From positions 1 to 24,974 of the IMG/VR virus record IMGVR_UViG_3300004461_001807: 24,974 nt of DNA. One strand, given 5' to 3'. Each line of letters starts with the position of its first letter. The stretch's first letter is position 1. Source of the stretch: a virus. Positions 1 through 24,974 of this stretch are shown here, piece by piece. The notes beneath the pieces were generated by a model. The model saw nothing but the letters and a program-made list of their open reading frames with translations. It searched no databases and was not told the DNA's origin. The position numbers were made by a program, and so were the translations under genes.

Positions 1-428
1 TAACCACCAATCTTACTAGGACCCATAATAGGTGATGCGGGTCCGCGAACGATGTCTACTCGATCAGAGGCTCCAATCGGGGTTGGATAGTTGCCTGGGT
101 TATCAAGGCGTCGAATGCCTCGAAAGTATGTCTCACCGGCAGTACCACGTACATCGAGTGAGCCTGCGACACCGAAGAACGATTGTGTGAAGGTTCCAGG
201 TGCTAGAACAACGAGTTCGTCGATATCCTGCATATTGAAACGGTCCATCATTTCTTCGGAGATTGTAGAAGCGCTTCGGGGTGTATCTAGAATAGACTTC
301 TCGAAGCCGAAGATGGATTCTACGCGTTCGCCGGGGAGGGAACCGAGATCTCCTTTGACGACGACTTCTTCCATCTCGGCGTGTGCCAATGAACTTAGTA
401 GCAATAGCGGGATTGCCTTTCTTAACAT
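1..428 (-). CDS. TonB-dependent outer-membrane receptor, N-terminal part (cut by window edge)
   Basis: 142 residues are visible and the frame is still open at base 1. Residues 1-17 form a Sec signal peptide (Lys-Arg, then a Leu-rich core, then Ala-His-Ala). Mature residues open with a TonB-box-like acidic/Val stretch (EMEEVVVKG). A plug domain follows, with DTPRSAS near 50, LAPGTF near 80, VRGT near 98 and the family signature VRGPASPIMG near 130. In this family the plug sits inside a 22-strand barrel that imports siderophores, cobalamin or similar ligands using TonB energy. The start is fixed by AAAGGAG seven bases upstream of ATG. A consensus promoter at 537-565 drives it with a leader of about 100 nt. 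Such receptors are rarely phage-encoded. Family assignment is firm; the substrate cannot be told from the plug. Confidence 0.88.
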   Translation of the reverse strand, partial: MLRKAIPLLLLSSLAHAEMEEVVVKGDLGSLPGERVESIFGFEKSILDTPRSASTISEEMMDRFNMQDIDELVVLAPGTFTQSFFGVAGSLDVRGTAGETYFRGIRRLDNPGNYPTPIGASDRVDIVRGPASPIMGPSKIGG

Positions 429-536
429 AGTAACTCCTTTAGTTTTCTTTGGTTTTTGGGTTTATGTGGGATTTATGTTGGTAATGCTTGAAATTTTATT
501 GTGATTTGGGAAAATTCATCTTTTCTCAAGAATGTT

Positions 537-565
537 ATTATAATTGAATTAATTAAAAATGTCAA
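537..565 (-). promoter_or_regulatory. Sigma70-type promoter for the TonB receptor gene
   Basis: On the minus strand TTGACA (565-560), a 17-base spacer and TATAAT (542-537) match consensus exactly. It is preceded by ACTTC, as in the other leftward promoters of the window. Predicted start is about 530. Confidence 0.85.
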
Positions 566-829
566 GAAGTATTTTTGGCCTTGGTCGATTGTGGTTGCTG
601 TATGGCTTGTTATAGCACCTTTTTTGCTTATTAAATTCTTAAAGTTGTACGTGAAGGGGGGCCTGCGCGCTACCATTATCACTGAGTCTTATAACCGCCC
701 CCGCCTACTATCATTCACAATGATGTTGCAAAAAGTTGGCACGGTCTATGCTTAAGAGATGCTAGAACTTTTTGTTATAAGCAGGGCGATGGTTATGCTA
801 TTACGGTATAAAAAAAGATGCGGATATCC
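566..829. other. Intergenic stretch without a convincing gene
   Basis: Together with the leader at 429-536 this forms a 466-base gap. A rightward frame at 501-755 contains a hydrophobic stretch but lacks a ribosome-binding site and overlaps the leftward promoter. A GGGGGC/GCCCCC inverted repeat pairs 657-662 with 697-702. No terminator with a T-tract was seen. Confidence 0.4.
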
Positions 830-858
830 TTTACGGATAGGCTGATATGCTGTAAAAT
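830..858 (+). promoter_or_regulatory. Probable promoter of the 895-3953 operon
   Basis: TTTACG (830-835), 17-base spacer, TAAAAT (853-858). A 19-base element at 792-810 (GTTATGCTATTACGGTATA) recurs with two mismatches upstream of the second promoter at 1360, which suggests a shared upstream or operator site. Confidence 0.55.
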
Positions 859-894
859 CCATTACATAAACAAGCAATAGAAGGATAGAAAAGC

Positions 895-1089
895 ATGACA
901 AAATACACACTCTGGAGTGAGGTGCAACGCGCTGATTTCTTGCCAAGCGATGGCAAAAGCTATCGCAAGATTGGGCAATATGTCGTTGCCTGTTCGTTCG
1001 ATGCTATCGATGCGGCCGCGGCCGCTGGCTATAATGTCAAGGCTGGTGATAAAATATCGCTGGCTAACGGCTTCGAGATTTCGCTATGA
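895..1089 (+). CDS. Hypothetical protein, 64 aa
   Basis: First gene of the rightward operon. ATG follows AGAAGGA at nine bases. It is a soluble protein with an Ala run at 41-45 and a C-terminal 'GDKISLANGFEISL' beta-like tail. No family recognised. Its stop overlaps the next start (ATGA), implying coupled translation. Confidence 0.65.
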   Translation: MTKYTLWSEVQRADFLPSDGKSYRKIGQYVVACSFDAIDAAAAAGYNVKAGDKISLANGFEISL

Positions 1090-1223
1090 ATCAGAATTAT
1101 GCGGATCAATGTGTTTATGATGCTGTGGCATTTTATGCTGCGGATGAAACGGCAACGGATGAAATGATTTCTGCCAAGGCCCAAGAGCTTTTTGAGATGG
1201 AGCGCCCAGAATATGATGCATGA
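1086..1223 (+). CDS. Hypothetical acidic protein, 45 aa
   Basis: Starts within the stop of the preceding gene (4-base overlap). Composition is acidic and Ala-rich (MNQNYADQ...FYAADETATDE), predicted helical. No signal peptide or membrane segment. No homologue recognised; support comes from the coupling and dense operon context. Confidence 0.5.
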   Translation: MNQNYADQCVYDAVAFYAADETATDEMISAKAQELFEMERPEYDA

Positions 1224-1323
1224 TCTTATCGTTCGCTTCATGCTCGCACTTTTTGGCACGATAATTGCCCTAGCAATTATTATGCCACTTGCAGGGTTAC
1301 TCCTGCTCAACCTTATACCTTAA
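1213..1323 (+). CDS. Small single-pass membrane protein, 36 aa
   Basis: Two adjacent ATGs at 1213 and 1216, with GGAG about 13 bases upstream of the first. Residues 9-34 form one hydrophobic helix (ALFGTIIALAIIMPLAGLLLL) after a short charged start. It overlaps the upstream gene by 11 bases. Tiny membrane proteins like this are frequent in phage accessory operons; function unknown. Confidence 0.5.
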   Translation: MMHDLIVRFMLALFGTIIALAIIMPLAGLLLLNLIP

Positions 1324-1359
1324 TCGCATATCGTTATGCTATCTCGGTATATAAAAGAC

Positions 1360-1388
1360 TGGACATTTACAGGATACCTCTGTAAAAT
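1360..1388 (+). promoter_or_regulatory. Promoter for the GcrA-like gene at 1432
   Basis: TGGACA (1360-1365), 17-base spacer, TAAAAT (1383-1388). TTTACA at 1366 and TGTAAA at 1381 form an inverted repeat across the spacer. The element GTTATGCTATCTCGGTATA at 1333-1351 repeats the one at 792-810. Confidence 0.55.
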
Positions 1389-1431
1389 CCTACCCATGCA
1401 ATCAAGCATTACTAATAAAGGAAATAAAAAT

Positions 1432-1737
1432 ATGTCAAACTACACACCTGTTATCCTCGCAGAAATGCAATCAAATGATTCGTTTGATTATGATTCTGCC
1501 TCTGCTTTCGCTTCGGCTCACGGCCTCAGCGTTCGCTCGGTTATATCCAAGGTTAAGCACCTCGGTATTTCCTACACGCCTAAAGCCAAGGTTGTTTCAA
1601 CTGCTGGCCCGCGTATCACCAAAGCTGATTTGGTTGATGCTATCGCCCGCGCTATGGCGCTCGATGTTGATTCGATTCGCGGCCTTGATAAAGCGGACGC
1701 TAAAGCGCTTCGTACTTTGCTGGAACACATCGCGTGA
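1432..1737 (+). CDS. GcrA-like helix-turn-helix protein, paralogue 1 (101 aa)
   Basis: ATG at 1432 follows AAAGGA. Residues about 20-50 hold a helix-turn-helix whose second helix reads GLSVRSVISKVKHLGI, like the NAVIGKVHRLGL helix of alphaproteobacterial GcrA regulators. A linker leads to a C-terminal module GPRITKADLVDAI and a closing GLDKADAKALRTLL motif. The same two-part design recurs at 4526, 7688 and 24601. GcrA acts with sigma70 at promoters; a similar role in phage transcription control is inferred. It lacks the long GcrA C-terminal region. Confidence 0.7.
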   Translation: MSNYTPVILAEMQSNDSFDYDSASAFASAHGLSVRSVISKVKHLGISYTPKAKVVSTAGPRITKADLVDAIARAMALDVDSIRGLDKADAKALRTLLEHIA

Positions 1738-1937
1738 AGGTTGCGGCCTTCAGCGGTTGGATTGGCGCGGCTTGTATGAGCTGCGCCCCATTCATCATAG
1801 ACACGCCAGCGGGTAAGGCGCTGGCAATTGTAGGGCTTGGACTCTTAACGGTACAGGCTATTTGCAACCGGACTATCAATCTGGTATGCTTAAACCTCAT
1901 TTCAATATTAGGATTTTCTTATGCACTTTATATTTGA
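1734..1937 (+). CDS. Small inner-membrane protein, 67 aa
   Basis: GTG start overlaps the stop of the HTH gene by four bases. Three hydrophobic segments (about 4-20, 28-42, 48-66), each short, with GWIGAACMSCAPF near the N-terminus. It resembles small membrane proteins I recall from marine phages (unverified). It overlaps the next gene by 17 bases. Function unknown. Confidence 0.6.
   Translation: MKVAAFSGWIGAACMSCAPFIIDTPAGKALAIVGLGLLTVQAICNRTINLVCLNLISILGFSYALYI
1862..1890 (+). promoter_or_regulatory. Weak internal promoter candidate before the HAD gene
   Basis: TTGCAA (1862-1867), 17-base spacer, TATGCT (1885-1890), lying inside the preceding coding region 31 bases before the HAD start. 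Match is partial, so this may be chance. Confidence 0.25.
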
Positions 1938-2385
1938 TTTAGATGAAACGGTTATCGATTCAAGCCACCGACAGGGTGAAACGCTTGACGAATGGATAGC
2001 CTTAAACACTCGGGAAAATATCCTCAAGGATACGCTTTTGCCTCTGGCCGACCAGATGAAAGCCGCTTATCACAACGGCGACGTTGTGACGGTTTGCACT
2101 AGCAGGGTATTATCTGCTCACGATTTCGAGAGCTTCCGATTACTCGGTTTGCGCTTCGATAACCTACTGGCCCGCACTTTGCTAGATGGCAATGAAGCCC
2201 CAGGATCTCTTAAATTGAGATTGTTGCAAGGCATGGCGAAACGTCAAAATATATCATGGACGCAATTCTGCCGAACGGCTATTATGTTCGATGATAATTC
2301 AGACGTTAAAGAAACCCTAAACAGAAATGGACTCAAATGCTTTTGTCCGGTAAACTACAATTCACGCAATAAAAAGGCCGCTTAA
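1921..2385 (+). CDS. HAD-superfamily phosphatase-like protein, 154 aa
   Basis: All four HAD motifs are visible: motif I FDLDET with nucleophile Asp6 and Asp8, motif II TSR (Thr60-Ser61), motif III Lys98 in SLKLR, and motif IV FDDNSD (Asp124/Asp125/Asp128). There is no large cap domain. Length and layout recall phage HAD proteins such as the 3'-phosphatase part of polynucleotide kinase or small nucleotidases; which one is not decidable here. AGGA lies upstream of ATG. It is followed directly by a nuclease gene, consistent with nucleic-acid end processing or nucleotide salvage. Confidence 0.78.
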   Translation: MHFIFDLDETVIDSSHRQGETLDEWIALNTRENILKDTLLPLADQMKAAYHNGDVVTVCTSRVLSAHDFESFRLLGLRFDNLLARTLLDGNEAPGSLKLRLLQGMAKRQNISWTQFCRTAIMFDDNSDVKETLNRNGLKCFCPVNYNSRNKKAA

Positions 2386-2387
2386 TT

Positions 2388-3038
2388 ATGAAACATTATT
2401 ATCTTATTGTTGACACGGAAACGACCCGCCGCAATACGGTTGCTGATTTTGGCGCTGTTTTGGTCACTCGCAAAGGCGAAATTGTCGAGCAATTCGGCGC
2501 GATGGTTTTGGGCGAATTCGGCAAGAAGCCGCTATTCTTTGACCCTTCCGCCTCTGATTCGGCTTTTTGGTCGGAGCAATCTGCAAAGCGCCGCGCTAAG
2601 GCTTACGATGCAATGCTAGAATCTGGCCAGCGCTCAATATCCTCACCGGCGCTAATCAATCTCTGGCTGGCTGGCATCAACGCCCGATATGCCCCCGTTT
2701 TGACGGCTTACAATATCGCTTTCGATTTTGGCAAATGCTCAAATACCGGCATCAACCTAGGGATTTTTTCCCAGCGTTTCTGCCTCATGAAAGCAGCAAA
2801 AAAGCACATTGGCACATTAGCGGCTTATCACGATTTTTGCCATGATAATCGCTTTTTGACTCCTGCATTGCGACAGCCTAGCATGACCGCCGACACGATG
2901 GCGAAATTCATTCTAGGATGGGAATTGCAAGACGAGCCGCACACTGCATTGGAAGATGCGCGCGATTATGAAAACCCGATTCTGCAACGACTGCTGCAAG
3001 ACTTAACCCGCGCGAAATTATTGGAGGCTGGCAAATGA
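2388..3038 (+). CDS. DnaQ/RNase T-like DEDDh 3'-5' exonuclease, 216 aa
   Basis: A complete DEDDh set can be read: Exo I DTET (Asp9, Glu11), Exo II NIAFDF (Asp113) and Exo III HTALEDA (His185, Asp190). These bind two metal ions for 3'-5' hydrolysis of DNA or RNA. No polymerase domain is fused, so it is a stand-alone exonuclease of the DnaQ/ExoX/RNase T group. An insertion around 55-95 (acidic/Ser-rich, QSAKRRAKAYDAM) is longer than in minimal members. It starts two bases after the HAD stop. Role could be proofreading, repair or degradation of host nucleic acid. Confidence 0.82.
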   Translation: MKHYYLIVDTETTRRNTVADFGAVLVTRKGEIVEQFGAMVLGEFGKKPLFFDPSASDSAFWSEQSAKRRAKAYDAMLESGQRSISSPALINLWLAGINARYAPVLTAYNIAFDFGKCSNTGINLGIFSQRFCLMKAAKKHIGTLAAYHDFCHDNRFLTPALRQPSMTADTMAKFILGWELQDEPHTALEDARDYENPILQRLLQDLTRAKLLEAGK

Positions 3039-3142
3039 AGACGAAAATTTTAGCGCTTGCGTTTAAAGCTTATATCCTTTATTCCATTACCGCCGATTTT
3101 CTGTTAATATGTGGCATTATCTACTTAATCATTGGAGCTTAA
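3035..3142 (+). CDS. Small single-pass membrane protein, 35 aa
   Basis: ATG overlaps the exonuclease stop (ATGA), with GGAGG 12 bases upstream. Residues 5-34 are hydrophobic (FLLICGIIYLIIG) after a Lys start. Unknown function; the coupling supports expression. Confidence 0.5.
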   Translation: MKTKILALAFKAYILYSITADFLLICGIIYLIIGA

Positions 3143-3147
3143 CAATA

Positions 3148-3762
3148 ATGAATCAGATTGAGACTTTACAAGCTGAGTTAAATGAGATTGTCGAAGGGCT
3201 AACGGGACCGGTTGCGGTCCTGTTAGAAGGGCGCGACACTGCCGGAAAATCTAGCACGATACGCGAGGCCACGCACTATCTGCCAATGAATCGGTTTTCT
3301 GTTCATTTGAGCAAAAAGCCTAGCAAGCGCACCATGAAAAATTGGCTTTCCTATTGGGCGCATAAAATGCCACGCGGGAATCAGATTGTTTTTTATGACC
3401 GCTCTTGGTATTCTCGCGCAATGGTTCAGCGCTTGAATGGCTGGTGCTCTGTCAAGCAATATGACAATTTTATCAAATCGCACAAAATCTGGGAACGTGA
3501 CCAGAATGTCACCATGATAAAAATGTGGCTTTCGATTACTGAAGATGAACAGCACCGGCGAATAGAAAAGCGCAAAAAATCGCCATTGACATACTGGAAA
3601 TTTTCGCCCAATGATGAACGTGCGCTTTCCTATTATGATGAGATGACCACGTTGAAAAATGCTTGCATCGATGACGAATGGATCCACGTTGATTACAATA
3701 ATAAAAAGACTGGTATTGAGAATTTTTTACGGGAATTAATTTTTGCATTAGGAGAAAAATAA
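3148..3762 (+). CDS. ppk2: PPK2-family polyphosphate:nucleotide phosphotransferase, 204 aa
   Basis: Walker A EGRDTAGKSSTI at 27-38 matches the PPK2 form EGRDAAGKGGTI. The lid/Walker B block FYDRSWYSRA at 82-91 matches the PPK2 RSWYNRA motif. WKFSPND at 150-156 corresponds to the conserved W-K-x-S-P-x-D. PPK2 enzymes move phosphate between polyphosphate and nucleotides, usually phosphorylating NMP or NDP. The protein is somewhat shorter than typical bacterial PPK2 (about 230-300 aa), ending soon after the lid region. The ATG at 3148 has GGAG upstream; an earlier in-frame ATG at 3109 lies inside the preceding gene. In a phage it could feed nucleotide triphosphate pools from host polyphosphate (inference). 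Confidence 0.83.
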   Translation: MNQIETLQAELNEIVEGLTGPVAVLLEGRDTAGKSSTIREATHYLPMNRFSVHLSKKPSKRTMKNWLSYWAHKMPRGNQIVFYDRSWYSRAMVQRLNGWCSVKQYDNFIKSHKIWERDQNVTMIKMWLSITEDEQHRRIEKRKKSPLTYWKFSPNDERALSYYDEMTTLKNACIDDEWIHVDYNNKKTGIENFLRELIFALGEK

Positions 3763-3953
3763 TGGAAACTAGAATTGACGTTAGCAGGCTTGCAACTGAC
3801 AGAGAAATGGAAATTGTGCGGGACAAGCTCAAGGGAGAGCACAAATACACGGAACACATAAAACCACGAAAAAATTATCTTGACACTATCGGCAAGATTT
3901 CTTTTATAATATCCTGCCTGTTTTGCCTTGCCGCTTATATCCAATACGGATGA
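3762..3953 (+). CDS. Small membrane-anchored protein, 63 aa
   Basis: TAATG overlap with the PPK2 stop; AGGAG upstream. Charged, helical N-terminus (residues 1-42) followed by a C-terminal hydrophobic segment at about 45-61 (ISFIISCLFCLAAY). A tail-anchored layout with unknown function. Last gene of the rightward unit. Confidence 0.6.
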   Translation: METRIDVSRLATDREMEIVRDKLKGEHKYTEHIKPRKNYLDTIGKISFIISCLFCLAAYIQYG

Positions 3954-3975
3954 GAATCATTCGCATTTGGCCCCA

Positions 3976-3991
3976 TGTTTCACGTGAAACA
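3976..3991. promoter_or_regulatory. parS: Perfect consensus parS (ParB-binding) site
   Basis: TGTTTCACGTGAAACA is a 16-base perfect palindrome identical to the chromosomal parS consensus bound by ParB (Spo0J) across bacteria. It lies 23 bases after the last operon stop and just before a terminator. No parA/parB gene is in the window, so host ParB, or a phage ParB elsewhere, would have to bind it. ParB loading and spreading at parS is established; the purpose here (segregation of a plasmid-like prophage or local repression) is inferred. Confidence 0.85.
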
Positions 3992-4001
3992 CTCTGCAAT
4001 A

Positions 4002-4038
4002 AAAAATCTGAGAAAAAGCTTGACTTTCTCAGATTTTT
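4002..4038. terminator. Strong bidirectional intrinsic terminator
   Basis: A perfect 14-bp stem pairs 4002-4015 with 4025-4038 around a 9-base loop. An A-run precedes it and a T-run follows, so it can stop the rightward operon and also leftward transcripts coming from 4277-4394. Confidence 0.85.
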
Positions 4039-4364
4039 GGCGCGGGGGCGCCAGTGCGAAAGTGACGTGCAAACCCTATGGGTCGCAGAAGCGATAGAAA
4101 ACGTGTGTGCGAGAATGAGTAGTCTCTCACAGGCTTGGGCTGATTTACATTGACTTTTTTGGCGCCGGCGCGCCAGTGCGAAAGTGAAGTAGAAAACCTA
4201 TGGGTCGTCAGCACGAAAAAATGTGTGTGTTTTCAACAGCTTAGTCTCATATAAGTTTTTTGGCGCCGGCGCGCCCATTATAGTGCGAAAGCGATGGCAT
4301 GTCAAGAGTTTTTTAGTGTTAACACGAAAATAAATAAAGTGGGTAGTCTCCCACAGCCGGCGCC
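4039..4364. repeat. GC-rich palindromic repeats at about 90-120 bp spacing
   Basis: The motif GGCGCCGGCGCGCC or a variant occurs at 4039-4052 (GGCGCGGGGGCGCC), 4161-4174, 4262-4275 and, shortened, 4356-4364. Each is followed by AGTGCGAAAG or a near copy (4053, 4175, 4281, 4370). The first two units also share CCTATGGGTCG (4076, 4197) and a GTGTGTG run; 'TAGTCTC(T/C)CACAG' marks other junctions. Copies 3 and 4 carry promoters between palindrome and repeat tail; copies 1 and 2 lack the TATAAT. No coding sequence is plausible here. Confidence 0.75.
4277..4305 (-). promoter_or_regulatory. Leftward promoter in repeat unit 3
   Basis: Minus strand TTGACA (4305-4300), 17-base spacer, TATAAT (4282-4277). 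The start site falls inside the GGCGCGCC palindrome. Nearly identical to the promoter at 4366-4394. Confidence 0.8.
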
Positions 4365-4365
4365 A

Positions 4366-4394
4366 ATTATAGTGCCAAAACGATGGCATGTCAA
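4366..4394 (-). promoter_or_regulatory. Leftward promoter in repeat unit 4
   Basis: Minus strand TTGACA (4394-4389), 17-base spacer, TATAAT (4371-4366). The spacer matches that of unit 3 in 14 of 17 positions. Transcripts would run into the repeat region and end at 4002-4038. Confidence 0.8.
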
Positions 4395-4451
4395 GACTTT
4401 TTTACCTCCTCCATGTGAAAAACTTTCTTTGGTCTTCCACCAAGAAAGTTG

Positions 4452-4480
4452 TTGACATACAACCCACCGGCCCGTATAAT
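4452..4480 (+). promoter_or_regulatory. Sigma70-type promoter for the GcrA-like gene at 4526
   Basis: TTGACA (4452-4457), 17-base spacer, TATAAT (4475-4480): perfect consensus. Divergent from the promoter at 4366-4394. Confidence 0.88.
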
Positions 4481-4525
4481 TACCCCATCAAGACAAGAAA
4501 ACAAACACAAAAAGGAAAAAATTAT

Positions 4526-4834
4526 ATGACAGCTTACACCGACAAAATGGTACTCGACATGACTTCCACCGGCTCTTTTACTTATGAGACCGCTACAGCT
4601 TTCGCCGACCTGCACGGCCTCTCCGTGCGCAGTGTGATTTCGAAAGTTAAAAACCTTGGCCTGCCTTATACGCCCAAGGAAGCTGTAAAGTCAACGTCCG
4701 GGCCTCGCATTACCAAGGCGGACATTGTGCGACTCATCGCAGACGCTTCAGGTGCAGACCCAGAAGCCCTGGCGGGGTTGGACAAAGCCGATGTCGGCTC
4801 ACTCCGAGCGCTGCTCGCAGCTCTCCCGAGCTAA
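4526..4834 (+). CDS. GcrA-like helix-turn-helix protein, paralogue 2 (102 aa)
   Basis: ATG at 4526 follows AAAGGAAAAA. About 55-60% identical by eye to the protein at 1432: GLSVRSVISKVKNLGLPYTPK in the HTH, SGPRITKADIVRLI in the middle, GLDKADVGSLRALL at the end. It is a monocistronic unit with its own perfect promoter and a terminator at 4851-4875, so it is probably expressed strongly and independently. It sits next to the parS/repeat locus, which may be its target region (inference). Confidence 0.72.
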   Translation: MTAYTDKMVLDMTSTGSFTYETATAFADLHGLSVRSVISKVKNLGLPYTPKEAVKSTSGPRITKADIVRLIADASGADPEALAGLDKADVGSLRALLAALPS

Positions 4835-4850
4835 TCCGAGTTTTAAGCCG

Positions 4851-4875
4851 AAAAGCCCCGCTTAGGGGCTTTTTT
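4851..4875 (+). terminator. Intrinsic terminator after paralogue 2
   Basis: AAAAGCCCC, five-base loop, GGGGCTTTTTT: a classical rho-independent terminator 17 bases after the stop. Confidence 0.9.
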
Positions 4876-4984
4876 ATGAGAAATTTTCGTTAATTAGGGG
4901 AAAATTTTACTTGATTTTTGCAGCTTGCGAGCCCGCCCCGGATAAAATTTGTGTAAATTTATTGTAGTCCGGGCAAAAAATAGT

Positions 4985-5013
4985 TTGACATGCTTAACTC
5001 TACCCCGTATAAT
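4985..5013 (+). promoter_or_regulatory. Sigma70-type promoter of the 5042-8370 operon
   Basis: TTGACA (4985-4990), 17-base spacer, TATAAT (5008-5013), 28 bases before the first ATG. Just upstream, CCGGA (4938) and TCCGG (4966) can pair as a long-looped hairpin. Confidence 0.88.
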
Positions 5014-5041
5014 ATGTCCATACAAAAAAGGAAAAGACCAA

Positions 5042-5275
5042 ATGATTATTCACATTATTTTAGACCCAGAGCAAATGGAAGTAGTATTTATGTCGCCTTC
5101 GAACGTAGCTTTCAACAAGCACATCGCTGGTTTAAGAGATGAAATGATTGCCGATGACATGATTGAAGAAGATGGTGATTATAGTGATGCTGATCTCCTA
5201 GAAATGTACGGTAACTGGTACTATGATTGTTACAATACTGACGAGACGGAAGGATGGCAGGAGGGTAATCGATAA
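5042..5275 (+). CDS. Hypothetical acidic protein, 77 aa
   Basis: First gene after the promoter; AAGGAAAAG precedes ATG 5042. It begins with a beta-like MIIHIILDPEQMEVVF and is strongly acidic from residue 33 (DEMIADDMIEEDGDY). No family recognised. Overlaps the next start by one base. Confidence 0.65.
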   Translation: MIIHIILDPEQMEVVFMSPSNVAFNKHIAGLRDEMIADDMIEEDGDYSDADLLEMYGNWYYDCYNTDETEGWQEGNR

Positions 5276-5508
5276 TGCACGATAGACAGTTTGATGAATT
5301 GTTAGAGAGTGTAAAAGAGATGGATGATATGATTATGGACGCTAATGAACTGAGGTATAGATTTACAAAGTTAGCAGATAGCTACAGTCATTTTTATGTA
5401 TTAAACGCGCTGTTAGCGATGATGACACAGGACCAATTAAAGGAGTATTATGACTATTTCAATCAGCTTCATCCAGGAGTTTACGATGAAGATGGGAATC
5501 ATATCTAA
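5275..5508 (+). CDS. Hypothetical helical acidic protein, 77 aa
   Basis: TAATG coupling to the previous gene and AGGAGGG upstream. Predominantly helical and acidic, with LLESVKEMDDMIMDANELRYRF. No known motif. Confidence 0.62.
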   Translation: MHDRQFDELLESVKEMDDMIMDANELRYRFTKLADSYSHFYVLNALLAMMTQDQLKEYYDYFNQLHPGVYDEDGNHI

Positions 5509-5557
5509 AGTATTATTATTAACGATTATGTGGGGAGGTATTCTATATGGACTATAA
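5486..5557 (+). CDS. Micropeptide with membrane helix, 23 aa
   Basis: AGGAG lies seven bases before ATG 5486, inside the end of the previous gene. Sequence MKMGIISKVLLLTIMWGGI is a single hydrophobic helix. Support is the ribosome site and the chain of overlaps on both sides. Confidence 0.42.
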   Translation: MKMGIISKVLLLTIMWGGILYGL

Positions 5558-5651
5558 ACAGGGATTACAAGTAATGTTTTGGAAAGGTGCAGTTACAGGG
5601 TACCTGTTCGGCATCTTTATGATACTGGCTATTCATAAGGGGTTCTCATGA
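5547..5651 (+). CDS. Small membrane protein, 34 aa
   Basis: GGGGAGG precedes ATG 5547. One hydrophobic helix near 14-29 (VTGYLFGIFMILAI). Stop overlaps the next start as ATGA. Confidence 0.5.
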   Translation: MDYKQGLQVMFWKGAVTGYLFGIFMILAIHKGFS

Positions 5652-5860
5652 GTTATTGGAACTATAGAGTAGTAAATAGAGAAGGTTACTACGGAGTACA
5701 CGAGTGCCATTACGATGAAGACGGACAAGTAGAATTCCTAACTGAATACGCCGTAACAGTGACAGGTGATGATGTTGAAGAACTAAAATGGGTACTCCAT
5801 CACATGGAAGCAAATTTAGCATTACCAGCTATTGATTATGAAACAATGAAGGAGATCTAG
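5648..5860 (+). CDS. Conserved-looking small protein, 70 aa
   Basis: AAGGGG precedes ATG. It begins SYWNYRVVNREGYYGVHECHYDEDG, a pattern I recall from many short phage and bacterial proteins of unknown role (WNYR...YG..E.YYDEDG). Acidic, probably an alpha/beta fold with a C-terminal helix ending LPAIDYETM. No catalytic motif. Confidence 0.68.
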   Translation: MSYWNYRVVNREGYYGVHECHYDEDGQVEFLTEYAVTVTGDDVEELKWVLHHMEANLALPAIDYETMKEI

Positions 5861-5861
5861 A

Positions 5862-6260
5862 ATGACAAAGATGGAAATAGCAAGAACTACAATCAACATG
5901 GTGAGTCAATACTTTGACCTCGATGTGAAGGTAAAGCTCGTTCCATCGCATGAAGTTCAACCTGACTATAATGCTTACTGCACAGAGATCTGTGAAGGTG
6001 AGTATGAAATCAATGTAAACCCTAACTTTGTACTTAACTGTGAAGAAGAAGAGTGGGTGCAGATTATTGCACACGAGATGGTTCATGTAAAGCAACATGA
6101 AAACGATGGGCTTTCGTTAGAAGTGAGAGCCCATTACTTTCGTGGGACTTGGTATGACCCAGAGGACGATTATTGGTTTAATCCCTGGGAGATAGAAGCT
6201 AGAGGCTATGAAGCAGCTTTCTGGTCAATGTACGCAAACAATTGGAGTAAATTTGTATGA
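5862..6260 (+). CDS. HExxH zinc metallopeptidase-like protein, 132 aa
   Basis: Residues 68-78 read IIAHEMVHVKQ: the HExxH zinc motif (His71, Glu72, His75). Glu110/Glu112 in PWEIEARGYE is a likely third ligand, as in gluzincins and SprT/DUF45-like proteins. No signal peptide, so it acts in the cytoplasm. AAGGAG sits just upstream. Phage proteins of this type are common but their targets are unknown; the active-site residues here are complete. Confidence 0.72.
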   Translation: MTKMEIARTTINMVSQYFDLDVKVKLVPSHEVQPDYNAYCTEICEGEYEINVNPNFVLNCEEEEWVQIIAHEMVHVKQHENDGLSLEVRAHYFRGTWYDPEDDYWFNPWEIEARGYEAAFWSMYANNWSKFV

Positions 6261-6454
6261 CGTGTGAAAACAGAGTTTATTATGTCGTGCCTAGTAATGG
6301 TTACGATTATAGAGAAGTATCGGTTGCCTGTGGGCGAACGGATTATTATGGTCAGCAGAGGTTTTGTGATGACTGTGAGGCTAACCCTGAGGATGTGGAG
6401 AATGCAAAGGCAGACAATGCTTGGTTGAGAAGTGCTGGCTGGGGTGAGATGTGA
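6257..6454 (+). CDS. Small Cys-rich, probably zinc-binding protein, 65 aa
   Basis: Cysteines at 3, 25, 37 and 40 (CEN, ACGRT, CDDC) suggest one zinc site. ATGA coupling to the metallopeptidase. No annotated family recognised. Confidence 0.6.
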   Translation: MTCENRVYYVVPSNGYDYREVSVACGRTDYYGQQRFCDDCEANPEDVENAKADNAWLRSAGWGEM

Positions 6455-6612
6455 AGAATATGGAACACTTAAAAAAATTTAGTGCAGATCTAAAAGATAC
6501 ATTTAAAGCACGAAAAGTATATGAAGCAAGATGGGTTTGGTATCACACCATTCTAGCAGTAGAGCTTCTTATAATTATCTTCGTACTCTTAGGGATATTG
6601 GTGAAAATATGA
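6451..6612 (+). CDS. Small membrane protein, 53 aa
   Basis: GTG 6451 overlaps the previous stop with GGGGTGAG upstream; ATG 6460 is an alternative start. Basic N-terminus (KKFSADLKDTFKARK), then a hydrophobic helix near 36-52 (LLIIIFVLLGILV). Unknown role. Confidence 0.55.
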   Translation: MKNMEHLKKFSADLKDTFKARKVYEARWVWYHTILAVELLIIIFVLLGILVKI

Positions 6613-6686
6613 TAAAAGAACCAGACTTCTGGAAAGTAGTAGTTATACTAATTGGAATTGGGTATTTAATTGGAGGTTATATATGA
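6609..6686 (+). CDS. Micropeptide with membrane helix, 25 aa
   Basis: Coupled to both neighbours by 4-base overlaps. MIKEPDFWKVVVILIGIGYL contains one short membrane helix. Small size limits certainty. Confidence 0.42.
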   Translation: MIKEPDFWKVVVILIGIGYLIGGYI

Positions 6687-6919
6687 GCGAAGTAGAAGAA
6701 TTGCGAGCTGAAATTGCGCGATTAAAAGAACAGCAACAGGAAGACAAACTAACGATTGGCTTCGGTAATAAAGGCAATGTAAAAGTTGGTGGCAAAGCAT
6801 TAGGTCAACGGTTTCCTGTGACGTTATATGCCCCGTCGTGGCTTAAAGTATTAGACCAAGCTGATGAGATTCGTCAGTTCATTGAAGACAACAAAGATCA
6901 GCTTACTTGGGAGCGATAG
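6683..6919 (+). CDS. Coiled-coil small protein, 78 aa
   Basis: Residues 3-20 form a short coiled coil (EVEELRAEIARLKEQQQ). A small beta/helix domain follows (KLTIGFGNKGNVKVGGKA, then FPVTLYAPSWLKVLDQADEI). I recall similar short domains in phage and cyanobacterial proteins, without known function. GGAGG precedes ATG. Confidence 0.65.
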   Translation: MSEVEELRAEIARLKEQQQEDKLTIGFGNKGNVKVGGKALGQRFPVTLYAPSWLKVLDQADEIRQFIEDNKDQLTWER

Positions 6920-6920
6920 T

Positions 6921-7007
6921 ATGAGAAAACCAAATAATTGGAAAGAGTATGTAGACGTAATTGTAATCATGATGGTTATATTTCTAATGGTGGAGTATGT
7001 AGGGTGA
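6921..7007 (+). CDS. Micropeptide with membrane helix, 28 aa
   Basis: GGGAGCG precedes ATG 6921. MRKPNNWKEYVDVIVIMMVI: amphipathic start, then a Val/Ile/Met-rich helix. Stop overlaps the next GTG start. Confidence 0.42.
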   Translation: MRKPNNWKEYVDVIVIMMVIFLMVEYVG

Positions 7008-7198
7008 AAGTATTTTTAGATGTGTTACCGGATGGAAAGCATTATGGTTTTCCGAAAGAAGTACCTGAGTCATTAGTTACAAAGTTTGGCAATGAAGATT
7101 ATGCGCTAAAGCCAGGCTGGAGAAAGTGGGCAACGGAGCAAGGTTATCCTGGGGTTGATGGAAAGAATGTTCAATGGATGCACTTCTATGAGCGATGA
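7004..7198 (+). CDS. Hypothetical protein, 64 aa
   Basis: GTG 7004 overlaps the previous stop; GGAG lies 11 bases upstream. An upstream in-frame start at 6938 would add an implausible Cys/Arg-rich extension, so GTG is preferred. Content includes FLDVLPDGKHYGFPKEVPE and a Trp-rich end. No family recognised. Confidence 0.58.
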   Translation: MKVFLDVLPDGKHYGFPKEVPESLVTKFGNEDYALKPGWRKWATEQGYPGVDGKNVQWMHFYER

Positions 7199-7250
7199 GA
7201 AGGTGCGAAGGCTTTTAATATTATTACTACAAAAAGTGAGGCAACGATGA
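7188..7250 (+). CDS. Possible 20-residue micropeptide
   Basis: ATG 7188 lies inside the previous gene and its TGA overlaps the next ATG. Sequence MSDEKVRRLLILLLQKVRQR is amphipathic. It may only serve to couple translation across the gap. Confidence 0.3.
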   Translation: MSDEKVRRLLILLLQKVRQR

Positions 7251-7480
7251 GAGATAAAGTATTTGTTCTAATGGAAAGTGGTACTCCTAATGGCGGTGTA
7301 AAGGGTGTATATAGTCAGTTTGAGGTTGCTACGAAGATGGCAAACGCTATGAAAACATTAGAAGATTCTAATGCCTCCTATAAAATTCACCCAATTGACC
7401 TAGACTTTATTGACTTTGAGCTTATTGGTAGAGCAATTTTTAAAAAAATGCTTGACAATGGAAGTGATATTGTAGTATAA
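7247..7480 (+). CDS. Hypothetical protein, 77 aa
   Basis: GTGAGG precedes ATG. The start KVFVLMESGTPNGGVKGVYSQFEVA suggests a small alpha/beta protein like the short 'stimulus-response' DUFs seen in phages (tentative). A perfect promoter for the next gene is embedded in its last codons. Confidence 0.6.
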   Translation: MRDKVFVLMESGTPNGGVKGVYSQFEVATKMANAMKTLEDSNASYKIHPIDLDFIDFELIGRAIFKKMLDNGSDIVV

Positions 7481-7481
7481 T
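7452..7481 (+). promoter_or_regulatory. Internal promoter before 7480/7489
   Basis: TTGACA (7452-7457), 18-base spacer, TATAAT (7476-7481). The -10 overlaps ATG 7480, so this transcript would start near ATG 7489 and be almost leaderless. Confidence 0.6.
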
Positions 7482-7704
7482 GAGTAACATGACTGTCATT
7501 CAATTCCCAGAAAGCCCTCGCCTCAAGCGGGGCCGTTACTTGCTAGATTTAGCCGAAAGTAAGATGGCTACTATAGATAAGTTGCACGAAGAAATGGAAG
7601 TAGTCATGTTGGAGTTTACAGCTCTACAGGTGTCCCTGGCTCCCGTAGAGATGAGTAAACTATTGGATCAACCTTACCAGATGGAGATTGATTTTGTATA
7701 CTAA
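7480..7704 (+). CDS. Hypothetical helical protein, 74 aa
   Basis: ATG 7480 overlaps the previous stop; ATG 7489 (MTVIQFPESPRLKRG) is the alternative for a leaderless transcript from the internal promoter. Residues 17-50 are helical (LLDLAESKMATIDKLHEEME). It overlaps the next gene by 17 bases. No family recognised. Confidence 0.58.
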   Translation: MSNMTVIQFPESPRLKRGRYLLDLAESKMATIDKLHEEMEVVMLEFTALQVSLAPVEMSKLLDQPYQMEIDFVY

Positions 7705-7999
7705 AGAGCAAGTAGATTTTATGCTAGAAACTTACAGCGGGGCCGAAGACAAGCAACTCGTCATAGACGATATCGCTATAGCTTTGAGCAAAAGCCGTCG
7801 TTCGGTCATCGGAAAGTTATCAAGACTTGGAATCTATGAAAAGAAAGTGTATCTCACGAAGCGTGGTGAAAACCCCGTAACGAAACAAGAGCTAGTACAC
7901 TTGCTATCTCAGAAGATGAAACTAGAATTAGAAAAGTTAGAAGGGCTTGATAAAGCCCCGAAAGAAGTTCTAAGGTATATGCTAGAATCTTCGTGTTAG
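7688..7999 (+). CDS. GcrA-like helix-turn-helix protein, paralogue 3 (103 aa)
   Basis: Uses TTG at 7688 (or TTG 7694), with GGAGA close upstream. Of the set it is closest to GcrA in the recognition helix: SRRSVIGKLSRLGIYEKK. It keeps the family's middle module (NPVTKQELVHLLSQKM) and the end GLDKAPKEVLRYML. Divergence from paralogues 1 and 2 is high, so the duplication is old or the copies were acquired separately. Confidence 0.68.
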   Translation: MILYTKEQVDFMLETYSGAEDKQLVIDDIAIALSKSRRSVIGKLSRLGIYEKKVYLTKRGENPVTKQELVHLLSQKMKLELEKLEGLDKAPKEVLRYMLESSC

Positions 8000-8370
8000 A
8001 GATGTTATGTGTTGCCCTAGCGGTTTACTTCGAAGCCCGAGGTGAATCGCTAGAAGGCCAACGTGCCGTAGCTTCAGTGGTGTGGAATCGTCGCAATGAC
8101 GAGAGATGGCCCAACCATACCTGTGAAGTAGTAGCTCAGAAAGGTCAGTTTGAAAGCTGGCCTCTCATTAAAGCTGAATTTCCTAGACTCTATGGAGCGG
8201 AATATTTAGACCTCCCACCAAATGAGAGTATGAAAACTGCTCTTGCCCATGCGTCATATACAGCAGAGACGCCAACCACACCAGCATTGTTTTTTGCCCA
8301 ACCAGACCTATTAAAGTATAAGCAGCTAGAAATAATAGGAAATCACGTTTTCTATACCACACACGACTAG
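7993..8370 (+). CDS. SleB-type cell-wall hydrolase (Hydrolase_2), 125 aa
   Basis: Starts at GTG 7993 (ATG 8002 possible). Family features are present: VALAVYFEARGES with Glu14 as probable catalytic acid, GQRAVASVVWNRR, Cys near 44 and a QFESW block. The family cleaves peptidoglycan glycan strands. There is no signal peptide, so export would need a holin or virion delivery. It lies in a different transcription unit from the GH24 lysozyme, which suggests a separate role such as entry or early remodelling (inference). Confidence 0.82.
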   Translation: MLEMLCVALAVYFEARGESLEGQRAVASVVWNRRNDERWPNHTCEVVAQKGQFESWPLIKAEFPRLYGAEYLDLPPNESMKTALAHASYTAETPTTPALFFAQPDLLKYKQLEIIGNHVFYTTHD

Positions 8371-8540
8371 AACAGGTTTTACCGACTCTCGGGGCCGGGG
8401 CACATCTATCGACTAGAGAAAACTTTCGTATGGACGTAAAAATCAGAGTAAATCTTCCTTAAATTTACATGAATCTCTTAGTTTCTCAGTAAAAAGGGTA
8501 TGTAAATTTATTAAATATAATTCGACCCTTAAACTTAAAA
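8371..8540. other. Gene-free stretch with an 11-bp inverted repeat
   Basis: TAAATTTACAT (8460-8470) and ATGTAAATTTA (8500-8510) are exact inverted repeats separated by 29 bases. They could be an operator pair or a weak bidirectional terminator between convergent units. No coding potential was seen. Confidence 0.5.
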
Positions 8541-8580
8541 GACCGCATAGCCTACTTGGTTGAAGTAGAAACATGCGGTC
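8541..8580 (-). terminator. Intrinsic terminator of the small RNA
   Basis: GACCGCAT (8541-8548) pairs with ATGCGGTC (8573-8580), with a nested CTACTT/AAGTAG stem, followed on the minus strand by TTTTAAG. Confidence 0.85.
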
Positions 8581-8825
8581 TTCGTGGTTGATTCGAACAT
8601 CTGTTTACAAAAATTGCTTACAGATGAATGTAAAGTGTTTACGTAATCTCTCGATAAACTCTTCTAAATATCTTTCGTAGTACTACTCTCCCGCCCCAGA
8701 CTGCTTACGCGCTAGGGGCGGAGGTAATAATCAAACGATATAAGAAGAACCTTCGAGATTACGTTTGGAGAAGAAGAAGTTGTTGTATTGGCTTCTGCGG
8801 GGTCTCATCATGCTTTACATAATAT
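8541..8825 (-). ncRNA. Candidate structured small RNA, about 285 nt
   Basis: It has a promoter at 8832-8860 and ends at a strong terminator (8541-8580). The body forms a rod. ACGTAATCTC (8641-8650) pairs with GAGATTACGT (8755-8764); inside, CTTCT/AGAAG and ATATC/GATAT (8661-8672 with 8737-8747); innermost, CCGCCCC/GGGGCGG (8691-8697 with 8715-8721). A second hairpin pairs CATCTGT and ACAGATG (8597-8626). No open frame of note exists. The long rod with internal bulges recalls 6S RNA in general shape, but no specific match can be claimed. Confidence 0.65.
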
Positions 8826-8831
8826 TTAATT

Positions 8832-8860
8832 ATAATAGCAGACAGATAACAAAATGTCAA
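8832..8860 (-). promoter_or_regulatory. Promoter of the small RNA
   Basis: Minus strand TTGACA (8860-8855), 17-base spacer, TATTAT (8837-8832). The TGA within TTGACA is also the stop of the gene at 8857-9003. Confidence 0.75.
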
Positions 8861-9003
8861 GATCTTTTTTTCTCATCTATAAGGGATTGCTGCACAGCCT
8901 TGAGAAATTCATCAAAGCCTTTTTCATCCTCCAACATAAGTGCGATTGCTAAATCTTTTTCTTTGCGTGCTTCTTTGAGTTTGTCAGAAAAAGAAAGCCC
9001 CAC
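8857..9003 (-). CDS. Small helical protein, 48 aa
   Basis: GTG start overlaps the upstream TAG (TAGTG). The product MGLSFSDKLKEARKEKDLAI... is highly charged and helical, ending DEKKRS. Only AAGG is available as a ribosome site and it lies in a hairpin (8997-9014), so translation probably depends on coupling. No family recognised. Confidence 0.5.
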   Translation of the reverse strand: MGLSFSDKLKEARKEKDLAIALMLEDEKGFDEFLKAVQQSLIDEKKRS

Positions 9004-9014
9004 TACTGCGGGGC
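8997..9014 (-). terminator. Terminator-like hairpin across a gene junction
   Basis: GCCCC (minus, 9014-9010) pairs with GGGGC (9001-8997) and is followed by TTTCTTTTT. It contains the stop of one gene and the start of the next, so it could attenuate transcription or gate translation. Confidence 0.55.
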
Positions 9015-9113
9015 CTTTTGGTTCTTGCGAGTATACTTAGTTTTATCTCGATACACTTTTGGCTTGTTAAACTTCCAAGCGTGCTTTGCCACGGGGTTTA
9101 TGCGTCCATCCAT
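9003..9113 (-). CDS. Small basic phage protein, 36 aa
   Basis: ATG 9113 follows GGGGAG. Sequence MDGRINPVAKHAWKFNKPK... then KVYRDKTKYTRKNQK matches a pattern I recall from many tailed phages (NPVAK..KFNK...DKKK), a tiny basic protein of unknown role. It overlaps the preceding gene by 16 bases in another frame. Confidence 0.65.
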   Translation of the reverse strand: MDGRINPVAKHAWKFNKPKVYRDKTKYTRKNQKAPQ

Positions 9114-9265
9114 ATCTCTACTCCCCAACTCCAGATAATCCACGAAAAGATAAAACCGTAGTCATCCGTCATCATGTCCTGGCTATGGTAGAGTGCGAAA
9201 CTGGGAAGAACATGAAAGAGTCCTTCAGCTCGCCAAGTGTTTTGTATAGATTGTTGAATTTGCAT
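9098..9265 (-). CDS. Hypothetical protein, 55 aa
   Basis: AAGGGG precedes ATG 9265, directly downstream of a perfect promoter. Its end, FIFSWIIWSWGVEIW, is hydrophobic and Trp-rich, suggesting membrane association. No family recognised. Confidence 0.6.
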   Translation of the reverse strand: MQIQQSIQNTWRAEGLFHVLPSFALYHSQDMMTDDYGFIFSWIIWSWGVEIWMDA

Positions 9266-9288
9266 AGCTTTCCCCTTAATTTCCATAT

Positions 9289-9317
9289 ATTATACGCCCT
9301 TGACATCTCCGTGTCAA
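9289..9317 (-). promoter_or_regulatory. Sigma70-type promoter with palindrome over the -35
   Basis: Minus strand TTGACA (9317-9312), 17-base spacer, TATAAT (9294-9289), preceded by AATAATTC. CTTGACA (9299-9305) and TGTCAAG (9312-9318) form an inverted repeat over the -35, a possible operator. Confidence 0.85.
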
Positions 9318-9628
9318 GAATTATTTTTACCTGAGTAGGCATTCGCTCCGAAGAACGCCGCAACTAACGCACTAATGGCGATAAAGTATGTGGGCGCAAT
9401 ATCTCCAATAATATTCGCAGCTGTGTCAAGCCCGAATAGGCTAGTACAAAAGATACCGAAAGGATAGAGTAGCATTCCGAAGAGTGCGAACCATGTCATT
9501 TTTCGCATAGCATCACGCTGTGCATCTTCATCTTCTAGTTTCTTTCTCTTAAATTCGAGGTGCATCATAAGCTCTTCTTCGCTTACATGACCGTCACCAT
9601 TTACATCCGCTGGATGATGTTCACTCAT
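9314..9628 (-). CDS. EF-hand membrane protein, 104 aa
   Basis: Residues 8-19 (DVNGDGHVSEEE) are a canonical 12-residue EF-hand loop with Asp8, Asn10, Asp12, Gly13 and Glu19, predicting Ca2+ binding. A charged helix follows, then two membrane helices at about 45-65 and 78-97. Layout suggests a cytoplasmic or periplasmic Ca2+ sensor tied to the inner membrane. Its stop lies in the -35 of the next promoter. A truncated copy sits immediately upstream. Confidence 0.75.
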   Translation of the reverse strand: MSEHHPADVNGDGHVSEEELMMHLEFKRKKLEDEDAQRDAMRKMTWFALFGMLLYPFGIFCTSLFGLDTAANIIGDIAPTYFIAISALVAAFFGANAYSGKNNS

Positions 9629-9854
9629 TTATTTTTCCTCTTCTTGCCTTCCATTTCATTCACGTGATGATAATTTAAATTCGTAGTCTGATATATAGTT
9701 TCTAAGCCATTGAGTGCAGGTGTCTTTATCAAACACATCTTCATCTTCTATTTTCTTTCTCTTAAATTCGAGGTGCATCATAAGCTCTTCTTCGCTTACA
9801 TGATCGTCACCATTTACATCCTCTGGATGATGTTCACTCATTTATTTTTCTCCT
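9525..9854 (-). repeat. Tandem duplication (two copies of about 117 bp)
   Basis: 9525-9641 and 9738-9854 are near-identical direct repeats offset by 213 bp, each spanning ribosome site, start and about 34 codons of the EF-hand genes. Confidence 0.8.
9656..9841 (-). CDS. Duplicated EF-hand protein without membrane part, 61 aa
   Basis: Residues 1-37 are nearly identical to the 9314-9628 protein (ribosome site included), with Gly13 of the EF loop changed to Asp and a Leu to Ile change. After residue 38 the sequence is unrelated (FDKDTCTQWLRNYISDYEF) and the membrane helices are gone. It looks like a recent tandem duplication with loss or replacement of the tail. It may be a soluble decoy or a decaying copy. 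Confidence 0.68.
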   Translation of the reverse strand: MSEHHPEDVNGDDHVSEEELMMHLEFKRKKIEDEDVFDKDTCTQWLRNYISDYEFKLSSRE

Positions 9855-9855
9855 T

Positions 9856-10737
9856 TTATAGATTGTAGAAGTTTCCTAGTCCTACGTTTGATGGATGCTC
9901 TGCCTCTTGCCAGTTTGCAGCCAAAGTTCCTTTTTGACCAGCCGAAGAAGAGAAAGCAAAAGCGTTAGTAACATTATTTACATTCAAAGAACTAATATCT
10001 TGATTGAATGCAAGAGCGTTGTTGAACATATAACTCATATTTGTAACATTAGCAGTACCCGTTCCAGCAGTCCAAGTTAATGCTACACCACCATTATTGA
10101 ATCTAAAAACATTGGCGAACATAAAACTCATATTAGTAACACTACTTACATTCCAAGAACTAATGTCTTGAATGAATCCGTCAGCGTTGTTGAACATATT
10201 ACTCATATTAGTAACACTACTTACATTCCAAGAACTAATGTCTTGACTGAATGTAAAAGCATTTAGGAACATACCACTCATATTAGTAACACTACTTACA
10301 TTCCAAGAACTAATGTCTTGATTGAATGCATAAGCACTTTGGAACATAAAACTCATATTAGTAACAGTACTAGTGTCCCAAGATGAAATGCCCGGATCAT
10401 TGAACGTAGTCTCACTTCGGAACATTCTTCTCATACTAGTAATAGGAGCATCAGCACCTATACCTTCGCCTGGATAATAAGTGTATCCGGCAGGTTTCGT
10501 TGTCCAGCTAACACTGGTAGGGTCTGTTAGCGATGTGAGTGCATAAGTGTATGCTTGCCCACCGAAAGAAACAACTTCACGCCTTCTACTACCTCCACCA
10601 GCTCTTGCGGTTTTCTTCTTTTTCTTCTTCTTCTTTGCAATTTTAGCCACAACAGCTACGGCAGAGAATCTAGCATTAATTTTCGCTAGCTGCTTTTTTG
10701 TTAATTTTATCTTACTTTTACTAAATCTCTTAGCCAT
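9856..10737 (-). CDS. BspA-like (DUF285) repeat protein, 293 aa
   Basis: The N-terminus (1-55) is extremely Lys/Arg-rich, with a run of eight or more lysines. After a spacer, at least six repeats of about 25 residues follow from residue 100 to 265 with the pattern ISSWNVSSVTNMSxMFxxAxxFNQD, the DUF285/BspA-type leucine-rich-like surface repeat. Such repeats mediate adhesion or ligand binding in bacterial surface proteins. There is no signal peptide or membrane anchor. In a phage it may be a virion decoration or receptor-binding protein; the basic head could contact DNA or the virion (inference). Confidence 0.78.
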   Translation of the reverse strand: MAKRFSKSKIKLTKKQLAKINARFSAVAVVAKIAKKKKKKKKTARAGGGSRRREVVSFGGQAYTYALTSLTDPTSVSWTTKPAGYTYYPGEGIGADAPITSMRRMFRSETTFNDPGISSWDTSTVTNMSFMFQSAYAFNQDISSWNVSSVTNMSGMFLNAFTFSQDISSWNVSSVTNMSNMFNNADGFIQDISSWNVSSVTNMSFMFANVFRFNNGGVALTWTAGTGTANVTNMSYMFNNALAFNQDISSLNVNNVTNAFAFSSSAGQKGTLAANWQEAEHPSNVGLGNFYNL

Positions 10738-10752
10738 TATAGTTCCTAAAAA

Positions 10753-10766
10753 GGGCCCGTAGGCCC
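10753..10766 (-). terminator. Short intrinsic terminator
   Basis: On the minus strand GGGCC-loop-GGCCC followed by TTTTT (10752-10748), between the genes ending at 10773 and starting at 10737. The T-run abuts the AGGA ribosome site of the BspA-like gene. Confidence 0.6.
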
Positions 10767-10772
10767 GCTGTT

Positions 10773-10943
10773 TTACTTCTTTTCAGGCTTCGCGTTGAAG
10801 AAGTTCAATGCTAGTGCATCAATTACTGGCGTTACGTAGTTCTGCATAAAGTTGTCGTCAACTTTCGTAGGCGTTGCCGCACTAACAATACTCGCTGCCG
10901 TTACTAACGTAGTAACAATGCTCCAAATCTCCAATAAATTCAT
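10773..10943 (-). CDS. Small membrane/exported protein, 56 aa
   Basis: AAAGGGAG precedes ATG 10943. Residues 3-24 form a hydrophobic helix (IWSIVTTLVTAASIVSAA) followed by a charged C-terminal half (TPTKVDDNF...). This one-helix layout is typical of small phage proteins beside lysis or virion genes. Holin-like function is possible but unproven. Confidence 0.6.
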   Translation of the reverse strand: MNLLEIWSIVTTLVTAASIVSAATPTKVDDNFMQNYVTPVIDALALNFFNAKPEKK

Positions 10944-10976
10944 ACTATCTCCCTTTTCTCTCTTGCTCTATACGAG

Positions 10977-11456
10977 CTAGTTTGCTAATGGATTGTCTAA
11001 TACTGCCTGCACCTTCTTGTTTAGTCTATCCTCTAGTGCTTGGAGTTTTAACTCCGTGTCGTTATAAAGCGAATCTCGCTTATTGTCAAATCTTTCGGTC
11101 GCTTTATCAATCATATCAGCAACCTTGGTATCGTTTTCTCGAACCATATCTTCTACACGATCTACATTCTTCTCCATGCGATTGAAATCATCTCGTAGAT
11201 CATTCTTAATACTTCGAGAGTAGTCTGTAGCTTCTCCTACTGAATCCTGTACTGCATCGAGTTTAATCTCAATCTCATTGTTTCGCGACTCAATAAGGCC
11301 AACATCAATGTTAGCAACAATCTCTTTCATATCCATATAGTCAGAGTAGAATTCAAATGCACCCCAACTTGCCCCACCTAACGTAGAGAGAGCGGTTAGT
11401 ATGACTGCCATCTTGCCGCCTGCAAAGGTTACTCCCGCTATTTCTATTTCAGCCAT
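10977..11456 (-). CDS. Membrane-anchored coiled-coil protein, 159 aa
   Basis: One hydrophobic segment at about 15-35 (KMAVILTALSTLGGASWGAF). Residues 45-150 form a long charged coiled coil (SIKNDLRDDFNRMEKNVDRVEDM). It overlaps the upstream gene by eight bases. It could be a spanin-like or membrane scaffolding protein; no family recognised. Confidence 0.65.
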   Translation of the reverse strand: MAEIEIAGVTFAGGKMAVILTALSTLGGASWGAFEFYSDYMDMKEIVANIDVGLIESRNNEIEIKLDAVQDSVGEATDYSRSIKNDLRDDFNRMEKNVDRVEDMVRENDTKVADMIDKATERFDNKRDSLYNDTELKLQALEDRLNKKVQAVLDNPLAN

Positions 11457-11874
11457 TTTTCTTCCAAAATTTGCCTTGAATAAGTTTCTTTAGTACTACA
11501 AGAGGGTTATAATAAAACTCATACGTCCATCCATACTTTGCGTAATCTTTCTCATATACACTACGAGGAGTCCACTTTTTCTTCCAATTGTCTACTATTA
11601 GTTCTTCATACTCTAAAACTGCATGACTTCCATCTACATAACTAATAAAACAAATCTTAATCTTTTTTGTAAGGAGCATCTTAATAAACTTCATAGGACT
11701 CTGATCCGCAAGCATCCAGCCTACAGTAAGTGCATAATCTTCACAATCTCCTCGGTCTTTACTCTGGCTCATATCAAGTATACGCCAATAATCAGCAACT
11801 CGATACTGGTCTTTATCGTATTGGTACTCAAATACTTTGTTTACTTGGACAACCGCTTCATACTTATTCATCAT
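11449..11874 (-). CDS. Transglutaminase-like cysteine peptidase (BTLCP-like), 141 aa
   Basis: A Cys-His-Asp triad is visible: Cys44 in RGDCEDYAL, His84 in GSHAVL and Asp95 in VDN. This matches the bacterial transglutaminase-like cysteine peptidase pattern (GDCEDYA / GHAVL / DN), as in LapG-type proteases, but shorter and with no signal peptide. I recall similar proteins in marine viral sequences. It sits downstream of several exported proteins, which might be its substrates (inference). Confidence 0.75.
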   Translation of the reverse strand: MMNKYEAVVQVNKVFEYQYDKDQYRVADYWRILDMSQSKDRGDCEDYALTVGWMLADQSPMKFIKMLLTKKIKICFISYVDGSHAVLEYEELIVDNWKKKWTPRSVYEKDYAKYGWTYEFYYNPLVVLKKLIQGKFWKKNG

Positions 11875-11875
11875 C

Positions 11876-12295
11876 CTAGTCCTCGAATTTTAATGCCCTT
11901 AGGTTATTAACCTCTTGTTGCAGTTTTTGTAATTCTATTCTTTGTCTGGTTAGTTCCAGCTTATATAGTTGATTACAATCTAATCGTGTTTTAGGTGCAT
12001 TGAGAGGTATAATAATCTTTGCATACACCCCAACATCTTTTACCAAGCCCTCTTGTTCATAGTCTTCAGGGTAACTACCTAAACCACCAGTGTAGGGTCC
12101 GTTTTCGTTTAAAACACCTACTACACCAAACTCTAGGTTTACGCTTCCACCAATGGCCATTGAGCACTCTACGTTGCCCTGAGTCCTTATCCTGTCACTC
12201 GCATAAGACCCTGGAGTGCTAGGTAAGTTTAAATTTAAAGAGCTAGAATCCGCCATAGCGTAGGCAGACACTAGCATTAATATTATAAATCTCAT
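11876..12295 (-). CDS. Exported protein with C-terminal coiled coil, 139 aa
   Basis: Signal peptide at 1-15 (MRFIILMLVSAYAMA). Mature region is Ser/Asn/Gly-rich and beta-like, with one Cys pair (Cys44, Cys107). Residues 107-135 form a helix (LELTRQRIELQKLQQEVNNL). Overlaps the upstream gene by four bases. No family recognised. Confidence 0.65.
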   Translation of the reverse strand: MRFIILMLVSAYAMADSSSLNLNLPSTPGSYASDRIRTQGNVECSMAIGGSVNLEFGVVGVLNENGPYTGGLGSYPEDYEQEGLVKDVGVYAKIIIPLNAPKTRLDCNQLYKLELTRQRIELQKLQQEVNNLRALKFED

Positions 12296-12660
12296 TTAAC
12301 TTTTGAACAAATCCTAGAAGATAGCGATGTCTTTGCACTGCCTGTTACAATCAACTTTGATCTTGAGCAGATATAAACTACCTCTTCTTTGTCCTTCTCC
12401 CGTATATAAATGTCAACTTTCTTTTTTTCAAGGTGTTTAAAGCGCATAACTTTATTTTGCATAGCAAAGGGTACTTTCTCCCACTCCGCATTAAAAACAC
12501 CAAACTCATAGTACTCTACATCTTTTCTCGCATTAAAAAGGGTCATGCTAGTGTATAATACACCCTCAACGTAAGAAGTTTTCAGCTTTGGATAGGTTGG
12601 AGTGAATTCATGAGCACTCGCACCACTTATCATTAGTAATAAAACTAGATAGCGATACAT
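12292..12660 (-). CDS. Exported beta-sandwich protein, pilus-chaperone-like, 122 aa
   Basis: Signal peptide at 1-16. The mature part opens HEFTPTYPKLKTSYVEGVLYTSMTLFNARKDVEYYEF, the first-strand layout of PapD-like periplasmic chaperones (residues to be capped, then TMTLFN). Two cysteines near the C-terminus (YICSRS, ICSKVK) may form a disulfide. It is only one Ig-like domain long, versus two in true chaperones. It directly follows a pilin-like gene (16-base overlap). Confidence 0.6.
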   Translation of the reverse strand: MYRYLVLLLMISGASAHEFTPTYPKLKTSYVEGVLYTSMTLFNARKDVEYYEFGVFNAEWEKVPFAMQNKVMRFKHLEKKKVDIYIREKDKEEVVYICSRSKLIVTGSAKTSLSSRICSKVK

Positions 12661-13133
12661 TCAGCAACCACCACCGCGCGGTATACACCACCCGGAAATG
12701 CTTTACCATACCCGTACTCTGCTTTTGATTCTGTTTTGAACCAGGTGCTTCCAGTAACGGTCAAATTAAACTCAGTAACATTATTAAACTCAACTTTTGC
12801 TGCATCATATCCAGACATGCTAGTATTTGACACTTGAGATGTAGCAACGTCGCCAGTCCATACTACAGTATCAGTCAATGTAGGAGATTGCGAAAAGGAG
12901 GTAGGATACGAAATCCTAGCTTTATACATACTAGCTTGAACTACATCAAATCGAACGATAGGATCAACTCCCCCGTCCGTAGGATCAGTACTTAGTTCAT
13001 CTGCTGTTGGGTTACCGTATACACCTGCGGTATCTGGCGTTACTACGCATTTTGAAGCAACACTTCCAACTACTTCCATATTCGCTGCTTGCGCATTAAA
13101 AGCGCAAAATAATAAAATAATTAATTTTTTCAT
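12645..13133 (-). CDS. Exported protein, spore-coat-U/pilin-like, 162 aa
   Basis: Signal peptide at 1-16 (MKKLIILLFCAFNAQA). Mature start MEVVGSVASKCVVTPDTAGVYG and end GGVYRAVVVAECIAI resemble the first and last strands of secreted fimbrial or SCPU-type subunits, with Cys29 and the C-terminal Cys likely paired. Paired with the chaperone-like gene downstream. I recall near relatives in uncultured marine viruses. Surface display is inferred. Confidence 0.6.
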   Translation of the reverse strand: MKKLIILLFCAFNAQAANMEVVGSVASKCVVTPDTAGVYGNPTADELSTDPTDGGVDPIVRFDVVQASMYKARISYPTSFSQSPTLTDTVVWTGDVATSQVSNTSMSGYDAAKVEFNNVTEFNLTVTGSTWFKTESKAEYGYGKAFPGGVYRAVVVAECIAI

Positions 13134-13154
13134 GTGGTTTCCTCACTTGCTTTG

Positions 13155-14027
13155 TCAATCATATTGAGATTGAACAATTTTTTGGTGCATAATGTCTTGC
13201 GCAAAGTTTACTCTACGCGCACTTGCATTATCCGGCAGATTACTGTCTTTAAGCATTGCTGCATCTGGGTACTCCCCTCCTTTCATCTCTCCCAGATACT
13301 CTGTAGAAAGATAACTCATTCGTATTAGTGCATTATGTAGTAATGCATCCTGCTCTTTTTGCAGACCTGCCCCCGGAGATAAGCCTAACATCTTCTCTAA
13401 ACTATCCCTTACTTTCTTTTCAGTGGCCTTAGCAAATTTATCTCGTGCTTCTTTTTCTTCTTCTTCTTTTTGTGCTTTCATGTTCGCTTCACGGTCTAGT
13501 TCTGCTTGTATATACTCTTCACTAGAAGTATCTATCTCAGGTTCCTGAATTAATGTGAGCGGGTCAATATAGCCCGGACATTTTGGGTCTACCTGAGGAT
13601 TATCACACGGAACATATTGATAAGTATAATAAACTTCTGGGTCTAGTACTGTGCCAAAACCTTCTACTTCGATAGAACCATCACCCCAAAAATCAATTCC
13701 TATGCCACCTACAGGAATTGTTTTGTTAATCGTATTCCCTGGCAAACCTGACCAGTCGTCTGTGGCTCTAAAGATATATCCATTTCCCTGAGCATTCTCA
13801 TTCTGAACATGAACTAACATATCAGCTTCAGGGTCTTTCTCAGTAGTATACTTATAGATCACGTTATTTACAGTCAATCCCGTCGCCTGTGGTAGCACGT
13901 TAGTCATAACCCAATTCAACCCAATATTCGCGGCGTTGGTGGTCGTTCCATATACCTCTTCGCTAGAGTATGAGTAAGAGCAGCAAGCTAACAACACCGG
14001 CACTGCCCATGAGTGTTTTAGTACCAT
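13155..14027 (-). CDS. Large exported protein, 290 aa
   Basis: ATG 14027 (AAAGGA eight bases upstream) yields a proper signal peptide (MVLKHSWAVPVLLACCSYSYS). The longer in-frame start at 14087 would place a Lys-rich stretch in front of it. The mature N-half (22-180) is beta-rich with TTNAANIGLNWV and a Cys pair CDNPQVDPKC. Residues 195-240 are a Glu/Lys coiled coil, followed by a helical C-terminus ending MHQKIVQSQYD. No family recognised. Overlaps the upstream gene by 65 bases. Confidence 0.65.
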   Translation of the reverse strand: MVLKHSWAVPVLLACCSYSYSSEEVYGTTTNAANIGLNWVMTNVLPQATGLTVNNVIYKYTTEKDPEADMLVHVQNENAQGNGYIFRATDDWSGLPGNTINKTIPVGGIGIDFWGDGSIEVEGFGTVLDPEVYYTYQYVPCDNPQVDPKCPGYIDPLTLIQEPEIDTSSEEYIQAELDREANMKAQKEEEEKEARDKFAKATEKKVRDSLEKMLGLSPGAGLQKEQDALLHNALIRMSYLSTEYLGEMKGGEYPDAAMLKDSNLPDNASARRVNFAQDIMHQKIVQSQYD

Positions 14028-14526
14028 CACCGAGTCCTTTTTCCTTTTCTTCCGTCGTTTCGTCCACGGAGGGTTCAAGTTCTTCATTTACTTTCCACGC
14101 TGCTTTTGCTTCTTCTCCAATCAAACCTTCGAAAGGGCAAGGAGTTCCTGCCATCAGCATCGCGTCAAATACTCTCTCATCCTGACATAATGTAGATACC
14201 GCCGCAACTTTCATTCCCATATCGTACAGAGTTTTCGAAAGTTTTAACCGTTCACAGTTTGAGTCAGTTATCTGAGAACCCATAGAGATGCCCAAAATCT
14301 GTGTCTGAACAGCCCCCGCAACTCCAAAAGTACACAAATCGCTGTTTGAAGTGTTGATAGTAGGCGTAATAGCAGACGCAGGAGGAGACCTCAAGGTCGT
14401 CGATGTATCTGATCTTGTATTAACTGTACTGTTAGTAGTAGAGTCAGTACGAATAGTGTTATCATCAATCGGAGCTTCTTCCGCAAATACGGGAAAGGCT
14501 AGTAGTAACAGTAAAATTCTTATCAT
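13963..14526 (-). CDS. Exported protein with C-terminal membrane anchor, 187 aa
   Basis: Signal peptide at 1-15 (MIRILLLLLAFPVFA). Thr/Ser-rich linker at 25-60, a small Cys-containing domain (Cys66, Cys94, Cys118, Cys130), an acidic segment (ELEPSVDETTEEKEKG) and a C-terminal hydrophobic stretch (SAGVVSLLLLLIL). First of five consecutive exported proteins. No family recognised. Confidence 0.62.
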   Translation of the reverse strand: MIRILLLLLAFPVFAEEAPIDDNTIRTDSTTNSTVNTRSDTSTTLRSPPASAITPTINTSNSDLCTFGVAGAVQTQILGISMGSQITDSNCERLKLSKTLYDMGMKVAAVSTLCQDERVFDAMLMAGTPCPFEGLIGEEAKAAWKVNEELEPSVDETTEEKEKGLGDGTKTLMGSAGVVSLLLLLIL

Positions 14527-14585
14527 TTTTATTAGTAGTCTCTTGAGTAGTTGTTTAAATTAATAGTTTAAAGTATCCTATACTT

Positions 14586-14894
14586 CTACCATTTTACCTT
14601 ATCCGCCCAGTAAGCTGCGCTCATCTTACCTTTGGCGATGTTAGCTGCGTGACGGGCCTTAAAAGAACGACGACGAGCAGCAGCTGCCTTAGACTCACCC
14701 GCTTTCTTGGGAGAACCTGAGACACCTTGCTGGCCGAATCGAATTGTTTTTACTTTGCCGCCACTTTTTGCGACAACAACATGGGATTTTTTAGGGTGCT
14801 TGGGGGTTCGTTTAGGTTTATTAAAACCTGAAACCCCAGCTCTTTTAAGGCGGGAATCTTTCTTTCTAACGCTTCTTCGTTTTTTTGCTGCCAC
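14586..14894 (-). CDS. Conserved basic phage protein (DUF6321-like), 102 aa
   Basis: Very basic; motifs SGFNKPKRTPKHPKKSHVVVAK, IRFGQQGVSGSPKKAGESKAAAARR and FKARHAANIAKGKMSAAYW match, from memory, a family widespread in tailed phages and often called DUF6321. Probably nucleic-acid-binding, role unknown. Overlaps the next basic gene by 29 bases. Confidence 0.78.
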   Translation of the reverse strand: MAAKKRRSVRKKDSRLKRAGVSGFNKPKRTPKHPKKSHVVVAKSGGKVKTIRFGQQGVSGSPKKAGESKAAAARRRSFKARHAANIAKGKMSAAYWADKVKW

Positions 14895-15030
14895 TTTTCT
14901 TTCTCTTCTTCTTAAACCCTGCTTTCATCAGGGAATAAGCTTTGGGTGAGATAGTAGACTTTTTCTTCGTTCTACTAGTACCCTTCTTTTTTCGGCGGTT
15001 TATATTTGCATACAATCCACGAGCAGCCAT
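14866..15030 (-). CDS. Small basic phage protein, 54 aa
   Basis: MAARGLYANINRRKKKGTSR then ISPKAYSLMKAGFKKKRKK: a pattern I recall as a short conserved phage protein (GLYANI.KRK..GTSR...SPKAY). About 40% Lys/Arg. Starts on the stop of the gene before it (TAATG). Confidence 0.68.
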   Translation of the reverse strand: MAARGLYANINRRKKKGTSRTKKKSTISPKAYSLMKAGFKKKRKKSGSKKTKKR

Positions 15031-15158
15031 TATTTACGTTTCTTCTTTGATTTCTTTTTCTTCTTAATATTCTTTAAGAAAGCCATTGGCAGCTTTTGCT
15101 TACCTTTTTTGCTTGGACGCCCTCTTTTTTTACCGTAAGTACCTTTTCCTGCTGGCAT
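15030..15158 (-). CDS. Small basic phage protein, 42 aa
   Basis: AGGAG precedes ATG 15158. MPAGKGTYGKKRGRPSKKG has an AT-hook-like KRGRP core, followed by Lys runs. Similar short proteins flank basic virion/DNA proteins in other phages (recalled). Overlaps the end of the BFD-like gene by 85 bases. Confidence 0.65.
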   Translation of the reverse strand: MPAGKGTYGKKRGRPSKKGKQKLPMAFLKNIKKKKKSKKKRK

Positions 15159-15295
15159 GTATAAACTCCTGTTATAAAGCTCTGCGCGTTATTTGGCGCA
15201 ATACATTTACCACATTTCGATCCTACCTTATCTATAAGCCTAGGATCTTTCTCTAAGTCTTTACTGGATATATTATTGCAAATACATACATACAT
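15074..15295 (-). CDS. BFD-like [2Fe-2S] ferredoxin, 73 aa
   Basis: Residues 1-6 MYVCIC and 28-31 CGKC give the four-cysteine set of bacterioferritin-associated ferredoxin (BFD) domains, which bind [2Fe-2S]. The gap between pairs is 21 residues, about ten shorter than in typical BFD, so the helical part between is reduced. BFD in cells releases iron from bacterioferritin; that role here is inferred. GAGG precedes ATG 15295. Downstream of a 0.5-kb structured leader and about 1 kb downstream of iscU. The last 28 residues overlap another gene and may be less constrained. Confidence 0.62.
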   Translation of the reverse strand: MYVCICNNISSKDLEKDPRLIDKVGSKCGKCIAPNNAQSFITGVYTCQQEKVLTVKKEGVQAKKVSKSCQWLS

Positions 15296-15299
15296 AAAG

Positions 15300-15815
15300 A
15301 CCTCTATAATAGGTGGGGGCGCGTTACGCTTTAAGGCTGACTGCTCACCCCCAGGTGTTCGATGAGGTGCAGTGCTTCTTCGGGGAAGTCTTATCTACTC
15401 CATGACAGTTTGCCTCATCTCAGAAATAGTGGCCTTTTATTTACGGGAAAAAGCCATAAAACCTGCAACCGGACTAGATCCTTTTGATTAACGTGGCTTG
15501 CTTACACGGAGATGGTCTACGAGTTCTCTTCTCGGTAGGTCTTTTTGTTTTAACGTCGTCTCCCGCCTGTAAGGTTCGACGTGCCCATAGGAATCGGTAC
15601 CAGTTTATGGGGCAACGGGGTCATTAGCTCCCCAAGGGCAGTTTATATCCGCATCGGACTGCCTTCCGAAGAGTTACTTATCGTAGCAACTACACCGTCT
15701 AACTAGGAGGAAGTTAGAATCCTCCACTCATTTACGCCTGAGGGGTGTGGGCGATACCCCAAATAACTAGGGGATATCTCTAGTGGATTTTAAATAAGAA
15801 TCTCTCTTATTTATG
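15300..15815 (-). ncRNA. Long structured RNA or leader, about 515 nt
   Basis: No gene fits here, yet a perfect promoter (15822-15850) reads into it. At least ten stems can be paired: 15792-15799/15805-15812; GGGGT/ACCCC at 15742-15759; GGAGGA/TCCTCC near 15707-15724; AGTT/AACT near 15672-15691; AAGGGCAGT/ACTGCCTT at 15634-15665; CCCATA/TATGGG at 15583-15610; ACGTCG/CGACGT at 15552-15581; CTAC-GAG/CTC-GTAG at 15517-15538; GGC-TTTT/AAAA-GCC near 15431-15456; GATGAGG/CCTCATC at 15361-15419; TGGGGG/CCCCCA at 15313-15352. It ends directly at the BFD-like ribosome site without a terminator, so it may be a leader or a processed RNA. No known class (tmRNA, RNase P, riboswitch) was recognised. Confidence 0.65.
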
Positions 15816-15821
15816 AATACA

Positions 15822-15850
15822 ATTATATCGGTAAATAGGTTGCGTGTCAA
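15822..15850 (-). promoter_or_regulatory. Sigma70-type promoter of the long structured RNA
   Basis: Minus strand TTGACA (15850-15845), 17-base spacer, TATAAT (15827-15822), preceded by AAATAATTC. Perfect consensus. Confidence 0.9.
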
Positions 15851-15863
15851 GAATTATTTTTTA

Positions 15864-16049
15864 TTAACTGTCAAAATAACTATCGTAATTTGGGTAGGGT
15901 ATTTCCAACTCAAATATTTCTCCTTTATCGTTAGTAATGGTGTAAGTGAAAGTAGCAGTATCGAAACTGTCGTTTACTACTACAGAGATACTTCTCTGTT
16001 TGGCTTTCTTATACTTATTAAAATCAATAATATTAGAAGTAGTCTTCAT
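15864..16049 (-). CDS. Hypothetical protein, 61 aa
   Basis: ATG 16049 chosen over the upstream TTG; AGGA lies about 12 bases before. Starts KTTSNIIDFNKYKKAK and then forms beta strands ending DKGEIFELEIPYPNY. No family recognised. Overlaps the upstream gene by 17 bases. Confidence 0.55.
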   Translation of the reverse strand: MKTTSNIIDFNKYKKAKQRSISVVVNDSFDTATFTYTITNDKGEIFELEIPYPNYDSYFDS

Positions 16050-16290
16050 CAGTTCCAAATCCTGCGGAGGCTAATGCGTCTCCGTCCCAATCAAATAAAT
16101 CATTGTCTCCGTCACTGTAATCTTCTTCAATACGAATTTCGTTTACAATAACTTGTTGAACTAACTCCCACGCATAATCTGCGCTAATTGAAAGCTGAAC
16201 AGAAATCTCTGCCGCCATCTCTTCAGGTTCTTCGTCCCACATTGCTAAAACAATGCTTTCTGCTTCCTGATACAACCTATCCATCATCAT
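16033..16290 (-). CDS. Acidic helical protein, 85 aa
   Basis: Starts with three ATG codons overlapping the IscU stop; AAAGAGAAAC upstream. N-terminal helices (QEAESIVLAMWDEEPEEMA), C-terminus very acidic (YSDGDNDLFDWDGDALA). No family recognised. Could be an IscU partner by position only. Confidence 0.6.
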   Translation of the reverse strand: MMMDRLYQEAESIVLAMWDEEPEEMAAEISVQLSISADYAWELVQQVIVNEIRIEEDYSDGDNDLFDWDGDALASAGFGTDEDYF

Positions 16291-16664
16291 ACTTGTTTCT
16301 CTTTGTAATCCTTTATCGCAGCTTTTATAGCATCTTCTGCTAGTACGCTACAATGAATCTTAACAGGTGGAAGTGCAAGTTCATTAGCTAAGTCAGTATT
16401 TTTTATATTACCCGCCTCTTCTAAGCTCTTGCCCTTCACCCACTCACTTAACAGTGAGCTGGAAGCAATAGCGCTTCCACACCCGTAAGTTTTAAATTTA
16501 GCGTCTAAGATAATATTATCTTTTACGTCTATCTGTAGAACCATTACGTCACCGCACGAAGGCGCACCTACTAAGCCCGTGCCAACAGTCTGGGAATCTT
16601 TGTCGAGTTTTCCCACATTCCGTGGGTTTTCATAATGATCCATAACCTGTTCGCTGTATGCCAC
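16287..16664 (-). CDS. iscU: IscU/NifU-type Fe-S cluster scaffold protein, 125 aa
   Basis: Full-length IscU: start AYSEQVMDHYENPRNVG, cluster ligands Cys37 with Asp39 (APSCGDVM), Cys62 (TYGCGSAIASSS) and His104-Cys105, all at the canonical spacing. The LPPVK motif recognised by HscA is intact at 98-102. IscU assembles [2Fe-2S] clusters using sulfur from IscS; no IscS, HscA or ferredoxin of the isc operon is present, so host partners would be needed. GAAGGAGAGGAC lies upstream. No sign of decay. A BFD-like ferredoxin lies 1 kb downstream on the same strand. An IscU in a phage is unusual. Confidence 0.92.
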   Translation of the reverse strand: MAYSEQVMDHYENPRNVGKLDKDSQTVGTGLVGAPSCGDVMVLQIDVKDNIILDAKFKTYGCGSAIASSSLLSEWVKGKSLEEAGNIKNTDLANELALPPVKIHCSVLAEDAIKAAIKDYKEKQV

Positions 16665-16943
16665 TTAGTCCTCTCCTTCTCGAAGGTTTAACTCTTTCAA
16701 GTATTCGCCTCCCTCTACGGTGGTTTCATGTGCTCTTTCCCACCTTTTAATATTTTCTCGTATTCCATAGCACATTACAGAGTTAACATTAAGAAAAGCA
16801 AAATCATCCAACTCTTTCATTTCCTCTCTACTGAGTTGTGCTAACTTTTTATCGTAGTTCAGCTCAATAAATTCAAGGCACACCATAACAAGCTTATCTT
16901 GTATATGTCTTTCCTTGGCTCTAAATAGCGGTGTATGAATCAC
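16665..16943 (-). CDS. Hypothetical helical protein, 92 aa
   Basis: GTG start overlaps the upstream stop (AAGTGA). Predominantly helical with LVMVCLEFIELNYDKKLAQLSREEM. Two cysteines only. It ends immediately before iscU, so it shares its transcript. No family recognised. Confidence 0.6.
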   Translation of the reverse strand: MIHTPLFRAKERHIQDKLVMVCLEFIELNYDKKLAQLSREEMKELDDFAFLNVNSVMCYGIRENIKRWERAHETTVEGGEYLKELNLREGED

Positions 16944-17221
16944 TTACCAATATCCTTAATGTTATCTTTTCCAATTACCATGTAACCACCTTTATTGTAG
17001 GCGATTGCTACGGTATAGTTTTTACTTTCTTCTCGCTTATACGAAACATCGGCTGGTGGCTTATACTTTGTCATAGGGGCGGAAGGATAGTATTTATCCT
17101 CCCTCGTATTCTTAAACAAAGGGCCAGAAGCGGGGCGAAACACTGGTTCGGTCTTCCGAGTCCTTTTCACACTACGCTTCCTGCCTGAGTAAGAATAGTC
17201 AATACTTCCTGAAATTATCAT
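16940..17221 (-). CDS. Conserved-looking phage protein, 93 aa
   Basis: GAGGGAGAAC precedes ATG 17221. Basic, disordered N-half (SYSGRKRSVKRTRKTEP) and a C-terminal NYTVAIAYNKGGYMVIGKDNIKDIGK segment, a pattern I recall from short phage proteins (AYNKG.Y.VI...I..IGK). Role unknown. First gene after the promoter at 17245-17273; iscU follows it. Confidence 0.65.
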   Translation of the reverse strand: MIISGSIDYSYSGRKRSVKRTRKTEPVFRPASGPLFKNTREDKYYPSAPMTKYKPPADVSYKREESKNYTVAIAYNKGGYMVIGKDNIKDIGK

Positions 17222-17244
17222 AGTTCTCCCTCTGTTAAAATATA

Positions 17245-17273
17245 ATTATACTAGCAAAGAGGATTCTTGTCAA
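17245..17273 (-). promoter_or_regulatory. Sigma70-type promoter of the iscU-containing operon
   Basis: Minus strand TTGACA (17273-17268), 17-base spacer, TATAAT (17250-17245), preceded by AAATAATTC. The stop of the upstream gene lies in TTGACA. Confidence 0.88.
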
Positions 17274-17512
17274 GAATTATTTTCCCGATGTAGTGCTCTT
17301 AGTACTTCTGCCCACTGTTCCTCCGTAACACCAGCATGATGGCCTGGAGCAGCTACTTTTTCCCACCTTGGGAGTTCGCCCGACGGAGCTGTATTCACGT
17401 ACCCGTCAGACGTTATCTTGAGTTCCTCTCCTTCACGCCCACGTTCTTCGTTACCTTCTGCATTCAGTTCGGTTAACGCCTGCTGAAGCAATCTATAGTT
17501 CGGATTCGACAT
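17270..17512 (-). CDS. Hypothetical protein, 80 aa
   Basis: ATG 17512 (TTG 17518 possible), inside the end of the upstream gene. Polar, with GNEERGREGEELKITSDGY and a C-terminal GVTEEQWAEVLRALHRE helix. No family recognised. Confidence 0.58.
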   Translation of the reverse strand: MSNPNYRLLQQALTELNAEGNEERGREGEELKITSDGYVNTAPSGELPRWEKVAAPGHHAGVTEEQWAEVLRALHRENNS

Positions 17513-17789
17513 ATGCAATTACCCTATCAAAAGCTTCTTGTAAGTCATAAAGCTCTTCTTCTGCGGAAGGATCGGTACCCTGAGCGCATACTGCTTCTAG
17601 ATTAATAGCGACCATCGATCGCATTTCGAATAATTCATCCGCAAAGTCATCATTGACAGACATTTCGCAAGCCTTGAAAAACTTTCGCAGCTTATGTCGT
17701 ACTTCAAAATCATTTTTACTGTCAAAGTCAAAAGAGATAGATTCATCATTATGGTCTCGATCTCTCATGCTAAAATTAAAGTTTCTCAT
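17493..17789 (-). CDS. Hypothetical acidic protein, 98 aa
   Basis: Beta-like start (NFNFSMRDRDHNDESISFDF), then helices to the C-terminus (LYDLQEAFDRVIAYVE). Coupled to its upstream neighbour by a 4-base overlap. No family recognised. Confidence 0.6.
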   Translation of the reverse strand: MRNFNFSMRDRDHNDESISFDFDSKNDFEVRHKLRKFFKACEMSVNDDFADELFEMRSMVAINLEAVCAQGTDPSAEEELYDLQEAFDRVIAYVESEL

Positions 17790-17989
17790 ACAGATACACC
17801 TCTCTTGATTAATTCTTTTCGTGCTTTCGCACGGGTTTTCCTTTCTAACCTGCGAAGATCAGAGTCAGGTTTTGTACACAGCTCCACAAGTTCAGAGGTT
17901 TTCACGCCCGCCATTGGAAATACGCGCACAGTTTTAATTTTAGTCTTTCGATCTAATACAACTTCGTTAGGCTTGAATTTTACTGACAT
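17786..17989 (-). CDS. Hypothetical basic protein, 67 aa
   Basis: ATG 17989 after AAAGGA gives MSVKFKPNEVVLDRKTKIKT; the longer start at 18025 would begin inside the leader of the promoter at 18026-18054. The C-terminus is a basic helix (RRLERKTRAKARKELIKRG). No family recognised. Confidence 0.6.
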   Translation of the reverse strand: MSVKFKPNEVVLDRKTKIKTVRVFPMAGVKTSELVELCTKPDSDLRRLERKTRAKARKELIKRGVSV

Positions 17990-18025
17990 TTTATATTTTT
18001 CCTTTGTTTCTTTTAAGATGTGCAT

Positions 18026-18054
18026 ATTATATGGGCTAAAGCTTGTTGTGTCAA
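18026..18054 (-). promoter_or_regulatory. Sigma70-type promoter
   Basis: Minus strand TTGACA (18054-18049), 17-base spacer, TATAAT (18031-18026): perfect consensus, upstream of the gene starting at 17989. Confidence 0.87.
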
Positions 18055-18059
18055 TAACT

Positions 18060-18281
18060 TTATACCTGTTTGCCTGCTTGTATCTCTAACTCAATTAAAA
18101 GTTCCGTATAGTGAATAATTTTTCTCAAGTCATCAATACCACCCTTATCACGCCAGCGAGTAATATACTTCACTATACAACCTTCGGAGAAAGTAAGGCC
18201 GTTTTTCTCCGCATACTCTGTAGGTTGAATAGCATACTTCTTATAGTGGTCTCCACCAACTTGTTTTTCCCACGCACTCAT
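18060..18281 (-). CDS. DUF3310 family protein, 73 aa
   Basis: AAGGAG precedes ATG 18281. EKQVGGDHYKKYAIQPTEYAE, then EGCIVKYITRW and KGGIDDLRKIIHY, are hallmarks of the DUF3310 (SaV-like) family found in many phages, sometimes fused to nucleotide kinases. Function unknown. Complete length. Confidence 0.88.
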   Translation of the reverse strand: MSAWEKQVGGDHYKKYAIQPTEYAEKNGLTFSEGCIVKYITRWRDKGGIDDLRKIIHYTELLIELEIQAGKQV

Positions 18282-18481
18282 ACATTCCACTCCTTTTGTT
18301 CTTCAATAGCCAGTTGGCACATTTGTATATAATCTTTATCCGATTCATCTAATACAGACCAGAACTTACTTACTTCTAGAGTAAGATCGTAGGCGACTTC
18401 TTCATTCTCCAGGTGTTGATTGCTTTCCATCATCTCCTGGAGCTTGTCCATTCTGTGATTGATCTTCTGTTTCAGTCTCAT
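18278..18481 (-). CDS. Small helical protein, 67 aa
   Basis: Charged coiled-coil-like helices (KINHRMDKLQEMMESNQHLE). It overlaps the lipoprotein gene by 80 bases in another frame and the DUF3310 gene by four. No family recognised; the overlap lowers confidence. Confidence 0.5.
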   Translation of the reverse strand: MRLKQKINHRMDKLQEMMESNQHLENEEVAYDLTLEVSKFWSVLDESDKDYIQMCQLAIEEQKEWNV

Positions 18482-18857
18482 AAGTAGTAGCCTTTTTATA
18501 GTATAGAATTATTTCTTTTGTTTCTTTAAAGTATCTGCGTAACTCTTGTAAATTTTCGGACATTTTCTCATACCCGTCGGGTGTTAGAGCAAATACTACA
18601 AATTGTCCGTCAAGCATCTTTTCAATCTCTACCCGTTTCTCCTGATAGTTTTCTTCTGTTATTATCCAGAAATTAACATCGAGTAAGTCTATTTCACGGG
18701 GGAGAGGCGGCTGATAGATACGAATAGGAACTGTTTCTATCTTAGTAATTACAACAGGCTCCGGCATTACGTATGGTGCTGGCATGTCTTTGCCACCAAA
18801 CCAAGAACACCCACTAACAAGTAGTAATGATGCTATACTAATCGTCCTCATTTTCAA
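18402..18857 (-). CDS. Phage lipoprotein, possible outer-membrane spanin, 151 aa
   Basis: Lipobox LVSGC at 14-18 after a short signal peptide: a lipoprotein. Pro-rich segment (PAPYVMPEPVVI, YQPPLPREI) follows, then a domain with FWIITEENYQEK, QFVVFALTPDGYEKMSENLQELRRYF and EIILYYKK, which I recall as a conserved marine-phage protein. Position after lysozyme and a membrane coiled-coil protein, with a 20-base overlap, fits the Rz1-like role in outer-membrane disruption, though it is longer than classical Rz1. Confidence 0.7.
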   Translation of the reverse strand: MKMRTISIASLLLVSGCSWFGGKDMPAPYVMPEPVVITKIETVPIRIYQPPLPREIDLLDVNFWIITEENYQEKRVEIEKMLDGQFVVFALTPDGYEKMSENLQELRRYFKETKEIILYYKKATTYETETEDQSQNGQAPGDDGKQSTPGE

Positions 18858-19257
18858 CCTCCTTCGACTCTTCTTCTATTGTTCTAAAGATACCTGCGGT
18901 GGCTTTATTTACTCTTTTTTCAATCATGCCAGGTCTTGCTCTCGCAAGCCTAGTAAGATTGTGATCTTTAAATACTTTCATAAAGTTAGACTTCTCAGCT
19001 TGAAGAGAGGCCGTTACAGCAGTAAGTTCAGTTACTTGAGCCTGCTGTACTTCTCTTCTAGCCTCTAATTCCGCGACCTTCGTCGCATTGTTCTCGGCCG
19101 CTACCTGTAATACATTGTTGTTCTCTTTTAGAGTACGATTATTAGCTTCTAACTGAATGACCGCATTCTCTAACTTTGCAACAGTGACTTGGTGATACGC
19201 ATATGCACCGCCAGCAGCTCCGACCACACCTAGAAGAAGTATGACTTTAAGATACAT
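18838..19257 (-). CDS. Inner-membrane coiled-coil protein, Rz/i-spanin-like, 139 aa
   Basis: N-terminal membrane helix at 4-21 (VILLLGVVGAAGGAYAY), then a long coiled coil over residues 28-90 (LENAVIQLEANNRTLKEN...). This is the layout of Rz-type inner-membrane spanins. It overlaps the lysozyme upstream by 11 bases and the lipoprotein downstream by 20, matching a lysozyme-Rz-Rz1 cassette. Confidence 0.72.
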   Translation of the reverse strand: MYLKVILLLGVVGAAGGAYAYHQVTVAKLENAVIQLEANNRTLKENNNVLQVAAENNATKVAELEARREVQQAQVTELTAVTASLQAEKSNFMKVFKDHNLTRLARARPGMIEKRVNKATAGIFRTIEEESKEVENEDD

Positions 19258-19693
19258 TTTCTAGTCGTACCATTAGGCGTTCCGCACGATTCGTCACTTG
19301 CTTATGCCAGCGAGAGTCTCGTCCTTCGACGGCAGCCTTCACCCAATCAGCTTCTTCTAATGCAGCACAGAAGTTCTTAAACTTTGACAAACGAGGACGG
19401 CCCATATTGAACATCATGTTTACCACAATTTCTTGAACTTCTCCCGGAAAGTCATGCCATTTGGGGCCAAAAAGAACTTCGCATTCATCAATAGATGTAT
19501 CCAAATCCTTTTCAAATGCCTCCCAAACTCGCTCTTCTGATACCGACGTACCCAAGGGCGAACCAAATTCCGAATCGCTTTCAATAACAAGATGACCAAC
19601 ACCAAAAGTAGCCAGGCCAAGATGGTCATTATAGATTTCATACTTGACACCTTCGTCCTCCTTCAGTTGGTTAAATACTTCTTCTCTGTTCAT
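19247..19693 (-). CDS. GH24 phage lysozyme (T4 type), 148 aa
   Basis: Catalytic triad at T4-lysozyme spacing: Glu14 (KEDEG), Asp23 (NDHLG) and Thr29 (ATFGVGH), i.e. E-x8-D-x5-T. Later features include NMMFNMG and RWHKQVTNRAERL. It cleaves peptidoglycan glycan strands at lysis. No signal peptide or SAR helix is seen, so release would depend on a holin, which is not obvious in the window. Start overlaps the upstream gene by 23 bases. Confidence 0.9.
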   Translation of the reverse strand: MNREEVFNQLKEDEGVKYEIYNDHLGLATFGVGHLVIESDSEFGSPLGTSVSEERVWEAFEKDLDTSIDECEVLFGPKWHDFPGEVQEIVVNMMFNMGRPRLSKFKNFCAALEEADWVKAAVEGRDSRWHKQVTNRAERLMVRLENVS

Positions 19694-19901
19694 TTATACT
19701 CCATTTTCTAATGCTGGACCTTTCTATGTCTTCCCATTCCTTTGCTTCTACATCATAAGCAATAAGTTTATCTGATTTGAGACTAACATTTACTTTAAAT
19801 ATAGTTTTCAAAGTATATGTTTTTGTAATCTCTTTGCCGCTATTTAAACTTTCATAAGTGATATTGACATTGCCGTTTCTCAATGCCTCTATAAGTTTCA
19901 C
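19671..19901 (-). CDS. SH3-like beta-barrel phage protein, 76 aa
   Basis: MKLIEALRNGNVNITYESLNSGKEITKTYTL and a later YDVEAKEWEDIERSSI resemble the small SH3-fold phage proteins with L-x-x-G-x-V-x-x-x-F and v-x-W-R-x-x-x-x-x-I patterns (DUF2693-like, tentative). Start overlaps the MazG-like stop. Confidence 0.62.
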   Translation of the reverse strand: MKLIEALRNGNVNITYESLNSGKEITKTYTLKTIFKVNVSLKSDKLIAYDVEAKEWEDIERSSIRKWSINEQRRSI

Positions 19902-20230
19902 AAATCTGCTTCCTTTACAAAGATGCCATCAACCATCTTTCCTTTGCGATCTTTAATGTCAATCCACGCAGTCTCTAAACAATCCATCATAGAGTAGTTA
20001 TTGCGTTCCATAATATTAATAAGCACAACCATAATATCGCCAATATCGTCTTTCATGTCTCTGCCTTTGCACATATTATCTGACAGTTCCCCACATTCTT
20101 GAATGAGCTTGCAGAACTGGTCTTTATCAGTACTGCCATCAATCAAATTGCGGTCTCTGTGCCAAATTCGTATGCGCTCTTGCATAACATCGCTGTTTCC
20201 TCTTGACTCTCCATTCCAAACATCATTCAT
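19898..20230 (-). CDS. MazG-like nucleotide pyrophosphohydrolase, 110 aa
   Basis: ATG 20230 overlaps the thyX stop (TAATG). The all-alpha MazG metal motif is present: QECGEL (residues about 53-58) and, further on, DDIGDIMVVLINI, giving an ExxE...(E/D)xxD set. MazG enzymes hydrolyse non-canonical (d)NTPs or (p)ppGpp-linked pools. Placed with ThyX in a nucleotide-metabolism pair. A second MazG-like gene is at 22594. Confidence 0.75.
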   Translation of the reverse strand: MNDVWNGESRGNSDVMQERIRIWHRDRNLIDGSTDKDQFCKLIQECGELSDNMCKGRDMKDDIGDIMVVLINIMERNNYSMMDCLETAWIDIKDRKGKMVDGIFVKEADL

Positions 20231-20859
20231 TAGGAATCCCCCCATACGTCTCCGCCGTTTTGGCAGAGAATCTCTTTGCAGGCTACTGCAATTTCTGAAC
20301 ACTCTTTCTGAGTGCCGTTACCGCCACGTAGATCGCAGAAATGCATCCACGAGCGTAAAGTTCCTGTCATATATAGTCGAGTATGTGTGTTACCTTCTGG
20401 CAATACTGCTCTCGCTTGTTCTTTTGCAATTCCCATCCGTATAGCCCATGTATAGGCTTCAGTAGCAGCATCGATTACTTCTCTCTGTTTTGTATGCCAA
20501 GCAATTTCTAGCCCATCATTATCCGCAGGAATACTATTCTGTCGGTTACGCGGGTCTTGCAGCCTAGCTTCTCTAGTAGAAAAATCCAATGCTTGAGTAG
20601 GGTCTGCATAGCGTTGACTAAATTCCTGAAAACTAAAAGAGCGGTGCCGCAGAATCTGTCGAGCAATGTCTCTTGTAGTTTCGATTTCAATGCAAGCGCT
20701 TGCCATCTCGAAAGGGCTAAAGTGTGCTTCTTTTTTGAGATACTTTAACAACTTCGGGGCTGTTCTCTCATTGTCCTGATTTGCGGGATTACTAACCCTT
20801 GCACAATAGGCAATGACTTTCATTGCTTCGGGGGTAATCCAAACTAAGTTTACTAACAT
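20230..20859 (-). CDS. thyX: Flavin-dependent thymidylate synthase ThyX, 209 aa
   Basis: The ThyX signature RHR-x7-S is exact (Arg71-His72-Arg73 to Ser81, RHRSFSFQEFSQR). Conserved TARVSN-like YCARVSN at 18-24 and RAVLPEGNTHTRLYMTGTLRSW near 149-170 also fit. The enzyme makes dTMP from dUMP using FAD, NADPH and methylenetetrahydrofolate. Length is typical for phage ThyX. First gene of the leftward operon from the promoter at 20884-20912, followed by MazG-like and lysis genes. Confidence 0.95.
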   Translation of the reverse strand: MLVNLVWITPEAMKVIAYCARVSNPANQDNERTAPKLLKYLKKEAHFSPFEMASACIEIETTRDIARQILRHRSFSFQEFSQRYADPTQALDFSTREARLQDPRNRQNSIPADNDGLEIAWHTKQREVIDAATEAYTWAIRMGIAKEQARAVLPEGNTHTRLYMTGTLRSWMHFCDLRGGNGTQKECSEIAVACKEILCQNGGDVWGDS

Positions 20860-20883
20860 ACAATCTCCTCTGATTAAGTGTAT

Positions 20884-20912
20884 ATTATACGATGTTAAGG
20901 CTTTTATGTCAA
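20884..20912 (-). promoter_or_regulatory. Sigma70-type promoter of the thyX operon
   Basis: Minus strand TTGACA (20912-20907), 17-base spacer, TATAAT (20889-20884), preceded by AAATAATTC. Confidence 0.9.
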
Positions 20913-20950
20913 GAATTATTTAGCCGATGGTAGTTGAGCAAAAAAGTTTC

Positions 20951-20979
20951 TTGACACAATTTGGTGTAGGTGATATAAT
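20951..20979 (+). promoter_or_regulatory. Sigma70-type promoter of hsp20
   Basis: TTGACA (20951-20956), 17-base spacer, TATAAT (20974-20979). Divergent from the thyX promoter, giving a leader of about 105 nt before hsp20. Confidence 0.9.
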
Positions 20980-21061
20980 ATACCCTGAAATTGATACCAG
21001 TCTAACTGTGTCTTTTTCAAAATCCGTAAATTAAAACGATTGTTACGCTTCCGAAAGGGGC

Positions 21062-21091
21062 AAGTTCATCTTTCTTAAAAGGAGAAAACTT
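21062..21091 (+). promoter_or_regulatory. Hairpin masking the hsp20 ribosome site (possible RNA thermometer)
   Basis: AAGT (21062-21065) pairs with ACTT (21088-21091), and TTTCT (21071-21075) with AGAAA (21083-21087). The AAAAGGAG ribosome site lies in the loop and upper stem, directly before ATG. Short, weak pairing is what heat-opened leaders of small heat-shock genes use; this is inference. Confidence 0.45.
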
Positions 21092-21481
21092 ATGAATGCA
21101 GTAAATCTTGAAAAATTCTTTGTCGGTTTCGACAATTTAATTAACAGCCCGTTATATACTCAACAGGCACCAGAATACCCTCGTTATAACATTGAAAAAG
21201 TAGAAAATGGCTACATAGTTGAAGTAGCTGTTCCAGGATGGAACAAAACCCAAATTTCAGTGAACGTTCACAAAAATATTCTTACCATTAAAGGTGAGAA
21301 AAAAGAGAATAACGAAGGTAGAGGCTGGGTGCACAAAGGTATATCAGGAAAAAGTTTTGAGAAGCATCTAAAGCTTGACAATACCTTAGAGGTCTCTTCT
21401 GCTTCCATGGAAAACGGAATGTTAACGATAGACCTATCGTATTCGCCCTCTAGTAAGCCCACGTCAATACCTATTGGGTAA
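21092..21481 (+). CDS. Small heat-shock protein Hsp20 (alpha-crystallin domain), 129 aa
   Basis: Alpha-crystallin domain at about 30-120: YNIEKVENGYIVEVAVPGW, then ISVNVHKNILTIKGEKKEN, and a final L-T-I-D-L strand. PGWNKTQI matches the A-x-x-x-n-G-v-L-like core layout of bacterial and phage Hsp20. ATP-independent holdase that protects folding proteins; common in marine myoviruses. Strong AAAAGGAG ribosome site. Confidence 0.92.
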   Translation: MNAVNLEKFFVGFDNLINSPLYTQQAPEYPRYNIEKVENGYIVEVAVPGWNKTQISVNVHKNILTIKGEKKENNEGRGWVHKGISGKSFEKHLKLDNTLEVSSASMENGMLTIDLSYSPSSKPTSIPIG

Positions 21482-21493
21482 ATTGGAGATTCA

Positions 21494-21604
21494 ATGAAGA
21501 ACTTCGTAAATGAAAAGTGGGATGTACTAGGGGCAGTAATGCAACTTGGTTTGGTACTATGTACCCCTGTTGTCTTTGCAGCTCTTAGCTATATCTCAGC
21601 TTAG
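21494..21604 (+). CDS. Small membrane protein, 36 aa
   Basis: TTGGAG precedes ATG 21494. One hydrophobic helix at 13-34 (VMQLGLVLCTPVVFAALSYI). It ends just before a terminator, so it is co-transcribed with hsp20. Role unknown. Confidence 0.55.
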   Translation: MKNFVNEKWDVLGAVMQLGLVLCTPVVFAALSYISA

Positions 21605-21611
21605 AAACGGT

Positions 21612-21639
21612 AAGCCGGGCAGAAATGTCCGGCTTTTTT
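21612..21639 (+). terminator. Intrinsic terminator after hsp20 unit
   Basis: AAGCCGG (21612-21618) pairs with CCGGCTT (21629-21635) and is followed by T residues. The next gene starts only four bases later, so read-through may supply it. Confidence 0.88.
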
Positions 21640-21643
21640 ATCT

Positions 21644-22255
21644 ATGAAAATACCTTTAAAGTATCGTAACAAACCTGCCATTCTTATAGCTACAGGCCCT
21701 TCTCTGACAGAAGAGGTAGTAGAGACTATCAGACCCTATAAGGATGATTTCATTGTTTTTGGGTGTAACGACTCTTATAGGGTAGTAGACTATTTAAATT
21801 TTCACTATGCGTGTGATAAGGTTTGGTGGGATACACACGCAAAGCCTTTCAGAGAAAAATATCCAGACTTAGAGGCTTACACACAAGCAGAAGAGTACAG
21901 AGAATCTGAGTTTAACTTGAAAGTACTTCAAGGAAAACACGCTAGAAGTTTGAGTACAGACTCTAGCCTTATACACTGGGGCAGCAACTCAGGCTATCAA
22001 TTGTTAAATATAGCATTTTTAATGGGTTGTTCCAGATTTTTACTTGTCGGTTATAATATGCAAAAGATAGGTGGAGTAAGACATTTTTTTGGTGAGCACC
22101 CCGACGGTTTCAGTAAAAACAGCCCTTACCATAAATTTTTATCCGCGTTTGACACCATAGAAGAGCCTATACGAAATATAGTAGTAAATTGCACTCCAGA
22201 TAGTGCCCTAACAGCCTTTAGAAAAGGTAACTTAAAAGAGGAATTAGATAAATGA
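21644..22255 (+). CDS. DUF115-like phage protein with nucleotide-sugar-type motif, 203 aa
   Basis: Residues 12-20 AILIATGPSLTEE resemble the G-x-G-P-S-L signature of DUF115/MptE-like and related phage proteins often annotated only as phage-conserved. Other blocks: FGCNDSYRV, HYACDKVWW, NSGYQLLNIAFLMGCSRFLLVGYNM and HFFGEHPDGF. Possibly a glycosyltransferase- or pterin-kinase-like fold; activity cannot be set. It begins directly after the terminator with no clear ribosome site, TTTATCT, so its start is somewhat uncertain. Confidence 0.65.
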   Translation: MKIPLKYRNKPAILIATGPSLTEEVVETIRPYKDDFIVFGCNDSYRVVDYLNFHYACDKVWWDTHAKPFREKYPDLEAYTQAEEYRESEFNLKVLQGKHARSLSTDSSLIHWGSNSGYQLLNIAFLMGCSRFLLVGYNMQKIGGVRHFFGEHPDGFSKNSPYHKFLSAFDTIEEPIRNIVVNCTPDSALTAFRKGNLKEELDK

Positions 22256-22386
22256 AGCAAACAAAACTAAACTTTCCAAGAGAGACTACTCAGCCCCCAT
22301 ATAATGGTAAGTTCTGGTGTCACATCCGCATGGAATTTAACACTTGGGCAGAGCATATTAACTTTTATAAGGCTAAAAATCTGTGA
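22252..22386 (+). CDS. Hypothetical protein, 44 aa
   Basis: 4-base overlap with the previous gene; AGAGGAA upstream of ATG 22252. Sequence MKQTKLNFPRETTQPPYNGK then WCHIRMEFNTWAEHINF. Stop overlaps the glutaredoxin start. No family recognised. Confidence 0.52.
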   Translation: MKQTKLNFPRETTQPPYNGKFWCHIRMEFNTWAEHINFYKAKNL

Positions 22387-22607
22387 TAGAAATTTATGGA
22401 AAGATGGATTGCAACTATTGTGTAGAAGCACAAAACGTATGTAAAAACCTTAAACTAGAATATAAATACTATCACTTGGACGATCACTATACCATTATGG
22501 AGCTCTGGGCAAAAGTTAAGTTTAAAACTTTTCCTCAGATTTTTGTAGATGACAAGTGTATCGGAGGGTTTGATGAGCTAATGGAATATACAAATGGAAT
22601 TGAATAA
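22383..22607 (+). CDS. Glutaredoxin, 74 aa
   Basis: GTG start. Active site Cys10-Asn-Tyr-Cys13, cis-proline motif TFPQIFVDD and GGFDEL for glutathione binding: a complete dithiol glutaredoxin. Likely reduces ribonucleotide reductase or protein disulfides. Phage glutaredoxins are common; its neighbour MazG also fits nucleotide metabolism. Confidence 0.9.
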   Translation: MIEIYGKMDCNYCVEAQNVCKNLKLEYKYYHLDDHYTIMELWAKVKFKTFPQIFVDDKCIGGFDELMEYTNGIE

Positions 22608-22845
22608 GTTGAAACAATTAGTAATTACAATGGAAGAATGTGGTGAATTAATTCGTGCCTGCTCTAAAGTATTAAGACATGGGACTGAAGAGGACCCTAA
22701 GTATCTACAAAATCTTACTGAAGAAATGGCGGATGTTATCGCTATGACACGTATTCTTAGAACAGCTTACCATATAGATAGTAGTACTTTAGAAGATTTA
22801 GTTCAGAAACGCCTTACTAAAATGAAGAGGCAGGATTATGCGTAA
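22594..22845 (+). CDS. MazG-like nucleotide pyrophosphohydrolase, 83 aa
   Basis: ExxE in EECGEL (14-19) and ExxD in EEMADV (43-48) give the MazG Mg2+ site within a short all-alpha protein. Overlaps the glutaredoxin gene by 14 bases. Together with the 19898 protein this makes two divergent MazG-like enzymes. Confidence 0.82.
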   Translation: MELNKLKQLVITMEECGELIRACSKVLRHGTEEDPKYLQNLTEEMADVIAMTRILRTAYHIDSSTLEDLVQKRLTKMKRQDYA

Positions 22846-22999
22846 GCTAATAACAATCTGGAAGTTTGCAGTCGGTTCTTTTAGCGACGATAAAACAGAG
22901 GGCTACGATAATTACGTTATGGTGTTTCGTAGCATTCTCGTTCTAGTAAACTTTGTTACCTGCTTCTTCATAATTGCTAATACACTGCGTCACTGGTAG
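22838..22999 (+). CDS. Small membrane protein, 53 aa
   Basis: AGAGGCAGG precedes ATG 22838. MRKLITIWKFAVGSFSDDKT and a C-terminal membrane helix (LVNFVTCFFIIANTL) recall a conserved short phage membrane protein (ITIWKFA.GSFSD.KT.GYDNYV). Role unknown. Confidence 0.65.
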   Translation: MRKLITIWKFAVGSFSDDKTEGYDNYVMVFRSILVLVNFVTCFFIIANTLRHW

Positions 23000-23018
23000 T
23001 TGAGGGCAAAAATAAATC

Positions 23019-23047
23019 TTGACATTTTTTTCTTCTGCTGTTATAAT
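23019..23047 (+). promoter_or_regulatory. Sigma70-type promoter
   Basis: TTGACA (23019-23024), 17-base spacer, TATAAT (23042-23047), 27 bases before ATG 23074. Confidence 0.88.
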
Positions 23048-23073
23048 AATGGAAATTGTGAAAAGAGTGTGTT

Positions 23074-23676
23074 ATGAATTTATTTTATCTTGACGACGAC
23101 CTCGACCGTTGTGCCGAGTTTCATGTCGACAAACACATTGTTAAAATGCCTTTAGAGGTAGCTCAGATACTGTGTACCTCAGTCTGGATTGACGAGTACC
23201 TTGGCTTTGTGCCTCGCGCACTTGACAAAAACGAACGAGACTATCTTAACGGTCTAAAGGCAGAAATCAAACATCTTCCACCAGAGGAAAGACCTTTGAC
23301 CCCATATCTACCAATGATGTATAATCATCCATGTACGATATGGGCTCGCTCCTCTCTCGATAATCACGAATGGACTCACTGCTACGGTAATGCTCTCAAT
23401 GAAGAATATCGTTACCGTTACGGCAAAGATCATAAGTCTATAGCCCAAGTAGTAAATAACCTACCAGAACCTCAAAGAATGGAGCGTGTGGGTTTTACTA
23501 CTTTCGGGTTGGCTATGCCAGACGAACTAAAAGATTATGATGATCCAGTAGAATCTTATAGACGCTACTATCACCTTGACAAAGCTACTTTTGCAAGCTG
23601 GAAGTACAGAGATAAGCCTTACTGGTGGGACGAAGATTTTGCAGATTATCAACAACGAATTACAAGGGCAGCATAA
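23074..23676 (+). CDS. Conserved phage protein of endonuclease-V-like type, 200 aa
   Basis: Motifs FHVDKHIVKMPLEVAQILCT, NHPCTIWARSSLDNHEW, EYRYRYGKDHKS and a Trp-rich end (KPYWWDEDF) match a family often seen in phage genomes and sometimes grouped with pyrimidine-dimer DNA glycosylases; that assignment is tentative. No signal or membrane segment. Own promoter; next gene follows with zero spacing. Confidence 0.68.
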   Translation: MNLFYLDDDLDRCAEFHVDKHIVKMPLEVAQILCTSVWIDEYLGFVPRALDKNERDYLNGLKAEIKHLPPEERPLTPYLPMMYNHPCTIWARSSLDNHEWTHCYGNALNEEYRYRYGKDHKSIAQVVNNLPEPQRMERVGFTTFGLAMPDELKDYDDPVESYRRYYHLDKATFASWKYRDKPYWWDEDFADYQQRITRAA

Positions 23677-24324
23677 ATGAGAAGAGGTATTAAAAAACAA
23701 GAAGGAGAAAATCTAACTGATGCAAACATTAAAAAAGTTATACGACTTTTGTCAGCGGAAAAGCCGATTACAAAAAAAGAAGCGTGTAGTATTCTTAATA
23801 TTAGCTATAATACCACTCGCCTTTCTAAAGTTATTGAGGATTATGAAAGCGATCAAGAGTATAGAAAAACCAGAAAAGCACAGAAGCGTGGTAGACCCGC
23901 TGACAATGCTGAAATTGCAGAAATCGTAGAGTCTTACCTAACAGGTGAGAGCTTTACAGATATTGCTAGAAGAATCTTTCGCTCTGTTGCTTTTGTTAAA
24001 ACTATCGTTGAGAAACTGGGAGTCCCTGGAAGGGTGGCTGGTGATGAACGATATGAGATGGAATACTTGCCAGACGAGTGTGTATCCGATAGCTTTGCCG
24101 TTGGAGAGGTTGCTTGGTCAGCCAAGTACCACACTTCGTGTGAAGTAATGGCAACTCTTGACACCAGACACGAACAAAGCTACGGCCCTTGTTACCGTGT
24201 GTGGATAAGAGAGGTTAGTAATGAGGACAACCTTGGGGGAGGCTATAATGCTTTTGTTCCCGCGTATGACCTCGGTAAATTGGAGCATTTGAAAACTTAT
24301 GGAATCAATACCGCTAGAGTTTAG
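23677..24324 (+). CDS. DNA-binding protein with two helix-turn-helix segments, 215 aa
   Basis: First HTH near 30-52 (TKKEACSILNISYNTTRLSKVI), second near 91-112 (SFTDIARRIFRSVAFVKTIVEKLG), separated by an AT-hook-like KRGRP at 70-74. The C-half (120-215) is a beta-rich domain with YGPCYRVWIREVSNED. Recalled as a phage-conserved putative regulator. Overlaps the next gene by 26 bases. Confidence 0.68.
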   Translation: MRRGIKKQEGENLTDANIKKVIRLLSAEKPITKKEACSILNISYNTTRLSKVIEDYESDQEYRKTRKAQKRGRPADNAEIAEIVESYLTGESFTDIARRIFRSVAFVKTIVEKLGVPGRVAGDERYEMEYLPDECVSDSFAVGEVAWSAKYHTSCEVMATLDTRHEQSYGPCYRVWIREVSNEDNLGGGYNAFVPAYDLGKLEHLKTYGINTARV

Positions 24325-24571
24325 TTATTATGCCATATTTTGTTTAACAACCGCCCTTTGTATAATCTACCTCAATGTAAAAGCATTTCGAGAAGTAGGT
24401 TTCAGTTGGAACTTTATGGGTGGTCTCATTTATTACGGAACCACAGTACCTATAGTGCTAGTGTGTGCCCCTGCATTTTTCATTGTTTTTATCTTTAGAA
24501 GCGATGTTTATTACGAAAGTTTAATTAACTATATCACCGAAATATATATTGACTCAGATGACGAAAGCTAG
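24299..24571 (+). CDS. Membrane protein with two helices, 90 aa
   Basis: Two hydrophobic segments at about 9-28 (YYAIFCLTTALCIIYLNV) and 42-68 (GLIYYGTTVPIVLVCAPAFF), acidic C-terminus (DSDDES). The promoter for the next gene is embedded in its last codons. Role unknown. Confidence 0.6.
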   Translation: MESIPLEFSYYAIFCLTTALCIIYLNVKAFREVGFSWNFMGGLIYYGTTVPIVLVCAPAFFIVFIFRSDVYYESLINYITEIYIDSDDES

Positions 24572-24577
24572 TATAAT
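24549..24577 (+). promoter_or_regulatory. Sigma70-type promoter of the right-edge gene
   Basis: TTGACT (24549-24554), 17-base spacer, TATAAT (24572-24577), followed by TTGAGGAAAG and ATG 24601. Confidence 0.8.
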
Positions 24578-24600
24578 ATGTTTTTGAAATTGAGGAAAGT

Positions 24601-24974
24601 ATGGGATATAATTTTTACATGCGACAACTTGAAGAGACTGGCAATGCTGCCGGTCTACCTTTTAAACCAAACAGGAGAAAGAAAATGGCGTGGACTGACG
24701 AATCCAAGCAACAGGCAATTGATGCCTACACAAGTGAAGAACCAACTCCAGAGAACTCTATGGAGATTGTAAAAGCTATCGCAGAAGACATGGGTGAGAG
24801 TCCTAATGGTGTGCGAATGATTCTAACTAAAGCAGGAGTATACGTCAAGAAAACTCCTGCGGCTGCTAGTGGCGGTGCTAAACCTGCTTCAACTGGCGGA
24901 ACTCGAATCAGCAAAGCTGCAGCACAGGAAGCTCTTACAGCAGCTCTTAATGATGCTGGTGTAGCTATCGATGA
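24601..24974 (+). CDS. GcrA-like helix-turn-helix protein, paralogue 4 (partial, 124+ codons)
   Basis: ATG 24601 has GAGGAAAG upstream; ATG 24685 in frame has its own AGGAG, so two forms may exist. After a 28-residue basic lead (ending PNRRKK) comes MAWTDESKQQAIDAY, an HTH (IAEDMGESPNGVRMILTKAG), a Pro/Ala/Gly linker and TRISKAAAQEALTAAL, which aligns with the RITKADLVDAI module of the other three copies. The frame is open at the right edge, so the C-terminal end is not seen. Confidence 0.68.
   Translation, partial: MGYNFYMRQLEETGNAAGLPFKPNRRKKMAWTDESKQQAIDAYTSEEPTPENSMEIVKAIAEDMGESPNGVRMILTKAGVYVKKTPAAASGGAKPASTGGTRISKAAAQEALTAALNDAGVAID

Follow-up and report, generated by a model that had tools for sequence, protein, structure and literature searches.

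The minus strand of a 24,974-nt stretch of phage DNA (the window, by which we mean the whole stretch analysed) specifies a structured RNA whose last part recurs at one locus in five lineages of uncultured phages. Its structure and homology are shown, whereas its function is inferred; we give a probability of roughly one half to the reading that it represents a new class of phage 5′-leader RNA that controls its own operon in cis.

Locus, promoter and coding potential

The source contig is a phage fragment that carries iscU, thyX, an endolysin-like gene and a spanin-like gene. The RNA locus contains the following features:

15296..15821, minus strand: whole structured RNA in its lineage A form, ~515-520 nt, running from 15815 to ~15296
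15822..15850, minus strand: sigma70-type promoter TTGACA-17-TATAAT (TTGACA 15850-15845, 17-nt spacer, TATAAT 15827-15822)
15300..15314, minus strand: conserved CCUA adjoining stem H14; ACCU (15314-15311) can pair with AGGU (15303-15300)
15074..15295, minus strand: BFD-like CxC..CGxC ORF with its ATG at 15295, 3′ of the RNA
15030..15158, minus strand: short Lys-rich ORF overlapping the end of the BFD-like ORF

A sequence-only reading of this DNA had described a structured RNA behind a perfect promoter that ends at a ribosome site upstream of a BFD-like gene, and our results agree with it on each point. The promoter matches the consensus at 12 of 12 positions and lies directly 5′ of the RNA, at the same position, in each lineage; transcription would start near 15815. 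The ribosome site is AGAGG at 15305-15301, which the ACCU/AGGU pairing would cover, and the ORF after it matches Pfam Fer2_BFD with an E value of 0.0013, which is under the gathering score. No terminator-like hairpin was found at the RNA end. The promoter belongs to a family repeated in the contig, with further copies at 4271, 4360 and 17239, and the promoter element AAAAATAATTCTTGACA is repeated at window 558-576, 9310-9328, 15843-15861 and 17266-17284, upstream of several operons.

A coding frame at the locus was rejected because 15300-15812 holds no ORF of at least 50 aa and every frame has stops (7-14 per frame, the longest stop-free run being 50 codons). Also, 1-nt indels separate the RNA copies of relatives. 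The G+C content of the RNA is 47% as against 41% for the contig. The minus-strand fold is 3.25 sd better than dinucleotide shuffles (0 of 20 shuffles), as against 1.66 sd for the plus strand; an RNA on the plus strand was rejected in view of this weaker fold, the absence of a promoter and the opposite orientation of the genes. The RNA has diverged less than the third codon positions of most neighbour genes: 10.4% of its sites differ from L018 and 6.8% from L016, against 14-46% and 5-30%, respectively, at third codon positions of the flanking genes.

Three further stretches of the window may be mentioned. Positions 4033-4404 appear to be another regulatory or RNA-rich region, in which a G+C-rich direct repeat (TTTTTTGGCGCCGGCGCGCC) occurs three times and a promoter-like 45-mer twice. 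A minus-strand gene at 9856-10737 has in-frame 75-nt repeats (NMSxMF.. units; PHROG 17273/3649), and two 120-nt direct copies (9523-9642 and 9736-9855) are 96% identical and 213 nt apart.

Relatives and downstream genes

Searches of IMG/VR started from the neighbouring iscU protein, from other neighbours or from DNA patterns. The relatives fall into five lineages at one locus, all from uncultured, mostly aquatic phages:

Lineage A: the window and about 15 contigs (87-100% identical), along with L168 from a MAG; ~520 nt
Lineage B: L095, L098 and L106 (781 nt) and L148 (665 nt)
Lineage C: L062, L064, L068, L030 and L128; 795-967 nt
Lineage D: L112, L114, L117, L122 and L124; ~160 nt
Lineage E: L179; ~236 nt

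In A-D, wherever the upstream gene was read, it proved to be one small acidic gene or a relative of that gene. Lineage C has a ~50-aa hydrophobic ORF inside the RNA, and L148 carries a decayed copy of the small ORF inserted in B. Among phage isolates we found no direct nucleotide relative, and nine whole records of related isolates (Roseobacter and Pelagibacter phages, C48C1 and Manatee Spring genomes) gave no convincing module; a weak match in HTVC033P (E 0.1) and a second weak module match in a lineage D record (E 0.05) were taken as chance. In bacterial genomes one of six pattern matches was real. This is L168 (DNHN01000359.1), a lineage A locus on a 6.3-kb contig binned to a 'Bacteroidetes' MAG, and it is probably mis-binned phage DNA. 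The pattern matches L109-L111, L113, L115, L116, L118, L119, L121, L125 and L126, most of L170-L195 and all of L196-L213 were discarded as chance or coding. On the 8.5-kb contig L098 the B-type locus is complete, and roughly 6 kb from it lies a portion of a C-type locus, which has a BFD of its own and another permuted tmRNA (tag ANDDIYSLAA).

The genes that follow the RNA vary by lineage, and the RNA is therefore the constant element. A BFD-like ORF follows it in A, B and C only; in B (L095 type) and C a permuted tmRNA comes after the BFD. In L148 and lineage D a DUF5824-type Lys/Arg-rich gene follows, with neither BFD nor tmRNA. In lineage E the permuted tmRNA stands directly after the RNA, which ends at 9158 of L179, the Rfam tmRNA match beginning at 9165. 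The iron link proposed earlier thus fails as a general explanation, and a BFD-linked iron leader was rejected, since L148, D and E carry the RNA with no BFD after it. Permuted tmRNA genes of the related phages lie at L068:9778-10121, L095:4629-4927 and L179:9165-9524, with tags ANDEVYDLAIAA and ANDSAYGEESLAA. Also in L179, an array at 6479-7691 comprises some five Ala-rich ORFs, paralogous to one another, that end in YWxKRYEELTN.

This arrangement bears on the reading that the RNA is a tmRNA-linked element, i.e., a part of the pre-tmRNA that guides its processing or aids ribosome rescue, phages devoid of tmRNA retaining a relic with a second use. Such a role would fit the spacing in E, where some 8 nt separate the RNA from the permuted tmRNA match, and the order BFD then tmRNA in B and C. 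Yet the module is strongly kept in A, L148 and D, whose whole contigs (up to 59.8 kb in A) lack tmRNA, and we regard this reading as quite improbable.

The universal 3′ module

Only the last ~107 nt of the RNA are common to all lineages. The minus-strand elements of this module are:

15314..15420: universal 3′ module, 107 nt (covariance model R1)
15419-15413/15367-15361: stem H11
15398-15395/15372-15369: stem H12
15393-15389: internal loop UAAGA
15388-15385/15378-15375: stem H13
15352-15348/15319-15315: stem H14, GGGGG/CCCCC
15336-15328: conserved CCTTAAAGC

A long stem with the UAAGA internal loop is followed by the GGGGG/CCCCC stem, which closes the conserved CCUUAAAGC strand. A tertiary pair UAAG/CUUA within the module is possible, but its letters are invariant. 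After the last stem every lineage has the conserved CCUA, which can pair with the AGG of the ribosome site. The module sits some 20-60 nt 5′ of the first gene or directly 5′ of the permuted tmRNA.

Model R1, trained on lineages A and B only, matched the other lineages at full length and in place (E 3e-5 in C, 1e-4 in D and 0.08 in E, or 0.0018 for the record), with one confident copy in each whole record. The membership of lineage E is weak by score alone, and its support comes from the exact place, the promoter and shared elements resembling H6 and PK7 of the 5′ part. In the module alignment 97.6% of cells are paired and 12 of 20 pairs are compensated; covariation scores 0.527, as against 0.171 when shuffled and at most 0.076 with slid partners. 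This alignment was fitted to the structure and includes one row that is a chance match (L133), and is biased towards structure for that reason. The module stems can be read by eye in unfitted sequences.

The 5′ pseudoknot array

The part 5′ of the module consists mostly of tandem H-type pseudoknots, about six to seven in the window RNA, whose stems nest poorly. Its elements, all on the minus strand, are:

15792..15812: 5′ hairpin, stem compensated among members
15755..15784: PK1, ACTAG/CTAGT with TATCCC/GGGGTA; H-type, both stems compensated in A/B and the second stem in C too
15727..15753: PK2, CGCC/GGCG with CTCA/TGAG; invariant in A, with a different-letter pseudoknot in a like place in B
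15698..15725: PK3, GGAGGA/TCCTCC with TCTAAC/GTTAGA; highest score of any pseudoknot in the window RNA, no variation within A
15637..15669: PK4, TCGG/CCGA with GGCAG(T)/(A)CTGCC; retained in both A and B
15583..15633: hairpins H5 and H6, the H6 stem GCCC/GGGC changing to GCAC/GTGC
15536..15582: PK7, ACGTCG/CGACGT with CAGG/CCT(G/A); compensated among C members, a like element in E, register uncertain in A
15509..15534: PK8, CGAG/CTCG with GAGA/TCTC; first stem CGTG/CACG in L148
15431..15455: hairpin H10, in a position like that of the ORF-bearing insert in B and C

The conserved H6 loop TAAAYTGGTAYC(N)ATTCCTATG is present in A, B, C and E, and a kissing pair GCTA/TGGT between H5 and H6 is possible. 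The 5′ hairpin and at least ten further stems listed in the sequence-only reading are present (hairpin 15812-15792 and more than 20 helices), but a list of simple stems misses both the tandem pseudoknots and the sole universal stretch.

The summed pseudoknot score of the window RNA is 77.0 as against 37.3 +/- 12.5 in shuffles (0 of 300), and exceeds that of all 178 other segments of the contig (top 71.6). The opposite strand also scores above its own shuffles (z 2.4), and the excess is not significant in every member (z about 0.7 in L062). In unfitted alignments, 6 pairs are changed on both sides in lineage A as against 1.6 in shuffles, and 14 in lineage C as against 9.3 (score 0.176 as against 0.089). 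Stems of A and B were paired by hand because the MAFFT alignment of their 5′ parts failed; the 33 doubly changed pairs counted across lineages in this way are hand-chosen, lean towards pairing and are to be taken as an upper view. PK3, PK4 and the second stem of PK8 are invariant within A, and score and conservation speak for them. The array is expandable, with a lineage-specific length, ORF-bearing inserts in B and C and complete absence in D, and in A-C it is itself under selection.

Compensatory changes beyond control, found in lineages A and C and in the module, establish a structured RNA under selection. The alternative of a decayed gene or chance structure, for which nothing speaks beyond the absence of a named family, is refuted by this covariation and also has to face the slow divergence, the conserved promoter and the five lineages; we consider it extremely improbable. 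The non-coding RNA described earlier at this locus is therefore real on the combined evidence of covariation, folding against shuffles, low divergence and occurrence in five lineages.

Comparison with known RNA classes

A search of the whole contig against Rfam (E<=1) gave no match to the RNA and two unrelated sub-threshold matches elsewhere; 15290-15825 gave none at E<=10, and the other lineages gave only tmRNA, tRNA and sub-threshold chance matches. The Rfam scan, suggested earlier as a check, thus led to no family. The RNA belongs to none of the classes named earlier for comparison, as the covariance models of GOLLD, ROOL and IMES do not match it, and those of OLE and HEARO do not match either. 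No aptamer model of the known Rfam riboswitch classes matched; the riboswitch-like traits are the position and a possible Shine-Dalgarno-covering helix, and nothing further. As regards tmRNA, ARAGORN found none in the window and no Rfam tmRNA match falls on the RNA. A literature search of incomplete coverage returned no description of the RNA.

Nearest in kind are ROOL and GOLLD, large multi-helix phage RNAs with pseudoknots found near tRNA-type genes or tRNA islands (PMC12286853); in B, C and E the RNA described here likewise lies near a tmRNA gene. It differs from them in being built of a short universal 3′ module and an expandable tandem pseudoknot array, in shrinking to ~160 nt in D and ~236 nt in E, and in having no Rfam match. 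Nearest in setting is the glutamine riboswitch associated with a two-piece tmRNA gene in the marine phage Melnitz (PMC9004378), again a structured RNA with a permuted tmRNA gene, but the RNA described here has other conserved letters and also lies 5′ of BFD and DUF5824 genes. With permuted tmRNA (RF04321) it shares the chain of H-type pseudoknots, and in B, C and E it has a genuine permuted tmRNA as a neighbour; the tRNA-like domain and tag frame were not found in the RNA itself. OLE RNA is also large and intricately structured, and, as with OLE, some of the present lineages have a small hydrophobic ORF alongside; here, however, the ORF is inside the RNA, has decayed in L148 and is missing from A, D and E. 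OLE, too, gave no Rfam match. To our knowledge, it is unusual for a single bacterial or phage RNA to contain at least six H-type pseudoknots in a string.

Possible function

The earlier alternatives of a large phage RNA or a long leader are both retained. A cis-acting leader is supported by the same locus everywhere, with the promoter before the RNA and a gene start or tmRNA after it, by the single confident module copy per record, and by the complementarity of the CCUA to the AGG of the ribosome site, although this pairing is short and near-trivial as evidence because any CCU fits a Shine-Dalgarno sequence. Also, the ~160 nt before DUF5824 in lineage D are about as long as an ordinary cis leader and are placed like one, and the Melnitz riboswitch (PMC9004378) is a precedent. 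The varying first gene (BFD, DUF5824 or tmRNA) is odd for a dedicated switch, and an array far more elaborate than leaders need, itself selected in A-C, weakens the reading further.

Because of this elaborate array and of downstream genes that come and go, the main rival is an ornate trans-acting RNA of the same kind as GOLLD, ROOL or OLE, which would be released by cleavage from the 5′ end of the operon transcript and act alone by binding proteins or ribosomes or by self-assembly. Such an RNA would account for the 500-970 nt and many pseudoknots in A-C, for persistence after loss of BFD, tmRNA or both (L148), for the slow divergence, and for the tmRNA gene adjoining it in B, C and E, as GOLLD and ROOL occur near tRNA islands (PMC12286853). 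The short forms in D and E, the constant position directly 5′ of a same-strand gene and the missing terminator-like hairpin do not fit it well, and we hold it to be possible but tentative. Rather unlikely is a modular trans-acting RNA machine processed from the leader and acting with, or replacing, the phage tmRNA on ribosomes; its 5′ part would grow and shrink by whole pseudoknots and ORF inserts around the fixed 107-nt module.

As a cis leader, the module would set how much of the operon is made. Where a protein gene lies downstream, it may switch, or hold, the conserved CCUA against the Shine-Dalgarno sequence, a pairing that would mask the first gene's start; where tmRNA lies downstream, it may guide processing of the precursor. 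The pseudoknot array may protect the 5′ end of the transcript or keep the module accessible to a ligand, a protein or ribosomes. The finding contributes an RNA class of uncultured phages that matches nothing in Rfam, and links a leader RNA to phage-borne permuted tmRNA. It also provides a natural deletion series (about 160, 236, 520, 650, 780, 800 and 960 nt) around one fixed module, and therefore the module and the array can be tested apart.
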